Of a stretch of 64,000 nucleotides of DNA, positions 1-64,000 are shown piece after piece (within the stretch, counting starts at the first letter, position 1; each line of letters starts with the position of its first letter). The DNA comes from Carnobacterium jeotgali MS3 (GTDB lineage: Bacteria; Bacillota; Bacilli; Lactobacillales; Carnobacteriaceae): the NCBI RefSeq assembly GCF_000745125.1, contig NZ_JQNF01000010.1, forward strand, positions 496,001-560,000, given 5' to 3'. The notes below the pieces were generated by a model. The model worked only from the letters and a program-made list of their open reading frames with translations, ran no database searches and was not told the DNA's origin. The translations under genes were made by a program, and so were the position numbers.

Positions 1-65
1 CCTACAACAGACGCGATTGCCAAACTTGCTAAACCAACTTTACTAAAAACGGAATTTCTTTTCAT
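1..65 (-). CDS. Start of a probable secreted or lipid-anchored protein (cut by window edge)
   Basis: Only the first 21 codons are present. They follow a strong ribosome binding site (GAGGAGGATA on the minus strand, 71-80) and begin MKRNSVFSKVGLASLAIAS, a short basic N-terminus followed by a small hydrophobic stretch, as in a signal peptide. It lies directly downstream of a mannanase gene on the same strand and has its own cre-like site. A sugar ABC transporter substrate-binding lipoprotein would fit this position, but that is inferred from context only; no domain is visible. Confidence 0.5.
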   Translation of the reverse strand, partial: MKRNSVFSKVGLASLAIASVV

Positions 66-95
66 CACTATATCCTCCTCAAAATGTTTTAATTC

Positions 96-109
96 AGTAA
101 GCGTTTACA
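96..109. promoter_or_regulatory. Candidate cre (CcpA operator)
   Basis: AGTAAGCGTTTACA matches 13 of 14 positions of the cre consensus TGWNANCGNTNWCA. It lies 31 bases upstream of the start codon at 65, in the gap between the mannanase gene and the truncated secreted-protein gene. This suggests carbon catabolite control of the sugar-uptake gene. A nearly identical site sits upstream of gldA at 54754. Confidence 0.6.
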
Positions 110-163
110 AAACATATGTTAGCATTTTTAAAACTAAATGTATATACTTTTAATCAAATTTTT

Positions 164-1093
164 TTATTTTTTTTCGAAATATGATTGGATGGTTGATTCT
201 GCAGGCTTCCCGTATACTGCATAATCTTGGTTTGCATCTGATTGGCGAATGGGGTATAGCTTAGCCTTCCAATCCCATAGTCCAAATCCTCCTATCCATT
301 CATATTTATCGGTTTGGCGAAACATCTCGTCATACCATTCTTTTTGTTCAAAAAGATCCACTGATCCTTCTAATTCCCAGTTATTTGGTAACCATTTTGA
401 GCCTGTACGACTGGCGCATCCTGCCTCGCAGAAAAAGAATGGTTTTTGTTCTTTTTCTACTACTTTTTCAATTCGTTTTAGTTCTTGTTCCCATTTATCA
501 ATAGGGTAATACCCCGACGAGGAAAGAACATCGACTGCATCCCACCATGTTAAGTTATCTTCTTGATATTTGTCGCAATTGTAGGTAATCAATCCAGTAT
601 AGGCATTCCTTACGTTTGAAATAACCTCACGCCATTCTTTTTCTCGGCGATCACTATTTACCAGCTCACATCCTACTACAAAGAGTTCACAAGCAGTTTC
701 TTCGGCAATTTTTGCATAGTGAGTAATGAATTCTGTATATGCACTAAACCATTCTGACCATTTTGGTTCGCAAGGTACATCATGATCAAAAAAGTTAATA
801 TGCGCGCGCCACATACCGTCTGCTATATTTACCATTGGTTTTAAAATAACTTTCAATCCTATTTCTTGTGCAAATACAATCATTTTTCGAACTTCTTGAT
901 CACTTAATACAGTCTCTGATTGCCAATCAATTTGGGTTGCATGTATGGTTGCTTGATCTACGACAACTGTAAGAATTACGTGCGTTGCCGCACAACGTTC
1001 TTGCAATAACCGCAACGATTCAAACGCTTCTTGTGACTCCCATTCTCCACGTTGGCTCATATAACCAAACGTTACTCCCTTAATAAATTCCAT
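164..1093 (-). CDS. Glycoside hydrolase family 113 (beta-1,4-mannanase type)
   Basis: This 309-residue protein has no signal peptide, so it is probably cytosolic and acts on imported beta-manno-oligosaccharides or glucomanno-oligosaccharides. It resembles the GH113 TIM barrel: an N-terminal KGVTFGYMSQRGEW strand, the acid/base region VVGCELVNSD with Glu143, and the nucleophile region FFFCEAGCASRTG with Glu223. The 80-residue gap between these glutamates equals that of the Alicyclobacillus family member. The start is set by AAAAGGAGG six to eight bases upstream. Divergent neighbours are a MATE transporter, an epimerase and an acetyl esterase, which together look like a mannan-oligosaccharide pathway. 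The exact substrate is inferred. Confidence 0.8.
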   Translation of the reverse strand: MEFIKGVTFGYMSQRGEWESQEAFESLRLLQERCAATHVILTVVVDQATIHATQIDWQSETVLSDQEVRKMIVFAQEIGLKVILKPMVNIADGMWRAHINFFDHDVPCEPKWSEWFSAYTEFITHYAKIAEETACELFVVGCELVNSDRREKEWREVISNVRNAYTGLITYNCDKYQEDNLTWWDAVDVLSSSGYYPIDKWEQELKRIEKVVEKEQKPFFFCEAGCASRTGSKWLPNNWELEGSVDLFEQKEWYDEMFRQTDKYEWIGGFGLWDWKAKLYPIRQSDANQDYAVYGKPAESTIQSYFEKK

Positions 1094-1127
1094 AATTTCC
1101 TCCTTTTATGTATTGACTTTTTAAAAC

Positions 1128-1156
1128 AAAAGTATATATTTATTTGTGTATACGTT
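1128..1156. promoter_or_regulatory. Possible operator region with GTATATA repeats
   Basis: The divergent gap between the mannanase and the MATE gene holds AAAAGTATATA and, 13 bases on, GTATACG. The inverted form AAATGTATATACTTT recurs at 136-150, upstream of the truncated secreted-protein gene. Two copies of AAAGTATATA next to both minus-strand promoters could be the site of a local GntR- or LacI-type regulator not in this window. The motif is AT-rich and short, so chance is possible. Confidence 0.3.
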
Positions 1157-1247
1157 ACCATTATTATTAATCAATCTATTTAATTTGTAAAGAATAAACG
1201 AGTTAACCGTTCTAAAATAAAATTTTTAGTACCTAAAGGAGACTTTT

Positions 1248-2585
1248 ATGAATGAAGAGAAGCGACGTTTTTACAAACAAATGTGGGCATTTGCACTACC
1301 CATTACGATTCAATTAATGATTACCTCTGGTTTAAACATTATAGACTCCGTTATGGTTGGAAGTTTAGGTGTTGAAGCAATTGCTGCAGTGGGTATCTCA
1401 AACAAATTCACTCAGTTTTTAGCCGTCATATTGCAGGGTTTTGCTAGCGGAGCAACCATCTTCTCTTCACAATATTGGGGACAAAGAAATGTTTCAGGAG
1501 TTAAACAAATTTTAATTTTAGTATCAAAAATTGCAACGATTTTTTCATTCATTTTTGCACTTGTAACGTTATTATTCACCCCCTTCATTCTTGGAATTTT
1601 TTCTGACGATGCCATTGTTATTGTTGAAGCGGTGCCTTTCTTGCGTATCATCAGTCTTAGCTACGTATTTACTGCTTTATCTATGATTTTTAGTGTGACC
1701 CTTAAGACAATTGGAGAGGTCAAACGTCCTACTTTTTATAGTGTTATCACATTGTTAACAAACACTTTATTCAACTGGCTCTTGATTTTTGGTCCTTTTG
1801 GATTACCTGCTTTCGGAATTCGTGGAGCAGCGGTTGCTACATTACTAGCTCGTATCGTACAAACACTTTTATTGTTCTCTTTATTTGTTAAAAAAGGCAT
1901 CCTAAGATCTGAAGTTGATTCAACCGAACCCGCATTACAAATCACTGGTCCTTACTGGAAAGTAACCTTTCCCTCTATCATCAATCATCTAACTTGGACC
2001 ATGGGTGAGTTGGTCTTCTTTTGGCTCTACACTCGGACCGGAACAGATCAGACCGCGGCTATTTCTTTGATTGATCCACTTGTATTCTTATTTATTTGTG
2101 TCTTTACTGGTTTGAGCGATGCTTCGAGCGTGATGATTGGAAACCAACTAGGTGGGAAAATGTACAAAAAAGCTCTCTTTTATGCCAAACAATTCATCCG
2201 AATGACTACTATTCTTTCGGTTGTTGTCAGTGGAGTCATTTTTTTATTTTCACCTATGATTCTGCAATTTTACAATATCACTAGTCATGTAGAAGAACTC
2301 GTAAATCAAGTATTGCTGGCTTATATTGTTCTGTTGCCTTTTAAAAACTTAAACTATGTCAACAATGTTGGAATTTTGCGCGTTGGTGGAGATACGACTT
2401 TCGTCATGTGGTTAGATACTCTATCCGTTTGGTTATGGGGAATCCCAATGGCTTTCCTTGCAGTATACCTTGGATGGCCGCTTTGGAGCATTTTTTTCGT
2501 GGCTAATTCGCATGAAATCATTCGCGCCATTATTGGTGTACGACGCACCTTACGCGAAGGGTGGTTAAAAACGCTCATTGCTTGA
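1248..2585 (+). CDS. MATE family efflux transporter
   Basis: A 445-residue integral membrane protein with about twelve hydrophobic segments, the usual MATE length and two-fold repeat. The first helix region carries MWAFALPITIQLMITSGLNIIDSVMVG, a typical MATE start (quoted as two pieces in the family: P-ITIQ and D-x-xMVG). MATE proteins export cationic compounds or other organic molecules using sodium or proton gradients. AAAGGAGACTTTT sets the start. It heads a plus-strand operon with an epimerase and an acetyl esterase, an odd partnership: either it exports a toxic sugar derivative or it is co-transcribed by chance. The substrate cannot be read from the sequence. Confidence 0.88.
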   Translation: MNEEKRRFYKQMWAFALPITIQLMITSGLNIIDSVMVGSLGVEAIAAVGISNKFTQFLAVILQGFASGATIFSSQYWGQRNVSGVKQILILVSKIATIFSFIFALVTLLFTPFILGIFSDDAIVIVEAVPFLRIISLSYVFTALSMIFSVTLKTIGEVKRPTFYSVITLLTNTLFNWLLIFGPFGLPAFGIRGAAVATLLARIVQTLLLFSLFVKKGILRSEVDSTEPALQITGPYWKVTFPSIINHLTWTMGELVFFWLYTRTGTDQTAAISLIDPLVFLFICVFTGLSDASSVMIGNQLGGKMYKKALFYAKQFIRMTTILSVVVSGVIFLFSPMILQFYNITSHVEELVNQVLLAYIVLLPFKNLNYVNNVGILRVGGDTTFVMWLDTLSVWLWGIPMAFLAVYLGWPLWSIFFVANSHEIIRAIIGVRRTLREGWLKTLIA

Positions 2586-2617
2586 TAGAAAAATCATTTG
2601 ATACAAGGAGGAAAATA

Positions 2618-3823
2618 ATGAGCACAAAAGAAATGTTGAGAAATCAACTTTCAGAAAAAGTATTGCCTTTCTGGTTATCTCAGCAAGATAATACGAATGG
2701 AGGATTTTACGGCAAATTATCCATTGATTTAGAGTCCGACCCACTTGCTCCTAAAGGTGGGGTCATGATGGCTCGATTCTTATGGACTTTTTCCTATTCT
2801 TATAACACATTACAAAAACAAAAGTACAAAAGAGCTGCAGATTATGCTTACCGTTTTATAACAGAATCCTTATGGGATAATAAATATGGCGGCATTTATT
2901 GGCTTGTTGATGCCGAGGGTAAGCCTCTTAATCCGATCAAACATGTCTATGCCCAATCCTTTGCGATTTACGGTCTGAGCGAGTATGCGAAAATTGATCC
3001 AGCTTCTGATGCACTAGAATATGCGAAAAAACTATATCATCTTATTGAAGAGAATGCTTACAATCCAAGCACTCTTGGCTATGAAGAAGAATTTGATCAA
3101 AAATGGAAGCAAAAAGCGCTATCACAAGTTGCTTCTCAAAATCCTGAAGTGAGGTATACAACAAATACGCATTTGCATTTACTGGAAGCTTATACAAACC
3201 TTTACACAGTATGGCCCAATGAAACGTTATTAGAAAAGATTCAGCACTTATTGCGTTTATTCACCACTTATATCTTTCATCCTACTGGTTACTGCCAGCA
3301 AGAATTTGACCAAAACTGGACTTCAATAACTCCTGGCGTTTCCTATGGGCATGATATTGAAACTTCTTGGTTATTGGATGAAACGTTAAGCTGTTGTAAA
3401 GTAGATGAAGACTTAGATAAAAAGGTACGCAGTATGACAACTGAACTTGCTGCATATTGCTACGAAAATGGTTTAGATGAAAATGGCTGGATGATCAATC
3501 ATGTCGATAGTTCGCATGTCGATAAAACAAAAGTTTGGTGGGTAGAAGCTGAAGCCGTTATTGGTTTTTACCATGCCTTTCAGCAATCTGGAAATAACAT
3601 CTACCGAAATACTGCATTAAATTTAATTCAATTGATCCAGAAAAAATTTGTAGATACTCGTCCTGGAAGTGAATGGTATTCTCGGTTGGACGAAAACAAT
3701 CAACTATTGTCGGTTCTTCGTAAAAATGGAACAACAGAAGAAAATATATCCGATTCATGGAAAGGACCTTATCATACGGTTCGCTTTTATTTAGAAATGA
3801 TTAAACGTCTGGAGGAAAAATAG
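2618..3823 (+). CDS. AGE-family epimerase, cellobiose 2-epimerase type
   Basis: 401 residues from the ATG at 2618, which has AAGGAGG seven bases upstream; an upstream in-frame start at 2561 overlaps the MATE gene and is less likely. The protein is an (alpha/alpha)6 barrel of the N-acylglucosamine/cellobiose 2-epimerase group, with features such as YAQSFAIYGLSEY, RYTTNTHLHLLEAY, GHDIETSWLL and KVWWVEAEAVIGF. The histidines in these segments match the catalytic pair region. Cellobiose 2-epimerases convert beta-1,4-mannobiose to mannosyl-glucose in mannan breakdown, which fits the adjacent GH113 enzyme and acetyl esterase. Substrate preference is inferred from context. Confidence 0.82.
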   Translation: MSTKEMLRNQLSEKVLPFWLSQQDNTNGGFYGKLSIDLESDPLAPKGGVMMARFLWTFSYSYNTLQKQKYKRAADYAYRFITESLWDNKYGGIYWLVDAEGKPLNPIKHVYAQSFAIYGLSEYAKIDPASDALEYAKKLYHLIEENAYNPSTLGYEEEFDQKWKQKALSQVASQNPEVRYTTNTHLHLLEAYTNLYTVWPNETLLEKIQHLLRLFTTYIFHPTGYCQQEFDQNWTSITPGVSYGHDIETSWLLDETLSCCKVDEDLDKKVRSMTTELAAYCYENGLDENGWMINHVDSSHVDKTKVWWVEAEAVIGFYHAFQQSGNNIYRNTALNLIQLIQKKFVDTRPGSEWYSRLDENNQLLSVLRKNGTTEENISDSWKGPYHTVRFYLEMIKRLEEK

Positions 3824-3824
3824 A

Positions 3825-4769
3825 ATGCAAATAAAAGATTTGGAAAGCTATTCTGGTAGCGGCATCAAACCAGTTGATTTTGATGCTTTTTGGGAAGAAG
3901 GGTTACATGAAATGGAGTCTCTTCCACTTGATTATATACTAGACCCGGTAGATATCCCTTCGCAAGTTGCTAAATTTTATCATCTGACATTTAAAGGCGT
4001 TGGTGGAGCTACCGTTCATTGTCAACTTATTACGCCAAAAGAAACGACGGGTAGAAACTTTAAAGGCTTATTGCAATTCCATGGCTACCATACAGATTCA
4101 GGCGATTTCCAAGATAAAATTGGATGGGCAGCTGAAGGGTTTGTTGTCTTAGCAATGGATGCTCGTGGTCAAGGTGGACTTTCTGAAGATCGAACGCAGA
4201 CAAGCGGTGGAGTCATGAAGGGGCTTATTATTCGCGGCATGGAAGAAGGAAAAAACAATCTTTATTTTAGACAAGTTTTCTTAGATACCGCTCATGCGGC
4301 TCGAATTTTAAAATCAATGGATTTTGTAAACGAAAAACGTATCTATGCTCAAGGAGCTTCCCAAGGTGGCGGTCTGACCATTGCTTGTGCAGGCCTTGTT
4401 CCTGATCTTTACCGTATCTATGTTTCTTATCCTTTCCTTTCTGATTACCGAAAAGCGTATTCTCTGGGGGCTCAAACATCTGCTTTTGAAGAAATACCGT
4501 ATTGGTTCCAATTCCGTGATCCTCTTCATAAACGCGAAAAAGAAATTTTTGACACTTTAGAATACATTGATATTCAACATTTTGCTCCACGCATAAATGC
4601 TGAAGTCTGTTGGGTCGTAGGAATGCAAGATACAATCGTACCACCCGTCACTCAAATGGCGACGTATAATAACATTCACACTAAAAAAAACTTAGTTGTT
4701 TTACCAGAATATGGTCATGAATACTTGCCTAAAGTCAGCGATGACATGCGCAGTTATTTTATCGATTAA
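3825..4769 (+). CDS. CE7 acetyl (xylan/oligosaccharide) esterase
   Basis: A 314-residue alpha/beta hydrolase of carbohydrate esterase family 7 (acetyl xylan esterase / cephalosporin-C deacetylase). All three family signatures are present: RGQ at 114-116, GASQGG with the nucleophile Ser179, and a late GHE for the catalytic histidine, plus QDTIVPP carrying the likely acid. It starts one base after the epimerase stop, with its ribosome site inside the end of that gene, so the two are translationally linked. In this locus it probably removes acetyl groups from imported manno-oligosaccharides. The operon ends at a strong terminator just downstream. Confidence 0.85.
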   Translation: MQIKDLESYSGSGIKPVDFDAFWEEGLHEMESLPLDYILDPVDIPSQVAKFYHLTFKGVGGATVHCQLITPKETTGRNFKGLLQFHGYHTDSGDFQDKIGWAAEGFVVLAMDARGQGGLSEDRTQTSGGVMKGLIIRGMEEGKNNLYFRQVFLDTAHAARILKSMDFVNEKRIYAQGASQGGGLTIACAGLVPDLYRIYVSYPFLSDYRKAYSLGAQTSAFEEIPYWFQFRDPLHKREKEIFDTLEYIDIQHFAPRINAEVCWVVGMQDTIVPPVTQMATYNNIHTKKNLVVLPEYGHEYLPKVSDDMRSYFID

Positions 4770-4779
4770 ATAGACGAAT

Positions 4780-4826
4780 AAAAGCACTACAAGTATCTGT
4801 CAAAATAGATACTTGTAGTGCTTTTT
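4780..4826. terminator. Bidirectional intrinsic terminator
   Basis: A perfect 19-bp inverted repeat (4780-4798 with 4807-4825, 8-base loop) ends in a T-run on the plus strand and in an A-run that serves the minus strand. It lies between the esterase operon and the convergent PAS-GGDEF gene. Confidence 0.9.
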
Positions 4827-4887
4827 CCTTACATCCTACTCTTTTAATCGCTTTAGCTTATTTAGAGTCATTGTCAGACTAGAAGAG

Positions 4888-5880
4888 TTACAAAACAACT
4901 TGATTTCCACCATTTTTTTGAGCCGCAACTAGCTTTTGAGCGGATCTTTGAATCAGTTCACTGATTGTTTCATCTGGATAATAAGCAGAAACTCCCGCAC
5001 TAATACTTACGTGTTTAGGTATATCAAAAATAGTTTCTAGAACCGTTTGTTTGATTGATTCAGCCACTATACCAGCTTCTTCTTCAGCTGTATTTTCTAG
5101 TATGATTAAAAACACTGAGTCTCTATATCTTCCTGCAACGTATCTCTCCTTGATAGAAGCTTTAATCACTTCTCCCGTTGCCTTCAATACTCCTTCACTC
5201 AACATTATCCCGAAATGCTCTTCTATTTTAGCATAATTGTCTACGTTTAAAACAATCACTGACATCGGTTGTTTTTGCTCTTTAGCTCGATTTGCCTGTT
5301 TTACCAATTCTACTATGATAGCAGATCGTGTATAAAGGGAAGTGAGTGTATCTCTCTTCATTTGAGTTGTTAGACTTTTATTTTTCACGACTAATTGTTC
5401 TCTTTCAAATTCCTCTTGTGTAACATCAAATACAATCCCAGTAAGAAAAAGAGGTCTGCCATTTTCATCTCTTTCCGTTACTTTTCCTCGGTCTCGATAA
5501 ACTTTCCAAGAACCATCTTTAGCTTGAATACGATACTTTACTTCCCAAACAGGTATTTCTCCTTTTAAATGGTTGGTCATCAATTGCATAACTTCATTTT
5601 TGTCATCTGGATGAACTTTATCTGTAAAAAATTCATACGATACTTTTTCAGGTAAGTCTTTTTTCATATACCCTATTGCTTCTGCTTTTAAAGGATTAAA
5701 TGTCACTTCATTTGTAGTGAAATCCCAGAACCACTGTCCTAAATTTCCTGTCCACCCAAATTCCAAACGTTCTGACTTTTGAAAAGTCAGCAATAACTCT
5801 TTATTCAATCGATCTAATGATTGCACCTTTAAAATTAATTCTTCTTTTGTTAATTCTTCGTATTCTTTATACTCTTGCAA
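4888..5880 (-). CDS. PAS domain protein with degenerate GGDEF domain
   Basis: 330 residues, no signal peptide. Residues 1-40 are a short coiled region, about 42-160 form a PAS domain with a PAC end (WKVYRDRGKVTERDENGRP), and about 165-330 form a GGDEF fold. The active-site motif is AGRYRDSVFLIIL instead of RYGGDEF, and the metal/GTP region NVDNYAKIEEHFG lacks the first aspartate and the IND of active cyclases. It is therefore probably not a diguanylate cyclase; it may be a nucleotide-sensing or structural relic. Single-gene unit, convergent with the mannan operon. Confidence 0.85.
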   Translation of the reverse strand: MQEYKEYEELTKEELILKVQSLDRLNKELLLTFQKSERLEFGWTGNLGQWFWDFTTNEVTFNPLKAEAIGYMKKDLPEKVSYEFFTDKVHPDDKNEVMQLMTNHLKGEIPVWEVKYRIQAKDGSWKVYRDRGKVTERDENGRPLFLTGIVFDVTQEEFEREQLVVKNKSLTTQMKRDTLTSLYTRSAIIVELVKQANRAKEQKQPMSVIVLNVDNYAKIEEHFGIMLSEGVLKATGEVIKASIKERYVAGRYRDSVFLIILENTAEEEAGIVAESIKQTVLETIFDIPKHVSISAGVSAYYPDETISELIQRSAQKLVAAQKNGGNQVVL

Positions 5881-6040
5881 GATATCCCTCCATTTATACT
5901 CTTTTTGAGTTTAAATATATGTCTATTTAAGTGTACTTTATTTATAAGCGCGGTTCAATGTTTATAAAAGTAGGCAAAAACTAGACACCTCACTCCAATA
6001 ACAACCACTTTTTTATACTTCCAACAGTTTATTCAATCGA

Positions 6041-6104
6041 AAAACAACACTATATAACATTTATTGTTATATAGTGTTGTTTTAATTATGTTAAATGTTA
6101 TAAT
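6041..6104 (+). promoter_or_regulatory. Long hairpin overlapping the DeoR-gene promoter
   Basis: A perfect 19-bp inverted repeat (6041-6059 with 6065-6083, 5-base loop) stands upstream of the DeoR regulator. Its right arm covers a candidate -35 box (TTGTTT, 6077-6082), followed after 16 bases by TATAAT (6099-6104). No plus-strand gene ends nearby, so it is more likely an operator or a transcript hairpin than a terminator. The rest of the 270-base gap shows nothing else. Confidence 0.5.
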
Positions 6105-6150
6105 TAGTTACAAATGCACCATGTTTATTCTTATGATGGAGGTTACGTGA

Positions 6151-6936
6151 TTGAATCAAACAAAAAGACAAGAACTCATTAGTGATTTATTAAAAGTTAA
6201 TGGTGAAGTCAGCTCAAAAGAACTCGCTGATGAATTAAGTGTTTCTATGATGACCATTAATCGAGATTTAAAAGAATTAGCCATCCAAAAAGAGATTCAA
6301 CTCGTCCATGGTGGCGCAGTCTACCGAGGTGATGATTCCTTTGAAAACCCTATATCTATCAAGGAAGAAGTTAGTGTCCAGGAAAAGAAAAGGATTGCTA
6401 ACTTTTGTAGAACTTTAGTTAAACCAGGAAGTTCTGTTTTTATTGAAACCGGTACAACCACACTAGCTGTTGCCAGAGAAATTTTCAACATAGAGCATTG
6501 TCAATTCTATACCAATTCATTATTAGTTATGAATGCTCTGTCAAAATTTGAAGGCATTCAATTGCATTGTGTCCCAGGAAAATATCGAGACCTTTCGAAA
6601 GGTTTCTTAGGACTAGAAACGGCTGAGTTTGTTCAGCAATTTAATTTCGACGTTGCTTTTATTGGAGCTGAAGGTATTAATCTTGAATCAGGCGTTTCTT
6701 TGCCAAATGAAGAAGATGCTTTTACAAAAAAAGCGATCTTAAAGCAATCTAAAAAAACGATTCTGGTTGCTGATCATAAAAAATTTGATTTATCTTACTT
6801 ATATAAAGTTGGGAATATCACTGACTTTGATATGATTGTCACTGATTTACCAAGTGAGGATAAACTCTTCCAGAAATTAAGCAACGTAACTACTATAAAA
6901 TCTGTTAGAAATGAGGAAAAAAACAATGAAAATTAA
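6151..6936 (+). CDS. DeoR/GlpR family transcriptional regulator
   Basis: 261 residues, starting at TTG with GGAGG nine bases upstream; no ATG in this frame precedes the helix-turn-helix. Residues about 6-60 form the DeoR-type winged helix (SSKELADELSVSMMTINRDL), and about 80-235 form the sugar-phosphate-sensing DeoRC domain with IETGTTTLAVA and IGAEGINLESGVS. It overlaps the next gene by 11 bases and probably controls it, and itself, through the dyad in its promoter. The effector is unknown, usually a phosphorylated sugar in this family. Confidence 0.88.
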   Translation: MNQTKRQELISDLLKVNGEVSSKELADELSVSMMTINRDLKELAIQKEIQLVHGGAVYRGDDSFENPISIKEEVSVQEKKRIANFCRTLVKPGSSVFIETGTTTLAVAREIFNIEHCQFYTNSLLVMNALSKFEGIQLHCVPGKYRDLSKGFLGLETAEFVQQFNFDVAFIGAEGINLESGVSLPNEEDAFTKKAILKQSKKTILVADHKKFDLSYLYKVGNITDFDMIVTDLPSEDKLFQKLSNVTTIKSVRNEEKNNEN

Positions 6937-8311
6937 TTTAACGACTGTGGACTTACCTATTATTCACCGCAATCCAGTATCTGTTGTATTAACGGATGAG
7001 ACAATGGCTGCTAGAAAAGAACGATTCTTAGAACAACTGCATGTCCACTCTATTGATACAGCTATCATTTACGCTGACCGCGAACACGGTGCTAACTTTG
7101 AATACTTCACAGGTTTCATCCCAAGATTTGAAGAAGCCTGTTTAGTGATTCACGCGTCTGGTGAAAGTCATTTATTATTAGGAAATGAAAACGTAAAAAT
7201 GGCTGCACATTCTAGAATCAAAGCAAATCCAATTCATGTTCCTTTCTTTTCTCTTCCAAATCAACCTATGTCCGGTGAAAAAACACTAGACCACTACTTT
7301 AAAGAAAGTAATATTTCTCCTGATGCAAAAATTGGCATTATTGGCTGGAAACTCTTCACTTCAAGTCAGTACAATAATAAAGATTTATTCGATCTTCCAT
7401 TCTATGTTATGGATAGTTTGCTAAACTATGTTTCCACTAGAGATCAATTACAAAACTTCACATTTTCTTTAACTTCTCCAACAGTTGGGTTACGAACAAC
7501 CTATAACGCAAACGAGATTGCTCACTACGAATACGGCGCTTCCTTAGCAGGACTGGCAATGTTTAATGCCTTACAAGAAATTTCGGTTGGAAAAGACGAA
7601 AAAGAAATTGGGGCTTTACTAGCACAAGATGGACAGCCCAACTCAGTTACAACCATCAGTGCTACAGGACAACGTTTTACAAATGCCATCCTTTATCCTA
7701 GAAACAAAACCATTGCTTTAAAAGATAATTACTCTTTAACGGTGGGTTACAAAGGCGGGTTGAGCAGCAGAGCTGGGTTTGTCATCTCTTCTGAAAATCA
7801 ATTGCCAGAGAATCAAAAAGATTATTTAGATCGCGTTGGGAAACCTTACTTCAAAGCCTATTCGACTTGGTTAGAAACTCTGTCTATCGGCATTTCTGGA
7901 GACGAATTTTATGCAAGAATCCAAGAAGTTTTCCCTTCTGAGATTTATGGCTGGACATTGAATCCTGGTCACTACACTTCAGATGAAGAATGGATGTCTT
8001 CTCCATTCTTCGAAGGCTCTAAAGCCGTCATTCAAAGCGGACAATTATTACAAATTGATATGATTCCAAGCGTTCCTGGCTATACTGGAGCAAGTTGTGA
8101 AGAACCAATAGCAATTGCTGATGAAACATTAAGAAATGACCTAAGCCAACATTATCCTGAAGTTTGGAAACGAATTGAAGAGAGAAGATATTACATTAAA
8201 GAGGTTATAGGCATTAACCTTTCAGCGGATATTCTTCCCTTAAGCGATACGGTAGCTTTTTATACGCCATTCTTATTAAATAAAACACTAGCTTATACAA
8301 AAGAAGACTAA
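6926..8311 (+). CDS. M24 (creatinase/Xaa-Pro peptidase fold) protein, metal ligands partly lost
   Basis: 461 residues from the ATG at 6926, preceded by GAGGAAA inside the DeoR gene. Residues about 15-190 look like a creatinase N-terminal domain and about 195-461 like the pita-bread M24 domain. In active M24 enzymes five ligands (Asp, Asp, His, Glu, Glu) bind two metals. Here the Asp-Asp segment reads LTVGYKGGLSSRAGF with neither aspartate, the His region LNPGHYT is present, and the glutamates map to QIDMIPS and SCEEPIAI. It may be a non-peptidase relative. Transcribed with a DeoR regulator, so a sugar-linked role is possible; no function is claimed. Confidence 0.7.
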   Translation: MKINLTTVDLPIIHRNPVSVVLTDETMAARKERFLEQLHVHSIDTAIIYADREHGANFEYFTGFIPRFEEACLVIHASGESHLLLGNENVKMAAHSRIKANPIHVPFFSLPNQPMSGEKTLDHYFKESNISPDAKIGIIGWKLFTSSQYNNKDLFDLPFYVMDSLLNYVSTRDQLQNFTFSLTSPTVGLRTTYNANEIAHYEYGASLAGLAMFNALQEISVGKDEKEIGALLAQDGQPNSVTTISATGQRFTNAILYPRNKTIALKDNYSLTVGYKGGLSSRAGFVISSENQLPENQKDYLDRVGKPYFKAYSTWLETLSIGISGDEFYARIQEVFPSEIYGWTLNPGHYTSDEEWMSSPFFEGSKAVIQSGQLLQIDMIPSVPGYTGASCEEPIAIADETLRNDLSQHYPEVWKRIEERRYYIKEVIGINLSADILPLSDTVAFYTPFLLNKTLAYTKED

Positions 8312-8413
8312 TATTCAAAGACATCTCCAATTGGCTATCTTAAAAGAAACATTTAACTAAACCGTCTTATTGATAAAAAAGGAAAACTCTCTTCACACTA
8401 TTCCATAATTGAT

Positions 8414-8530
8414 ATGTCCATGATAGTAGATAAATATTCATTGTACTTTGACGCTGTTAATGAAAAAGGTCTTGGAATAGGTGGATTAAATTTTGATGGT
8501 TTTGCAGTCTATCATGATGAGAAAAAAGAT
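8414..8530 (+). pseudogene. Remnant of a choloylglycine (bile salt) hydrolase gene
   Basis: The 73-codon open frame starting at 8414 begins with SLYFDAVNEKGLGIGGLNF and FAVYHD, which closely match a conserved stretch about 80 residues into bile salt hydrolase / penicillin V acylase proteins. The nucleophile Cys2 region and all the remainder are missing; after about codon 39 the frame runs into the terminator stem. This is a short decayed fragment, not a working gene. The 312-base gap between the M24 and ABC genes otherwise contains only the terminator. Confidence 0.6.
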
Positions 8531-8570
8531 AAAAAGAACCATCAATCCATTACACTAATTAAAACCCACA

Positions 8571-8622
8571 AAAAGGAATCAAAGCAACTGGAACCATTCT
8601 CAGTTGCTTTGATTCCTTTTCT
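8571..8622. terminator. Bidirectional intrinsic terminator
   Basis: Perfect 20-bp stem (8571-8590 with 8601-8620) and a 10-base loop, with T- and A-tracts at both ends. It separates the DeoR/M24 unit from the convergent ABC transporter operon. Confidence 0.9.
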
Positions 8623-8623
8623 A

Positions 8624-9325
8624 TTATGCCTCTAGTCGCATCACTTTTTTAGTTAACGTTAAAACTACTAATACACCTATAAGAAAGAGGACACCAGAAA
8701 TAGCTAAAACCACTTCAATTCCACCTACTGTAACTAAATTACTTAATATGCTGCAAAGAACTACTGCCGCAACAATAGCTAAAGGCAGTGAATTTCTCCA
8801 CCAGCCTATTGCTAGAGCAATCAAACTAATACTAATCACTAAAACGATAGAAACAATTATGACTGGTAACTGATTGACAATCGTTGCAAATGATAACGTA
8901 TCAGTTACTAAAGAAAAAATAGATTCTGATACAAAGAATAGACTATTGGTTAATAAGACTCCCATAAAAACGCCGAGTCCACAAAACAATTCACAAAAAA
9001 GTACCTTTGCCCAGAAGACTTTCTTTCTAGAAACGGGATAACTCAGCGTCAAAGGAATATAATTATCGTTATAAGATTCCATGATGACTTTTCCTAACAT
9101 GGCTGTATTCATACATGCAAATCCAGTTACATTTATAATGAAAGAAATAACATATAAAAAGGCATAAGTTCCCATTTCTGGATCAGTAGCTAGAATAGTT
9201 GGATCAATTTGAGGCACATAGGCTAATAAATCAATTAAAGCTAAAGCGGCCAAAGGAATTAAGATGCTAGTAAGCAGATAAGGAGTTAATGCAATTTTTT
9301 TCATTTCCAATCCAATAAGTTTCAT
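8624..9325 (-). CDS. ABC transporter permease (ABC-2 type)
   Basis: 233 residues with six hydrophobic segments (about 15-35, 50-75, 105-130, 150-175, 180-200 and 205-228), as in ABC-2 exporters. It starts one base downstream of the ATPase stop and is the last gene of the TetR-linked operon. With the ATPase it forms a drug, peptide or lipid exporter of unknown substrate; the pair resembles bacitracin/lantibiotic-type exporters in size, without a diagnostic motif. Confidence 0.8.
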   Translation of the reverse strand: MKLIGLEMKKIALTPYLLTSILIPLAALALIDLLAYVPQIDPTILATDPEMGTYAFLYVISFIINVTGFACMNTAMLGKVIMESYNDNYIPLTLSYPVSRKKVFWAKVLFCELFCGLGVFMGVLLTNSLFFVSESIFSLVTDTLSFATIVNQLPVIIVSIVLVISISLIALAIGWWRNSLPLAIVAAVVLCSILSNLVTVGGIEVVLAISGVLFLIGVLVVLTLTKKVMRLEA

Positions 9326-9326
9326 T

Positions 9327-10037
9327 TTAATACTCCCCTTCCATTTTACTGATTAAGAAATCTTCTAATCCATCTTGATGTGTTGCAACAAGATCCACCT
9401 TTGATTCATCTAAAACGAGTTCGCCATCAAAAATTACACCAATTCGTGTGGCAACGGATTCCACTTCTGTTAAGATATGGCTCGACATAATAATTGTTTT
9501 ACCTAACAAAGAAAGCTCTTCAATTAGTTCACGAAATTGTTTGATACCTCTGGGATCAAGACCGTTTAATGGTTCATCTATAATGATTAATTCAGGATCA
9601 TGAACGAGAGACCTTGCCAGAACAAGTCTTTGGCGCATACCTAATGAATATTCTTTTACCGGACGATCATTATCCACTGCCAACCCTACTACTTTAAGCC
9701 ACTCAGGAATGCGCTTTTTAGAAGATTCCATATAATCACAGTGAATTTCTAAATTTTCCACGGCGCTTAAATGTTCATAAAAAACTGGCTCGTTAATATT
9801 CGACCCTATTTTGACTTTCACTTTTTCTAAATCTTTCTCTTCATTTAAAATTGTGATAGACCCATTTGACGCTTTCGATAGTCCTGTTAGAATTTTAAAG
9901 AGTGTTGACTTTCCAGCACCATTTCTTCCTAACAACACATAGATTTCACCTTTTTCAACAGTCAAACTAAAGTCTTTCAAAATTTCTTTTTTTCCGTAAT
10001 TCTTTTCTAAATGATGAACAGCAACAATACTTGTCAT
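9327..10037 (-). CDS. ABC transporter ATP-binding protein
   Basis: 236 residues with a complete nucleotide-binding domain: Walker A GRNGAGKST near residue 38, signature YSLGMRQRLVLARSL, Walker B LIIIDEPLNGLDPRG and switch histidine in SSH. It powers the adjacent ABC-2 permease. The gene lies downstream of an imperfect palindrome at 10078 that resembles the operator in front of the neighbouring TetR gene, so the regulator probably controls both. Confidence 0.9.
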   Translation of the reverse strand: MTSIVAVHHLEKNYGKKEILKDFSLTVEKGEIYVLLGRNGAGKSTLFKILTGLSKASNGSITILNEEKDLEKVKVKIGSNINEPVFYEHLSAVENLEIHCDYMESSKKRIPEWLKVVGLAVDNDRPVKEYSLGMRQRLVLARSLVHDPELIIIDEPLNGLDPRGIKQFRELIEELSLLGKTIIMSSHILTEVESVATRIGVIFDGELVLDESKVDLVATHQDGLEDFLISKMEGEY

Positions 10038-10077
10038 ATTTATCTTCCTTTCACTCTCCAGTATAGTTTCTTCAAAA

Positions 10078-10100
10078 GATAGATACCACCGGTATGTATC
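10078..10100. promoter_or_regulatory. Candidate TetR operator for the ABC operon
   Basis: GATAGATACC-ACC-GGTATGTATC: ten-base arms with 9 of 10 positions paired. Core GGTATGTAT is shared with the palindrome at 10774-10798 upstream of the TetR gene, which supports one regulator binding both. It lies about 40 bases upstream of the ATPase start codon. Confidence 0.65.
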
Positions 10101-10120
10101 TTTGTAAAAAAATAACCTTC

Positions 10121-10759
10121 TTAATTGTTATTTTTTTTTAAAACAGCAAACAAGGTAAACGCATCTTGAACAATGTCATCAGTCAATAAAGGAACACCTA
10201 ATCCGTTAAACATTTGTTGAATAAACAAAATTTTTCGGTGTAACTCCTCTTCTGATAAAAGGCTCAGTTGAAATCCAATCCACAAATTAATCGTTAGCAT
10301 CAGTAGTTCCGTAATTTCTTCTGGATAGTCGGTTTGAATGGATCCATCCGAAACTCCTTCATCAACGATTTTTTTCATTTCTGGAACTAGTTCTTGGAAA
10401 ACTTGTAAATACTGTTCTCCTAATATTCTAGGACTTCTTAAAGTAACAGCAACAGCATAGCCAATTGATTGCCTTCGATAAGATTGGAAAGAATCCCTTA
10501 TAACATTTTGCAATTTCTCTAATCCGTTACTCCCTCTAAGTTGTTCGAGAATAGGTTGTTCATCCGCTTCATCCATTATCGTTTCTAAAATAGCAAATTT
10601 TGATTTAAAGTGGTGATAAATGACCCCTTTTGTCATATTTCCCAATCCATCAACGATATCTTGAATAGAAGTTCCGTCATAACCCTTTTCTAAAAACAAC
10701 TTTTCTGCTACATCGAGTATTTTCTTCCTTGTTTCCTCAGGATATTTATTTCTTGCCAC
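10121..10759 (-). CDS. TetR/AcrR family repressor of the ABC exporter
   Basis: 212 residues from a GTG start (VARNKYPEET) with GAGGTGAG seven bases upstream. Residues about 8-55 form the TetR helix-turn-helix (GTSIQDIVDGLGNMTKGVIYHHF is the typical pattern in two halves), followed by an all-helical ligand domain. It lies just upstream of the two exporter genes on the same strand, with matching palindromes in front of each unit. This is the usual arrangement for a self-regulated efflux system sensing its substrate. The inducer is unknown. Confidence 0.88.
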   Translation of the reverse strand: MARNKYPEETRKKILDVAEKLFLEKGYDGTSIQDIVDGLGNMTKGVIYHHFKSKFAILETIMDEADEQPILEQLRGSNGLEKLQNVIRDSFQSYRRQSIGYAVAVTLRSPRILGEQYLQVFQELVPEMKKIVDEGVSDGSIQTDYPEEITELLMLTINLWIGFQLSLLSEEELHRKILFIQQMFNGLGVPLLTDDIVQDAFTLFAVLKKNNN

Positions 10760-10773
10760 CTATAACTCACCTC

Positions 10774-10826
10774 ACATACATACTGTCGGTATGTATGTTT
10801 CATACTACCTATCGTCAGTCTGTATG
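10774..10826. promoter_or_regulatory. TetR operator(s) upstream of the TetR gene
   Basis: ACATACATAC-TGTCG-GTATGTATGT at 10774-10798 is a perfect 10-bp inverted repeat. A second, weaker copy with half-sites CATAC and GTCTGTATG follows at 10801-10826. The core recurs at 10078 in front of the ABC genes. Confidence 0.75.
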
Positions 10827-10987
10827 TCAAATCATTTTGCACATTTTTTACTGTTCCTTGTTCTTTAAACTATAAAAAGACTCACAACTGGAAAAAAAAA
10901 TTGATTTAATCGAAATAACCTTGTAAAAACCCATCAAACGCTATAGTATGGAATTTAAGACACGAAACAGAAAGAGGCAACAACATT

Positions 10988-11434
10988 ATGACTATTATCC
11001 AAGCAGAACCAGCTAATATTGAAGAATTAAAAACTAAAGCAAATACAAAAGACAATTGGAAAATCAGACTCGAAGCCGTTACTGAATTAGCAAACTATGA
11101 CTGTCAAAAATCAAGATATATCTTGACTAAACTTGCATCAAATGACCGCGTTTTCGCAGTAAAAGAAGCTGCTTTCAACGCTGCACAAGCGATGGGTGTC
11201 ACAAAAAAAGGCTTGCCGTTAGTGATGAAAAGAAAAGATATCGGGTACAGCAGCAAAGACTTTGCTAAAGTGTTTAATCGTGTGAAACGTGATACAAAAA
11301 TGACAGAATTTGATTTGGCTGTCTTCAAAAACCAGTTCCAAATTGTCAGTCCTGAAATGTATGACGTTATGCAATATGAAGAGCAAGAAAATTTCGATCT
11401 ATGGATCACCTCTTCTTTTGCAAACTTACGCTAA
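10988..11434 (+). CDS. HEAT-repeat domain protein
   Basis: 148 residues, cytosolic. Residues about 10-85 contain two helical HEAT-type repeats (WKIRLEAVTELANYD and FAVKEAAFNAAQAMG), a protein-interaction scaffold; the C-terminal half is helical without a recognised motif. It is a single-gene unit between the TetR/ABC genes and the PTS gene, ending at a terminator. No function can be assigned from the sequence. Confidence 0.75.
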   Translation: MTIIQAEPANIEELKTKANTKDNWKIRLEAVTELANYDCQKSRYILTKLASNDRVFAVKEAAFNAAQAMGVTKKGLPLVMKRKDIGYSSKDFAKVFNRVKRDTKMTEFDLAVFKNQFQIVSPEMYDVMQYEEQENFDLWITSSFANLR

Positions 11435-11452
11435 GCTTTATATGTAAACTAG

Positions 11453-11501
11453 AGTGTACAACTACTTTGTCTAGATGAAAGAGTAGTTATACACTTTTTT
11501 T
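11453..11501 (+). terminator. Intrinsic terminator of the HEAT-repeat gene
   Basis: Arms AGTGTA-C-AACTACT and AGTAGTT-A-TACACT (one mismatch) followed by a run of seven Ts. Confidence 0.85.
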
Positions 11502-11589
11502 GTCTAAAAAAGCATTTTAAATGACAGAATTAGTGTGATTATGGGAAGATATACTTAAATACAATTTGAAAAGAAGGGGGCCATTAATC

Positions 11590-13053
11590 ATGAACAATAA
11601 AAAAGAGGACTATCATACATTAGCGGCTACCATTATTCAGTTAGTTGGTGGTAAAGAAAACATCACAAACGTCATCCATTGTGTGACGCGTCTTCGCTTT
11701 TATTTAAAAGATGATACCAAAGCAAATGAGGAGGAGTTAACTCATTTAAAAGGCGTCTTAGGTGTAGTAAACGCGGGTGGTCAATACCAAATAGTCGTCG
11801 GTCCAGCAGTCGAAGATATTCATAAGGAAATTGCTTCCCAACTCTCTCTTTCTGATAATCAGCCACAAGAGACAGAAAATACAACTTCCACTTCTGAAAA
11901 TCGTACTTATTTTGAAAAACTAAAATATAGTGGAAATCAACTCATTGGAATTATTACCGGTTCAGTAATGCCTATCATCAATTTGCTTGCTGCTTCAGGA
12001 ATTATAAAGAGTCTTTTAGCTGTATTGACTGCTTCAAATCTAGTATCTGCTACTGGTAATGCCTATTTAATTATTAGTGCAATGGCCGATGCTGTCTTTT
12101 ACTTTCTACCTATTTTAATCGGTTTTAATGCTGCCAAACGATTAGGTGGAAATCCTCTTTTAACAGCTGTTATCGGTGGTATTATTATTCATCCCACTGT
12201 TATTGAAGCTGCTAATAGTGGCTTGAACATCTTATCTATTGGAACTTTTAATTTTCCTTATGTCTCATATACATACTCTATTTTTCCTATGATATTAGCT
12301 GCTTGGTTGGTAAACAAATTAGAAATTTGGCTAAAAAGCTGGGTTCCAACCATTATTCAAGCTCTTTTGGTACCTATTCTCATCATTGGAATCGTTGCTT
12401 CAATAACTTTCTTGATTACAGGACCTATCATTACCTGGCTCTCATTTGGTCTAGCAAATGGTTTACAAGCCCTACTAAGCCTAAACGCCCCTATTTTTGG
12501 AGCCGTGATTAATGGTTTTTACCAAATATTGGTTATTTTTGGCTTACATTGGGGAATTATTCCTATCTATGTCAATGACTTTGCAACTTTAGGGTACAGT
12601 TACTTGTCAGCCATGGTAAGTATGACTATCGTTGCACAAGGAGGAGCAGCACTAGCTGTAGCCGTAAAATCTAAAAAACTAGACTTAAAAGAGCTGGGTT
12701 ATGCAGGTGCTGTTTCCGCTTTTTGTGGCATTACTGAGCCAGCAATTTATGGAATCAACTTACGTTTCCGCAGACCATTTATTTGCGCCAGTATTGCAAG
12801 TGCGGTTGGTGGTTTTCTGACAGGTTTATTCCAAGTCAATATGTGGAGCATTATTGGATCCATTATCGGATTGCCTTCTTTCATTGACCCTGCAAATGGA
12901 ATCACAGCAAACTTTTGGTATGCCGTACTTGTTACTGCTATTACCTTGTTTTTAGCCTTTGCTCTTACTTATATTTGGGGTTACAACGATTCAATGGTTA
13001 TGCAAGAAAAACGTGCTAAACCAAAAAATCCAGCAAAACAAACTATAGCTTAA
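11590..13053 (+). CDS. PTS EIIBC component, beta-glucoside/sucrose/trehalose type
   Basis: 487 residues from the ATG at 11590 (AAGGGGG upstream); an upstream TTG is less likely. Residues about 8-85 are the EIIB domain with the phosphorylated cysteine in NVIHCVTRLRF. After a Ser/Thr-rich linker (about 95-115), residues 120-475 form the EIIC membrane domain with about ten helices and the conserved FCGITEPAIYG loop. There is no EIIA domain, so phosphate must come from another EIIA in the cell. No hydrolase or antiterminator is adjacent, so the sugar cannot be named. Confidence 0.9.
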   Translation: MNNKKEDYHTLAATIIQLVGGKENITNVIHCVTRLRFYLKDDTKANEEELTHLKGVLGVVNAGGQYQIVVGPAVEDIHKEIASQLSLSDNQPQETENTTSTSENRTYFEKLKYSGNQLIGIITGSVMPIINLLAASGIIKSLLAVLTASNLVSATGNAYLIISAMADAVFYFLPILIGFNAAKRLGGNPLLTAVIGGIIIHPTVIEAANSGLNILSIGTFNFPYVSYTYSIFPMILAAWLVNKLEIWLKSWVPTIIQALLVPILIIGIVASITFLITGPIITWLSFGLANGLQALLSLNAPIFGAVINGFYQILVIFGLHWGIIPIYVNDFATLGYSYLSAMVSMTIVAQGGAALAVAVKSKKLDLKELGYAGAVSAFCGITEPAIYGINLRFRRPFICASIASAVGGFLTGLFQVNMWSIIGSIIGLPSFIDPANGITANFWYAVLVTAITLFLAFALTYIWGYNDSMVMQEKRAKPKNPAKQTIA

Positions 13054-13058
13054 TTTAA

Positions 13059-13101
13059 AAAACTTTCAGAATCAGTAGTTTGAGATTCTGAAAGTTTTTT
13101 T
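13059..13101 (+). terminator. Intrinsic terminator of the PTS gene
   Basis: Perfect 13-bp stem (13061-13073 with 13083-13095) followed by T7. The remaining 270 bases up to the next start hold a cre-like site and nothing else that I can support. Confidence 0.88.
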
Positions 13102-13290
13102 GTAGCATTTTATTTAACATATTGGTTGTGTCAGTTGGTCTAAAAAGATATTTTCCCATCTATTTTCCATATAAACTATTTTCTCAGAATTGATGAAGTA
13201 AGTATAATCCTAAACTTTCATTTAACTAATCCTTACGTGTCAAACTAATTAAACTTCTAATCATTTTCTAATCCTTACACCGCAAAAATT

Positions 13291-13304
13291 TGTAACCGGT
13301 TGCG
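13291..13304. promoter_or_regulatory. Weak cre-like site
   Basis: TGTAACCGGTTGCG matches 12 of 14 cre positions and lies 66 bases upstream of the next start codon. It also contains a self-complementary AACCGGTT core, so another regulator is equally possible. Confidence 0.4.
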
Positions 13305-13369
13305 ATTAATGCAATAATGAGATGATATGTCTAGTCATACTATACATACTCAGATGGGAGGTTCCAACT

Positions 13370-14386
13370 ATGCACCACAAAAAATTAAAAACAATTGGTT
13401 TTGTCAACAGTCATAAACCTGGTGAAAAACGAATCGCCTTATTGCCTAAAGATATTACACGGATAAATCATAGAGAAGCTTTATTTTTTGAGGAAGGCTA
13501 TGGAAGTGATTTAAATATCTCTGACACTGAGTACGCTGCTTTGGGTTGTCAAGTTGTGCCTAGAGCCGTTGCCTTAGAGCAAGATATTATCTGTGATCCT
13601 AAAATTGGTGACGCTACTTTTATAGACAAACTAAACCCAGGACAAACGTTATTCGGCTGGGTTCATGCTGTGCAAAGCAAAGAAGTGACAGATATATTAG
13701 TAGCTAAGGAACTTTCCGCTTACGCTTGGGAAGATATGTATGAAGACAATCGCCATTCTTACTGGCGCAATAATGAGTTGGCTGGGGAAGCTGCTGTTAT
13801 GCATGCTTACCAATTAAACGGGGTTATGCCTTATGATACAAAAGTTGCTATTTTAGGACGCGGAAATACAGCACGTGGCGCGCAACGAATTTTAATCGGA
13901 TTAGGTGCAGATGTTAGAGTCTATAATAGCAATCAAGAAACGTTATTCCAGAAAGAAATGACTGAATTTGATGTGATTGTCAATGCAATATTATGGGATA
14001 CTTCACGTACCGATCACCTAATTTACAAAACAGATTTAAAACGATTTAAACCTGGTACGCTCTTGATTGATGTTAGTTGTGACGAAAATGGGGCAATCGA
14101 AACGACTGTTCCTACGACTTTAGAACACCCAACTTATCAAATTAACGACGTTATTCATTACGCAGTTGATCATACGCCTACTATTTTTTACCGCTCTTCT
14201 TCAAGTGCTATCTCTAAAGAAACGTTTAAGTATATTGATGACCTAGTTGAAGGACATCCTAACGTTATTTTAGAAGATGCTTTGATCATTGAAAGAGGCT
14301 ATATTATCGATGAACGTATCAATCAGTTTCAAAATAGAACAACACCTCTTCAATTTGTTGATTCTGATGAAAGAAATCCTGCTTAA
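13370..14386 (+). CDS. N5-(carboxyethyl)ornithine synthase homologue
   Basis: 338 residues from the ATG at 13370, with TGGGAGG eight bases upstream. The protein belongs to the alanine dehydrogenase / pyridine nucleotide transhydrogenase fold: N-terminal PGEKRIALLPKDI, then a Rossmann segment VAILGRGNTARGAQR that binds NAD(P)H. Length and the WRNNELAGEAAVMHA region resemble Lactococcus carboxyethylornithine synthase, which joins pyruvate to the side-chain amino group of ornithine or lysine by reductive condensation. Single-gene unit. The exact substrate is inferred; a broader opine-type dehydrogenase is possible. Confidence 0.75.
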   Translation: MHHKKLKTIGFVNSHKPGEKRIALLPKDITRINHREALFFEEGYGSDLNISDTEYAALGCQVVPRAVALEQDIICDPKIGDATFIDKLNPGQTLFGWVHAVQSKEVTDILVAKELSAYAWEDMYEDNRHSYWRNNELAGEAAVMHAYQLNGVMPYDTKVAILGRGNTARGAQRILIGLGADVRVYNSNQETLFQKEMTEFDVIVNAILWDTSRTDHLIYKTDLKRFKPGTLLIDVSCDENGAIETTVPTTLEHPTYQINDVIHYAVDHTPTIFYRSSSSAISKETFKYIDDLVEGHPNVILEDALIIERGYIIDERINQFQNRTTPLQFVDSDERNPA

Positions 14387-14402
14387 TTCATTTGCTTGAA
14401 CC

Positions 14403-14561
14403 TATTCTATTGCAGGTATTGTTTGGACCATTACTTATGCGCGCTTTGAATCAGCACCAAATATTCATATTTTATCTTTACTTGTTCATTTTTATTCATT
14501 CATAGGTCAGGCGTTACTTCATGAACGTGTTCCAATGACTTGCCATAGAGGTTATCACTTT
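14403..14561 (+). pseudogene. Possible remnant of a membrane transporter gene
   Basis: An open frame without a start codon reads YSIAGIVWTITYARFESAP, then about 18 hydrophobic residues and QALLHERVPM before a stop. This pattern (hydrophobic helix, loop, a terminal E/R-rich turn) resembles the end of drug/metabolite-type transporters. It is only 52 codons long and follows a stop, so it would be a decayed 3' end. Identity is a guess. Confidence 0.3.
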
Positions 14562-14567
14562 TAATAA

Positions 14568-14705
14568 CTTTATCCATATGGTCTACACTATTTTTTGTGT
14601 ACCAGTATGTACCATATGGATAAAGATTTTTCATCTTTACCGTCCTCAAAAAGATTTTGCGTACTATATGACTGGATTTCATCACACAATATAGTACGTA
14701 AATCG
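14568..14705. repeat. Cluster of inverted repeats in a 560-base gene gap
   Basis: Two strong dyads lie close together: a perfect 15-bp pair (14568-14582 with 14611-14625) and a 10-bp perfect pair, extendable by five more with a bulge (14653-14669 with 14690-14705). In addition CATATGGTACACAAA at 14740-14754 is complementary to TTTGTGTACC in the first loop. This could be a MITE-like element or a structured RNA. A minus-strand frame of 83 codons spans it, but its sequence resembles nothing I know. Confidence 0.55.
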
Positions 14706-14775
14706 CTCTTATATACCCTATCACTCCCATTCCACCCTTCATATGGTACACAAACCGGCTTTATCTAACACAATC

Positions 14776-14820
14776 CAACAAAAAGGGATTGCACTTTTTA
14801 GGTGTAATCCCTTTTTGTTG
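14776..14820. terminator. Intrinsic terminator, bidirectional
   Basis: A 19-bp stem with one mismatch (14776-14794 with 14802-14820) around a CAAAAAGGGATT core, with A and T runs on both sides. It can stop transcription out of the repeat-rich gap or from the aldo-keto reductase gene. Confidence 0.7.
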
Positions 14821-14948
14821 AGTTATTTTCTTAAATATTTAGTGTTTCAAAGAACTAAATAGTGCGCATTTTTTCCATGTATTATTTTAAGAACAATTCC
14901 TAAATTGATTCCCTACATTAGAAGGTAATCAATAAAAATCTCAATTGA

Positions 14949-15938
14949 TTAAGCTTTCAATATCTTTTCAATTTCGGCTAATTCTGAAGGAGAAAATTCA
15001 AGGTTATCTAATGCTTTGACATTGTCCTCAATTTGGCTTACCTTGCTAGCTCCAATCAATACACTTGTAACTTTTCCGTCTCTTAAAATCCACGAAACAG
15101 CCATTTCAGCTAAAGTTTGACCTCGGCGTTTTGCGATTTCATTTAAGGCTCTTGATTGTGCAATAGTATCATTTACTTTGGTTTCGTCTAAGAATGGGCT
15201 TGTTGTCCGACCAGCTCTTGAATCCTTTGGAATACCGTTTAAGTAACGATCTGTTAACATACCTTGCGCTAAGGGACTAAATGCAATCGTTCCTAATTGG
15301 TTTTCTTGTAAGACATCTTGTAGACCATCTTCTATCCAGCGGTTATACATGCTGTAAGAGGGTTGGTGAATAATGAAAGGTGTTTTTAATTCTTTAAATA
15401 TTTTTGAAATTTCAGCTGTTTGTTCAGCAGTATAATTAGAAATCCCAATATACAATGCTTTACCTTGGCGAACCATTAAGTCCAATGCTTGTGCTGTTTC
15501 TTCAAAAGGTGTATCTGGATCTGGACGATGTGAATAAAAGATATCAACATAATCTAACCCCAAGCGCTTCAAACTTTGATCAACACTAGCAGTCAAATAT
15601 TTTTTAGACCCAAATTCGCCATATGGACCTGGCCACATGTCATAACCGGCCTTGCTTGAAATAATCAATTCATCACGGTAAGGAAGTAAGTCTTTCTTTA
15701 AAATACGTCCAAAGTTTTCTTCAGCACTTCCTGCTGGAGGACCGTAATTATTAGCTAAGTCAAAATGAGTAATCCCCAAATCGAATGAACGTTGAACCAT
15801 TTTACGGCTGTTTTCAAATAAATCCACATCACCGAAATTATGCCACATTCCTAAAGACAATGCTGGCAATTTTAATCCACTGTTCCCCACACGATTGTAA
15901 ATCATATTGTCATAACGATTTTCTGCTGCTTGATACAT
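14949..15938 (-). CDS. Aldo-keto reductase, YghZ / L-glyceraldehyde-3-phosphate reductase type
   Basis: 329 residues, one TIM barrel. The catalytic tetrad is visible: Asp in THFDLANNYG, Tyr in NNYGPP, Lys in IISSKAGYD and His in FYSHRPD. The YDMWPGPYGEFGSKKYL insertion and the start MIYNRVGNSGLKLPALSLG are typical of the AKR14/YghZ group, NADPH-dependent reductases of aldehydes such as methylglyoxal and L-glyceraldehyde 3-phosphate. Monocistronic, with GGAGTGG upstream of the start. Probably an aldehyde detoxification enzyme. Confidence 0.85.
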   Translation of the reverse strand: MYQAAENRYDNMIYNRVGNSGLKLPALSLGMWHNFGDVDLFENSRKMVQRSFDLGITHFDLANNYGPPAGSAEENFGRILKKDLLPYRDELIISSKAGYDMWPGPYGEFGSKKYLTASVDQSLKRLGLDYVDIFYSHRPDPDTPFEETAQALDLMVRQGKALYIGISNYTAEQTAEISKIFKELKTPFIIHQPSYSMYNRWIEDGLQDVLQENQLGTIAFSPLAQGMLTDRYLNGIPKDSRAGRTTSPFLDETKVNDTIAQSRALNEIAKRRGQTLAEMAVSWILRDGKVTSVLIGASKVSQIEDNVKALDNLEFSPSELAEIEKILKA

Positions 15939-16060
15939 TCAACCACTCCAGTTTTTTTCAATCTATTTCTTACGCACTTAATTATAACGCTTTCAAATAC
16001 AAGAAACAATGAATTGTAAGAGTTTTTAACATAATTCCATTAAGAATCTGGCTATTAATA

Positions 16061-16570
16061 TTAAATAATCTTGGTCATGATCAAATCGATTTGCTCGTCC
16101 TCTCCCATGAAGAACGAATGTGAGCTAATCTGGATAAACCCGTTCTTTTTATAAAAGGAAAGAGCACTAAAATTTTTTTCCCAAACACCTAACCAAATCA
16201 CTTTTTTATTCTTCTGTTTTGCAAATTGTTCAGCATTCTCTATTAAAAATGTTCCATATCCTTTTCTTTTAAGATTACTTAAGATGTAAATCCTTTCGAT
16301 TTCTACAGCATTTTCAGCGATATCTTCTGTTTGAGCATCACCTATGTTCAATTTTAAGTAACCAACTATTTCTTCGTTATCTAATAAAAAGAAAAAAGTA
16401 GAATTATCATTTGTAAGTTCTTGTTTGAGTTGTGTGCTATTGTAGGCTTTTTCTAAATAATTTTCTAGATCTTCCTCAGTGTTTTGATCCTTAAAGGTAT
16501 CCGTAAATAGTTCTATGCTGATGTTTTGAAGTACTTTTAAATCTTCTAAGGTGCATTCTTTCAATTCCAT
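16061..16570 (-). CDS. GNAT family N-acetyltransferase
   Basis: 169 residues covering a full GNAT fold: an N-terminal helix pair, central strand FFLLDNEEIVGYLKLNIG, and the acetyl-CoA loop motif NLKRKGYGTFLIENAEQFA (R-x-x-G-x-G/A), then WLGVWEKNFSALSFYKKNGF near the end. It starts 14 bases after the MarR gene on the same strand and is probably co-transcribed with it. The substrate is unknown; the WLGVWE-N-A-FY pattern is common in polyamine/antibiotic-type GNATs. Confidence 0.88.
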   Translation of the reverse strand: MELKECTLEDLKVLQNISIELFTDTFKDQNTEEDLENYLEKAYNSTQLKQELTNDNSTFFFLLDNEEIVGYLKLNIGDAQTEDIAENAVEIERIYILSNLKRKGYGTFLIENAEQFAKQKNKKVIWLGVWEKNFSALSFYKKNGFIQISSHSFFMGEDEQIDLIMTKII

Positions 16571-16584
16571 AGTATCAGCCTCCT

Positions 16585-17037
16585 TTAGTAATTCCGTTTA
16601 TTTCCTTTTTTTACAAAATTCCAATCAGTTTCCGTATTTTGTTTTATTTTATTTAAAATCCGAGAAAAATTTTTGATTTCTTCATCCGACAAGCCTTGTA
16701 GAGCAATCTTATTAGAATAAAGATTTTCTTTCACAATATATTCCGCTAATTCATCTCCTTTAGGTGTAGTAAACAACCTTTTGATTTTTTTATTCACTGA
16801 ATCAGCTCTTTTTTCAATCAATCCATTTTGTTCAAGTTTTTGAATAGCTCTCGATACAGTTGTACGATCTACTTTTATCATTTCACTTAAATTATCTGGT
16901 ATTATTCCTGGGTTCTCTTTAATCCTTACTAAATAGAGGTATTGACCTCTTGTAAGATTGAGATCTTTAAATTCTATATTAGCGATAGAGTCTAAAGCTC
17001 TTGCAATCACTCCAATGTCACGAAGAATGTCTATCAT
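16585..17037 (-). CDS. MarR family transcriptional regulator
   Basis: 150 residues with the winged-helix core LTRGQYLYLVRIKENPG, NLSEMIKVDRTTVSRAIQKLEQNGLIEKR and a wing rich in lysine. MarR proteins bind phenolic or oxidant signals and repress adjacent genes. GAGGGAACG precedes the ATG. It is divergent from the NADH oxidase gene and upstream of a GNAT gene; a dyad at 17086 in the divergent gap is the likely operator. Confidence 0.88.
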   Translation of the reverse strand: MIDILRDIGVIARALDSIANIEFKDLNLTRGQYLYLVRIKENPGIIPDNLSEMIKVDRTTVSRAIQKLEQNGLIEKRADSVNKKIKRLFTTPKGDELAEYIVKENLYSNKIALQGLSDEEIKNFSRILNKIKQNTETDWNFVKKGNKRNY

Positions 17038-17085
17038 TTCGTTCCCTCTTTTCGTCTTTAATAAATCTTATTTTATATTCTTTTT

Positions 17086-17099
17086 GTTGTAAATGCAAC
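17086..17099. promoter_or_regulatory. Candidate MarR operator between marR-type gene and NADH oxidase
   Basis: GTTGTAAATGCAAC has GTTGTA and TGCAAC arms (5 of 6 paired), of the GTTGC-N-GCAAC shape common for MarR proteins. It is 49 bases upstream of the MarR start and about 95 upstream of the oxidase start. Confidence 0.5.
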
Positions 17100-17192
17100 G
17101 AAAAATGCATGATAGGCAAATTATTTCATAAAAATACCGATAAGTGGTATGGTGCTTTTTGGAACAAATACTTATTATTGTAGGCAATTTTA

Positions 17193-18539
17193 GTGAAAAT
17201 TATTGTTGTAGGAACATCGCATGCTGGTTATGAAGCCATTCAAACATTATTGAAAGAGCAGCCAAATGCTGAATTGCATTTGTATGAACGCGGAGATACC
17301 GCATCATTCTTATCTTGTGGAATTCAAAGTTACTTAGAAGGCATTGCGGAGTCTTTAGATAGTTTACATTATGCAACAGAGGATTCGTATATTGAACAAC
17401 ATGTAAATGTTCATATGAATAGTGACGTTGTCGGAATCAACCTAAAAGCTAAAACCATTACTGTTAAAACAACTGACGGAGAAACTGAAGAAAGCTATGA
17501 TAAATTGATTCTTTCTCCTGGCGCAGCACCTGTCAGAATTCTAATTCCTGGTGCTGATTTAGATAATATCTTCTATGTACGTGACCGTAATTGGGCTGAA
17601 AAAGTTAAAACACGTATGGAACAATCAAAAAAAGCTGTTGTTGTCGGTGGAGGTTATATCGGTATTGAAATTGCTGAAGCATTTGCTAAAGTAGGTATTG
17701 AGACAACGGTTATTGATTCTTTAGACCGTGTATTGAATACGTACCTAGATAAAGAATTTGTTGATGTATTGAACGAAAATATGAATCAAAATGGATTGAC
17801 TGTTCGCACAAGCGAAATGGTTAAAGAAGTTGTTGGCGAAAACGGAACCGTTAAAAAAGTTGTTACAGATAAAGGTGAATACGAAGCAGATACTGTGATC
17901 ATGGCTGTTGGTGTTCGTCCAAATACAAAATGGCTTCAAGGAATCGTTGAATTGAACCCAGACGGAACGATCGTTATTGACGACTACCTAGAAACCTCTG
18001 AAAAAGATATTTTTGCAATGGGAGATGCTACAAAAATTCCATTTGCGCCAAATCATGGTACAAAACTAATTGCTTTAGCCTCTAACGCTCGTCGTCAAGG
18101 AGTCATTGCGGCTAAAAACATTTTAGAGAAGAAAGTAAAAATGCCTGAAGTATCTGGGACATCTGGTTTAACATTATTCGACTACAAATTAGCTTCTACA
18201 GGGGTCAAAGACATCGATCAAGATTCCATTGATGCTGAAGTTGCTAGCACATTCGTTGTTGAAAACATCCGTCCGACTTTTATTGATGACGAAAAAGTCA
18301 TGATGAAAATCCACTTTGAAAAAGACACTCACCGTATTGTTGGTGCTCAATTGATGTCAACTTATGACGTTACCGCTTCTATCAATGTACTATCGGTTGC
18401 TATCTCTTCAGGTTGGACACTAGAGCAATTAGCCTTTGCTGATTTCTTCTTCCAACCAGGATTCAACCGTCCTTGGAACTACCTAAATGTTCTTGCTCAA
18501 AAAGCTTTAGACGGCAATTTTGATAATAAAAAACTATAA
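17193..18539 (+). CDS. nox: NADH oxidase (FAD-dependent, Nox/Npr family)
   Basis: 448 residues from a GTG start; the preceding TAGG is a weak ribosome site. FAD binding VGTSHAGYEA at the N-terminus, redox cysteine Cys42 in FLSCGIQ, NADH-binding VVVGGGYIGIEIAEAF, and FAMGDATKIP for the second FAD contact are all present. A single active cysteine reduced to sulfenic acid is the hallmark of water-forming NADH oxidases and of NADH peroxidases; the overall sequence looks like the oxidase. It regenerates NAD+ and removes oxygen in non-respiring lactic acid bacteria. Divergent from a MarR gene. Confidence 0.9.
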   Translation: MKIIVVGTSHAGYEAIQTLLKEQPNAELHLYERGDTASFLSCGIQSYLEGIAESLDSLHYATEDSYIEQHVNVHMNSDVVGINLKAKTITVKTTDGETEESYDKLILSPGAAPVRILIPGADLDNIFYVRDRNWAEKVKTRMEQSKKAVVVGGGYIGIEIAEAFAKVGIETTVIDSLDRVLNTYLDKEFVDVLNENMNQNGLTVRTSEMVKEVVGENGTVKKVVTDKGEYEADTVIMAVGVRPNTKWLQGIVELNPDGTIVIDDYLETSEKDIFAMGDATKIPFAPNHGTKLIALASNARRQGVIAAKNILEKKVKMPEVSGTSGLTLFDYKLASTGVKDIDQDSIDAEVASTFVVENIRPTFIDDEKVMMKIHFEKDTHRIVGAQLMSTYDVTASINVLSVAISSGWTLEQLAFADFFFQPGFNRPWNYLNVLAQKALDGNFDNKKL

Positions 18540-18559
18540 TATTTTTTTCTTGAAAATTA

Positions 18560-18626
18560 AAATACTCCTTACATGTAACTTAGAAATAGTTCTTATTTCT
18601 AGTATTTACCATGTAAGGAGTATTTT
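18560..18626. terminator. Forked intrinsic terminator
   Basis: Outer stem of about 15 bp (18560-18574 with 18611-18625) encloses an 8-bp inner hairpin (18581-18588 with 18594-18601), followed by T6. It serves the oxidase and perhaps the convergent tyrA operon. The remaining 130 bases before tyrA hold a minus-strand open frame only. Confidence 0.85.
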
Positions 18627-18762
18627 TTGTCTGTAATAATAAATCAGGATTTATTTCATTTCTCCTTGGATCGTTCAAATATTTCACTCTCAGCTTTTAA
18701 ACGTATAAGTTGCAACGTTTTTGAATCTATATCAAGAGCATAAACTTTTTTAGAGAAAGCAT

Positions 18763-19599
18763 TTAGTACCATTCTCTTCGTTTACTAGTAGCCTGTTTAA
18801 AGATCTTTTTCAACTCATCTTCATCATTATCTGCTAGCGTACGTTTCATAGTATTCAACTCAACCTCAAATTGGTTAATCGATTTTAACAAAGCTGTTCG
18901 GTTATTTAAAAATAATTCACTCCATAGTTCCCCATTGATATCTGCTATCCTAGTCAGTTCTTGAAAACTATTACCAGCAAACGTCAGTGTTTCTTCGGAA
19001 GCTTGCTGGCTATTTACAACTGCTACAGACAAAACGTGCATCAATTGACTAACATACGCAATTTGTTCATCATGTTTTTCAGGAGAAACGCGCGTTAGTT
19101 GGTTAAAACCAACCTCTCTATAGAGCTTTTCAATAAGCTGTAAAGAGGCTTCTTTGTTAGTCGCAATAGGAGTAATCAAAGCATTGGCTCCTATAAATCG
19201 CGTGTGATCCGCCCCAATAATCCCTTGTTTCTCACTGCCACGCATAGGATGTGCAAATACAAAATCGACTGTTGAAGGAAGAACGGTAGCAATTTCTTCT
19301 ATAATAGTGGTTTTAACACCTGTTACATCCGTTAGAACAGCCCCTTCTTTTAACCTATTTTTGTGTTGCTCAACAAAAGAGGCAATTTGATTCGGATAAA
19401 GAGAAATCATAACAACATCCATATCCTGCAAGATATCATTAGCTTCAACGAATCCTTTTTTGATGATCCCTTGATTTACAGCTGTTTTTAACGTGGATTC
19501 GTTGACGTCTATCCCATAAACATTGGTATATCCAGCTGCTTGAAGACCTTTAGCAAACGAACCTCCAATGACTCCTAAACCGACAATCGCAATGTTCAT
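18763..19599 (-). CDS. tyrA: Prephenate dehydrogenase
   Basis: 278 residues with an NAD-binding Rossmann start IVGLGVIGGSFAKGL and the conserved substrate region FVFAHPMRGSEKQGI. The helical C-terminus (HDEQIAYVSQLMHVLSVA) matches the dimerisation domain of TyrA. It oxidises and decarboxylates prephenate to 4-hydroxyphenylpyruvate, the route to tyrosine. There is no ACT domain, so feedback inhibition through that domain is absent. Last gene of the minus-strand operon; its ATG overlaps the aroQ stop (TAATG). Confidence 0.92.
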   Translation of the reverse strand: MNIAIVGLGVIGGSFAKGLQAAGYTNVYGIDVNESTLKTAVNQGIIKKGFVEANDILQDMDVVMISLYPNQIASFVEQHKNRLKEGAVLTDVTGVKTTIIEEIATVLPSTVDFVFAHPMRGSEKQGIIGADHTRFIGANALITPIATNKEASLQLIEKLYREVGFNQLTRVSPEKHDEQIAYVSQLMHVLSVAVVNSQQASEETLTFAGNSFQELTRIADINGELWSELFLNNRTALLKSINQFEVELNTMKRTLADNDEDELKKIFKQATSKRREWY

Positions 19600-20045
19600 T
19601 AGTTCTCTCCTTTATTTTTGACTTCTTTCAAGGCTTGGATAGCCAACAAATAACCTGTTGCTCCAAATCCTGAAATTTGTCCAATACAAGCAGGTGCTAC
19701 TACAGAATCTTTTCGGAAAGATTCTCGGGCATGAATAGCACTTAAATGCACTTCTACAGTTGGCACATCTACTGATTTCACCGCATCGTGAATCGCGTAG
19801 CTGTAATGGGTATACGCTGCAGGATTGAGTACGATTCCATCTACCTTATCCATATGAGCTTGTTGAATTCGGTCAATCAACTCTCCTTCAGAATTGCTTT
19901 GAAAAAAAGTGCACTCTACTTTTTGTTGTTCAGCGTATTTTTGAATTTTACTTTCTATCTCTTCCAGCGTTTCTGTTCCATAAATTTCAGGTTCACGAGT
20001 CCCTAAAAAATTTAAATTTGGACCATTAATAATAACGATTCTCAT
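19599..20045 (-). CDS. aroQ: 3-dehydroquinate dehydratase, type II
   Basis: 148 residues, the standard length. The start IVIINGPNLNFLGTREPEIYG and the later NPAAYTHYSYAIHDAV and EVHLSAIHARESFR are the type II signatures, carrying catalytic Tyr and His. It removes water from 3-dehydroquinate to give 3-dehydroshikimate, as dodecamers in the cytosol. It sits between aroK and tyrA with overlaps or 1-base gaps. AAGGAG sets the start. Confidence 0.95.
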   Translation of the reverse strand: MRIVIINGPNLNFLGTREPEIYGTETLEEIESKIQKYAEQQKVECTFFQSNSEGELIDRIQQAHMDKVDGIVLNPAAYTHYSYAIHDAVKSVDVPTVEVHLSAIHARESFRKDSVVAPACIGQISGFGATGYLLAIQALKEVKNKGEN

Positions 20046-20046
20046 A

Positions 20047-20568
20047 CTATCTTCTCCTTTTATGTGTAATAGCTTCTGGTAGACGATGCGTTATTTCATT
20101 CAATACATTTTCCAAATTGGATTGATTATCCACGCAAAAATCGGCTGCTGTTTGATATAAATCAAACCGTTCTTCGTATAATTGGTATAGCACGTTTTTA
20201 CCGTCTTTTAATAAAGGCCGATGCCCAATTTCGATATCTTTGATAATGTGTTCAACAGGTCGATCAACAAAAACAATCCAGCCTGTTTTTCTTAATGCTT
20301 CAATATTTTCTGGGTTGAGAACGACTCCTCCACCACACGAAATGACTGTATAACTTTCCGTCACTGCCAATTCTTTACAAGCTTGGGTCTCAATTGCTCT
20401 AAAGTGAGCTTCACTTACTTCAAATAATTCCGAAACGGTCTTTTTAGTTGTTTGTTCAATAAAATGATCGATATCTTTAAACGGCATGTCTAGTTGCTGA
20501 CTAAGTTTTTCTCCAATAGTACTTTTCCCACTACCTGTCATACCAATCAACACAATATTTGTCTTCAT
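20047..20568 (-). CDS. aroK: Shikimate kinase
   Basis: 173 residues. The P-loop GMTGSGKSTIG, the shikimate-binding DIDHFIE and FRAIETQ segments, and ISCGGGVVLNP are all in the expected order; the lid carries RPLL. It uses ATP to phosphorylate shikimate at O3. It overlaps aroE by four bases (ATGA), so the two are coupled. Confidence 0.95.
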   Translation of the reverse strand: MKTNIVLIGMTGSGKSTIGEKLSQQLDMPFKDIDHFIEQTTKKTVSELFEVSEAHFRAIETQACKELAVTESYTVISCGGGVVLNPENIEALRKTGWIVFVDRPVEHIIKDIEIGHRPLLKDGKNVLYQLYEERFDLYQTAADFCVDNQSNLENVLNEITHRLPEAITHKRRR

Positions 20569-21380
20569 AAACTTTCACCATTTTTTGTTTTCCATTCAGA
20601 GATCAACTCTTCCGTAACTTGTTCATCAATCGAACACTTTTCCCAGATTTCTACTGCACGAATAGCTTGACCCACTAACATATCTAACCCATTAGCCGTT
20701 TGTTTGTTATTTTCACGTCCTAATTGTAAAAAAGCAGTTTCACTAGGGTTATAAATCAAGTCAATCAAATGATCAAACTGCTGAATGGTAGTCTCACTTA
20801 ATGGAGACTTAGTGATATTAGGGTACATACCAACAGGCGAAGTATTAATTAAAAAATCTCCCATTAAAGATTGGGCTTCTTTATAATTGGTATACCTTTT
20901 ATTTTTGGTGTTTTCAAACTGTTCTGGCCTCCGAGACACAATATAAATCATTTGAATACCGTGATCCATTAAATACGCTTCAACTGTTTTGGATGCTCCT
21001 CCTGATCCTAAAATAACGGCTATCTTTCCGTTTACATCCCAGTTTCTACGGCTCAAAATCAAACCAAAACCACTATAATCCGTGTTATGACCGATTAACT
21101 TCCCATTTACATTTTCAATTGTGTTTACTGCTCCCAATTTTTTTGCAAATGGACCGATTTCGTCTAAATAAGGGATAACAGCTTCTTTATAAGGAATCGT
21201 AACGTTTACCCCTTTAATCGATAACGTCCGAACGCCATCCATAGCTTGTTTCAACTGTGTTGGCGGAAATGCAAAGAGCTTATAAGCAGCGTCTAATCCT
21301 ATTTTTTCATAAATCAACTTATGGAGGCTTGGAGAATGGCTATGTACAAGTGATTCTCCGAATAATCCGTAAAATTTCAT
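20565..21380 (-). CDS. aroE: Shikimate dehydrogenase
   Basis: 271 residues, first gene of the minus aromatic operon. The start FGESLVHSHSPSLHKLIY binds shikimate; NVTIPYKEAVIPYLDE carries the catalytic lysine; AVILGSGGASKTV is the NADP loop; and INTSPVGMYP follows. It reduces 3-dehydroshikimate to shikimate. AGAGGTG precedes the ATG. The 250 bases upstream to the plus-strand promoter must hold its own promoter, but I see no clear -35/-10 pair. Confidence 0.95.
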   Translation of the reverse strand: MKFYGLFGESLVHSHSPSLHKLIYEKIGLDAAYKLFAFPPTQLKQAMDGVRTLSIKGVNVTIPYKEAVIPYLDEIGPFAKKLGAVNTIENVNGKLIGHNTDYSGFGLILSRRNWDVNGKIAVILGSGGASKTVEAYLMDHGIQMIYIVSRRPEQFENTKNKRYTNYKEAQSLMGDFLINTSPVGMYPNITKSPLSETTIQQFDHLIDLIYNPSETAFLQLGRENNKQTANGLDMLVGQAIRAVEIWEKCSIDEQVTEELISEWKTKNGESL

Positions 21381-21549
21381 GTGGCACCTCTTTTCATCAT
21401 TCGATAATGTGTTGAAGTATAAACAAAAGAAATAGAAAGTTCAATTAAAAATTTAACGAACAATTATTTAAAATGACTCTAATTCGTTTGGCATCAACTG
21501 TTTGAGGTGCTTTTTTAATTGTTTACTAGATTTGTTTTTTTATTTAGTG

Positions 21550-21578
21550 TTGACAATATTTTTTTTACTTGCTAGTAT
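21550..21578 (+). promoter_or_regulatory. Sigma-A promoter of the plus aromatic operon
   Basis: TTGACA (21550-21555), a 17-base T-rich spacer and TAGTAT (21573-21578). This is the best promoter match in the area and lies about 50 bases upstream of the leader peptide start. Confidence 0.8.
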
Positions 21579-21630
21579 TGGTCTCACAGTTGGAACACAG
21601 CTGATAATGATCAATTGAGGAGAGACCACC

Positions 21631-21732
21631 ATGAACTTACAAGCACAACTTAAAACTGCAATGGACTCACAATTGAATAATTATTATTTTAGCTTCTTTA
21701 TGAGAAAATCTATAGAGGCTAAAGCTTTTTAA
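21631..21732 (+). CDS. Leader peptide with Tyr/Phe codon run (33 aa)
   Basis: A 33-codon frame with a strong ribosome site (TTGAGGAGAG, eight bases from ATG). Its middle reads NNYYFSFFM, with five aromatic codons out of six consecutive codons, and a further Phe is the last codon. It ends just before a series of inverted repeats and an intrinsic terminator that precede the shikimate genes. This is the layout of a ribosome-stalling attenuator that senses charged tRNA-Phe and tRNA-Tyr. No T-box element is visible in this leader. The function is inferred from the layout, not from a known family. Confidence 0.8.
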   Translation: MNLQAQLKTAMDSQLNNYYFSFFMRKSIEAKAF

Positions 21733-21876
21733 GCTGCTAACAACAGTTGCCCTATAGATTTTGAAAGAAATCGAAGGGGCAACGAACTAATCTGATTTTA
21801 TAGATACTATTAGTGAACTTACCTAACGCTACATTCGATAATCTTTCAAAAGACTATCGGGTGTGGCGTTTTTTCG
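21705..21876 (+). promoter_or_regulatory. Attenuator: alternative hairpins and terminator
   Basis: Segments: AAAATCTATAG (21705-21715, inside the leader frame after the Phe codons) pairs with CTATAGATTTT (21752-21762). GTTGCCC (21746-21752) pairs instead with GGGCAAC (21777-21783), competing with it. TATAGAT recurs at 21799-21805 as another partner. The terminator has arms AACGCTACA and TGTGGCGTT with an inner TCGATA/TATCGG pairing (21825-21870), followed by T6. Ribosome position would choose among these. The exact switching order is inferred. Confidence 0.7.
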
Positions 21877-21907
21877 TTTTTCAATAATTTTAGTGGAGGA
21901 AAAAGAG

Positions 21908-22444
21908 ATGATCATTCATACGCTAGGACCAAGCAGCACGGATAGTTATGCAGTCGCCGAATCTTTGCTCCAGTCAAAAGACGATGGTATTGTAGCCTAT
22001 CCATCTTTTGACAATCTACTACACAACATTCAGCAACTAAGTGAACAATACGTATTGTTCCCTGTAGCTTTTAAAAGCGCCCGAAAAGAGTATGGGTGGA
22101 AAGAATTTAATTATGATTATTGGGATAAAGTTGAGTTGGTAGATGTCTTTCAACGAAGAACCAAGCCGATGGTTTTAGTCAAAAATAACTATTATTCTGA
22201 AAACCGAGCAATGATTCATCCAGCAACCACTATTTTCTTGAAAAAATATTTAATCCAAAAAAACGAAGACACGGTCATTGAATTTTCAGACAGTAAATTC
22301 AAAGCTTGGTCAGGCTTTTGTAAGAAAAATCTGAAATACACGATTATTAGTGAGGATGTGTTTGAAAAAGAAAAAAATCCAGGTTATACGATTGAAGAAC
22401 GATATGAGCCAGTAATGGTGTGGTGTTTGTACAAAATAAACTAA
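21908..22444 (+). CDS. Prephenate dehydratase-like protein, BacA (prephenate decarboxylase) type
   Basis: 178 residues from the ATG at 21908 (GTGGAGG upstream). It begins IIHTLGPSSTDSYAVAESL, as prephenate dehydratases and BacA do, and shares with BacA the order of later segments: a FRRTKPM-like strand, IHPATTIFLKKYL, and a final VMVWCLYKI. It has no ACT domain and lacks the Thr-Arg-Phe motif needed for prephenate dehydration. BacA decarboxylates prephenate without aromatising it, in the bacilysin pathway. First gene after the attenuator, with DAHP synthase next. Whether it makes phenylpyruvate or something else is open. Confidence 0.65.
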   Translation: MIIHTLGPSSTDSYAVAESLLQSKDDGIVAYPSFDNLLHNIQQLSEQYVLFPVAFKSARKEYGWKEFNYDYWDKVELVDVFQRRTKPMVLVKNNYYSENRAMIHPATTIFLKKYLIQKNEDTVIEFSDSKFKAWSGFCKKNLKYTIISEDVFEKEKNPGYTIEERYEPVMVWCLYKIN

Positions 22445-22465
22445 ACAATGCAGAGGAGAATAATT

Positions 22466-23506
22466 ATGATAATCGTTTTAAAACAAGGAATTAAAGCCAG
22501 TGAGGTTAAAGAATTAGCTACTAAATTAGAAACACAAGGAGTAGCTGTGAGCCATTTCACCGATATCAAGCGCGATTTCCTAGGTTTGATTGGTGATACT
22601 AGTGGGATCGATACTCACCAATTGCGTGTTTTTCCAGAAGTTGAGCAAGTTATTCGAGTAGAAGACCCTTACAAAAGAGCAAACAGAAAATTTCATCCTG
22701 AGAATTCTATCATCAAAATTGGTGACGAAACAATTGGCGGCACTAAATTGGGAATCATCGCGGGGCCGTGTTCTGTAGAAAGTGAAGAACAAATTGTGAC
22801 GATTGCAAAACAACTGAAACAAGCTGGCGCAAACTTCTTACGTGGAGGAGCATTCAAACCAAGAACTTCTCCATACAGTTTCCAAGGACTTGAATTAGAG
22901 GGATTAAAAATGCTTCAAGTTGCTAAAGCAGAAACAGGAATGCCTATTGTGACTGAATTGATGTCAACAAAATGGGTCGATCAATTTGTTGATTCCGTAG
23001 ATATCATTCAAATTGGTGCACGCAATATGCAAAACTTTGATTTACTTAAAGAAGTTGGACGAACGAATACTCCAGTCCTTTTAAAACGTGGCTTATCTGC
23101 AACCTATAAAGAATGGTTGATGTCCGCTGAGTACATTATGGCCGGAGGAAATGAAAATGTTATTTTATGCGAACGCGGTATTCGGACATTTGAAACAGAA
23201 ACCCGCAATACACTAGATATCCAAGCGGTTCCAGTCATCAAAGAACTCTCACATTTACCAATCATTATTGATCCAAGTCATGCTGGTGGAATGTCTTACT
23301 TGGTTGAAGCAGGTGCTAAATCAGGTATCGTTGCTGGAGCAGATGGCTTAATGATTGAAGTTCACAATGACCCTGCTAATGCTTGGAGTGATGGCGAGCA
23401 ATGTTTGACACCAGATGAATTTGCTAGATTGATGGAGAAAGCTCGTAAGCTAGCGGATTTCGAAGGTCGTTCGATTAACGAAGCTGCTACTATTCTAACA
23501 AGATAA
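22466..23506 (+). CDS. aroF: 3-deoxy-7-phosphoheptulonate (DAHP) synthase, type I-beta
   Basis: 346 residues from the ATG at 22466, with AGAGGAG upstream. Residues 1-70 form a ferredoxin-like regulatory domain and about 85-340 the TIM barrel, with GIIAGPCSVESEEQI, LRGGAFKPRTSPYSFQG and IIDPSHAGG. The N-terminal domain in Thermotoga-type enzymes binds Phe/Tyr for feedback inhibition. It condenses phosphoenolpyruvate and erythrose 4-phosphate, the entry step of the shikimate pathway, and is placed right behind the aromatic attenuator. Confidence 0.93.
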   Translation: MIIVLKQGIKASEVKELATKLETQGVAVSHFTDIKRDFLGLIGDTSGIDTHQLRVFPEVEQVIRVEDPYKRANRKFHPENSIIKIGDETIGGTKLGIIAGPCSVESEEQIVTIAKQLKQAGANFLRGGAFKPRTSPYSFQGLELEGLKMLQVAKAETGMPIVTELMSTKWVDQFVDSVDIIQIGARNMQNFDLLKEVGRTNTPVLLKRGLSATYKEWLMSAEYIMAGGNENVILCERGIRTFETETRNTLDIQAVPVIKELSHLPIIIDPSHAGGMSYLVEAGAKSGIVAGADGLMIEVHNDPANAWSDGEQCLTPDEFARLMEKARKLADFEGRSINEAATILTR

Positions 23507-23525
23507 ACTGAGGAGGATAAAATCC

Positions 23526-24611
23526 ATGCCTGTCTTAACCGTTAAATTTCCATCACAAGAAGTGCGTTATGAATTAAAGATTGAAAAAGGATTGCTTAAT
23601 CATGTCAGTCATGAAGTCAAAAATGTCTTTACTGGAGCTAAAATTGCCATTGTCACCGATGAAACCGTCTATGCTCTTTACGCTAAGTCGATTATAAAAG
23701 ATTTGGAAGCAGCGGATTATAAAGTACAATGCATCGTTTTGCCTCCTGGAGAACAGACTAAGACATTCGACTCGCTGCCTCATATTTACAGTGCATTAGC
23801 GGATTTTGGCTTAACACGGAGCGATTTAATCATTGCTCTAGGTGGTGGCGTGATAGGGGATATCACTGGTTTTGCCGCTTCTTCTTACTTGAGAGGTATC
23901 TCTTTTGTCCAAATCCCTACCACCTTACTCGCGCAAGTGGATAGTAGCGTTGGCGGAAAAGTGGGTGTCGATTTACCTGAGGGAAAAAACTTAGTCGGTG
24001 CTTTTTATCACCCCCTACTCGTCTTGATTGATCCATTGGTTCTAGAGACTTTGACGGATTCTGCTTTTGCTGATGGAATGGCAGAAGTGATCAAATACGG
24101 CTGTATAAAAGATCTTAATTTATTTCATCGTCTAACGGAACTATCTTCTCGAAAAGAAGTCATGCAACACATCGATTGGATCATCGAAACCTGTTGCACA
24201 ATCAAACAAGTGATTGTGCAGACAGATGAAAAAGATTTGGGCGAACGAATGATTTTGAACTTTGGACATACGTTGGGTCACGCCATTGAAGCCTATTACC
24301 AGTATGAAAAATATACCCATGGTCAAGGTGTAGCCATTGGCATGGTTGCTATCTCAAGAATCGCAGAATCCAAGCAAATGACTACTGATGGGACTACTGA
24401 TCAATTGATTACTCTTTTACAACAACATCGTTTACCTATTGCACTAGAGGATCTTGAAGATTACCCTAAATTATTGCCTTATATCAAAAAAGACAAAAAA
24501 AATAGTGGAGGCAGTTTGTCAGTGATTGTTTTAGTTGACGTCGGACGCGCTACCTTGCATCAAACGACTCTATCCTTTTTCGATTCTTTAGACACTGGAG
24601 GAACAGCATGA
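23526..24611 (+). CDS. aroB: 3-dehydroquinate synthase
   Basis: 361 residues. NAD-binding GGGVIGDITGFAAS, the RGISFVQIPTTLLAQVDSSVGGKVG block, and the metal-binding NFGHTLGHAIEA are all present. It turns DAHP into 3-dehydroquinate using NAD+ and a divalent metal. GAGGAGG sets the start 19 bases after aroF; the end overlaps aroA by four bases. Confidence 0.96.
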   Translation: MPVLTVKFPSQEVRYELKIEKGLLNHVSHEVKNVFTGAKIAIVTDETVYALYAKSIIKDLEAADYKVQCIVLPPGEQTKTFDSLPHIYSALADFGLTRSDLIIALGGGVIGDITGFAASSYLRGISFVQIPTTLLAQVDSSVGGKVGVDLPEGKNLVGAFYHPLLVLIDPLVLETLTDSAFADGMAEVIKYGCIKDLNLFHRLTELSSRKEVMQHIDWIIETCCTIKQVIVQTDEKDLGERMILNFGHTLGHAIEAYYQYEKYTHGQGVAIGMVAISRIAESKQMTTDGTTDQLITLLQQHRLPIALEDLEDYPKLLPYIKKDKKNSGGSLSVIVLVDVGRATLHQTTLSFFDSLDTGGTA

Positions 24612-25861
24612 CTAATCTAACCCTTACTCCTAATGCGTTAAATGGAACTGTTACTGTCCCGCCATCTAAAAGTATGGCGCATCGTGCAGTGATTTGCGCC
24701 AGTTTAGCAGCAGGTCGCAGTACGATCAAGAATATTCAACTATCAGATGATATCCTCGCAACTATCGAAGGTATGCGTTCGTTTGGAGCGATTATTTTTT
24801 ATGATGATCAGACATTGACAATCGATGGTATCCGTAATGGAACTGCTAAGGAAAGCCGCACAATCAATTGCAATGAGTCCGGGTCTACCTTGCGTTTTCT
24901 AATCCCTTTAGCGACATTGTTTACAGGAGAAACGCACTTTATCGGTCAAGGACATTTAGGCAAACGCCCACTTGAACCTTATCAAGAATTATTCGACGCT
25001 CAGTCACTCCATTATCATCAAGCCACAACTGAAAACCTACAGTTGAGTGTCGCAGGTTCTTTGACACCAGGTATCTATGAAATGCGTGGCGATATCAGTT
25101 CCCAGTTTATCACCGGTATGTTACTAACTTTGCCTTTACTTGCCGGAGACTCTGTCTTACAAATTACGACTCATTTAGAATCGAAAGGCTACATTGATTT
25201 GACCCTTTCTGTCTTACAATCCTTTGGTATTCTAATTGAACAAGAGGAGGATGGACAAGTATTTCGAATCAAAGGACAACAAGCTTATAGCCCCCGCGAT
25301 TACACAGTCGAAGGCGATTACTCGCAAGCAGCCTTCTGGTTGAGTGCAAATGCACTAGGGAATAAGCTTTTGGTAAGCGGTCTAGATTCAGATTCTCTAC
25401 AAGGTGATCAAGCTATCGTCTCTATTTTAGATACATTGAGTGATGGTTCCAATGATAGCGAACGCGTCATAGATGGAGCTCAAGTTCCCGATATTATTCC
25501 AGTGGTAGCTTTAGTTGCTGCATTAAGCAAAGGAAAAACAAAAATTATCAATCTGGAACGTCTACGGATTAAAGAAAGCGATCGTTTAGTGGCCACACAA
25601 AAAGAATTGACTGCTTTAGGAGCACAGATTGAGATTGTAGAAGATTCGCTTTTAATCGAAGGAGTCTCTAGACTATCCGGCGGCCAACAAGTTTGGAGCC
25701 ACAAAGATCATCGCATGGCTATGATGTTGGCTATCGCTTCAACGGTGAGTGAAGAACCAATACACATCAAAGACACAGATTGTGTCAAAAAGTCTTATCC
25801 CAACTTTTGGGAAACATTCCAACAACTAGGAGGAAAAGTAAATGAGTGGAATATGGGGTAA
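24608..25861 (+). CDS. aroA: 3-phosphoshikimate 1-carboxyvinyltransferase (EPSP synthase)
   Basis: 417 residues, two-domain inside-out barrel. VPPSKSMAHRAVICASLAA binds shikimate 3-phosphate; NESGSTLRFLIPLA takes the place of the usual GNAGT loop; LRIKESDRLVAT and HKDHRMAMM are the phosphoenolpyruvate-binding regions. It adds an enolpyruvyl group to shikimate 3-phosphate and is the target of glyphosate. Coupled to aroB (ATGA) and overlapping aroC by 20 bases. Confidence 0.95.
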   Translation: MTNLTLTPNALNGTVTVPPSKSMAHRAVICASLAAGRSTIKNIQLSDDILATIEGMRSFGAIIFYDDQTLTIDGIRNGTAKESRTINCNESGSTLRFLIPLATLFTGETHFIGQGHLGKRPLEPYQELFDAQSLHYHQATTENLQLSVAGSLTPGIYEMRGDISSQFITGMLLTLPLLAGDSVLQITTHLESKGYIDLTLSVLQSFGILIEQEEDGQVFRIKGQQAYSPRDYTVEGDYSQAAFWLSANALGNKLLVSGLDSDSLQGDQAIVSILDTLSDGSNDSERVIDGAQVPDIIPVVALVAALSKGKTKIINLERLRIKESDRLVATQKELTALGAQIEIVEDSLLIEGVSRLSGGQQVWSHKDHRMAMMLAIASTVSEEPIHIKDTDCVKKSYPNFWETFQQLGGKVNEWNMG

Positions 25862-26939
25862 AAATTTACAACTCTCACTATTTGGAGAGTCACATGGTGT
25901 GGCGATTGGCGTTACGATCAATGGTCTACCTCCAGGATTGGAACTCGATATGGAACGAGTAACATTTGAAATGGCCCGCAGAGCGCCAGGAAAAAATGAA
26001 TTGACGACACCAAGAAAAGAAAAAGATCATCCAGAGATTTTAAGCGGCTTTTTAGATGGGAAAACAACCGGAGCACCTCTTACAGCAATCATTTGGAACA
26101 CAAATACACGCTCAAAAGACTACAGTGTGTTGAAAGATGTTATGCGTCCAGGACAAGCTGATTACCCCGGACGCGTGCGTTACAATGGCCATAATGACCA
26201 TCGCGGCAGCGGCCACTTCTCCGGAAGAATAACTGCTCCGCTAGTGTTTACAGGTGCTATTTGTCAGCAATGGCTGAAACAAAAAGGTGTAACAGTAGGC
26301 TCTCATATTCAGTCGATTGGAACAATCGAAGACGAAACTTTTGAGGATCAGGAAACAGTCACGTTAGAGCAAATCGAACAGTTCAAAGAAGAACAGCTTC
26401 CTTTGTTTAATACTGAAAAAAAGGCAGAAATGACCGACTTGATTTTGGAAGCAAAAGAAGATGGCGACTCTGTTGGTGGTGTCGTTGAAACCTTTGTCTT
26501 AGGATTAGATGCCGGGTATGGAAATCCATTTTTTGACTCAGTTGAATCTCAACTGGCTCACCTCGTATTTGCCGTTCCGGCCATTAAAGGTATTGAATTC
26601 GGAACAGGATTCGACATTACCAAAATGCGCGGTTCGCAAGCAAACGATGAATATTACTACAATGAACAAGGGCGCATTAAAACACGCTCCAACAATAATG
26701 GTGGAATCATTGGCGGGATTACTTATGGCATGCCAATCGTTTTTAGAGCTGCTGTTAAACCACCTGCTTCAATTAAAAAGAAGCAACAGACGATCAATAT
26801 CCAAGAAGGTATTGAGACTGAATTAGAAGTCGAAGGACGTCACGATCCTTGTATTGTTCCACGAGTTCTGCCGGTACTAGAGGCCGTTACCGCTATCGGT
26901 TTAATGGATCTGATGCTTGGAGGACAATCGAATGAATGA
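25842..26939 (+). CDS. aroC: Chorismate synthase
   Basis: 365 residues, the normal length. The N-terminal LFGESHGVAIGVTINGLPPG and the later RYNGHNDHRGSGHFSGR and RSNNNGGIIGGI are chorismate synthase signatures that bind reduced FMN and substrate. It eliminates phosphate from EPSP to form chorismate. Overlaps aroA upstream and the chorismate mutase start downstream by eight bases. Confidence 0.96.
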   Translation: MSGIWGKNLQLSLFGESHGVAIGVTINGLPPGLELDMERVTFEMARRAPGKNELTTPRKEKDHPEILSGFLDGKTTGAPLTAIIWNTNTRSKDYSVLKDVMRPGQADYPGRVRYNGHNDHRGSGHFSGRITAPLVFTGAICQQWLKQKGVTVGSHIQSIGTIEDETFEDQETVTLEQIEQFKEEQLPLFNTEKKAEMTDLILEAKEDGDSVGGVVETFVLGLDAGYGNPFFDSVESQLAHLVFAVPAIKGIEFGTGFDITKMRGSQANDEYYYNEQGRIKTRSNNNGGIIGGITYGMPIVFRAAVKPPASIKKKQQTINIQEGIETELEVEGRHDPCIVPRVLPVLEAVTAIGLMDLMLGGQSNE

Positions 26940-27210
26940 ATTGGAACACTACCGCAAAGAGATTGATGAAATTGATCAAGAGTTGACACGTCTATTTGAA
27001 TTGCGTTTGAATACGGTTCTAAAAGTTGGCGATTATAAAAAACAACATGGTTTACCGGTATTGGATGCCACTCGCGAAAAAGCTGTTATTGAGCGAAATA
27101 TCGGCCGCTTAACAGATCCACAGTTCGAACCACAAGTTACCCAATTCTTCCAATCGATGATGGACATTACGAAAGAAACTCAAACGACTCTCTTAAAATC
27201 AGAATCGTGA
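26932..27210 (+). CDS. Chorismate mutase, AroQ class
   Basis: 92 residues from the ATG at 26932, preceded by TTGGAGGAC inside aroC. All-helical AroQ fold: YRKEIDEIDQELTRLFELRL, VGDYKKQHGLPVLDATREKAV and a C-terminal helix ending near the stop. It converts chorismate to prephenate. It feeds the BacA-like protein of this operon and TyrA of the divergent one. Last gene of the operon. Confidence 0.92.
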   Translation: MNELEHYRKEIDEIDQELTRLFELRLNTVLKVGDYKKQHGLPVLDATREKAVIERNIGRLTDPQFEPQVTQFFQSMMDITKETQTTLLKSES

Positions 27211-27230
27211 TTTATCCGTTTATTGCACAA

Positions 27231-27278
27231 AAACAGGTTATTCATGAACAGTTGTGTTCATTGAATAACCTGTTTTTT
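27231..27278 (+). terminator. Terminator of the aromatic operon
   Basis: 14-bp perfect stem (27231-27244 with 27262-27275), extendable by an inner TGAACA/TGTTCA pair, followed by T6. Confidence 0.92.
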
Positions 27279-27315
27279 ATAGTTGGTGTTGGGCATTCCC
27301 CTTACCAAAAATAAC

Positions 27316-27963
27316 TCAATCCATTAAATTTATTTCTTCTAAATTCTCATATAGCTGTGGATAATCATGACACTTCGGATTTCTAGGTGAACATATTTCT
27401 CTGCCAAATGAAATCATTGATTGATGCGCTCTTCCCCAATATTTGGCTGGGATAATTTCTGTTATACGTTCTTCAATTTGTTTGGGTGTAGCATTTTCTG
27501 CTACTATTTTATGATGTTTGCATACACGTGCAACATGCGTGTCCACTGCAAAGGCCTCTTGGTTAAAAGCCACATTCAATAAAATATTAGCAGATTTCGG
27601 TCCGATTCCACTTAAGGATTGCAATTCTTTACGTGTATTTGGAACTTCACCATCAAATTGTTCCAGTAATTGATTGCTACTTTTATAAATGTACTTTGCT
27701 TTATTCCGATAAAGCCCTACAGTTTTTATGTACGATTCAATTTCTTCAGGCGAGGACTCACTTACCGCTTGAGGATTTGGGTAACGTTCGAATAATCGGT
27801 CTTTTACTTTCGCAACGGATTCATCAGTCGCTTGAGCACTCAATATAACGACCATCAACAATTGAAAAGGATTTTGGTAATGCATCGTCGGGACAGCATC
27901 GGGGTAGAGTTTCATAATTTCATAGACCACGTGTTGAGCAGCTTCTTTTGTTAGCATAGACAT
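27316..27963 (-). CDS. nth: Endonuclease III with incomplete Fe-S ligand set
   Basis: 215 residues. Helix-hairpin-helix LSGIGPKSANILL with the catalytic lysine, then FAVDTHVARVCK with the catalytic aspartate, identify a DNA glycosylase/AP lyase for oxidised pyrimidines. In most family members the C-terminus holds four cysteines (C-x6-C-x2-C-x5-C) for a 4Fe-4S cluster. Here it reads ICSPRNPKCHDYPQLYEN: the first two cysteines remain and the last two are gone, so a normal cluster is unlikely. AAGAAGGAAA precedes the start. Monocistronic. Confidence 0.9.
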   Translation of the reverse strand: MSMLTKEAAQHVVYEIMKLYPDAVPTMHYQNPFQLLMVVILSAQATDESVAKVKDRLFERYPNPQAVSESSPEEIESYIKTVGLYRNKAKYIYKSSNQLLEQFDGEVPNTRKELQSLSGIGPKSANILLNVAFNQEAFAVDTHVARVCKHHKIVAENATPKQIEERITEIIPAKYWGRAHQSMISFGREICSPRNPKCHDYPQLYENLEEINLMD

Positions 27964-28060
27964 TTTTTTCCTTCTTTCAATTTCCTCTAAATGTACCCTG
28001 GCTTCAGTCGTACCATTTTTGATCTGACTGGTATAATTTTAGTATATCGCATAACGACCA

Positions 28061-28098
28061 AAAAAATCCCAGAAATCAGTCTTTTTCTTTCTGGGATT
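28061..28098 (-). terminator. Terminator of the small RIC-like gene
   Basis: AATCCCAGAAA (28065-28075) pairs with TTTCTGGGATT (28088-28098); read on the minus strand it ends in seven Ts. Confidence 0.8.
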
Positions 28099-28112
28099 AA
28101 CTATTTTTCTAA

Positions 28113-28409
28113 TTATGCGTGATAAGCTTGATCTGCTTCAGATAGCATATTGTATACCCCAGCATAGGTTCCACACACATCTCCAGGAATAGTATAGTTG
28201 GATGTAGCTTTACGTAACTGGGTAAATTCTTCCTCTAAATGCGGTTTACCAGTGCTTCCTGCTTCTTTTGTCTTTTCCTTCATTGTATTAAATATATTTC
28301 GTACTTCAAACGCTTCAGGATGATTCTTCCCGTGTGCACGCGTAATTGCTAGTGTAAACATATCCAATTTTTCAAAATTCCGCTCTGCCACTTCATTGAA
28401 TGTTGCCAT
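28113..28409 (-). CDS. Small hemerythrin/RIC-like protein
   Basis: 98 residues. ITRAHGKNHPEAFEVRNIF closely resembles the RVHGxxHPEL segment of YtfE/ScdA (RIC) iron-sulfur repair proteins, including two histidines (His26, His30). A full RIC hemerythrin domain is longer and has further His/Glu ligands; the rest here is helical with PHLEEEFTQLRK. It may be a shortened di-iron domain or a stress protein of the same family. AAGAAGGAAT precedes the start. Single gene with its own terminator. Confidence 0.5.
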   Translation of the reverse strand: MATFNEVAERNFEKLDMFTLAITRAHGKNHPEAFEVRNIFNTMKEKTKEAGSTGKPHLEEEFTQLRKATSNYTIPGDVCGTYAGVYNMLSEADQAYHA

Positions 28410-28553
28410 TAGTGAATTCCTTCTTTCTTGTGTAGGTTATTTTGCTTTATAACAGCAGTATAATCCATCTGTCACAATAGAAAATTGACCCACGTCAAGT
28501 TTGAAATCTTCACAAGTTAAAAAAGTAACGCCCTCACACAGATTGCTAGATTA

Positions 28554-28919
28554 TTAAAGTAAAATTGACGCAATCAAATCATCAAATTTTCTGATATCAA
28601 TATCTTTTCCTAAGCCAATTTTGATATTGCCTGCTCTTGTCCATAATTCAACTTCCGCATTGATATCAAAAGTTCCTGCATTTTCAGTGGACCACATGTT
28701 TATTGAACTATAAGGTAAAGAATAAATCTCGATTTTCTTTCCACGTAATCCTTGGGCATCGCGAACAATTAGTCGTTTGTTCGTAAATATCGCTACATCT
28801 CTAATTGTTTTAAACGCTTCTACTGCTTCTTCTCCTGGAACCAACCGATCATTGATATCACTTGGAATCGCACATTTTTCAGAAAACGTCCAATTTATGT
28901 ACTTTTCTAGTTCAGCCAT
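28554..28919 (-). CDS. Bacterial PH-domain protein
   Basis: 121 residues. VPGEEAVEAFKTIRDVAIFTNKRLIV followed by GLRGKKIEIYSLPYSSINMWS is the start of the bacterial PH-like fold (bPH_1). The protein is soluble, with alternating strands throughout and one C-terminal helix. Such proteins are widespread and mostly of unknown role. AGAAGGAGAAT sets the start. Confidence 0.8.
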   Translation of the reverse strand: MAELEKYINWTFSEKCAIPSDINDRLVPGEEAVEAFKTIRDVAIFTNKRLIVRDAQGLRGKKIEIYSLPYSSINMWSTENAGTFDINAEVELWTRAGNIKIGLGKDIDIRKFDDLIASILL

Positions 28920-29058
28920 TCTTCATTCTCCTTCTCAATCTTCATTAGATAAAGTTGAAAAAACTAATTTGCTCATAAATTCTCAACTATAAATTGATTA
29001 TACCTGTTATTTAATCTATAAATCTAGCTCTTTTTGTATTTAATTCAACTCTGAAAGC

Positions 29059-29099
29059 GAAAAAAGCTAATCCTATACAACATAGAATCAGCTTTTTTT
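29059..29099 (-). terminator. Terminator of the persulfide operon
   Basis: AAAAAAGCT-AATCCTAT pairs, with two mismatches, with ATAGAATC-AGCTTTTTT around a short ACAAC loop, 100 bases after the cstR stop on the minus strand. The surrounding 277-base gap shows nothing else. Confidence 0.7.
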
Positions 29100-29196
29100 G
29101 GGTATCTATTAACAATAGTTGGCTGTAAACTTAACGATTTGACTGTTCATCGTTGCATGTAAGAAACGATCAGTCTTCTACAAGTTTAAACTGTCT

Positions 29197-29457
29197 TTAT
29201 CTACTTTTCATTAACAGACTGATAGCTTGTTGGATATCTTCTTCTCCAGTACCGCCCTCTTTAATATTCGCTTGTACACACTCTACTAAATTTTCAGCCA
29301 CAATCAAGCTAATAGCCCGATCAAGACTGGAACGAACAGCTGATAATTGTGTCACGATATCCACACATTCTTTCCCCTCTTCAATCATCTTTAATACGCC
29401 ATGCAATTGTCCATCAGAACGTTTCAACCGGTTCACAATTTTCACATTATATTCCAT
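29197..29457 (-). CDS. cstR: CstR, persulfide-sensing CsoR-family repressor
   Basis: 86 residues from the ATG at 29457 (GAGAGGGG upstream); a longer frame upstream is not needed. The all-helical CsoR/RcnR fold carries Cys31 (EEGKECVDI) and Cys60 (AENLVECVQ), exactly the two positions used by Staphylococcus aureus CstR to form persulfide or tetrasulfide bridges. Asn56 replaces the copper-ligand histidine of true CsoR proteins. The three upstream genes are rhodanese and CoA-disulfide reductase types, which confirms the sulfur role. Coupled by TAATG to the rhodanese gene before it. Confidence 0.9.
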   Translation of the reverse strand: MEYNVKIVNRLKRSDGQLHGVLKMIEEGKECVDIVTQLSAVRSSLDRAISLIVAENLVECVQANIKEGGTGEEDIQQAISLLMKSR

Positions 29458-29753
29458 TAGACTGTATCCCCTCTCCAAGCAGATATGCCGCCCATAACGT
29501 TGGTTACTTTGTACCCTTCTTTTGCTAACTGTTGACAAGCCATTGCAGAACGAGCTCCTGAGTGGCACATTACATAGTATTCTTGTTCTTTGTTTAACTG
29601 TTCTTTTTCATTTGACAAATCGCTTAAAGGTACATGAATAGCGCCTTCTATATGTTTAGATTCCCATTCATCGCTTTCACGAACATCGACTAATGAAATC
29701 GTTTCTCTTCTCCATTTTTGTTCAAATTCTGGCATTGATATTGAATGATACAT
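29457..29753 (-). CDS. Rhodanese-like sulfurtransferase (single domain)
   Basis: 98 residues, one rhodanese domain: VDVRESDEWESKHIEGAIHVPL, active loop MCHSGARS with the persulfide-forming cysteine, and NVMGGISAW at the end. It transfers sulfane sulfur. It shares TAATG junctions with the genes on both sides, so the operon's protein ratios are probably fixed by coupling. Confidence 0.92.
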   Translation of the reverse strand: MYHSISMPEFEQKWRRETISLVDVRESDEWESKHIEGAIHVPLSDLSNEKEQLNKEQEYYVMCHSGARSAMACQQLAKEGYKVTNVMGGISAWRGDTV

Positions 29754-31405
29754 TATTTTTCCACCTTTTCTGGTCTAACTGTTGAATAAAGAGCAAATGC
29801 TCCATCCAAATTTTTAGCCTTATATTCATTTTGTTTTAAAATACGTTCAGCAATGTAGCTGCGCAACCCACTGTGACAACTTACAATGATGGGTTTGTCT
29901 TTAGGTACTTCTGATAATCGTTCACGTAACTGATCTAAAGGAATATTTAGTGCTCCTTTTAAGCGGCCATTTTTTTCAAGTTCTCCTTCATTACGTACAT
30001 CTAACAATAGATAACCTTCTTTTTGCTTTGATTCTAATTCATGCCATTGAATCGATTCGCTTACTCCTTCAATCAGATTTAAAGCAGCGTAACCAGCCAT
30101 GTTCACCGGATCTTTTGCTGATCCAAATGGTGGAGCGTAGGTAAACTCTAGCTCTGGCAAATCATGTATCGTCATGCCTGCTTTAATGGCCGTTGCAATG
30201 ATGTCGATGCGTTTATCTACTCCATCTTCACCTATCGCTTGTGCACCATAAATTTTTCCGTTTTCAGGATTAAATAATACTTTTAGCAAAATAGTACCAG
30301 CATTTGGATAATAACCGGCATGACTTTTCCCTTGGATATGAACGATTTCAAATTTTTCATTTGCCATTTTCAATTGTCTTTCGTTTAAACCAGTTGAAGC
30401 GGCCACTTGATTGAATACACGGACAATTGCCGTACCAATACTCCCTTTATTTTTTCGCGGCAATCCACTGATCACATCAGCAACTTGTCTGCCTTGACGA
30501 TTTGCTGGAGAAGCTAAAGCAATCATCGTGTCTTCCCCATTAATTTGTTGTTTTACTACAATCGCATCTCCGACAGCATAGATATCTTTTTGGCTTGTTT
30601 CATAGTATTCGTTTACCATTATCCCACCACGTACACCTGTTTCAATACCTGCAGTTAGAGCCAATGTCGTTTCAGGTTTGACCCCTACTGACATTAATGT
30701 TAAATCACTTTCTAAGCGTTCGCCATTTTCAAGAACAACCACTTTTCCTTCTTCTTCAAACGACTCAGCAGCCAATCCGGTATACAATTTGACCCCATTA
30801 GCTTTTAATTCTTTAGTGATATAAGCAGCCATTTCTTCATCTAAAGGTGGCAAAACGTGTGGTGCTTTTTCAATAATTGTAACATCTAATCCGCGATGAA
30901 CTAAACTTTCAGCCATTTCTAAACCGATAAATCCAGCTCCGATCACTACCGCTTTTTTAGGCTGATATAATTCCATGAAATCCGTGATTGCATCAACATC
31001 CGGAACCGAACGCAATGTAAAGATATTCTTTGCTTCTTCTAGTCCTTTAGCTGGTGGGATAAACGCTTTAGCTCCAGGAGAAAGGATCAATTTATCATAA
31101 GATAGTGTGTACTCTTCTTCTGCCGTACGCACGATTACTTCTTTTAGAGAAGCATCTATCGATACTGCCTCACTATAAGGACGTACATCTAGTTCAAAAC
31201 GCGCTTGTAAAGCTTCCGGTGTTTGTACCAACAAGCTGCTGCGTTCTTCAATTTCACCAGCCACATAATATGGAAGGCCACAATTGGCAAATGAAACATA
31301 AGGTCCTTTTTCTAATATAATGATTTCTGCTGTTTCATTCAACCGTCTCAAGCGAGTAGCTGCTGACATTCCACCAGCTACGCCTCCTACAATAACAATT
31401 TTCAT
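29753..31405 (-). CDS. CoA-disulfide reductase with fused rhodanese domain (CoADR-Rhd)
   Basis: 550 residues from the ATG at 31405 (GGGAGG upstream). Residues 1-445 form the flavin disulfide reductase: FAD loop IVGGVAGGMSAATRLRRL, active Cys42 in FANCGLPYY, NAD(P)H loop VIGAGFIGLEMAESL, and AVGDAI. Residues about 460-550 form a rhodanese domain with VSCHSGLRSY. Such fusions reduce CoA persulfide or polysulfides and handle sulfane sulfur in the cytosol. Same gene order logic as cst and similar persulfide operons. Confidence 0.92.
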   Translation of the reverse strand: MKIVIVGGVAGGMSAATRLRRLNETAEIIILEKGPYVSFANCGLPYYVAGEIEERSSLLVQTPEALQARFELDVRPYSEAVSIDASLKEVIVRTAEEEYTLSYDKLILSPGAKAFIPPAKGLEEAKNIFTLRSVPDVDAITDFMELYQPKKAVVIGAGFIGLEMAESLVHRGLDVTIIEKAPHVLPPLDEEMAAYITKELKANGVKLYTGLAAESFEEEGKVVVLENGERLESDLTLMSVGVKPETTLALTAGIETGVRGGIMVNEYYETSQKDIYAVGDAIVVKQQINGEDTMIALASPANRQGRQVADVISGLPRKNKGSIGTAIVRVFNQVAASTGLNERQLKMANEKFEIVHIQGKSHAGYYPNAGTILLKVLFNPENGKIYGAQAIGEDGVDKRIDIIATAIKAGMTIHDLPELEFTYAPPFGSAKDPVNMAGYAALNLIEGVSESIQWHELESKQKEGYLLLDVRNEGELEKNGRLKGALNIPLDQLRERLSEVPKDKPIIVSCHSGLRSYIAERILKQNEYKAKNLDGAFALYSTVRPEKVEK

Positions 31406-31710
31406 TACAGTTTTCCTCCCTTTGTAACTCCAGCCCAAGATGACATGCCGCCACGGACATTTACCACATCATAGCCTTGTTTCATTAACAATTTTGAAGC
31501 TTTTTTGCTACGCATACCAGATTGACAGATTACATACGTTTTACCTTTTGGGATATAATTAGCGATTTTACCTAATGGGACATTTTTAGCTCCAGGTATA
31601 TGACCTCCTTGAAACTCATGAGCTTCACGTACATCAATAATTTGAGGTTTCTCCACTAACTTTTTCTCCAATTCATTGGTTGAAATAGATGATACTGTTT
31701 TAAAAAACAT
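31405..31710 (-). CDS. Rhodanese-like sulfurtransferase, first gene of cst-type operon
   Basis: 101 residues. IDVREAHEFQGGHIPGAKNVPLG, active loop ICQSGMRS and NVRGGMSSW define one rhodanese domain. AGGAGG precedes the ATG, downstream of two CstR-box candidates. Its stop overlaps the next start (TAATG). Confidence 0.92.
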   Translation of the reverse strand: MFFKTVSSISTNELEKKLVEKPQIIDVREAHEFQGGHIPGAKNVPLGKIANYIPKGKTYVICQSGMRSKKASKLLMKQGYDVVNVRGGMSSWAGVTKGGKL

Positions 31711-31773
31711 CTTTATTCCTCCTATTTTTTAATTTATTTTCTATTTTCATTGCTAAATACTCTTTCTAACAAA

Positions 31774-31816
31774 ATACCCCACACCGTATTTATATATATA
31801 ATACTCCGAGGGGTAT
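31774..31816 (-). promoter_or_regulatory. CstR operator pair and promoter
   Basis: ATACTCCGAGGGGTAT (31801-31816) is a palindrome of the ATACYCC-N2-GGRGTAT type, and ATACCCCACACCGTAT (31774-31789) is a second, weaker copy. The TATATATA stretch between them serves as the likely -10 region of the minus-strand promoter. These GC-run boxes match the kind of site bound by CstR-type repressors. Confidence 0.75.
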
Positions 31817-31965
31817 AAAATGTAAAGCTTATTTGTTTAAAACAGACTAAAAAAATACTAGCCACATTTAAGACACTAATACTTGTTTTCCAAATGATAA
31901 TTTGCTATAGTTAGATTGTAATTAATATAATTAAATAACTATTATGAAATGGAGTGATTAGGATA

Positions 31966-32388
31966 ATGAGTATTGATTTTAAAGATCATGGCAAAAAACC
32001 TTATGTTGTAAATATTGAAGATGCTACAGTGCAAAATGATAACTACCGTACAACGATATGGACAGGTGCTAAATTACAAGTAACCGTCATGACTATTCAA
32101 CCAAACGATGATATTGGCTTAGAAGTTCATCATGGAATTGATCAATTTATTCGTATCGAAGAAGGTCAAGGGCTATGCCAAATGGGACCCTCTGAAGATA
32201 ACTTAAATTTTGAACAAGTTGTTTCTGAAGATGAAGCCGTATTGGTTCCAGCAGATATGTGGCACAATATTAAAAATACTGGTGACAAACCACTAAAATT
32301 ATATACCATTTATGCGGGTCCTGATCATGTTGAAGGAACTATTCACCCAACTCATGAAGACGCAGAAAATGATCCTAATGAACACTAA
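31966..32388 (+). CDS. Cupin-domain protein
   Basis: 140 residues from the ATG at 31966; an earlier GTG at 31954 is possible. One beta-barrel cupin: motif 1 is GLEVHHGIDQFIRIEEGQG and motif 2 is PADMWHNIKNTGDKPLKLY, with His/His/His ligands for a metal. The C-terminal HPTHEDAENDPNEH is His/Asp-rich. Such proteins are often called mannose-6-phosphate isomerase-like, but no sugar-isomerase motif is present. Single gene, strong terminator after it. Confidence 0.8.
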   Translation: MSIDFKDHGKKPYVVNIEDATVQNDNYRTTIWTGAKLQVTVMTIQPNDDIGLEVHHGIDQFIRIEEGQGLCQMGPSEDNLNFEQVVSEDEAVLVPADMWHNIKNTGDKPLKLYTIYAGPDHVEGTIHPTHEDAENDPNEH

Positions 32389-32405
32389 AAAAAGCCTCGC
32401 TTTAT

Positions 32406-32470
32406 AAAAAGGAATGTTTTGAGTCCAAACATTTGAGCAACAGCTCTAAATATTGGGCTCTCCTTTTTTG
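32406..32470 (+). terminator. Intrinsic terminator after the cupin gene
   Basis: Outer AAAAAGGA/TCCTTTTTT stem with inner GAGTCC/GGGCTC and ATTTGAGC/GCTCTAAAT pairings. Confidence 0.75.
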
Positions 32471-32519
32471 TAATTTATTAAATATAAACTAAATAAAACT
32501 ACTCTAAGGAGGAGAATAT

Positions 32520-33173
32520 ATGGAGACACCACTATTAAACACAACCCAACTAGGCTACGAATTAGATGGAAAAGCCATTTTAAAAGGAATAACGCTATCT
32601 GTTGAAGAGGGAGAATTCTTAACGATTACAGGACCATCAGGAAGTGGAAAAAGTACCTTATTAAAAATTATTGCTTCACTCTTGTCTCCAACTGAAGGAA
32701 CCGTTTCTTATCAAAGTAAACTAGTTGATGACTATGAACCTACTGATTACCGAAAAGAAGTCTCCTATTGTTTCCAGACGGCTACACTTTTTGGAGAAAC
32801 TGTAAAAGACAATCTCATGTTCCCATTTGTTATCAGAGATCAGCCTTTTAATGAAAAAAAAGCCTTAGATGCTTTAAAAAAAGTTGGCCTAGGAGCAGAG
32901 TATTTAACTAAATCAGTCAACGCATTATCTGGTGGGGAAAAGCAAAGGGTAGCATTGATTCGTAATGTTTTATTTATGCCTAAAGTCCTCTTACTAGATG
33001 AAGTAACTAGCGCATTAGATCATGAAAACCAAGAAATTATTCGTGATTTAATCCGTAATCTGAATCAAGAACAAGGCGTTACAATTTTATGGGTCACCCA
33101 TAATGCAGTCGAGATTCAAGCTTCAAATCGTATTATTCACTTAGTTAATGGTGAAATGGAGGAACCAAAATGA
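32520..33173 (+). CDS. fetA: FetA-type ABC ATPase (metal export)
   Basis: 217 residues: Walker A GPSGSGKST, signature LSGGEKQRV, Walker B VLLLDEVTSALD and switch THN. The companion gene codes for a FetB permease, so the pair is FetAB, which raises resistance to iron and oxidative stress in Escherichia coli by exporting iron. AAGGAGGAG precedes the start. A P-type metal ATPase under a NiCo riboswitch is convergent with it. Confidence 0.82.
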   Translation: METPLLNTTQLGYELDGKAILKGITLSVEEGEFLTITGPSGSGKSTLLKIIASLLSPTEGTVSYQSKLVDDYEPTDYRKEVSYCFQTATLFGETVKDNLMFPFVIRDQPFNEKKALDALKKVGLGAEYLTKSVNALSGGEKQRVALIRNVLFMPKVLLLDEVTSALDHENQEIIRDLIRNLNQEQGVTILWVTHNAVEIQASNRIIHLVNGEMEEPK

Positions 33174-33928
33174 ACTTAGCTATTAATAATTCATCTTTAC
33201 TATTTGCAACTGCCTTAGTTGGTATAGCACTTATTGTGGTTTATAAAGAAAAATTAGGATTGGGTAAAGATATTTTAATTGGTGTTGTGCGAGCCGTTAT
33301 CCAATTATTTGCTGTTGGTTATTTATTAGGCTATGTCTTTAAACTAAATAATATTATTGTGACATTAGCACTTGTTTTAGTTATTATTTTTAATGCCTCT
33401 TTTAATGCGGGGAAGAAAAGCAATGGTATATCAAATGCATTTAAAATATCTTTTATTGCCATCTTAACAGCTACTAGTTTAACTTTGATTGTCTTACTTT
33501 TATCAGGAGCTATTTTATTCATCCCTTCTCAGGTCATTCCAATATCAGGAATGATTGCTAGTAACTCAATGATTGCGATTGGAATTTGTTACCGCAATTT
33601 GAACTCAAAATTTAAAGACCAACGTCAACAAGTATTAGAAAAACTGGCATTAGGAGCAAATTTAAAACAAGCTTCTATCTCCATAGTACGTGATAGTATT
33701 CGTGCAGGAATGCTCCCAACAATCGAATCTGCAAAGACCATTGGAATTGTTAGTCTGCCCGGTATGATGTCTGGATTGATGTTTGCTGGTGTAAACCCTA
33801 CGCATGCGATAAAGTACCAAATTATGGTTACCTTTATGCTGCTATCCACTACAAGTATTGCATCTGTGATTGCTAGTTACTTGGCTTATAAAGAATTTTA
33901 TACAGCAAGGAAACAACTAAAAGATTAA
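33170..33928 (+). CDS. fetB: FetB-type permease (UPF0014)
   Basis: 252 residues with seven predicted membrane helices, the FetB/YbbM length. The family landmark regions are IRAVIQLFAVGYLL near residue 45, ISGMIASNSMIAIGI in the middle and SLPGMMSGLMFAGVNP near 190. It overlaps fetA by four bases (ATGA). Forms an exporter with FetA, most probably for iron. Confidence 0.88.
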   Translation: MNLAINNSSLLFATALVGIALIVVYKEKLGLGKDILIGVVRAVIQLFAVGYLLGYVFKLNNIIVTLALVLVIIFNASFNAGKKSNGISNAFKISFIAILTATSLTLIVLLLSGAILFIPSQVIPISGMIASNSMIAIGICYRNLNSKFKDQRQQVLEKLALGANLKQASISIVRDSIRAGMLPTIESAKTIGIVSLPGMMSGLMFAGVNPTHAIKYQIMVTFMLLSTTSIASVIASYLAYKEFYTARKQLKD

Positions 33929-33932
33929 ACCA

Positions 33933-33988
33933 ATAAAAGTGTGTGAGCCTATCGGAAATTCCAATAGGCTCACACACTTTTATATTTT
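33933..33988. terminator. Shared bidirectional terminator of fetAB and the P-type ATPase
   Basis: A perfect 20-bp stem (33933-33952 with 33964-33983) and 11-base loop, with T-runs in both directions, between two convergent metal-export units. Confidence 0.93.
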
Positions 33989-33991
33989 TTA

Positions 33992-35815
33992 TTAACGTAA
34001 CAAACGCAATCCATTTAAAATAACTAAAATTGTCGATCCTTCATGGAAGACAACTCCTACCGGCAAATCTAAATAACCTAAAAGATTTAAAATCATCAAT
34101 ATGATGATCACACTGACAGAGAAGAAAATATTTTGTTTAATAATTCGGTTCAATCGTTTGCTCAGGTGATAACTATAAAGCAATTTACCTAAATCATTTT
34201 TTACAATCACCACATCAGCTGACTCTATAGCCACCGATGATCCACTACCCATAGCAATGCCGATATCCGCATTCGCTAATGCGGGTGCATCATTGATTCC
34301 ATCTCCAACCATGCCTACCACCTTTTTATTTCGCTGACTTTTTAGGATATGTTTAATCTTATCTTCTGGAAGACAATTGGCTACATAATCATTTACTTTG
34401 ACTTCCTTAGCAACTTTCGAAGCAACCATTTCATTGTCTCCAGTCAAAAGTACAACTTGAATACCCTCTTTTTGAAAACCAGCTACTGCTTCGATTGCTT
34501 CATACCGAATTTCATCAGAAAGAGAAATGTACCCAACAATTTCATTACTTTTCGCCACAAAAATCGTTGTATTTTCTTCAACTACTTTATCAAGATAATA
34601 ATTTTTATCAGGATACCCAATAAACGTACTTGGTTTACCTATTTCAATTGCTCCTTTTCTAACACCTTGTCCAGCTATTTCCTCCACAGGTTCTGAAGTA
34701 TCAATGCCTTTAAAGTTTCTGTTTTCAAAAGCTGCCACAATAGCATTAGCTATTGGATGGTTAGATTGTTGTTCCATATAAACCACTTCATTCAAAATAT
34801 CTTCTGGAACTTCATAATTTAATACTCTGAAATCACCAAATGTCAGTGTCCCTGTTTTATCGCTATATAAAATATCCATCGTATTCAAAGACTCCATTGC
34901 TGCTCCGCCTTTAACTAACACCCCATTTTTTGCTCCATTACTGATAGCACTTAGTGTTGCTGGTGTAGCAGAAGCGACCAAAGCACATGGACTAGCAACG
35001 GTCAATAAAACCATACCTCTATAAAAAGCTTCCTCAAAGCTATACCCGTTAAAATAATAAAGACTCGCAATGAACAATGGAACCATAATTAAAACAACTA
35101 GTACGTATTTCGTTTCAAAACGATCAATAATTTTCGAAATTTTCGAAGGGCTTTTCTGTGCTTCTTCTACCATTCGTATAATATTTGAGAAGACGGTTTG
35201 GTCACTCGTTTTATTCACTTCAAGATGAAAGGCATTTCCTTCATTGAAAGTCCCAGAAAATACTTCGGCTCCCTTTTCTTTTTCAACAGGCATTGATTCC
35301 CCAGTAAGGCTGGATTCATTGATTTGTGTTTTTCGGTCGGAATACCCATCAATAGGTATCTGTGCTCCTTTTGAAACGACTACAACGTCACCAACTTTTA
35401 ACAATTCAGTAGGTACTTCACTCACTTCATCATTATCTTTTAGCAGTTGCGCTGTAGAAGGCACATGAGATAGCAACTCAGAAATAGCACTTTTTGATTT
35501 ATTGGTTGCATAGGATTCTAGAGCTTCTGAACCAGCAAAAATGAACAGTAATACAGCTCCTTCTGATTCATAATGAATCAAACATGCACCTAATGCTGCT
35601 AAAACCATTAGCAAATCAACATTGGGAGCTTTAGAATGGATTGTTTCTGTCACCGCTTTTTTAGCTGAAAAGAATCCTAAAAAGAAAATTGCCACATAAA
35701 AAGAAAGTGAACTATAAAAACCTCCCATCGTATTTAAAATAAATCCAATAATTGTAAAAAATACTCCAATGACTAAAAACTGTCCTGAACGCGTATTGCT
35801 TAAAAACTTCAACAT
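33992..35815 (-). CDS. P1B-4 type heavy-metal ATPase (Fe/Co/Ni/Zn efflux)
   Basis: 607 residues from the ATG at 35815. It has the actuator TGES, phosphorylation site DKTGTLTFG, and hinge GDGINDAPALANADIGIAMG in two adjacent parts. The ion site is SPCALV in helix 6 rather than CPC, and the last helix has FHEGSTILVILNGLRLL. SPC plus HEG-T is the signature of subgroup P1B-4 (CoaT, ZosA, FrvA, PfeT). No N-terminal CxxC metal-binding domain is present. The NiCo riboswitch upstream predicts induction by Co, Ni or Fe(II). The metal is inferred. Confidence 0.9.
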   Translation of the reverse strand: MLKFLSNTRSGQFLVIGVFFTIIGFILNTMGGFYSSLSFYVAIFFLGFFSAKKAVTETIHSKAPNVDLLMVLAALGACLIHYESEGAVLLFIFAGSEALESYATNKSKSAISELLSHVPSTAQLLKDNDEVSEVPTELLKVGDVVVVSKGAQIPIDGYSDRKTQINESSLTGESMPVEKEKGAEVFSGTFNEGNAFHLEVNKTSDQTVFSNIIRMVEEAQKSPSKISKIIDRFETKYVLVVLIMVPLFIASLYYFNGYSFEEAFYRGMVLLTVASPCALVASATPATLSAISNGAKNGVLVKGGAAMESLNTMDILYSDKTGTLTFGDFRVLNYEVPEDILNEVVYMEQQSNHPIANAIVAAFENRNFKGIDTSEPVEEIAGQGVRKGAIEIGKPSTFIGYPDKNYYLDKVVEENTTIFVAKSNEIVGYISLSDEIRYEAIEAVAGFQKEGIQVVLLTGDNEMVASKVAKEVKVNDYVANCLPEDKIKHILKSQRNKKVVGMVGDGINDAPALANADIGIAMGSGSSVAIESADVVIVKNDLGKLLYSYHLSKRLNRIIKQNIFFSVSVIIILMILNLLGYLDLPVGVVFHEGSTILVILNGLRLLR

Positions 35816-35885
35816 TTCCCTCTTCCTTTCTATAATTATTTTTAAGTTAGTGGTTAGATTTCCCCTCCTTAATAAAAAGTAAAAA

Positions 35886-35938
35886 TAAAAAAGGCACACC
35901 TATAGGACAGTAGTACTGTCCCACAGGTGTGCCTTTTT
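35886..35938 (-). terminator. Riboswitch expression-platform terminator
   Basis: On the minus strand, AAAAAGGCACACCT and AGGTGTGCCTTTTTT form a long stem closed by inner GGGACAGTA/TACTGTCC. The 5' arm overlaps the last aptamer helix, so ligand binding would prevent termination. Confidence 0.9.
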
Positions 35939-36010
35939 GGCACTACTCTGCTATCACACATGTGTGATCCGGCCGCATGAACCTCTAAGAGTTCACCGCC
36001 TGTTCAGATT
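35905..36010 (-). ncRNA. NiCo (czcD) riboswitch
   Basis: Read on the minus strand, the leader has the conserved order of this class: CTGAACAGGC near 36007, a hairpin GGTGAAC...GTTCATGC, GCGGCCGG near 35970, a second hairpin (ATCACACATGTGTGAT), AGCAG, a third hairpin, and CCTGTGGGACAGT near 35915-35928. These blocks line up with my memory of the crystallised NiCo RNA. It binds Ni(II)/Co(II), and the class has also been reported to respond to Fe(II). It sits between the promoter at 36079 and the P1B-4 ATPase and is linked to a terminator, so it should switch transcription on. Confidence 0.9.
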
Positions 36011-36078
36011 TAATTGGCTCTCATTCTTAAATTAGCTATAAGAAAGAAGAGCAAGTTAAATTAGATTTATATACACTT

Positions 36079-36107
36079 ATAATACCATTTACTAATTGAA
36101 GTATCAA
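36079..36107 (-). promoter_or_regulatory. Promoter of the riboswitch/ATPase transcript
   Basis: On the minus strand TTGATA, a 17-base spacer and TATTAT. It lies about 70 bases upstream of the aptamer start. The rest of the 429-base gap between the ATPase and the next gene holds only this leader. Confidence 0.75.
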
Positions 36108-36244
36108 ATGTTAATTTGCTTTTGAGCACCATCTAAATGCAGTCTTTGCTTGATAAATCAACCATATATTCCATCAATTTTTGGCTATTATTTATAGAAA
36201 AAGAGAAAAAAATTATTAGCCCTTTTTGTTGCAGCTAATTCAGT

Positions 36245-37090
36245 CTAGCCATCCAACTCAATTGAATTAGAAATATAATACTGCCAGTCTCTTTTACTCG
36301 CATAATTTTTAATTTCCTTTGCTATCCCATTATCTGTAGTGTATTCAAGCAAATAGATCTCTTTTCCAGCTTCATCAAGAGTATCCAAATAATTTAAGTA
36401 ATAGTCTTGATTCTCTTTGGACTGAGCAATTAGTTCATTCTTTTCAAAATCAATAGCGGAAAAGACTGTTTCTTGGTTTACACCCGTCAAGATATCATCT
36501 ACCTGTTGATTTTTTTGAAAATACGCACTGACAAATTCATTTCCTCCATTAATAAGGACCGGTTTGCCATAGCTCATGAGTGTCTTTAAAATCTGTTCCA
36601 CTCCAACATACGTTTCTTCTGTTGGAAATTGCCAGTATACATCTACATTGTCAATCCAAAAGCCATCGATTCCTTTATCAAGAAGTTCATTAGCTAAAGT
36701 GACTGCACTAAATTCCTGCCAGTCTTCATTGGTTACATCAACCCAATATTCTTCTTCCCAATTTTCGTAAGGCCTCAAAGTAAGATGCTGAAAGTCTTCA
36801 AAGTAAGGTCTGTAAGTCTCTAATGATCCTACATTTAAATAACTATAGACTTCTTGACCTCGATCTTGCATCTCCGCAATTTCTGATTTGGAGAGATTTT
36901 GTGCATCAATAATGGCCGTCTCGTAACCTTCACTAGCTTCGATTGCTTCACTTCCATCTAAACTCAAAAACACACCATAATCACCTGTATTTTCGTTTAT
37001 ATTGTTGCTTTTTTCTTCTGATTTTGCACAAGCGGTTACTCCTAAAATAGCCATTACTCCTATCAAAAAGCGTATTGCAGTAGTTTTCAT
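36245..37090 (-). CDS. Lipoprotein with GH114/TM1410-like domain
   Basis: 281 residues. The N-terminus has a signal peptide ending in lipobox VTAC (Cys21), so it is anchored outside the membrane. The body resembles the TM1410 / GH114 (endo-alpha-1,4-polygalactosaminidase-like) TIM barrel: YGVFLSLDG, EVYSYLNVGSLETYRPYF, GIDGFWIDNVDVYWQF and KPVLINGGNEF. Aspartates in DNVD are candidate catalytic residues. Members act on galactosamine-rich polysaccharides in fungi; a role at the cell surface or in exopolysaccharide processing is inferred. Monocistronic. Confidence 0.78.
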   Translation of the reverse strand: MKTTAIRFLIGVMAILGVTACAKSEEKSNNINENTGDYGVFLSLDGSEAIEASEGYETAIIDAQNLSKSEIAEMQDRGQEVYSYLNVGSLETYRPYFEDFQHLTLRPYENWEEEYWVDVTNEDWQEFSAVTLANELLDKGIDGFWIDNVDVYWQFPTEETYVGVEQILKTLMSYGKPVLINGGNEFVSAYFQKNQQVDDILTGVNQETVFSAIDFEKNELIAQSKENQDYYLNYLDTLDEAGKEIYLLEYTTDNGIAKEIKNYASKRDWQYYISNSIELDG

Positions 37091-37122
37091 ATAATTGCCC
37101 CTTTATCTCATTTGCTATCTAT

Positions 37123-38082
37123 TTAATCTAAACTAAAATCTAATTCTGGTCCTGTTGGAACGATACCGGTCGGATTAATATTTTTATGACTGCAATAATA
37201 GTGCTCTTTGATGTGTTTAAAGTTTATCGTTTCAGCTATTCCTGGCCAATTGTACAATTCTCTTGTGTAGCGCCATAAATTTTTGTAATCTGTAATGCGT
37301 TTAATATTGCATTTGAAATGACCATAATAGACACTATCAAAACGAATCAACGTCGTAAACAAGCGCCAATCTGCTTCAGTGATTTGGTCGCCTACCAAGT
37401 ACCGGTTTTTACCTAACCGTTCTTCCAATTCATCAAGTGCGTCAAAAAGTTTGGCCACTTCTTCTTGATAGACCTCTTGCTTCGTCGCAAATCCTGCCTT
37501 GTATACCCCATTATTGACCGAATGATAGACTTTCTCATTAATCGCATCAATTTCAGAACGCAACTCTTCAGGATAATAATCGCCTTCTTTTGCACCTATT
37601 TCGTCAAAAGCAGAATTCAAGATGCGCATAATTTCAGCAGACTCATTGTTTACGATTTTATTTTGTTTCAAATCATATAAAACAGGTACAGTCACGCGTC
37701 CACTATACTCTGGTTCTACATGCGTATACAGTTCATAGAGAAACTTGGCATCGATCACAGGATCAGGAATCACACCTTCTTCTGGTTCAAATGTCCAACC
37801 GTTTTCGGCCATTAGAGGATTCACGACAGATACCGAAATCATTTCTTCTAATCCTTTTAATTTGCGCATAATCAATGCACGGTTTGCCCAAGGACACGCT
37901 AATGCAACGTATAAGTGATAGCGCCCTGGTTCAGCTTTAAACCCGCCTTCTCCGCTTGGACCAGCACTTCCATCTGCTGTAATCCAATTACGAAATTGCG
38001 ATTCTTGCCGAATAAAACGCCCACCGTTGCCTTCTGTATCATACCATTGATCATGCCATTTGCCATCTACTAGTAATCCCAT
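37123..38082 (-). CDS. Glutathionyl-hydroquinone reductase-like (ECM4/YqjG)
   Basis: 319 residues from the ATG at 38082 (GAGAGGAG upstream). Glutathione S-transferase fold: thioredoxin-like N-terminal domain with catalytic ACPWANRALI (C-P-W-A), then NNESAEIMRIL and a helical C-terminal domain with DQITEADWRLFTTLIRFD. Such enzymes reduce glutathionyl-hydroquinones. Many Gram-positives lack glutathione, so the thiol partner is uncertain. Followed by a DUF1398 gene in the same direction and an HxlR regulator further upstream. Confidence 0.88.
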   Translation of the reverse strand: MGLLVDGKWHDQWYDTEGNGGRFIRQESQFRNWITADGSAGPSGEGGFKAEPGRYHLYVALACPWANRALIMRKLKGLEEMISVSVVNPLMAENGWTFEPEEGVIPDPVIDAKFLYELYTHVEPEYSGRVTVPVLYDLKQNKIVNNESAEIMRILNSAFDEIGAKEGDYYPEELRSEIDAINEKVYHSVNNGVYKAGFATKQEVYQEEVAKLFDALDELEERLGKNRYLVGDQITEADWRLFTTLIRFDSVYYGHFKCNIKRITDYKNLWRYTRELYNWPGIAETINFKHIKEHYYCSHKNINPTGIVPTGPELDFSLD

Positions 38083-38189
38083 TATTATTCTCCTCTCAAC
38101 TTGCACATCTCTATTTGATATTTCAACTAAACACTTCTTAAAAAAATTCATCGGTTCTTTATCTTATCGGTTAATTCGTAAAGCCATCT

Positions 38190-38582
38190 TTATAATCCAG
38201 GAATCGGTTCAACTAATAGAGGCTTCTTATTCAAGTCATAATAAACTACTTGTTTCGACACTAAGTCACTCGTCCAAAAAGAAACGCCAGCTTTTCCAGC
38301 TAACTCACAAAAAGTTTCAAAATCAAATTCTCCAGATTGGGCTCTTTTTACGGCTGTTTGTATAGCTTCGTACCCACTTTGTTCAGCAACTTTTTTCGGT
38401 CTCCCATTTAAGGTCAAGTCGATTGAACTTTCTTCGTCAAAATAGCGGTATAATCCCTCCGCAACTAAATAATCATAGCGTTTAATACCTAATTGTTTGA
38501 ACTCTTGCATCAATTGAGCAAATCCATCCGTATTTTTTTCGGCATAAACAGCTTTTTCAATCTCTTGTTTGTCTAAACTCAT
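38190..38582 (-). CDS. DUF1398 family protein
   Basis: 130 residues, soluble, alpha/beta. TDGFAQLMQEFKQLGIKRYDYLVAEG, and later GYEAIQTAVKRAQSGEFDFETFCELAGKAGVSFW, match the DUF1398 family. Aromatic residues near the end (SFWTSDLVSKQVVYYD) are conserved in it. Function unknown. GAAGGGGAG precedes the start; it lies between HxlR and a glutathionyl-hydroquinone reductase gene. Confidence 0.78.
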   Translation of the reverse strand: MSLDKQEIEKAVYAEKNTDGFAQLMQEFKQLGIKRYDYLVAEGLYRYFDEESSIDLTLNGRPKKVAEQSGYEAIQTAVKRAQSGEFDFETFCELAGKAGVSFWTSDLVSKQVVYYDLNKKPLLVEPIPGL

Positions 38583-38616
38583 CTTTAGTCTCTCCCCTTC
38601 ATGAAAAGCATTTCAA

Positions 38617-38970
38617 CTAAATAATCTTTATTTCCGACTGCTCACCTTCACTAGCAACTATTTCTTGATAGTTTGTGCCCCAATCCTTCATCGCATCTAA
38701 AATTGGTTTTAAACTATTGCCTAATTCCGTCAATGTATACTCCACACGTGGAGGGACTTCTGCAAAAATTTCACGGTCGACCAATCCATCTGCTTCCATA
38801 GACCGTAGATGAGTTGTTAAAACTTTTGCTGAAACTGTTCCGATTGCTTTTCTTAATTCGCCAAATCGTTTAGTACCATCTAGCAATTCTCTTAATATCA
38901 TCACTTTCCAACGATCATTTATCAACAAAAGTGTTGTCTCTACTGGACAAGCTACTTCTTTATTACGCAT
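38617..38970 (-). CDS. HxlR family transcriptional regulator
   Basis: 117 residues, winged helix with CPVETTLLLINDRWKVMILREL, RFGELRKAIGTVSAKVLTTHLRSME and VEYTLTELGNSLKPIL. An N-terminal cysteine (Cys8) corresponds to redox-sensing cysteines of HxlR/QorR/HypR types. It is divergent from an NmrA/QorB-type reductase and upstream, on the same strand, of a reductase and DUF1398. An operator-like palindrome sits between the divergent genes. Probably responds to quinones or aldehydes. Confidence 0.9.
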   Translation of the reverse strand: MRNKEVACPVETTLLLINDRWKVMILRELLDGTKRFGELRKAIGTVSAKVLTTHLRSMEADGLVDREIFAEVPPRVEYTLTELGNSLKPILDAMKDWGTNYQEIVASEGEQSEIKII

Positions 38971-39004
38971 AGAAATCCACTTCTTTCGCTTTAGTTACTT
39001 ATTG

Positions 39005-39017
39005 GTTACTAGGTAAC
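39005..39017. promoter_or_regulatory. Candidate HxlR operator
   Basis: GTTACTAGGTAAC, a perfect palindrome, 35 bases upstream of the HxlR start. Related half-sites (GTTAC, GTAACTTA, GTACTTAC, AAGTTACC) recur over 38993-39049, so several dimers may bind. Confidence 0.6.
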
Positions 39018-39120
39018 TTAAAAGTACTTACTTTACATAAGTTACCTAGAGTCCTATTATAATAGGAGAACATAAAAGAAACAAGTTAAATCATTTTACC
39101 CATAGAAAGGTTGATTAAAT

Positions 39121-39981
39121 ATGAAGTATTTGCTAACAGGAGCAACAGGAGAACTAGGTACTTATGCATTACATTATTTAAAAGAGCAAGTTGCGTTAAC
39201 AGATATTGTAGCATTAGCAAGAACCGAAGCAAAAGCTGCTAAACTACGTGAACAAGGAGTTGAAGTTCGTATAGGTGACTTTGGTGACTACCCAAGTTTA
39301 CTTGAGGCCTTCAAGGGCATTGATCGTTTACTCTTTATTTCCTCACAACCCGGTGCAACCGTTTCACGTGTCGAACAGCACACAAATGTTGTAAAGGCCG
39401 CTAAAGAGACTGGTATTTCATTTGTTGCCTATACAAGCTTTCCTAAAGGTCCTCAATCCCAAAGTCCTTTAGCACAAGATCATATTTTAACGGAACGTTT
39501 AATTTCTGAAGCTAACATTCCCCACACTTTTTTACGCAACAATTGGTATCTAGAAAATGAAAATGATACCTTAAATGCTGCAGCAGCTGGCCATCCGTTC
39601 ACCTACTCTGCTGGAGACGGTAAAATAGGTTGGGCGCTAAAACGTGAATATGCCGAAGCTGCTATCAATGTCTTGACTGAAAAAGTAGCAACACCCGAAG
39701 TGCTTGAGTTAACTGGTAAACCTATTACTTATGCAGCATTAGCAGATGCTCTTAAAATTGCTAGTGGCAAAGCATTCGAAGTCATTGAAATGACTGATAC
39801 AGATTATCAAACTGCATTAATCAGCACTGGCGTCCCTGAAGCTGTTGTAGGATTTATCTTAATGATTCAAAATGATATTCGTAATGGCGAACTAGACGTT
39901 AGTTCAAACGATTTTGAAAAGACATTAGGCAAACCATTAACACCACTTGTTACTGCTTTAAGAGAATGGTTACAAAAATAA
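39121..39981 (+). CDS. NmrA/QorB-type NAD(P)H quinone reductase
   Basis: 286 residues, extended Rossmann fold: LTGATGELGTYALHYLKEQ is the NAD(P)-binding loop, followed by VRIGDFGDYPSLLEAFKGID and VAYTSFPKGPQSQSP, as in type 2 quinone oxidoreductases (QorB, YtfG). It is divergent from HxlR in an arrangement typical of QorR/QorB. Probably reduces quinones with NADPH. Ends at a terminator. Confidence 0.88.
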   Translation: MKYLLTGATGELGTYALHYLKEQVALTDIVALARTEAKAAKLREQGVEVRIGDFGDYPSLLEAFKGIDRLLFISSQPGATVSRVEQHTNVVKAAKETGISFVAYTSFPKGPQSQSPLAQDHILTERLISEANIPHTFLRNNWYLENENDTLNAAAAGHPFTYSAGDGKIGWALKREYAEAAINVLTEKVATPEVLELTGKPITYAALADALKIASGKAFEVIEMTDTDYQTALISTGVPEAVVGFILMIQNDIRNGELDVSSNDFEKTLGKPLTPLVTALREWLQK

Positions 39982-40002
39982 CTATATAGAGTACAAAAAT
40001 AA

Positions 40003-40036
40003 GAACAAGCCTTTAAGGTTTGCTCTTTTTTTTTTT
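40003..40036 (+). terminator. Intrinsic terminator of the quinone reductase gene
   Basis: GAACAAGCC and GGTTTGCTC arms with one mismatch, then a run of eleven Ts. Confidence 0.75.
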
Positions 40037-40060
40037 ATTTCTGCTAATTTTACTATTCTA

Positions 40061-40747
40061 CTACTTAACGAATGATCTATACTCAGTAATGATCTTAATT
40101 CCTGAACTTGTTCCTAAACGCTCAGCACCCGCTTCCACCATTGCTTTAGCCGTCGCAAAATCGCGTATTCCACCTGCTGCTTTCACTTTAACCTCTGTTC
40201 CAACTATCTCTTTCATGAGTTTTACATCTTCAACAGTGGCGCCACCAGTGCCAAAACCCGTTGATGTTTTGACAAAAGTTGGCTTAACTCTTTTGGCAAT
40301 TTCACAGACCACAACTTTTTCTGCATTAGTCAAATAACAATTTTCTAAAATTACTTTACTTAAAACATTTTGCGCTTGGCAGACAGCTACGATTTCTTTC
40401 ATTTCCTGTTCAATATAAGCGATGTTTCCGTCTTTTAACTCGCTAATATTAATTACATAATCAATTTCATCGGCGCCATTTTTAATTGCATCCGTAACTT
40501 CAAATACTTTCGTAGCAATAGTAGTCTGACCAAGTGGAAAACCGATGGCGGCTCCAACATGAACGGGACTATCTTTTAACAATGCACTGCATAAAGCAAC
40601 AGGAGCTGAATTAATTGCCACCATTTTAAAACCATATTCATTCGCTTCTTGACACAATTTTTCAAATCCTTCTTTTTTTGCATCTGCTTTTAACAAAGTG
40701 TGATCTATCCTGTTTGCTAGTTCTGTTATGCTCAATTTAAAGGTCAT
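40061..40747 (-). CDS. deoC: Deoxyribose-phosphate aldolase
   Basis: 228 residues from the ATG at 40747 (AGGAGGAAG upstream). [30 protein letters not shown], the Schiff-base lysine in [15 protein letters not shown] and KAAGGIRD are class I aldolase (DeoC) signatures. It cleaves 2-deoxyribose 5-phosphate to acetaldehyde and glyceraldehyde 3-phosphate in nucleoside catabolism. Alone here, without deoB, phosphopentomutase or nucleoside transport genes. Confidence 0.95.
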
Positions 40748-40854
40748 TATTCTTCCTCCTTTTAATGAATCCGATTTCATTTTACCATAATTAACATTCT
40801 CAATTGATAACTAGTAGTAATTTAATCATTAAACCAATGGTATAACTCCAAAAT

Positions 40855-40869
40855 TGAACATAATGTTCA
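40855..40869. promoter_or_regulatory. Palindromic operator candidate between deoC and an oxidoreductase gene
   Basis: TGAACATAATGTTCA is a perfect palindrome around one base. It has half-sites reminiscent of DeoR (ATTGAACA) boxes. The 5-base gap between GAAC and GTTC is one too many for a LexA box. It lies 110-120 bases from both start codons. Confidence 0.45.
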
Positions 40870-40988
40870 GTTTACGCCATTTTTGTGAGCCAAAAGAAGA
40901 ACATGAGAACCTTAATGAACGAATACCAGCCTACTTCAGTCGTTTTTCCTATATAATCTAATTATCAGATACTATAGGAGGTTTTTAA

Positions 40989-42005
40989 ATGTTAACCATG
41001 GCTTATATCGGAAACGGAAAAAGTACGAATCGCTATCATTTACCTTTCGCATTAAAAGCAGAGCACGTTAAAGTGAAAACAATTTATTCGCGTCATGAGA
41101 ATAGCGATTGGGATAAGATTCCTGGAGTCAACTACACAACGAATTTAGAGGATATTTGGAACGATCCAGAAATTCAGTTGGTAGCTATTTGCCTTCCAAA
41201 TTCATTGCATTTCAAGTTTGCAAAATTATCACTAGAAAATGGGAAAAATACACTCGTTGAAAAACCTTTTACCGAAACAGCTCAAGAAGCAAGAGAACTA
41301 TTTGAGTTAGCAAAATCAAAAAATTTAATCGTGCAATGTTACCAAAACAGACGCTACGATTCAGATTTCCTAACTGCTCAAAAAGTTATTGAAAGTGGCG
41401 TTATTGGTGAATTATTAGAAGTTGAAATGCACTATGATTATTTCAGACCAGAAGTTCCAGAAAACAGTACAGAATTATCAGCCGCTGGCAGTTATTTATA
41501 TGGACATGGCTGTCATACAATTGATCAAGTTCTTTCTTATTTTGGAGATCCAGATTCTATTCATTATGATGTGAGACAATTATTAGGTCCGAATCGAATG
41601 AATGATTATTTTGACTTGGATTTTTACTATTCAAAAATAAAAGTATCGGTTAAATCAAGTTACTTTAGAATAAAATCACGGCCAAGTTTTGTGCTTTATG
41701 GTAAAAAAGGGATGTTTATCAAGCACGAAAAAGATCGCCAAGAAGAACACTTAAAATTATTCTATATGCCAACTAATCCTGATTTTGGAATCGATACACC
41801 AGATCATTACGGTACTGTTACCTATGTAGATGCTAATGGCCTCTATCATGAGGAGAAAGTCATTTCAGAAATTGGGGATTACAGCCGTATTTACGAAGGG
41901 TTATATGAAACTATCATCAATGGAAAAGATAAACTAGTAAAAGATGAAGAAACCATTCGTCAATTAGAAATACTTGAAGAAGGCCTGCAAAAAATCAACG
42001 CTTAA
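40989..42005 (+). CDS. Gfo/Idh/MocA family oxidoreductase
   Basis: 338 residues: N-terminal Rossmann domain with GNGKSTNRYHLPF (a variant dinucleotide loop), CLPNSLHFKFA and the catalytic-lysine EKPFTETA; C-terminal alpha/beta domain with GSYLYGHGCHTIDQVLSYFGDP, where the histidines line the active site. It oxidises or reduces an unknown sugar or inositol derivative with NAD(P). AGGAGG precedes the start. It overlaps the next gene's upstream frame by one base and is followed by a second member of the same family. Confidence 0.9.
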   Translation: MLTMAYIGNGKSTNRYHLPFALKAEHVKVKTIYSRHENSDWDKIPGVNYTTNLEDIWNDPEIQLVAICLPNSLHFKFAKLSLENGKNTLVEKPFTETAQEARELFELAKSKNLIVQCYQNRRYDSDFLTAQKVIESGVIGELLEVEMHYDYFRPEVPENSTELSAAGSYLYGHGCHTIDQVLSYFGDPDSIHYDVRQLLGPNRMNDYFDLDFYYSKIKVSVKSSYFRIKSRPSFVLYGKKGMFIKHEKDRQEEHLKLFYMPTNPDFGIDTPDHYGTVTYVDANGLYHEEKVISEIGDYSRIYEGLYETIINGKDKLVKDEETIRQLEILEEGLQKINA

Positions 42006-42055
42006 TGCAGCCTAGTTATAAAAAATATAACCAAATTAAGGAAGAAGGTTTTACG

Positions 42056-43033
42056 ATGAAACTTGCAATTATAGGTTCTGGAATGATAGTAAATGATTTT
42101 TTACCCATGGTCTCTGATATTCCGGGGATTGAGTTAGAAACAATTGTGGGAACGGATAGAAGTATTGCTAAAATGAATGATTTGAAAAAGACTTATGGCA
42201 TTAACGAAGTTTCAACTAACTATGAAGAATGTCTAAAAAATGAGCGCGTCGACACCGTTTATATTGCGTTGCCAAATCATTTGCATTTCTCTTATGCCAA
42301 ACAAGCCTTACTGAATAAAAAAAATGTAATCTGCGAAAAACCCTTCACTTTAAAATTATCCGAAATGCAAGAACTGAAAGAGCTAGCTTTAGCAAACCAC
42401 GTCATATTGTTAGAAGCGATAACCAATCAATACTTAACCAACTATAAAAAGATAAAAGAAGCAGTAGGAACGATTGGAGATATTAAAATTATTGAATGTA
42501 ATTATTCCCAATACTCTTCACGGTATGATGCTTTTAAAAGAGGCGAGATATTGCCAGCTTTCAATCCCAAAATGGGTGGCGGGGCTTTAATGGATATTAA
42601 TATTTACAACATTCATTTTGTGACCGGCCTTTTTGGAGAGCCACAAAAAGTAAACTATTTGGCGAATGTTGAAAATGGAATTGATACTTCTGGTATCCTA
42701 AGCCTTGATTACGGGGATAAAAAAGTCGTCTGTATCGGTGCTAAAGATTCTACAGCTCCAATACGGACCATTATTCAAGGCAATGCAGGAGCTATTATTA
42801 TTGATGGTGCTACCGGCACTCTTGACCACTTTACGGTAATCAATCGTCAGAATGAAAGCAAACTAATCGATTGTAAAGTTCATACGCACCGGATGTATGA
42901 GGAATTCCTTGAATTTGAAAGAATCATTAGAGAATCTGATTTTGAAGCGATGAAAAAACAACTTGATCATAGTGAAATGGTTATGGCTGTTGTAGATAAA
43001 AGCTTAGTCACTGCTGGTATAACCTTAGGCTAA
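42056..43033 (+). CDS. Gfo/Idh/MocA family oxidoreductase (second copy)
   Basis: 325 residues from the ATG at 42056 (GAAGAAGG upstream), 50 bases after the first oxidoreductase. IIGSGMIVNDFLPMVSDI, VYIALPNHLHFSYAKQAL, ICEKPFTLK and GGALMDINIYNIHFVTGLFG follow the family order. The two genes share only family-level similarity, so this is not a recent duplication. With the convergent RpiR regulator they may form a sugar-derivative pathway whose transporter is not here. Confidence 0.9.
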   Translation: MKLAIIGSGMIVNDFLPMVSDIPGIELETIVGTDRSIAKMNDLKKTYGINEVSTNYEECLKNERVDTVYIALPNHLHFSYAKQALLNKKNVICEKPFTLKLSEMQELKELALANHVILLEAITNQYLTNYKKIKEAVGTIGDIKIIECNYSQYSSRYDAFKRGEILPAFNPKMGGGALMDINIYNIHFVTGLFGEPQKVNYLANVENGIDTSGILSLDYGDKKVVCIGAKDSTAPIRTIIQGNAGAIIIDGATGTLDHFTVINRQNESKLIDCKVHTHRMYEEFLEFERIIRESDFEAMKKQLDHSEMVMAVVDKSLVTAGITLG

Positions 43034-43075
43034 ATTTTTAAAGCGTCTCATAAAGGCTAATCGGGTACCGGATGA

Positions 43076-43945
43076 TTAAAGTTCTTCAGTTAAGATTCCA
43101 TTTTGAATGAGTGTCTGCTTTTCTTTCAAATTTTCCAAATTGCTGCTGTATTCTTTTGCATACAAAATAGAATACAGCGTGTCTAATAGATACTCAAATG
43201 CAACTTGGGATGCAAAAGTTCCGACCTTTACAAAATCATATTCTTCCTGAACGGCCACTATCGTTTTGGTAGCTAACTCGCTTAAATGAGACTCGCTATT
43301 TCCAGTAATCAAAATGGTTGGAATCTCTTTAGTAGAAAAATGTTGGAGCATCCGTTGATATTGTGGACTAGTGCCACCATAAGATAGAAATAAAGCACAA
43401 TCTTTTGGGGTAAGATTAGAAGCATTCCACGCCTCATCTGCGTATTCTTCAGCGATAATAGCGAACCGATTGATTTTCACTAGTTTGTTTTGAAAACTTC
43501 TCGCTCGTATTTGTGAATCGCCACGAGAAAAGAGGAAAATGCGTTCAGCTTTGAAAAGCAGTTCTGCCACTGATTGTAGGGAATCTTCATCTAATTGATT
43601 TAATGTTTTTTTTATCGTATCAATGGTTAAATTTGCTATATTTTTAGCGATATCCATCGTTAAATCTTCTTGTTTGAATGGGAAGTTTGCGTCCACTTCG
43701 CTAGGCAAATGCAATTGGCTATAAACGACACCTGAAATAGCGTCTTTAAAACTTCTAAATCCGTCATAGCCAACTTTTTTACAGAGACGAATAATCGTTG
43801 AGTGCGAAGTATAGGTTCGTTTTGCTAGATCCTCAATGTAGATTGTAGGGATTTTAGTGATATTTCGGATAATATAATCTGCAATTCTCATTTCTGTATT
43901 TGTAAAATTCGTTTGATCTTTTAGCTTATTTAACACTTGCACCAC
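43076..43945 (-). CDS. RpiR family transcriptional regulator
   Basis: 289 residues from a GTG start at 43945, where AAGGAG lies nine bases upstream; a longer frame begins at 43990 without a ribosome site. Residues 10-75 form the helix-turn-helix (FTNTEMRIADYII, TSHSTIIRLCKKVGYDGFRSF) and 110-260 the SIS sugar-phosphate-binding domain (FLFSRGDSQIRARSFQNKL, LSYGGTSPQ, ILITGN). It probably controls the two neighbouring oxidoreductase genes, to which it is convergent. Confidence 0.88.
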   Translation of the reverse strand: MVQVLNKLKDQTNFTNTEMRIADYIIRNITKIPTIYIEDLAKRTYTSHSTIIRLCKKVGYDGFRSFKDAISGVVYSQLHLPSEVDANFPFKQEDLTMDIAKNIANLTIDTIKKTLNQLDEDSLQSVAELLFKAERIFLFSRGDSQIRARSFQNKLVKINRFAIIAEEYADEAWNASNLTPKDCALFLSYGGTSPQYQRMLQHFSTKEIPTILITGNSESHLSELATKTIVAVQEEYDFVKVGTFASQVAFEYLLDTLYSILYAKEYSSNLENLKEKQTLIQNGILTEEL

Positions 43946-44098
43946 ATTAAACAACTCCTTTATACTTGATTTTATCTCAATTAGCTGCATTTTACTATCT
44001 ATCCACGAGTGTAGAAGGATTTTCTATTTACAAAAGTTACCTAGAGTTCTAAACTAACTAATGGTATAAGTAGAATAAAATACGAATGGATATGAGGT

Positions 44099-45445
44099 AT
44101 GATGAAAAAGAATGAAAAGTCGAGTCATAAAAGTTGGATAAAGAAAATAGATACAATCAGTCTGGAAGAAGTAAATAGTTCAGTAAAAGTCCCTCCCGCA
44201 AATGCTTCTTTTCTAAGAAAATTACTTGCTTTTATGGGTCCTGGTGCATTAGTAGCCGTTGGATATGTTGACCCGGGTAATTGGGCGACATCAATAGAAG
44301 GTGGATCCAAATTCGGCTATACGTTATTAAGTGTCATATTGATTGCTAGTTTAATCGCGACCTTAATGCAAGAAATGGCTGCGCGCTTAGGAATTGCCAC
44401 AAGCATGGACTTAGCTCAAGCAACCAGTGCTTCCGTTGGGAAAAAACCCGCTTTCTTCTTATGGATTTTAACCGAATTTGCAATTATTGCTACGGATATT
44501 GCTGAAGTTATTGGATCTGCTATAGCTTTAAAACTACTGTTTAATATTCCCATCCTTTTAGGTGTGACCATAACAACGTTGGATGTGCTGTTACTTCTTC
44601 TATTGCAGAAACGCAATTTTCGTATTATTGAGAATATTGTCATTATCTTAATGGCTACCATATTCATCATTTTTGCATATGAAATTGTATTATCTAATCC
44701 AACTATCTCAGATTTAGTTCAAGGTTATGTTCCTAGTTCAGATATTGTTACAAACCCATCAATTCTATTTGTAGGGTTAGGAATTTTAGGCGCAACCGTT
44801 ATGCCACATAATTTATATCTGCATTCCTCAATTATTCAAACGAGAAGTTATGAACGGACAGAAAAAGGAAAAAAAGAAGCGGTCAAATTTGCTCGCATCG
44901 ATTCAATCTTTTCTTTGACCGTTGCTTTCTTGATTAATTCGATGATTTTAGTTTTAGGTGCATCAGCTTTTTATGGCAACGGACAAGTTGTCAGTGGTAT
45001 AGAAGATGCTTATGCTTTACTTACACCCACTATCGGCGCATCTATAGCAAGCACCTTATTCGCAGTTGCCTTATTAGCTTCTGGGCAAAATTCGACTATT
45101 ACCGGAACATTAAGCGGTCAAATTGTCATGGAAGGCTTTATTCATTTAAGGGTTAAACCATGGGTGCGTCGCATAATTACAAGACTACTAGCTGTGATTC
45201 CAGTATTTATTGTGACGGTTATTGCTGGAGAAAACGGAACCGCCAATCTTTTAATATTAAGCCAGGTTATTTTAAGTATGCAACTTCCCTTTGCACTTGT
45301 TCCTCTGGTTTTATTCACCAGCAATAAACAGAAAATGGGCAGTTTTGTAAACTCAACTTGGGTCAAAATAGTGGCCTGGACAGCTACAGTTGTCATTATT
45401 TGTTTAAATATATATCTAGTCATTTACACATTGACTAGCCATTAA
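44099..45445 (+). CDS. mntH: NRAMP family manganese transporter MntH
   Basis: 448 residues with eleven predicted helices. The metal-binding motifs are intact: VDPGNWATS (helix 1) and MPHNLYLHSSII (helix 6). It imports Mn(II), and some Fe(II), with protons. Two adjacent ATG codons at 44099 and 44102 are possible; the nearest ribosome-site-like sequences are weak (ATGGA, GAGG). I see no MntR box or yybP-ykoY RNA in the 150 bases upstream. Confidence 0.93.
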   Translation: MMKKNEKSSHKSWIKKIDTISLEEVNSSVKVPPANASFLRKLLAFMGPGALVAVGYVDPGNWATSIEGGSKFGYTLLSVILIASLIATLMQEMAARLGIATSMDLAQATSASVGKKPAFFLWILTEFAIIATDIAEVIGSAIALKLLFNIPILLGVTITTLDVLLLLLLQKRNFRIIENIVIILMATIFIIFAYEIVLSNPTISDLVQGYVPSSDIVTNPSILFVGLGILGATVMPHNLYLHSSIIQTRSYERTEKGKKEAVKFARIDSIFSLTVAFLINSMILVLGASAFYGNGQVVSGIEDAYALLTPTIGASIASTLFAVALLASGQNSTITGTLSGQIVMEGFIHLRVKPWVRRIITRLLAVIPVFIVTVIAGENGTANLLILSQVILSMQLPFALVPLVLFTSNKQKMGSFVNSTWVKIVAWTATVVIICLNIYLVIYTLTSH

Positions 45446-45620
45446 AAGTTTTTTTGAGAGATCTTTCCCCTAGCGATTTGACTTATCTATTCGTTAGATT
45501 TGGAGTGAGTTATCTCTCATTCCAAATACAATTTCTTCAGTCTTGTTTTCTCAAAACCTCTTTCACGACTATCAAATGTATGAGATACTAAAAAGCGTGA
45601 CTGAAAACGGAGGGAACAAC

Positions 45621-46622
45621 ATGATTTATATAAAAGAAGCGATCTTACACATTTTTGATTTAAACAGCAATGAACCAATTTTTTCTTTTGCTGGATTAGA
45701 TCTGACGGAGAAATTCACATTTGATTATCTGCATGCCATGATCGAAAAAGTAGAAGACTCAGATAATATGAAAACGGGGGTATTAGCCGAAAGTAACCCG
45801 CTAAATCAAACCTTTTCGACTATTCAAACAGATTTTATTGAAACAACAAAGACCTTAACTGAAAAATTCTTTTCCATTACAAAACTGAATCCAGAAATAC
45901 CGCCTGCTGATTTATTATTTGTCTATTTTACTTTGGATGAAGAACCTCATTTAGGACTGTTCAAATTAAATTATTCTGACAGTATCACTCATTATGTTTC
46001 ATATGAAGAAGATACGCTAACAAATCAGTTGATTGTCAACCGTTCTATTTTGCCAAGCGCCCGCCAAGCGATTCAAGAAGGCATGGTGTTAAATTTAGGC
46101 AGTATGGAATACCACGTAATTGAGAAAAAACATCTGATTGCTGAATTAGAAGAAAAGATTTATTATTTCACTGAACTCTTTTTAGAAGATAAACCTCAAC
46201 CAAGTCTAAAGGAAAATATCTCAATCATTAAAAAAGCCGTTCAAAAAACAAGTAAAGCTTTCGATGACGAAGAGTTCCAAGTACTGGCCGATACGAAAGA
46301 TGCCCTTGTTCACAGCATGACGGAAGAAAATGTTATCGATAATCAAGTCATCGCGGATACGCTTTATGGCGATAATCAAGTGAAAAAAGAAAAGTTTTTT
46401 GAAGAAATAAAAGAATTGGGTTATGTAGACCGCGCTCCTGCTGAAGTCGCTGTAGCTGGTCCCAAATATTCAAAACAAAAATTCCGTTTAGATAATGGAA
46501 TCGAACTTAGTATTCCATTAGAGCTTTATAGAGATCCAGATGTGGTTGAATTTATTAATAACCCTGATGGAACGACCTCTGTGATGATCAAAAATATTGA
46601 AAAAATAAAAAACTTGTTTTAG
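45621..46622 (+). CDS. Nucleoid-associated protein (YejK/NdpA family)
   Basis: 333 residues from the ATG at 45621 (ACGGAGGGA upstream), soluble. IYIKEAILHIFDLNSNEPIFS and the C-terminal LDNGIELSIPLELYRDPDVVEF match the 37-kDa nucleoid-associated protein family (NA37/NdpA). The Escherichia coli member is bound to the nucleoid; the exact role in Gram-positives is not established. Monocistronic, with a strong terminator. Confidence 0.82.
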   Translation: MIYIKEAILHIFDLNSNEPIFSFAGLDLTEKFTFDYLHAMIEKVEDSDNMKTGVLAESNPLNQTFSTIQTDFIETTKTLTEKFFSITKLNPEIPPADLLFVYFTLDEEPHLGLFKLNYSDSITHYVSYEEDTLTNQLIVNRSILPSARQAIQEGMVLNLGSMEYHVIEKKHLIAELEEKIYYFTELFLEDKPQPSLKENISIIKKAVQKTSKAFDDEEFQVLADTKDALVHSMTEENVIDNQVIADTLYGDNQVKKEKFFEEIKELGYVDRAPAEVAVAGPKYSKQKFRLDNGIELSIPLELYRDPDVVEFINNPDGTTSVMIKNIEKIKNLF

Positions 46623-46629
46623 TGAACAA

Positions 46630-46666
46630 ATAGGCCCCCAAAAGGTTACCTTTTGGGGGCCTATTT
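46630..46666. terminator. Strong GC-rich terminator
   Basis: Perfect 16-bp stem (46630-46645 with 46649-46664) with a 3-base loop. Five C-G pairs in a row are unusual here; the T-tail is short, so it may act in both directions. Confidence 0.85.
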
Positions 46667-46708
46667 CGTCTATCTAGAACTTAATTCTTAAGTTATTTCT
46701 TTCTAATC

Positions 46709-47365
46709 TTATTGGTTTACTTTACGGATAGCTTCTTCGACTGCTGTGTTACCAGCTAAAACCTCAAACTCTTGTTTAATCGTATTATCATTGTGGAGTA
46801 CAGAGATTAAGGTTTGGGCTACATCTTGACGCGGAATCTCGTTAATTTCTTGACCCATACCTACTTTTACTTGATGGGTACCCGGTTTATCCACTAAGAT
46901 ACCTGGATGAACAATCGTCCAATCTAATGTGGTCCGATTTTTCAACCACTCATCAGCGTAGTTTTTTGCAATCGTATAAACTTGTAACCCGTGTTCTTGA
47001 GACATAGCTTCCCGACCAGTTCGGAATGTGCTAACCATAACAAAACGCTTAATGCCTGCTTGTTCTGCAGCAGTCATGGCTTTAATTGCTCCATCTAAAT
47101 CAATCAAAACAGTTTTATCATAACCACTTCCACCCGCTCCAGCACTGAAAAGAACGGCATCAGCATCTTTCATAGCTTCAGCTATCTCAGCTATTGTATT
47201 CTTAACAAGATCTAAGAGAACTGTCTCAATCCCACGTTCTTTGAAGAAATCAGCTTGCTCAGCTTTACGAATCATTGCGATTTCTTCAATAGTAGAGTCC
47301 TCTTTAACAAAATCAGCAAAATGACGGGCTACTTTCCCATTGGCACCTATAACAAAAACTTTCAT
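46709..47365 (-). CDS. NAD(P)-binding SDR/NmrA-like protein (YwnB/YhfK type)
   Basis: 218 residues: MKVFVIGANGKVARHFADFV is the start of an atypical SDR with the GANGxV loop, followed by DADAVLFSAGAGGSG, FVMVSTFRTGRE and WTIVHPGILVDKPG. Close to YwnB/YhfK-type NAD(P)H-binding proteins with no known substrate. AAGGAG precedes the start. Divergent region carries a broken acetyltransferase and a LysR regulator. Confidence 0.88.
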   Translation of the reverse strand: MKVFVIGANGKVARHFADFVKEDSTIEEIAMIRKAEQADFFKERGIETVLLDLVKNTIAEIAEAMKDADAVLFSAGAGGSGYDKTVLIDLDGAIKAMTAAEQAGIKRFVMVSTFRTGREAMSQEHGLQVYTIAKNYADEWLKNRTTLDWTIVHPGILVDKPGTHQVKVGMGQEINEIPRQDVAQTLISVLHNDNTIKQEFEVLAGNTAVEEAIRKVNQ

Positions 47366-47464
47366 TTAAAAAACTCCTTTCAATATCTAAATTTAGTATA
47401 GACCATATTTTTTATTTAAGCGATTCATTGGCTTTTAGACTAATATAAAAAGTCGAGTCTTTCT

Positions 47465-47584
47465 CTATTCAACTGGAATTTCTTTGATTATTTTTGCAGG
47501 AGTTCCAGCCACAATAACGTTGGCTGGCACATCTTTAGTGACTGTAGCATCCGCAGCAACAATACGATTTAATAAGTTTTTCAT
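47465..47584 (-). pseudogene. 3' remnant of a hexapeptide-repeat acetyltransferase gene
   Basis: A 39-codon frame starting ATGAAAAAC ends with ATVTKDVPANVIVAGTPAKI, the unmistakable C-terminal coil of left-handed beta-helix acetyltransferases (LacA/Maa/NodL type). The front 130-150 residues, including the catalytic histidine, are missing. It lies between an SDR gene and a divergent LysR gene. A remnant, though the leftover frame has an ATG and a GGTGGG sequence upstream. Confidence 0.75.
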
Positions 47585-47709
47585 ATCATTTCACCCACCT
47601 AATTAGTTATTTCTTGTTCATTTCATTATACTAAGCTAAACTAAATCTGACTAATACTTATGGAATATATTTAGCTATGCTTTTTATCTATATATAAGGA
47701 GTGATTGTT

Positions 47710-48585
47710 TTGGATTTTCGTGTATTAAATTATTTCTTAACGGTTGCACAAGAAAAAACGATTAGCAAAGCGGCAGAATCATTGCATTTAACTCAGCCTA
47801 CTTTGTCAAAACAACTAAAAGATTTGGAAGAAGAATTGGGAGTACAATTATTTACGCGTGGAAATCGTGAAATCACATTGACTGAAGATGGAAAATATTT
47901 GTTAAACCGCGGCAAAGAAATTCTTTCGTTAGTAAATATCACGACTTCCAACTTATCAAGTAAAGAAACGATCAGTGGTGAGATTGTTATTGGAGGCGGC
48001 GAAACTAAAGCCATGCAAGTTATCGCTAAAAATCTACACGTTCTAACTACAGAGCATCCTGATTTGAAAATTCATTTATATAGTGGAAACGCCGATGACG
48101 TTTCCGAAAAATTAGACAAAGGAATCATCGATTTTGGCATCGTCATCGATCCAGTGGAAAAGAAAAAATATGATTATCTAAAATTGCCACAAACTGATCA
48201 ATGGGGCCTTCTGGTTCGTAATGATCATCCCTATGCACAAAAGGAATTCATTTTACCTAATGACTTGAAAACACTCTCTCTTTTCGTCTCAAATCAATCA
48301 TTGGTAGACGATCAAATTGGGGAATGGCTTGGAGAAAATCTCACTAGCCATCAGATTATTGGCACCTATAATCTTTTGTATAATGCTTCTATCATGGTAA
48401 AAGAAGGGTTAGGTTGCGCATTATGTCTTGCTAGTATTGTTAATACCCAAGGAACGAATCTAAACTTCGTTCCATTAAAACCTACTTTAGAAGCGAGTTT
48501 AAATATTATTTGGAAAAAGAATCAAATTCCTTCAAAAGCAGCAGCTCTATTTTTAAAAACAGTTCAAAATTCTATCATTTCCTAA
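47710..48585 (+). CDS. LysR family transcriptional regulator
   Basis: 291 residues from a TTG start at 47710, with AAGGAG nine bases before it. FRVLNYFLTVAQEKTISKAAESLHLTQPTLSKQL (helix-turn-helix), then a periplasmic-binding-protein-like effector domain (GEIVIGGGETKAMQV, FGIVIDPV, WGLLVRNDHPY). It resembles the CysL/CatM-type regulators that control divergent genes, here the SDR gene and the acetyltransferase remnant. Effector unknown. Confidence 0.9.
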   Translation: MDFRVLNYFLTVAQEKTISKAAESLHLTQPTLSKQLKDLEEELGVQLFTRGNREITLTEDGKYLLNRGKEILSLVNITTSNLSSKETISGEIVIGGGETKAMQVIAKNLHVLTTEHPDLKIHLYSGNADDVSEKLDKGIIDFGIVIDPVEKKKYDYLKLPQTDQWGLLVRNDHPYAQKEFILPNDLKTLSLFVSNQSLVDDQIGEWLGENLTSHQIIGTYNLLYNASIMVKEGLGCALCLASIVNTQGTNLNFVPLKPTLEASLNIIWKKNQIPSKAAALFLKTVQNSIIS

Positions 48586-48700
48586 CAAACGAGTGCTCGC
48601 TAAGCTATTTAAGATTTATCATTTATCGATTCTAAAAACTCATGAGCCTGACAGATTACGGTATAATGAATAAAAATCACTCTTAAGGATGGTTGCCAAG

Positions 48701-49534
48701 ATGAAACCAAATCAAGAAGAAACCCTTAACCTACTCTATAATTTAATACTCAATCCAGCAACTCGCGAATGGGAACGGTCAGTAGTATTATCGACCAAAA
48801 ATGCTTTAGAAAACGGCAAAATTTTTGACGACCAGCTCTCAAAACTTGAAGCTGAGTTGCGTCCACTTGCCTTACGCAATAATTTAACGCCTGATGTGAC
48901 CGATTTTTATAACAACATTACTGATAATGATCCTATTCATCCTTCATTTGATTTTGCAAAACATACCTTAGAAGATCCAGCTTATCAGGATTCTGCGGTA
49001 TTTGCAGGAGGGTGTTTCTGGTGTATGGTAGAACCGTTTGAAACCCACAACGGGATTGTCTCAGTCTTATCTGGGTATACGGGTGGGCATATGGATCATC
49101 CCACTTACGATCAAGTGAGCGGCCAGTACACAGGTCATGTTGAAGCGGTTGAGATTATTTTTGATACAAGAATTATCCAGTATAAAGATTTAGTCGAACT
49201 TTATTGGCAGTTAACAGACCCTACTGATGCGTTTGGTCAATTTCAAGACCGCGGTAGTCAGTATCGTCCAATTATTTTTGTTCGTAATGAGCAGCAACGG
49301 CAAATTGCTGAAAACTCAAAACAACAGTTGATAGCCTCTGGCAAATACAAACGCCCAATCGTTACAGCAATTGAACTCACAAGCGTATTCTGGCCAGCTG
49401 AAAACTACCACCAACAGTTTTATAAAAAAAATCAAAAGAGATACAAAAGAATTGAGCGTTCTCGCCAACAATTTTTGGCTTTCCAACGGTTGCAAGGTAA
49501 AATCCAGAAGACATTCAACCGGTTTACACAATAA
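48701..49534 (+). CDS. msrA: Peptide methionine sulfoxide reductase MsrA with N-terminal extension
   Basis: 277 residues from the ATG at 48701 (AAGGA 11 bases upstream). Residues 1-95 are an extra helical region not part of the catalytic fold. Residues 98-260 are MsrA with [13 protein letters not shown] (catalytic Cys105), [24 protein letters not shown] and [15 protein letters not shown]. It reduces methionine S-sulfoxide. There is no MsrB domain or neighbour. The basic C-terminal tail ([14 protein letters not shown]) is also longer than in the core enzyme. Confidence 0.92.
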
Positions 49535-49631
49535 TACTAATGAGATAGATGATTACATCGGTATTTTTCTATCTCATTGACGGCCAATTAACTATACTAA
49601 CTACTTATCATCATAGAAAGGATATAAAAAG

Positions 49632-50221
49632 ATGGAAATCGAAAATCCGCTTAACATTACAAACAGGCAAGACTTGAGAAATTAGCTTGAAGTGCATTCA
49701 ACTACGGAAAGTTTTTGCTGGGTAATCGTCAGTAGGATTGAAGGAACAGCAGCTGTTCAGTACCTAGATATCGTTGAGGAAGCTTTGTGTTTTGGTTGGA
49801 TTGATGGCATTAAGAAAAAAATCTCTGATACTGGATCTGCTCAAAGACTTTCTCCGAGAAAGGAAAAAAGCAATTGGACCGAATTAAATAAAGAACGCGC
49901 AAGAAGCCTCATTAAATTAGATTTGATGAATGAACCCGGCTTGAGCGTTCTCCCAGACATGCATCCTGAATCCTTTATCATCCATCAAGAGATTGAAACA
50001 CGTTTAAAAGAAGATGATCAAGTTTATCAGAATTTCCTTAGCTTTCCTGAACTTTATCGAAGGATAAGAATCGATACCATCCAAGTTTATAAAATGACTC
50101 CGTTCTTTTTAATAGACGATTGGATAAGTTTATAGAAAATACCAGCGCAAATAAACTTTACGGCCAGTGGAATAACAATGGCGGTTGCTCAATTATTGAT
50201 GCACAGAAACTATTAATATAA
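49632..50221 (+). pseudogene. Broken YdeI/OmdA-like gene
   Basis: The frame begins at ATG 49632 (GAAAGGATA upstream) and reads MEIENPLNITNRQDLRN, then a TAG at 49683 where relatives have tryptophan (REWLE). It continues with VEEALCFGWIDGIKKKISDT and QRLSPRKEKSNWTELNKERA, typical for bacteriocin-protection / YdeI proteins, down to IRIDTIQVYK. Around 50105-50112 the frame shifts and the tail resumes as NRRLDKFIENTSANKLYGQW to a stop at 50221. Two separate lesions make this a pseudogene unless sequencing errors are involved. Confidence 0.8.
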
Positions 50222-50267
50222 AAAAATCATGCCACCTTTTCTTTAAAAAAAGTGGCATGATTTTTTA
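50221..50267. terminator. Intrinsic terminator, bidirectional
   Basis: AAAAAATCATGCCAC (50221-50235) pairs with GTGGCATGATTTTTT (50252-50266); the loop can extend the stem. Serves the broken gene and the convergent zinc-ribbon gene. Confidence 0.85.
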
Positions 50268-50277
50268 GCAATTCCGG

Positions 50278-50487
50278 TTAAAATGCTTCTTTTAACGGTT
50301 GGCAAACTTCACACTTACGTTGATTTTTATTTTTAAATTTTGTAAATGACTTTTCAAACTTGTTGCCACAGGCGCATTCAAATTCTAGTTTTTGAGAAAA
50401 ACCGTGATATTCAGTCGTTAGCAACTTGCTATCCGAATTCTTTTCAACAAATTCTTTAATTGAAGCAATCGTCCATTGTTTATTCAT
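50278..50487 (-). CDS. Small zinc-ribbon protein
   Basis: 69 residues from the ATG at 50487 (GGAGGTG upstream). The second half has FECACGNKFEKSFTKFKNKNQRKCEVCQ, that is CxC ... CxxC, a zinc-ribbon with two cysteine knuckles. The first half is a helix plus a strand. Small zinc-ribbon proteins of this kind occur in Lactobacillales with no known function. Confidence 0.75.
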   Translation of the reverse strand: MNKQWTIASIKEFVEKNSDSKLLTTEYHGFSQKLEFECACGNKFEKSFTKFKNKNQRKCEVCQPLKEAF

Positions 50488-50702
50488 GTTCTTACACCTC
50501 CATATTTTATCGATAGACGGAGGTTTTCTTAGCATCCGTTCTAACTAAAGTCGTCATTACTTTAAGTCACTTATTATAACATGAGTCGATATTGATATCT
50601 AGCAGTAGCCGAACGCTAAACAGTTCTTATTATTTAGTGTATTATTTTTCTTCATTAAAAATGAATCGGATATCTCAAAACAAATGAATCATAAGCAGAA
50701 AC

Positions 50703-50752
50703 AAAAAAATAGTAGCATAGATTCCACCCTCATGGTTTCTATACTGCTATTT
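50703..50752 (-). terminator. Terminator of the glycerol (dha) operon
   Basis: AAATAGTAGCATAGA pairs with TCTATACTGCTATTT (two G-U-type positions), and read on the minus strand ends in T7. It follows the broken dehydrogenase gene directly. The other 215 bases between 50488 and 50702 show nothing I can name. Confidence 0.75.
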
Positions 50753-50787
50753 CTACTATATTTTTGATATCTTAAAAGAATTACCTT

Positions 50788-51477
50788 TTATGCTTCGTAT
50801 GCTTGTTGATACAATTTAATAATGTCTTCTTTTTTCCCATTCTAGGATTAGAGAATGCATTCCCGTCTTTCAGAGCATTTTCTGCCATCTTCCATCTTAT
50901 CAAAGTCTTCTGGCAATGCACCAAGAGATTTGATATTTTTTTGGAATACCGACATCTTCGGAAATCCGAATCATTGCTTCGATAGCTTTGTCAGCAGCTT
51001 CCATGACTGTTAACTTTTCGATATTTCCACCTAAAAATTTTGCAATATCAGCAAAACGCTGTGGATTGCTTATGCTATTCCATTTTTCGACGGTTGGCAT
51101 TAGAACAGCACAGCAAACACCATGAGGAGCATCATACTGCCCGCCTAATTGATGAGCCATTGCGTGAACGTAACCTAAGTCAGCATTATTGAAGGCCATT
51201 CCAGCTAAAATTGAGGCGTAAGACATATTTGTTCTCACTTCTATATCATGTCCATTGGCTACAGTACGTCTTAAATAGTTGGAAATTAATTTTATTCCTT
51301 GAATTGCTTGGGCGTCTGTAATAGGATTTCTATTTATTGATGCATATGACTCCACACAGTGTGTCAGTACATCCATGCCTGTTGCAGCTGTCTTGCTCTT
51401 TCCCCAACCTTTTCGACTACTCCAGGTTCAAAGAAATTCACATTAGGCATCATAAAATTATAATTTTCTTTTGACAT
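50788..51477 (-). pseudogene. dhaT: Wrecked iron-containing alcohol dehydrogenase gene (1,3-propanediol dehydrogenase type)
   Basis: The gene starts at ATG 51477 (GGAG upstream) with SKENYNFMMPNVNFFEPGVV, then jumps at about codon 33 to MDVLTHCVESY, so the NAD-binding middle of about 150 residues is deleted. The rest, with GMAFNNADLGYVHAMAHQLGG and PHGVCCAVLMP, carries the iron ligands of group III alcohol dehydrogenases such as DhaT. Frameshifts after DVGIPKN and after DFDKM break the C-terminus, though KDGNAFSNPR and the stop at 50788 are still readable. It was the last gene of the dha operon. Confidence 0.85.
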
Positions 51478-51505
51478 GATCTTTACTCCGGTTGCTTTTT
51501 ATTTT

Positions 51506-51880
51506 TTACTTATCAATGTGTAATTCTTTTAATTGCTCTTCAATTGCCTCTTGAGTAACGTCAGCTTGTAAAAGTGCTGCTGCAGTATAAGAACCTTCAA
51601 CTATCGGCACATCGTAAATAGTGATGGTTTTATCACTAAGCTCTTTCACCATATCCAAATTCATCTTGGCACTGCCTAAGTCATAAAAGGCAAGTAAATT
51701 GTCCGATGGATGATTGTTGACGGCTTCAAGAATACTATCAAAACTTGTCCCGATTTCAGTCTCGGATAGGCCTCCAATCACTTCGATATTAACATCACCA
51801 GCAACTTCTTGAATTAATCGGTTGATTCCTTTTGCAATTTCATATACGTGAGAGATAATAATAATTCCAGTTGTTGTCAT
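51506..51880 (-). CDS. dhaM: Dihydroxyacetone kinase phosphotransfer subunit DhaM (EIIA-Man domain only)
   Basis: 124 residues, a single EIIA-mannose-like domain. The phosphorylated histidine is His11 in IIISHVYEIAKG. It carries phosphate from HPr to the ADP bound by DhaL, so PTS phosphoenolpyruvate, not ATP, powers dihydroxyacetone phosphorylation. Lacks the HPr and EI domains of the Escherichia coli protein, as usual in Gram-positives. Its ATG overlaps the dhaL stop (ATGA). Confidence 0.92.
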   Translation of the reverse strand: MTTTGIIIISHVYEIAKGINRLIQEVAGDVNIEVIGGLSETEIGTSFDSILEAVNNHPSDNLLAFYDLGSAKMNLDMVKELSDKTITIYDVPIVEGSYTAAALLQADVTQEAIEEQLKELHIDK

Positions 51881-52461
51881 TGTCCAGCCTCCGCTTCTAG
51901 CATAGTATGAAATAGTAAAGCAGAAGAATAAGCACCTGGATCAATATGTCCGATAGAGCGTTCACCTACGTATGAAGCACGCCCTTTTTTAGCTTTTAAT
52001 CGTTTCGTTGCTTCAACTGCCTCATCAATAATTTCGTCCGTTAATTGATCGTTTTCTACTGCCTGAACAACAGGTGCCCAAACATCGATCATTGTCTTAT
52101 CGCCAACTTCGGCTTTTCCTCGTTTTTGGATACTCTCTAATCCACCTTGCAGTACTTTACTCCATGATGATCCATCTCCTTGATATGTTTTCAACATACC
52201 CATAAAAGCTGAACCATAAAGTGGACCTGACGCACCCCCGACCTTGCTTAATAAAGTGGTCGTAATTAGCTTTAAAAGCTCTTCGAGTGAATCAGGAGCT
52301 TGTGTATCGATCGCTTCGACAACATGAGCCATGCCTCGTGACATATTATTGCCATGATCGCTATCTCCAATCGGTGTATCTAGTTGCGTGAGATAGTCTT
52401 TTTCTTGTTGGATCTTCTCGTTAAATAATTCCATCCAACGAATTCCTGTTTGTATATCCAT
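51877..52461 (-). CDS. dhaL: Dihydroxyacetone kinase ADP-binding subunit DhaL
   Basis: 194 residues, all-helical barrel. TQLDTPIGDSDHGNNMSRG holds the magnesium-binding aspartates, and KVGGASGPLYGSAFMG and DPGAYSS complete the nucleotide site. It works between DhaM and DhaK. GGAAGGGG lies upstream. Part of the gldA-dhaK-dhaL-dhaM unit. Confidence 0.94.
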   Translation of the reverse strand: MDIQTGIRWMELFNEKIQQEKDYLTQLDTPIGDSDHGNNMSRGMAHVVEAIDTQAPDSLEELLKLITTTLLSKVGGASGPLYGSAFMGMLKTYQGDGSSWSKVLQGGLESIQKRGKAEVGDKTMIDVWAPVVQAVENDQLTDEIIDEAVEATKRLKAKKGRASYVGERSIGHIDPGAYSSALLFHTMLEAEAGQ

Positions 52462-52507
52462 TATGGGTTTAGACCCCTTCCGTATAACCGATAATCTGTC
52501 AACCTGC

Positions 52508-53497
52508 TTACCAGCTTATAGTTGTAACTGGTGCGTTTAATGCTTCAATATAAAAATCATTTTCTAAATGGAGTAACGTCAATGACAATCCTTGCATTTC
52601 AAGTGACGTCATATAGTTGCCTATTTTATAATAGTCCACTGATAGTTTACGTTCATCCATAAGCTGGTGTACATCATTTGTAAAAACATATTGTTCCATT
52701 AATGGTGTTCCACCTAGTCCGTTAACGATTACCGCAAACCGGTCTGTTGCTTTTGCATCAAATTCATTGACTAATTTTGTCAATAACTCTTTTGCAAGAT
52801 TGTAAGATGTTTGCAATTTTTCCCTACGATACCCTGGTTCACCGTGGATCCCTACTCCGTATTCAATCTCATCTTCAGCTAAAACAAAGCTTGGCTGAGC
52901 GCTTCCTGGTGTAGTTACGCCAGTCAGTGCGAGCCCGATGGATTTAATATTCGGCATTAAGTTGTCAGCTAATGCTTTGATTTCAGTAATCGACTTTCCT
53001 TGTTGCGCTGCGTAGCCTATTATTTTGTGAACGAGAATCGTTCCGGCTACGCCACGTTTGCCTTGCGTATATAAACTGTCTTCAACAGCGATATCATCAT
53101 CTACGACAACACTTGCAACTTCTATTCCTTCCATTTCAGCCAATTCTTGAGCCATTTCGAAATTCATGATATCTCCAGAGTAATTTTTGATTACCATGAA
53201 GACACCGGCACCCTCATTGGCTACTTTAATGGCCTCTAAAATTTGATCTGGCGTTGGAGAAGTAAATACTGCTCCGCAAACAGCCGCAGACAACATACCT
53301 TCACCAACAAATCCTGCATGAGCAGGTTCATGTCCGCTTCCACCCCCAGAAATAATAGCTACTTTCCCTGATTTTGCCGATTTACGTTGGATGATACCCG
53401 TCTCTGGAATTCTTTGGATCAATTCAGAATGGCCTATGATCATGCCTTGTAGCATTTCATCAACTATATTACTCGGATCATTTACAATTTTTTTCAT
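52508..53497 (-). CDS. dhaK: Dihydroxyacetone kinase substrate-binding subunit DhaK
   Basis: 329 residues. GGGSGHEPAHAGFVG binds substrate, and the covalent dihydroxyacetone histidine is in GVGIHGEPGYRRE. VVVDDDIAVEDS and GTILVHKIIGYAA are conserved neighbours. Produces dihydroxyacetone phosphate for glycolysis. 46 bases upstream of dhaL and 37 downstream of gldA. Confidence 0.95.
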   Translation of the reverse strand: MKKIVNDPSNIVDEMLQGMIIGHSELIQRIPETGIIQRKSAKSGKVAIISGGGSGHEPAHAGFVGEGMLSAAVCGAVFTSPTPDQILEAIKVANEGAGVFMVIKNYSGDIMNFEMAQELAEMEGIEVASVVVDDDIAVEDSLYTQGKRGVAGTILVHKIIGYAAQQGKSITEIKALADNLMPNIKSIGLALTGVTTPGSAQPSFVLAEDEIEYGVGIHGEPGYRREKLQTSYNLAKELLTKLVNEFDAKATDRFAVIVNGLGGTPLMEQYVFTNDVHQLMDERKLSVDYYKIGNYMTSLEMQGLSLTLLHLENDFYIEALNAPVTTISW

Positions 53498-53534
53498 CAG
53501 TTCCCATCCTTTGATCTATAGTTTAAAAACTAGT

Positions 53535-54674
53535 TTATTTTACTGACTTACGTTTCTTGTAGTCTCGTCCGATCGCATCAGCTGCGATGATGGCTTGAGC
53601 TACACTTTCAGGTGTCACTTCAAAAGGCATAGCATGAATAGATTCTTCAGGGATACATGCTTTTTCGGCGACTTTAAGGATTTCTTCATACTTCACTTCT
53701 GCTACATCCAAGTCTGCTAGTGATACAGGTAGCCCAACAGATAAACTGAAGTCTAATAAAGCTTCAACTTCATCATTTGGTGCGTCCTCAAGGATAAGTT
53801 GGACAAATGTTGTAAAGGCTACTTGCTCCCCATGGAAGTAATTATGAGGACCATCTAAAACTGTCAAGCCATTATAAATGGCATGTGCTGCAGCTAATCC
53901 GCCTGATTCAAATCCAAGACCAGATAATAGTGTATTTGCTTCAATAATATTCTCTAACGCTGGTGTAACAACATTATTATCACAAGCAATCTTTGCATTG
54001 TAGCCATTTTCCATCACTGTTTCGTAACAAGCTCTTGCTAATGTGATAGATGCAATCGTACCTTTAGCAGGTGCTGTATCCCCTGTATGGTATCCATTCG
54101 GCAAGCCAGCGTTTACATTTGAATTTGAACGACGTGTCGCACGCGCTTCATAATAAGTAGCTAGCGAATCTCCCATGCCGGAAATTAAGAATCGAGCTGG
54201 TGCTTGAGCAATTACCGTAGTATCCATTAAGACCACGCTAGGACTTTGGATAAAATAAGCATATTCATCAAAATGATGATCTTTCGTGTATAACACTGCA
54301 GAGTGGCTAGTTGGAGCATCTGTAGCTGCAATCGTTGGGCAGACAATTAAATTATGACCATTAGCAACCGTTTTAGATGTATCAATTGCTTTTCCGCCGC
54401 CTAATCCAACGATGATATCTGTCCCTTTTTCTTTTGCTAATTTTTTAAGACGATTGACTTCTTCACGTGTCGCTTCTCCACCAAAATCTGCGAGATGTAA
54501 GGTTACGCCAAAACGTTCAGCTGTTTTATCCAATTTGTCTTGAACCCGTTCGATATCGCCTGGATTCCCAATAACTAAAGCAGATTCACCAAAGGATTTA
54601 ATATAAAAACCTAAATTCAATAACTCGTTTTCTCCTTGGACATATTTTGTTGGACTAATAAATGCTTTTCTCAT
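53535..54674 (-). CDS. gldA: Glycerol dehydrogenase
   Basis: 379 residues, group III metal alcohol dehydrogenase. VGLGGGKAIDTSKTVA binds NAD; zinc ligands lie in SGMGDSLATYYEA (Asp), AAAHAIYNGL (His) and YFHGEQVAFT (His). It oxidises glycerol to dihydroxyacetone, the substrate of DhaKLM downstream. First gene of the operon, with a cre site and the divergent DhaS gene upstream. AGGAGGAAT sets the start. Confidence 0.95.
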   Translation of the reverse strand: MRKAFISPTKYVQGENELLNLGFYIKSFGESALVIGNPGDIERVQDKLDKTAERFGVTLHLADFGGEATREEVNRLKKLAKEKGTDIIVGLGGGKAIDTSKTVANGHNLIVCPTIAATDAPTSHSAVLYTKDHHFDEYAYFIQSPSVVLMDTTVIAQAPARFLISGMGDSLATYYEARATRRSNSNVNAGLPNGYHTGDTAPAKGTIASITLARACYETVMENGYNAKIACDNNVVTPALENIIEANTLLSGLGFESGGLAAAHAIYNGLTVLDGPHNYFHGEQVAFTTFVQLILEDAPNDEVEALLDFSLSVGLPVSLADLDVAEVKYEEILKVAEKACIPEESIHAMPFEVTPESVAQAIIAADAIGRDYKKRKSVK

Positions 54675-54753
54675 TTCTATTCCTCCTATTTTTTTAAATA
54701 TTTGATCTATAAAATGATGAAGTACTTTCCTTAGGACTAAACAAAGCTTACCG

Positions 54754-54767
54754 AGTAAGCGTTATCA
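54754..54767. promoter_or_regulatory. cre (CcpA operator) upstream of gldA
   Basis: AGTAAGCGTTATCA matches 13 of 14 cre positions, 80 bases upstream of the gldA start and about 110 from dhaS. It indicates glucose repression of glycerol use. Confidence 0.7.
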
Positions 54768-54798
54768 TTTCAACAGACAAAAGATTCTCTTTGTCCGC

Positions 54799-54839
54799 TT
54801 CAATTACTTTTGAGTATGAAGTATAATTAAAAGTAATTG
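54799..54839 (+). promoter_or_regulatory. dhaS promoter with flanking inverted repeat
   Basis: TTCAAT (54799-54804), 17 bases, TATAAT (54822-54827). The perfect 11-bp inverted repeat CAATTACTTTT / AAAAGTAATTG (54801-54811 with 54829-54839) overlaps the -35 box and abuts the -10 box. It is the probable operator of DhaS. Confidence 0.75.
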
Positions 54840-54877
54840 AATGTGGTAGTTAATAAGTTGTCGAAGGGGTCACAAAA

Positions 54878-55420
54878 ATGAACCAACAAAACACAACAAA
54901 GGAAATTATTTCTTGTTCTCTTAAACATCTAGCTAATAGAAAAGCTATTGATAAGATATCGATAACAGATATAATGGATCAGACTGATTACCGTCGTCAG
55001 ACTTTTTATGATCATTTTGATGACAAATACGATTTAATTACTTGGATTTTCTCACATGAAGTCACTGAATTAATTCAACTGATCATGAATTGGGGGAAAT
55101 GGGAAGAAGCATTGTTCCTTCTATTGGAATACCTTGAAGAGAATAAAAAATATTACAAGAAAATTTTTTCAAATATGAAGTTGGATTCCTTTAAAGATTA
55201 CTTTGAGTATTATATTAAAAAAAGTATTCAAAACATTTCGGATGATTATTTTCAAACGCATCTTGCTACTGACAACCATCAAACTTTCATCGAAGCAACG
55301 ACTGACTTTTACGCTTACGGCCTATCTGAGATGCTCTACCATTGGGTGCTTGAAGACTGTGAGCCGGATAGTAAAAGCTATCATGAATTGCTTATTCAAG
55401 TAATCCACTATAAAATTTAG
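54878..55420 (+). CDS. dhaS: DhaS-type TetR family regulator
   Basis: 180 residues. ISITDIMDQTDYRRQTFYDHFDDKYDLITWIF is the TetR helix-turn-helix; the rest is helical with aromatic-rich segments. Position divergent from gldA-dhaKLM and size match DhaS, which activates the dha operon of Lactococcus lactis together with DhaQ. No DhaQ-like gene is present, so DhaS might act alone or with DhaK. GAAGGGG precedes the start. Confidence 0.8.
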   Translation: MNQQNTTKEIISCSLKHLANRKAIDKISITDIMDQTDYRRQTFYDHFDDKYDLITWIFSHEVTELIQLIMNWGKWEEALFLLLEYLEENKKYYKKIFSNMKLDSFKDYFEYYIKKSIQNISDDYFQTHLATDNHQTFIEATTDFYAYGLSEMLYHWVLEDCEPDSKSYHELLIQVIHYKI

Positions 55421-55507
55421 CCCTAAGCGATCTTAGGATAACAACAACTTTCAACAGCATGAAGATGACTGTTTTACCATGCAATCTATTTAAGGAGATC
55501 ATAACTT

Positions 55508-57013
55508 ATGGCAGAATATATTTTAGCAATTGACCAAGGGACAACCACAACGCGTGCAATTATTATTGATCGCCAAGGAAATTACATTAGCACAGCAGCA
55601 CAAACTTTTGAACAGCAGATACCAAGATCCGGCTGGGTCGAACAAGATCCAAATGCCATTTGGCAGTCAGTCTGTGATGTGCTTCTTAAAGTTACAAAAC
55701 ATTCCGGAGTCTCATTCCATCAAATCAAAGCACTTGGCATCACAAACCAACGTGAAACGACTATTGTGTGGGATCGTAAAACTGGTCAGCCGATACACAA
55801 CGCAATTGTCTGGAGTTCCAATCAATCACTAGCTATTATTAATCAACTTAAGCAAGAACACGTTGAAGACTACATCCATGAAAAGACTGGTTTAGTTCTG
55901 AGCCCTTACTTTTCTGCTAGCAAAATTCGTTGGATCCTTGATCACCATACTGGTGCACAAGAAAGAGCAGATCGTGGAGAATTAGCCTTTGGCACAGTTG
56001 ATAGCTGGCTCATTTGGAATCTGACCAATGGTAAGTTGCACTGTACCGATCATACGAACGCTTCAAGGACAATGTTGTTCAATATCCATACGCTAGAATG
56101 GGATGAACAGTTACTAAGTCTGTTTAATATCCCTAAGAGCATGTTACCAAAAGTTTATCCAAGCTCTCATCTTTATGGAATAACTGACTTAGATCTTTTT
56201 GATGGCGTAAAAATTCCAATTGCTGGCGTTGCCGGAAACCAACAGGCCGCGTTATTTGGTCAATTAGCTTTTCGACCTGGCCAAGTAAAAAGTACTTATG
56301 GTCAAGGAACCTTTATCGTTATGAATACTGGCTCTGAACCAAAACTATCCGAACACAAATTGCTCACTACCATCGGATATTCACTTGACAACAAAATAAC
56401 CTATGCTCTTGAAGGTTCGGCTCTTATTTCAGGTAGTGCAATTGAATGGTTAAAAGACGGCTTAAATTTATTTGAATCAATAGATGATTCAGAGTTGTTG
56501 GCTCTTGAAGCAGAGACCAATTCGGGCGTTTATGTTGTCCCAGCCTTTCGAGGAATTGGTGCACCCTATTGGGATTCAAGCGTACGAGGAGCTATTCTAG
56601 GAATTGATGAATCTACAAGCCATCAGGAATTGGTTCGAGCAACTTTAGAATCTCTTGCTTATCAAGTCAGTGATATCATCGAATTAATGGAATTAGATAC
56701 CGGTATCGTAGTGGACCTTCTTCACGTTGACGGTGGAGCTGCACAAAACAATCTGTTAATCCAATTTCAAGCAGATATTCTTGGAAAAACAGTTAAACGC
56801 ATCGAACGTTTAGAGACGACCGGACTAGGGGCTGCATACCTCGCCGGATTAGCTGTTGATTATTGGCGTAATCAAGATGAGCTAATTGCTTTAGTTTCTG
56901 CGGATGAACAATTTGAACCTCATATGACTATTAATGAACGGCAAGATAAACTGCACTCTTGGCATAGCGCTATTGAAGCGATACGTTATTACGCTAAATT
57001 GCTGCATGAATAA
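55508..57013 (+). CDS. glpK: Glycerol kinase
   Basis: 501 residues, FGGY kinase fold. ILAIDQGTTTTRAIIID, QEFEQ-like FEQQIPRSGWVEQDP, TNQRETTIVWDRKTGQPI and GAAYLAGLAVDYW are diagnostic. It phosphorylates glycerol with ATP and is usually stimulated by HPr phosphorylation of a histidine. AAGGAG precedes the start. No glpO or glpF follows, so the glycerol 3-phosphate must be oxidised by enzymes coded elsewhere. Confidence 0.96.
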   Translation: MAEYILAIDQGTTTTRAIIIDRQGNYISTAAQTFEQQIPRSGWVEQDPNAIWQSVCDVLLKVTKHSGVSFHQIKALGITNQRETTIVWDRKTGQPIHNAIVWSSNQSLAIINQLKQEHVEDYIHEKTGLVLSPYFSASKIRWILDHHTGAQERADRGELAFGTVDSWLIWNLTNGKLHCTDHTNASRTMLFNIHTLEWDEQLLSLFNIPKSMLPKVYPSSHLYGITDLDLFDGVKIPIAGVAGNQQAALFGQLAFRPGQVKSTYGQGTFIVMNTGSEPKLSEHKLLTTIGYSLDNKITYALEGSALISGSAIEWLKDGLNLFESIDDSELLALEAETNSGVYVVPAFRGIGAPYWDSSVRGAILGIDESTSHQELVRATLESLAYQVSDIIELMELDTGIVVDLLHVDGGAAQNNLLIQFQADILGKTVKRIERLETTGLGAAYLAGLAVDYWRNQDELIALVSADEQFEPHMTINERQDKLHSWHSAIEAIRYYAKLLHE

Positions 57014-57116
57014 TCATTATGTAATGATTAGAATAAAATAGGACATCAATAAATTTATATACCGGAAGTTAACGAGTAAACAAAAAATCTTAGTATAAAA
57101 TGCACTACACTTTTTT

Positions 57117-57158
57117 TACCAGCCTTTTCTATTAAACTAAGAAAAGACTGGTATTTTT
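57117..57158 (+). terminator. Terminator of glpK
   Basis: TACCAG-C-CTTTTCT pairs with AGAAAAG-A-CTGGTA, followed by T5. Confidence 0.8.
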
Positions 57159-57177
57159 AATGGAGTAGAAAATCAGG

Positions 57178-57208
57178 TTGCGAAAAAGGAAGCGCTTTAT
57201 GTTATACT
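57178..57208 (+). promoter_or_regulatory. Promoter of the aldehyde dehydrogenase gene with a cre-like core
   Basis: TTGCGA (57178-57183), 19 bases, TATACT (57203-57208). GGAAGCGCTTTATG between them has the AAGCGCTT core of a cre but misses the outer bases, so CcpA control is only possible. Confidence 0.45.
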
Positions 57209-57255
57209 GTGACTAGATTCCGATTAAAAATATGTTTTATGAAAGGAAGACAGTA

Positions 57256-58737
57256 ATGACACTACAAGATATACAATTAGATTCACACTACCAACTTTTG
57301 ATTAATGGAGAATGGACTTCTGGTACCGGAGACAAAAAAATTACTACCTATAATCCATCTAATGGAGAAAAGTTGGCAGACATTGTAAATGCCACTAACG
57401 AAGATGTTGATGCTGCAGTTGCAGCAGCTCAGGAAGCTTTTAAAACCTGGTCTCACACGTCCGTTAAAGAACGCTCCGCATTACTCCTTGAGATTGCCAA
57501 TCGCATTGAGGCAGAGGCTGATCGTTTTGCTATGATCGAAACACTGGACAACGGGAAACCAATTCGGGAAACCTCTGGGGCAGACATTCCTCTAGCCATC
57601 GATCATTTCCGTTATTTTGCTGGGGTTATCCGTAGTGAAGAAGATACGGTCAAAATGATTAACGATAACACTATGTCACTTATTATCCGTGAACCACTTG
57701 GAGTTGTCGGTCAAATTGTTCCTTGGAACTTTCCTTTCCTAATGGCGGCTTGGAAACTAGCCCCAGTGATTGCAGCAGGAGATACATCTGTCTTTAAACC
57801 CTCCTCTACTACTTCTCTAAGTGTGTTAGAGCTCGGGAAAATCTTTAAAGAGGTCTTACCACCAGGAGTGATAAACATCATTACCGGAAGCGGTTCTGGA
57901 ACTGGAGAATATTTGCAACACCACAAAGGCTTAGATAAACTGGCCTTTACCGGTTCAACTGAGGTAGGACGTCAAATCGGTATCTCAGCAGCAGAAAATC
58001 TTATCCCTGCTACTTTGGAATTAGGCGGCAAATCAGCTAACATCTTCTTTGATGATATGGATATGGATCAAGCACTTGAAGGCGTGCAATTAGGCATTCT
58101 TTTCAACCAAGGGCAGGTCTGCTCTGCTGGTTCTCGTATTTTTGTTCAAGAGTCCGTCTATGATGAATTCATGGAACGGTTGAAAGAGGAATTTGCTAAA
58201 GTAAAAGTAGGCATGCCTTGGGAAGAACAGACAATGATGGGTGCTCAGGTGAACGAAAAACAAATCCAAACCATTGAAGATTATGTCGCTATCGGGAAAG
58301 AAGAAGGCGCCAAAGTGATTACTGGAGGAAGCCGCTATGATGAGGGTGATTTGTCACAAGGGGCATTCTACAAACCTACGCTACTTGAAGTAACAAATGA
58401 TATGCGCGTAGCACAAGAAGAAATCTTCGGCCCAGTCGGTGCAGTCATTAAATTTAAAGATGCCGATGATGTCATTGCGATGGCCAACGATAACGAATAC
58501 GGATTAGCAGGAGGCGTTTGGACGACTAACTTGAATACGGCATTTAAAGTAGCTCGCGGCATTCGTACCGGGCGCGTATGGGTAAACACTTATGCTAGCT
58601 TTGAAGCTGGAGCACCATTTGGCGGTTATAAAAACTCAGGTATCGGCCGTGAGACGCATAAAATGATTCTCAACGCTTATACACAAACCAAAAACATTTA
58701 TTTGAATTTAAACGAAGGCCGTCAAGGAATGTACTAA
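57256..58737 (+). CDS. NAD(P)-dependent aldehyde dehydrogenase
   Basis: 493 residues from the ATG at 57256 (GAAAGGAAG upstream). Full ALDH family pattern: IVPWNFPFLMAAWKLAPVIAAG, LELGGKSANIFF with the general base Glu, and FNQGQVCSAGSRI with the catalytic cysteine. Closest in style to AldB/betaine-aldehyde-type enzymes. Next to the glycerol locus, so it may oxidise an aldehyde such as lactaldehyde, glyceraldehyde or 3-hydroxypropionaldehyde; the substrate is inferred. No glycine/choline gene is nearby. Confidence 0.92.
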   Translation: MTLQDIQLDSHYQLLINGEWTSGTGDKKITTYNPSNGEKLADIVNATNEDVDAAVAAAQEAFKTWSHTSVKERSALLLEIANRIEAEADRFAMIETLDNGKPIRETSGADIPLAIDHFRYFAGVIRSEEDTVKMINDNTMSLIIREPLGVVGQIVPWNFPFLMAAWKLAPVIAAGDTSVFKPSSTTSLSVLELGKIFKEVLPPGVINIITGSGSGTGEYLQHHKGLDKLAFTGSTEVGRQIGISAAENLIPATLELGGKSANIFFDDMDMDQALEGVQLGILFNQGQVCSAGSRIFVQESVYDEFMERLKEEFAKVKVGMPWEEQTMMGAQVNEKQIQTIEDYVAIGKEEGAKVITGGSRYDEGDLSQGAFYKPTLLEVTNDMRVAQEEIFGPVGAVIKFKDADDVIAMANDNEYGLAGGVWTTNLNTAFKVARGIRTGRVWVNTYASFEAGAPFGGYKNSGIGRETHKMILNAYTQTKNIYLNLNEGRQGMY

Positions 58738-58748
58738 TAGACAACTGA

Positions 58749-58793
58749 AAACCACTTGAAAATCCCTATCAACTGGGTCTTCAAGTGGTTTAT
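58749..58793 (+). terminator. Terminator of the aldehyde dehydrogenase gene
   Basis: AAACCACTTGAA (58749-58760) pairs with TTCAAGTGGTTT (58780-58791). Confidence 0.8.
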
Positions 58794-58887
58794 TGTATTT
58801 AAGCAGTAACGGTTTGATTAGTTGTGGACATTCTTTCATAGTGCTACAGTTGGAGGAACTTACACACCGAGAGAGAGGAGTTTTTGT

Positions 58888-59762
58888 ATGAAAGCAATCG
58901 CAATTGCAGAGTTTGGTTCAGCTGAGCAATTTAAAGAGATAGAAATGCCAAAACCTTCGATCAAAGAACATCAAGTATTGATTGAAATTCATGCTTTTTC
59001 CATTAATGCCATGGATTGGAAAAGGCGCAGCGGGAAAATGGGCAGCAAGTTGCCTCTTGTCCTTGGCGGAGATGTTGCAGGAATTGTAAGAGATGTCGGT
59101 GCAAGTGTAACCGATTTAAAACCTGGTGACCGTGTTTTTGAAAATGCTGCTAGAACCTATGCAGAGTTTATTAAAGCTCGTGCTGAAGTAACAGCGAAAA
59201 TCCCTGACAACCTTCCATTTGAAGAAGCCGCTTCTATTCCTCTAACCGGCCAAGCTGGAGAAAAAATATTGATTCATGCAGGGGCAGGTGAAATAGGATA
59301 ATTAGCGATTCAAATTGCCAAACACTTCAATGCCTATGTAGCAGCAACTGCGAGTGAAAAAAACCGAGAATTTTTGGCTGCTTTAAGTGTAGACCGTTTC
59401 ATTGATTATAAAAATGAAGATTTCAAACAAATACTAACCGATTATGACTTAGTACTCGATCCAATTGGAGGAAAAACACAAGAAAAAAGTTTTTTCCGTG
59501 CTAAAAAAAGGCGGCCATTTAATTCTTTAGTTCAAGAACCCAATCAAGAAAAAGCCTATTCTATGGGAATCACCGGGACTTATTTTAGTATGCCTCCTAC
59601 TAGCGAACGTTTGCAAAAATTAGCCAAATTGCAAGCCTCTGGAGCTATCAAACCGGTGGTCACTCAAACATATGCGCCTTCACAGAAGAAGAGCTAAGAA
59701 AAGCACATGAGCAAACAGAAACCAGCCATACCAGAGGAAAACTCGTGATCAAAATAGACTAA
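58888..59762 (+). pseudogene. Broken zinc-type alcohol dehydrogenase / quinone reductase gene
   Basis: The gene starts at ATG 58888 (GAGAGGAG upstream) with MKAIAIAEFGSAEQFKEIE, as in quinone oxidoreductase-like MDR proteins. About 15 residues are missing after IPLTGQA, where relatives have a WQALF helix. A TAA stop at 59299 interrupts the NADPH loop (GAGEIG-stop-LAIQIAKHF). Further on, frame slips in an A-rich stretch near 59495 and after TQTYAP send the end (EEELRKAHEQTETSHTRGKL) into another frame. Several independent lesions, so a pseudogene. Confidence 0.85.
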
Positions 59763-59785
59763 TAGACTTTTAAAGCAATTTTTCA

Positions 59786-59839
59786 AAAAGGACCCTCTTT
59801 TTTTGTCATATAACAATGACAAAAAAGGAGAATCCTTTT
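59786..59839. terminator. Long bidirectional hairpin terminator
   Basis: AAAAGGA..CTCTTTTTTTGTCAT pairs with ATGACAAAAAAGGAG..TCCTTTT (short internal bulges). It separates the broken gene from the YtxH gene. Confidence 0.75.
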
Positions 59840-59847
59840 CAATTTAA

Positions 59848-60402
59848 CTATTTTTCTTCTTGCTCTTCTACTAATTCTTCTTCAGAGTCATAGCCTAAAT
59901 CATCTAATGTTTCAGACAATTTATCAGCTGGAATAGTTTGATCTTCAGTTGGTTCCGCCGGCGTACCATGAACATTTCCATGTGCTGATTCTGCTTCATC
60001 GGAATGACCAGCCTTATGTTCGGTAGCCGCTTTATCCATATAGTTCTCTTTCAAATCTTGCGCTTTTTCTACGCCTTTTTCTTTCCATTCTTTTTCTTTT
60101 TCCATAGCCGTATCTTTTGCATCAATGAACTTACTTTTTACATCTGTACGCAATTCTTTCCCAGATTTTGGTGCAAATAATAATCCAGCTAATACACCTG
60201 CTAAAGGTAAAATAATTAATTTTGCTAATCCCATTCGTTTTGCTTTTTTGGGCATTACTTTAGCGACTCCCTTAGTCAGTTTCTTATCCATCATCATCTT
60301 TGATTTAGCTAACTGATGTGTCGATGGAAGATAATCCTTAGCCATATCAAATGCGTCATGTGCGTGATCTTTTCCCATATTAATTAATTTTGTTGTTTTC
60401 AT
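59848..60402 (-). CDS. YtxH-domain protein (general stress type)
   Basis: 184 residues from the ATG at 60402 (AAAGGGG upstream). One hydrophobic segment (about 58-75: LAKLIILPLAGVLAGLLFAP) followed by PKSGKELRTDVKSKF, the YtxH/YhaH pattern. The part after it is a long charged, probably coiled helix, ending in a Glu-rich acidic tail (EEELVEEQEEK). A membrane-anchored structural or stress protein; function unknown in the family. Monocistronic. Confidence 0.85.
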   Translation of the reverse strand: MKTTKLINMGKDHAHDAFDMAKDYLPSTHQLAKSKMMMDKKLTKGVAKVMPKKAKRMGLAKLIILPLAGVLAGLLFAPKSGKELRTDVKSKFIDAKDTAMEKEKEWKEKGVEKAQDLKENYMDKAATEHKAGHSDEAESAHGNVHGTPAEPTEDQTIPADKLSETLDDLGYDSEEELVEEQEEK

Positions 60403-60592
60403 TTTATTTGTGCCCCTTTCAATTTTTGTTTTCCTTTTCTGTGCCAACTACCTGTCGTATGACTATCTCTATAACCATCATATACCACAAAAGGCATTGT
60501 CCAAAACAAAAGGCTTTATAAAGAGCAGAAAAATTTACATTCAACTATTTGGGAAGAATTCTATTTTTTTTAGAACCTTATCCATTTACAAA

Positions 60593-60633
60593 AAAAAGCC
60601 AAGGTCTGCTCACAGCATCCCTTGGCTTTTTGA
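60593..60633 (-). terminator. Terminator of the flavoprotein operon
   Basis: AAAAAGCCAAGG (60593-60604) pairs with CCTTGGCTTTTT (60620-60631). On the minus strand the T-run follows the stem directly after the stop at 60634. Confidence 0.88.
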
Positions 60634-62145
60634 CTAACTAAATGAAACGAGTTTTTTCTCTTCTGTACTCTCCCACTGAACGACGTCTTTTGAACGTACA
60701 CGCAGAGCTTGAGAATTCCCATTTGCTTTTTCCACTGCATCTGCCACTCCATCAATAAGACTTTTTGAAGTTACGGTTGCTCCTGATATGACATCCACTT
60801 GCAATGTTTGCCCAGCAATAATTTCTTCTGGTAATCGTTTAAAAACGGAAGTACCAATAGCATCTAGCTGTTCTTGGCCGTCCAATTCTATTGCTAAAAT
60901 TTTGGTATCTGAGAAGGTTACTTTCATTCCGATACCATTTCCATCATGCCCTTCAACAGAAGCTCCATAAGTTCCAGGATTGAAAGTAATTTTTGCATGT
61001 TGCAATTCTTTCAATTGTTCATATTTTTCTTCTTCCGCTTTCACATCTTTAATCATGAAATCCATCACGTCCCATAAAGGCTCAGGAATCTGCAACTGAT
61101 TTTGTTCGTTGATATCTGCAAAATCTTTGATTTCTTCATTCAATTTTGCTTTTTCAACCCAATTTGGTTCAACCAAAAAGGCTTTTCCAACCGCAACTAA
61201 ATCATATCCTGCATCTAGCACAGCCTCAGCATCGCTGCGCTGACCAATTCCACCTACTCCAATAAGAGCAATTTGAGCTAACTCGTCTGATTGTTGTTCG
61301 ATGTATTTTTCGAGTAGCGGTTGGGTATCTTCTTTATTTATAATGGATGTTCGGTTCCAGATCCCCATCGAAACATGGAAATAGTCAGGTTTCAATTTAG
61401 CTAAACGGTTCAATAAATACATCGTATCTTCAAAGCGGATTCCTGGCTCTTCAATTTCTTCCGGAGAGAATCGATAACCCACAATAAAGTTTACGGCTTG
61501 TTGTTTCTTAGCTTCTTCTTGTACAGCTTTCATCACAGCCTCAGGAAATTTAGCACGTGCTTCACGGCTGCCGCCCCATTTATCTTCGCGGCGGTTAGAA
61601 TGAGGAGAGAAAAATTGTTGAATCAGGTACGTATTGGCACCATGAATTTCAACTCCATCGAATCCAGCTTCAATCGCACGTCTAGTAGCGTCTGCAAAAT
61701 TTTGAATCATTTTATCAATACCCACCGGCATCATTTGACGCGGTGTAACAGCTTCTGGTCGCAATGCTGCTACGGGACTAGCTGAAATTGGTGCAGCTCC
61801 GCCATTCAGTTCTGGAGCTGCCATCCGTCCAGCATGGTAAATTTGTAAAATAGCTTTAGAGCCTTTTTCTTTAATCGCATTAGCGAGTTTACGCAATTCC
61901 TTCACTTGAGAATCTTTATTGTTGCCTAATGCTCCTGCAAAGCCTCGCCCTTTATCTTCCACAAATGAACTTTCTACAATAATTGCGCCCGCTTCTCCAG
62001 ATCGATGAGCATAATAATCGATTATTTCTTGTGTGGCCGTGCCGTCAAAGTAAGCTGCTTGAATAGTCATTGGTGCCATCATGATGCGATTTTTTAGTAC
62101 TACTCCTGGTTTAATTTCTATTTCCTCGAATAATTTTCTTGGCAT
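60634..62145 (-). CDS. Old yellow enzyme-type NADH:flavin oxidoreductase fused to an FMN_bind domain
   Basis: 503 residues from the ATG at 62145 (GAGAGGAC upstream). Residues 1-370 are an OYE TIM barrel: IMMAPMTIQAAYFDG, ILQIYHAGRMAAP, VEIHGANTYLIQQFFSPHSNRRED and LIGVGGIGQ. Residues about 395-485 form an FMN_bind domain with DVISGATVTSKS; the Thr of SGAT is the residue to which ApbE attaches FMN by a phosphoester bond. Such fusions resemble the flavinylated reductases of acrylate or fumarate type, though a FAD domain is absent here. Electron path probably NADH to FMN to covalent FMN; substrate unknown. Confidence 0.88.
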   Translation of the reverse strand: MPRKLFEEIEIKPGVVLKNRIMMAPMTIQAAYFDGTATQEIIDYYAHRSGEAGAIIVESSFVEDKGRGFAGALGNNKDSQVKELRKLANAIKEKGSKAILQIYHAGRMAAPELNGGAAPISASPVAALRPEAVTPRQMMPVGIDKMIQNFADATRRAIEAGFDGVEIHGANTYLIQQFFSPHSNRREDKWGGSREARAKFPEAVMKAVQEEAKKQQAVNFIVGYRFSPEEIEEPGIRFEDTMYLLNRLAKLKPDYFHVSMGIWNRTSIINKEDTQPLLEKYIEQQSDELAQIALIGVGGIGQRSDAEAVLDAGYDLVAVGKAFLVEPNWVEKAKLNEEIKDFADINEQNQLQIPEPLWDVMDFMIKDVKAEEEKYEQLKELQHAKITFNPGTYGASVEGHDGNGIGMKVTFSDTKILAIELDGQEQLDAIGTSVFKRLPEEIIAGQTLQVDVISGATVTSKSLIDGVADAVEKANGNSQALRVRSKDVVQWESTEEKKLVSFS

Positions 62146-62184
62146 ATTGGTAGTCCTCTCCAGCAATTTAATGTAAGTATTTTT

Positions 62185-62568
62185 TTATTCTTTCGTTTCA
62201 AAATGATCTTCACGATTTGGAACAACGAATAATAGTACTACCGTTATAGCGAGCGCTAACACTATTAGCATTACTTTAACGGCTTGAAGTGGAGCAAGTA
62301 GAATTGAAATACCCATCAGAATATAACTGCTTATTAGTATCTTCCATTTTTTGTGTTTAGGAATGGATTTCGTTTCAACGTAATCGGATGCATATATCTG
62401 ATACAATTTAGTCTTCTTCAGCCAATCGTTAAACCTGTTGGAACTGTGTGCAAAACAATAGCCCGCTAACAATAAAAACGGTGTCGTCGGCAGCAACGGT
62501 AAAATTGCACCTGCTGAACCTAAAAGGAACGATAAAATCCCAACACTGATTAAAAAATGGCGTTTCAT
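62185..62568 (-). CDS. DUF454 (YbaN family) inner membrane protein
   Basis: 127 residues from the ATG at 62568 (GGAATGAGG upstream), with three hydrophobic segments (about 5-32, 78-95, 98-118). The start GILSFLLGSAGAILPLLPTTPFLLLAGYCFA is the DUF454 signature. Family function unknown. It lies between two flavinylation-related genes on the same strand, with short gaps, so it is probably part of the same transcript. Confidence 0.85.
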   Translation of the reverse strand: MKRHFLISVGILSFLLGSAGAILPLLPTTPFLLLAGYCFAHSSNRFNDWLKKTKLYQIYASDYVETKSIPKHKKWKILISSYILMGISILLAPLQAVKVMLIVLALAITVVLLFVVPNREDHFETKE

Positions 62569-62629
62569 TTGCCTCATTCCTTTTCTTGATTATAAGCTAA
62601 ACTATAAATGTATTCTTATCGCTGTCAAT

Positions 62630-63715
62630 TCAATTCCATTTTTCGCGAGCAAATGGATTTGGTTCAGTAGGATCGCTTAATTCACCACGAAGATTCGGCT
62701 CATCAATTGTATTAATAAACGGGGTTCCATTTTGGACGTACTCCATAAATCCGATAGTTTCACCTTTGCGATTGGTAACTGGAAGATAAGTAATAAAAAT
62801 TTTACGACCGTCATCTTTGCGTGTAAACCAATGCGTTTCACTCTTACGTGTTCCAGCTGCTAGCTCCCCAGCTAATTTGCCAACAAATCCTCGTAAATGT
62901 GGTGGATGGCAATCAATAAAGTGACTTCCTAAACTTGCTTTAGAACGATGAAACTCATCATGATCTTCATTGAAATATTGGAAACGTAAATCTGGTCCAA
63001 CAAATGTAATTTCAACTGGTAACGTATTTAGAATTGCTTCGATTTGTTCAATCGTCAAAGATCCGCCTCTAAACTGGATACGAGGCTCTAAGTCTTCTAA
63101 CTTTGGTGCAGCCTCGGGATCAATCTCACCTCTAGCTATACCTAAAGCATAGTCCAACGCTTCTTGTGCTCCCCGTGAAGAAAAAGTTGCTCCAGAAATC
63201 GAGTCAACTTGAGTAGATTGACTGCGCAAAATTTTTGCAATAATATCTTCTATTGCTTTACCGCCGATATCAGCCGTTTCTTTTCCTTGGTACTCAATTT
63301 TTTCAATTTTATTTTCACTAACAGTGACATTCAGATTAATTTCACCTTTATATCCATCTCCGTTCCCACTGTAGGTTCCGGATGTGAAATGGTGCTCAAT
63401 CGTCCCCGTTTTTTCATTAAATTCGCCATCAATTGGAGCCCGTTCACCGCGTGCAACTCCTAATGCATACTCTACAGCCCGCAAAGTACCTTCTGAAGCA
63501 TATGTAGCACCAGAAACTGTATCAATTTCTACCGACTGTTGTTTAATGATTTCTTCTACCATTTTCGCTACAGCTACGCCACCTTTGTTAGGGGTTTCAT
63601 TTTCTGAGTAATTAATTTTTACTATTTTTTCTCCATCTACTTCTACATCCACGGTAATATAATCATGATACCCTGTTGCTCTTCCTTTGTACGTGCCTGA
63701 TTTAAGATTATTCAT
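62630..63715 (-). CDS. Protein with two FMN_bind domains fused to a PAS domain
   Basis: 361 residues with no signal peptide, so cytosolic. Residues about 5-90 and 110-195 are two FMN_bind repeats, each with its own attachment motif (IDTVSGATYAS and VDSISGATFSS). After a linker, residues 215-335 form a PAS_10 domain as at the end of DUF438 proteins (LTIEQIEAILNTLPVEITFV, IDCHPPHLRGFV, GFMEYVQNG). Two covalent FMNs next to a sensor domain suggest a redox sensor or electron relay. AAGGAGG precedes the start. First gene of the operon; ApbE is divergent. Confidence 0.85.
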   Translation of the reverse strand: MNNLKSGTYKGRATGYHDYITVDVEVDGEKIVKINYSENETPNKGGVAVAKMVEEIIKQQSVEIDTVSGATYASEGTLRAVEYALGVARGERAPIDGEFNEKTGTIEHHFTSGTYSGNGDGYKGEINLNVTVSENKIEKIEYQGKETADIGGKAIEDIIAKILRSQSTQVDSISGATFSSRGAQEALDYALGIARGEIDPEAAPKLEDLEPRIQFRGGSLTIEQIEAILNTLPVEITFVGPDLRFQYFNEDHDEFHRSKASLGSHFIDCHPPHLRGFVGKLAGELAAGTRKSETHWFTRKDDGRKIFITYLPVTNRKGETIGFMEYVQNGTPFINTIDEPNLRGELSDPTEPNPFAREKWN

Positions 63716-63778
63716 ATTAACCTCCTTGGTTTTGTTATTAATTTCACAATTCCTTTACTTCCCTAGTATATGTTGAAA

Positions 63779-63820
63779 AGAAATTTAAAAACTTGATTTA
63801 AATCAAGTTTTTAAATTTCT
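63779..63820. promoter_or_regulatory. 42-bp perfect palindrome with consensus FNR box
   Basis: The 21-base arms 63779-63799 and 63800-63820 are exact complements. The centre is TTGATTTAAATCAA (63793-63806), identical to the FNR/CRP-type consensus TTGAT-N4-ATCAA. For the minus gene a TATACT -10 box lies at 63765-63770, which puts the palindrome centre about 41 bases upstream of the expected start point, the class II activator position. For the plus gene (ApbE) a TTAAAAT lies at 63853-63859, with the centre about 66 bases upstream of its start point. Confidence 0.75.
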
Positions 63821-63937
63821 ACAGAAAAATCTCACATAGCTTTTAGAGTATGTTAAAATGCAACCATATACATTTTACGGCATTTTATATTTATAGATGG
63901 GTGGGTGTAAAAAATCGAACAAAGCAGTATCAACCTT

Positions 63938-64000
63938 ATGGGAACGCAGATTAACCTTTCAATCAAGCATCCTATGGCAGATGAACTATTGGAAAAAGCT
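63938..64000 (+). CDS. apbE: ApbE, FAD:protein FMN transferase (start only)
   Basis: The window ends after 21 codons from the ATG at 63938. MGTQINLSIKHPMADELLEK fits the N-terminal signature of ApbE (MGT followed by a beta strand and a helix). In relatives the MGT methionine is usually internal. In frame upstream, ATC-GAA-CAA-AGC starts at 63914, seven bases after a GGGTGGGTG sequence, with a TAA at 63908 before it; so a rare ATC start is possible. ApbE attaches FMN to Thr/Ser in SGAT motifs, which occur three times in the divergent operon. Confidence 0.75.
   Translation, partial: MGTQINLSIKHPMADELLEKA

Follow-up and report, generated by a model that had tools for sequence, protein, structure and literature searches.

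How is the shikimate operon of this Carnobacterium jeotgali genome controlled? The usual explanation for the control of aromatic operons in Firmicutes is a T-box or TRAP. In the 64,000-nucleotide stretch of DNA analysed here, referred to as the window, a search with the Rfam T-box model (RF00230) returned no match; the same genome had 17 T-box matches, 14 of them above the cut-off, and none lay at the leader of the operon. These results bear out an earlier note on the sequence, which had seen no T-box upstream. The leader matched no Rfam riboswitch or other relevant Rfam family, and the sole Rfam match above cut-off in the window was a NiCo riboswitch on the reverse strand (35914–36017, 61.8 bits). 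Judging from sequence comparison and modelling, the leader very probably acts as a ribosome-mediated transcription attenuator, with charged tRNA-Tyr and tRNA-Phe as its signals.

The operon and its leader

The predicted controlled operon, on the forward strand, comprised genes for DAHP synthase, aroB, aroA, aroC and chorismate mutase (22448–27210; Pfam assignments). Divergent to it were aroE, aroK and tyrA (Pfam) and, among these, a type II dehydroquinase judged by eye from its translation. The operon was headed by a gene on the same strand (21908–22444) whose 178-aa product was kept in this position across the clade (10 sequences). This protein had no Pfam match at E ≤ 0.001, and its single NCBIfam match reached 12.1 of 703 bits, far under the cut-off. 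Three PDB matches (E 0.38–0.55) were all to unrelated proteins. The predicted structure was of low confidence (pLDDT 63.9), and its top fold match, to prephenate dehydratase, was weak (TM 0.38). The gene content read by the earlier note held for DAHP synthase and the shikimate genes; for the first gene, which it called prephenate, this weak fold match was the nearest counterpart. In the relative G011 (C2:255480–259884), the first gene and the DAHP synthase gene are set apart by ∼2.7 kb together with a first-gene fragment (aa 108–143), which is likely an insertion.

To examine the leader, we used an alignment of nine clade members: the window, five relatives of its family, Alkalibacterium pelagium, Alkalibacterium sp. 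AK22 and Marinilactibacillus kalidii. A predicted promoter, TTGACA-17 nt-TAGTAT with a TG before the −10 element, occupied 21550–21578 (forward strand), and the elements TTGAC and TGCTA[AG]TAT were present in all nine members. Promoter-like sites were no commoner than in shuffled sequence (four, versus a shuffle mean of 3.6); the promoter call therefore rests on this conservation. Downstream on the same strand, a Shine-Dalgarno sequence, GAGGAG (21617–21622; present in eight of nine, M. kalidii differing), preceded a 33-codon ORF encoding MNLQAQLKTAMDSQLNNYYFSFFMRKSIEAKAF (21631–21732, with the stop codon TAA at 21730–21732). The putative control codons Y18 Y19 F20 S21 F22 F23 (21682–21699, forward strand) were kept as Y-Y-F-S-F-[F/Y] in 9/9. 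Within this run, one Tyr and one Phe codon varied synonymously and one Phe was replaced by Tyr, and the flanking codons varied as well (N17 to R or S, M24 to R). The Ser codon was AGC in all nine members. Conservation extended beyond the aromatic residues, as QLN.YYFSF. In A. pelagium, a 1-nt deletion right after YYFSFF shifted the frame while the RNA sequence ATCTATGGAGGCTAGAG of strand B, described below, was retained, which indicates codon-level constraint on the control codons and RNA-level constraint on the later part.

Within the window's family, a DAHP synthase match was found in 10 of 18 genomes; G009, of the same genus, had none. A search of the order yielded YYFSF[FY] in six further leaders (L145–L149 and L151), of which L146, L149 and L151 had peptides identical to those of M. 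kalidii, A. pelagium and AK22, respectively. Overall, these features point to a leader with a short ORF, predicted to be translated, that has a Shine-Dalgarno sequence and a cluster of codons for the amino acids under regulation.

Alternative pairings of the leader RNA

The leader RNA could be divided into six strands that form two exclusive states: an off state with helices A:B, C:D and E:F, and an on state with B:C and D:E. All strands are given on the forward strand. Strand A (TTTAGCTTC, 21688–21696), which includes the AGC codon, paired with 21715–21723 of strand B through nine standard pairs in 9/9 members. Strand B (AAATCTATAGAGGCTAAAG, 21706–21724) could pair with A or C; strand C (GTTGCCCTATAGATTT, 21746–21761) with B through 21749–21761 or with D through 21746–21753; and strand D (21760–21783) with C through 21776–21783 or with E through 21760–21778. 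Strand E (21822–21850) is both the antiterminator partner of D and the 5′ arm of a predicted intrinsic terminator, E:F (21825–21874), with a stem at 21825–21870 and a U-tract at 21869–21874. The RNA from 21590 to 21876 folded with −77.7 kcal/mol (z −6.4; 0/200 shuffles as good), and the best fold of the whole leader contained A:B, C:D and E:F. A simple terminator scan reported no sites, we think because the U-tract lies partly within the stem.

The pairings differed in how they varied among the clade members. A:B paired in 9/9 but was near-invariant and displayed no covariation within the clade (84 of 120 permutations as good). For B:C, 99.1% of cells were paired, a value that four of 500 shuffles reached; one of its 13 pairs changed on both sides (AU to GC/GU), by which measure 452 of 500 shuffles did as well. 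In a partner-swap test over five lineages, among which the two Alkalibacterium are close relatives, the permutations as good, native included, numbered 2/120 for B:C, 2/120 for C:D, 1/120 for D:E and 4/120 for E:F. These data suggest an antiterminator (B:C and D:E) and a terminator (C:D and E:F) that are mutually exclusive and covary.

The arrangement would operate as follows. When Tyr and Phe are ample, the ribosome would reach the stop codon at 21730 and cover B, such that C:D and then E:F would form and transcription would end before the shikimate operon. When either amino acid is short, the ribosome would halt on Y18–F23 and leave B free; B:C would form, followed by D:E, which would block the terminator and permit transcription of the operon. 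If the leader were not translated, A:B would form and termination would be the default.

Equilibrium modelling of the window RNA reproduced this scheme over a limited range of RNA ends, and in three distant members the effect was weaker or absent. With a ribosome stalled at Y18, F20, F22 or F23, the probabilities of B:C and D:E were 0.94–1.00 for RNA ends at 21850–21853. With the ribosome at the stop codon, C:D had a probability of 0.99–1.00 and D:E of at most 0.01. The on state was confined to a narrow span: for RNA ends at 21840–21845 or 21862, C:D was at 0.81–1.00 even under a stall. In a codon scan of the window, capture of the E arm was ∼0.6 for N17–F23 (0.60 at F23) and ∼0.2 from M24 (0.23 at M24), with 0.32 in the absence of a ribosome. 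Capture was 0.55–0.58 at codons 7–11, so early stalls would also read as on. Across the clade, the on–off difference ranged from 0.16 to 0.37 in six members and was lower in AK22 (0.07), M. kalidii (0.10) and A. pelagium (−0.06); the shuffles as good were 5/100 for the window and 1, 2, 9, 10, 18, 29, 34 and 79 per 100 for the other members. In the two Alkalibacterium and M. kalidii, the off state was barely visible in the equilibrium model. Every state favoured the terminator, by a margin of ∼10 to 28 kcal/mol, so that the choice between on and off would have to be kinetic, a matter of timing. In the window, stall and stop gave nearly equal energy gaps to the terminator; in the two Alkalibacterium and M. 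kalidii, a ribosome at the stop gave a larger gap than a stalled one.

The earlier note had described a promoter, a Shine-Dalgarno sequence, a 33-codon frame with NNYYFSFFM, competing hairpins and a terminator at 21550–21907, and each of these observations was confirmed. Its interpretation, an attenuator operated by ribosome stalling, was supported within the reach of sequence analysis: the aromatic codons were kept in 9/9 aligned relatives, the alternative helices covaried and no T-box was present. The contrary pattern, in which relatives keep the terminator and lose the codons, did not occur among these nine. Sequence and comparison support the ORF with its control codons, the terminator, alternative helices that covary and, as described below, homology across the Lactobacillales; from these we infer stalling of the ribosome at the control codons and the readthrough that would follow from it.

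Related leaders in the Lactobacillales and the Clostridia

DAHP synthase matches at E ≤ 1e-60 were present in 69 of 118 Lactobacillales genomes. At 27 DAHP synthase loci outside the window's genus, a YYFS-type leader was recognized by pattern in 20 and three more leaders were recognized by eye, at L150 (WYYSF; the leader reads QLNTWYYSFLDNISMEAG), L152 (clostridial type) and L154 (QLNTYFTFWFFNS). No leader was seen at L159, L160, L161 and L164, the last of which retains the B element. In 11 of 20 loci, the Rfam family RF02863 (sRNA_2410) was placed just 3′ of the leader, and the consensus of this family starts within the Phe codon of F-S-Y-F-R-stop. The RF02863 model did not match the window element at E ≤ 10, at E ≤ 0.05 (as L118) or at E ≤ 0.001. 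It matched 108 of 198 genomes of the order, 48 of them above the cut-off, and none of 14 control genomes; the matches under the cut-off may include Trp-type elements.

A rival reading is the one under which Rfam files RF02863, namely that the leader RNA is a trans-acting sRNA and the ORF is incidental. According to the accessible text of PMC5593968, which like Rfam treats sRNA_2410 as an sRNA, it was detected by RNA-seq and Northern blot in E. faecium, where it is listed at 195 nt with two transcripts. Against this reading, a leader ORF of the type [FY]FS[YF][FL] stood at the model start in 28 of 30 RF02863 loci, versus none of 600 random places and none of 30 reverse strands. The choice of leader favours aromatic ORFs, hence the same test was applied at the random places; the loci opened were mostly the best-scoring ones. 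The two loci lacking the pattern were L186 (YYFGYF) and L192. Moreover, the following gene, judged by eye, looked like that of a TrpX-like binding protein in 15 loci and like aroE in 14, with one other; one example of each was confirmed (PF04392 for TrpX-like, PF08501 for aroE). Finally, a terminated leader would itself yield such a short RNA. A purely trans-acting RNA is very unlikely on these grounds. The leader RNA could act in trans as well as in cis.

Twenty further stretches carried such a leader (17 by filter and three streptococcus-like ones by eye). In all 20, the first 60 residues of the protein that follows looked TrpX-like by eye. Tyr/Phe leaders thus precede both shikimate operons and TrpX-like transporters. 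The sets of loci overlap: L204 is L188, and several RF02863 loci, among them L191, L193 and L194, are the leaders of DAHP synthase loci counted elsewhere (L166, L125 and L127). The window's own genome has one sRNA_2410-type copy, MNSHLVSQTQLNNYYFSYFRNCL (L199), and the protein 3′ of it scored 350.9 bits to the NCBIfam TrpX model, short of the 390 that the model requires. In Streptococcus suis, according to the consulted portion of PMC9382623, TrpX is reported to be controlled by a T-box, so the gene has other controls elsewhere.

The relationship of the window element to these leaders was evaluated in two ways. The consensus of strand B, ATCTATNNNGGCTARAG, common to the RF02863 leaders, occurred once in the window (21708–21724) and in 0/100 shuffles; this pattern was picked after both forms had been seen. 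In addition, a covariance model, R1, built from seven clade members and applied to 26 Tyr/Phe leaders from the remainder of the order, matched 23 of them at E ≤ 0.004, with a best wrong-place match at E 1.3; it missed L155, L205 (E 1.3) and L206 (E 3.3). By R1, the window element appears to be homologous to the sRNA_2410 leaders. In the commoner sRNA_2410 form, the leader ends in ...QLNNYYFSYFR-stop and a hairpin separates A from B. The window form has neither that stop codon nor the hairpin, and its ORF continues through B; from this absence, it was probably derived from the commoner form. The expectation in the earlier note that such an attenuator would be uncommon in Lactobacillales was overturned, homologous leaders being present in many genomes of the order.

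Leaders of another type were found farther afield. Of 80 DAHP synthase loci from named genomes, 79 were usable, and in 46 of these, mostly from Clostridia, an aromatic leader ORF lay within 450 nt before the DAHP synthase gene, compared with two when the reverse strand was scanned and 54 among 1580 shuffles. L038–L040 were scored as none because their leader lies farther than 450 nt, and the leaders of L059, L061 and L105 were added by eye. A terminator-like hairpin followed the leader in 45 of 47 cases (the 46 and L124), versus 25 of 470 mononucleotide shuffles. Leaders of this kind, an aromatic ORF with a terminator, preceded DAHP synthase in many Clostridia and Negativicutes (L044–L116, e.g. 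L071, L082 and L109; L124). Separately, L106 and L117 had a T-box-like motif upstream of DAHP synthase and no aromatic leader call.

Many clostridial leaders shared FSAGY, and in the Clostridium type TTT AGC GCT GG was nearly fixed at the nucleotide level. In 13 aligned leaders of the clostridial type, AGCGCTGG had a predicted pairing partner farther upstream in the leader, with no covariation; a downstream pairing partner for the AGC GCT region was sought and not found. Near the leader end of the aligned members, an ATGAG box faced CTCAT in the terminator arm. Twelve of the 13 had the box, six in frame 0, one in frame 1 (after the stop) and five in frame 2. R1 matched none of seven loci (the clostridial-type leaders L071, L082, L109, L124 and L152, and L041 and L042, which had no leader call), and a common origin of the window and clostridial leaders was accordingly not supported. 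The clostridial leaders seem to be simpler attenuators with a build of their own. Their type also occurs in the window's own family, in one member, G004. L044 (Sedimentibacter sp. SX930) and L152 (in G069, placed in Lactobacillales) have an identical leader sequence, and one of these labels may be wrong. A loose codon pattern with one mismatch, tried on 295 genomes, was discarded: it had hits in 284, with control counts equal or higher in many.

These leaders bear on a second alternative, in which a nascent arrest peptide stalls the ribosome in response to a small molecule. Both the conservation of QLN.YYFSF beyond the aromatic residues and the recurrence of FSAGY would fit such a peptide. The invariant serine, however, is encoded by AGC in 9/9, within the strand A that pairs with B. 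In the clostridial leaders, the predicted upstream pairing of AGCGCTGG and the occurrence of the ATGAG box in all three frames suggest constraints at the RNA level; the conservation of QLN is not accounted for in this way. The case for an arrest peptide from FSAGY itself was rejected, AGC GCT being nearly fixed as nucleotides and predicted to pair upstream. Overall, an arrest peptide is highly improbable.

The Trp form and comparison with known systems

A second Rfam family, RF04312 (the trpB motif), had a weak match in the window's genome (42.6 bits, versus a cut-off of 59; L219, C5:702142–702266). There, a leader with Trp codons, MMLMTLSNGQLNSSWQSQDR, precedes another TrpX-like gene. RF04312 matched 87 of 148 genomes of the order, 35 above the cut-off, and only three of 149 genomes drawn from the phylum, the window's own included. 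We opened 31 Lactobacillales loci, comprising that of the own genome and the best place in each of 30 others; the phylum loci L220 and L221 were left out, and L221 had no Trp leader. In 31/31, a Shine-Dalgarno sequence and a Trp-containing leader ORF were present, the ORF stopping 12–24 nt before the model start. A leader with any Trp occurred at 62 of 620 random places and on three of 31 reverse strands. A W..W leader was found in 27 of 31 loci, versus three of 620 random places and 0/31 reverse strands.

For 28 Tyr/Phe and Trp members together, 0/5000 permutations paired A:B or B:C as well as the native partners; the native pairing is inflated, B having been selected for its best match to the A of the same member. 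Member by member, A:B was matched by at most 7/100 shuffles in 27 of 28. B:C was weak, with 16–50/100 shuffles as good in 8 of 10 Trp members and 24–26 in three of the 18 others. Of 11 members modelled, nine had B paired with A after the ribosome had left (≥0.55), and five had B paired with C while it was stalled (≥0.65). R1 matched none of four Trp-type loci: the layout is similar, and homology to the Tyr/Phe family was not supported.

The least probable alternative, that the sensor is not leader translation and that an aromatic metabolite is recognized directly by a riboswitch or by a protein-bound RNA, draws on the similar layout of the trpB motif (SRC-39-1), which the available part of PMC11109978 lists as a strong riboswitch candidate, its authors not ruling out a classic attenuator, and on the Tyr/Phe leaders before TrpX-like genes, where codon identity is not everywhere matched to gene name; against it stand the Tyr/Phe codons before shikimate operons and Trp codons in 31/31 trpB-motif loci, the location of strand A inside the ORF and the lack of a riboswitch or T-box match at the leader. 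For the trpB motif itself, which other groups such as Fusobacteria also carry, we favour an attenuator over a riboswitch, limited to the Lactobacillales. On balance, the Lactobacillales may share an ancient, order-wide set of attenuators in which one scaffold was retuned from Tyr/Phe to Trp, the codons and strand A changing together.

If the attenuator reading is correct, a leader peptide appears to control the shikimate operon in a T-box-rich genome, with relatives common in the order. It would also re-label an Rfam sRNA followed in an antibiotic-response study, and would offer a testable answer for an orphan riboswitch candidate, the trpB motif, at least in Lactobacillales. The Tyr/Phe and Trp pair could show how an attenuator changes its amino-acid specificity. 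The suggestion of the earlier note that the arrangement was perhaps undescribed is correct in part: the RNA is in Rfam as sRNA_2410 and a Phe uORF has been proposed in Acholeplasma, and our literature search, which had most subscription papers outside its range, found no reading of sRNA_2410 or of a shikimate leader as a leader-peptide attenuator. From the consulted section of PMC7724050, ∼30% of predicted 5′UTR-derived sRNAs in enterococcal RNA maps are riboswitches or T-boxes.

The switch between A:B/C:D/E:F and B:C/D:E follows the same six-strand logic as the his leader. The his, trp and pheA attenuators of enterobacteria also have control codons in a leader ORF, together with alternative hairpins and an intrinsic terminator; they belong to a different phylum, and no Rfam model of them matches the window. 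Closest to the window is sRNA_2410, which has the same leader-peptide ending and B element and is matched by R1; it differs in that its stop comes after strand A, with a hairpin between A and B, whereas the window ORF runs through B. The trpB motif has a similar layout and the A:B pairing, with Trp codons instead of Tyr/Phe and a weakly supported B:C. In Acholeplasma, uORFC-13-1 likewise places a Phe-codon uORF and a terminator before a DAHP synthase gene, aroF, and the excerpted account in PMC8632094 gives 24 representatives, from Acholeplasma and environmental sequences only. Other leader-peptide attenuators of Firmicutes, so far as the accessible portions of the reports describe, likewise replace T-boxes and concern histidine genes (PMC2965389, PMC9413887) and lysQ of Lactococcus lactis, a member of the Lactobacillales (PMC4833913), the groups represented across these reports including the B. 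cereus group, Peptostreptococcaceae and Erysipelotrichales.
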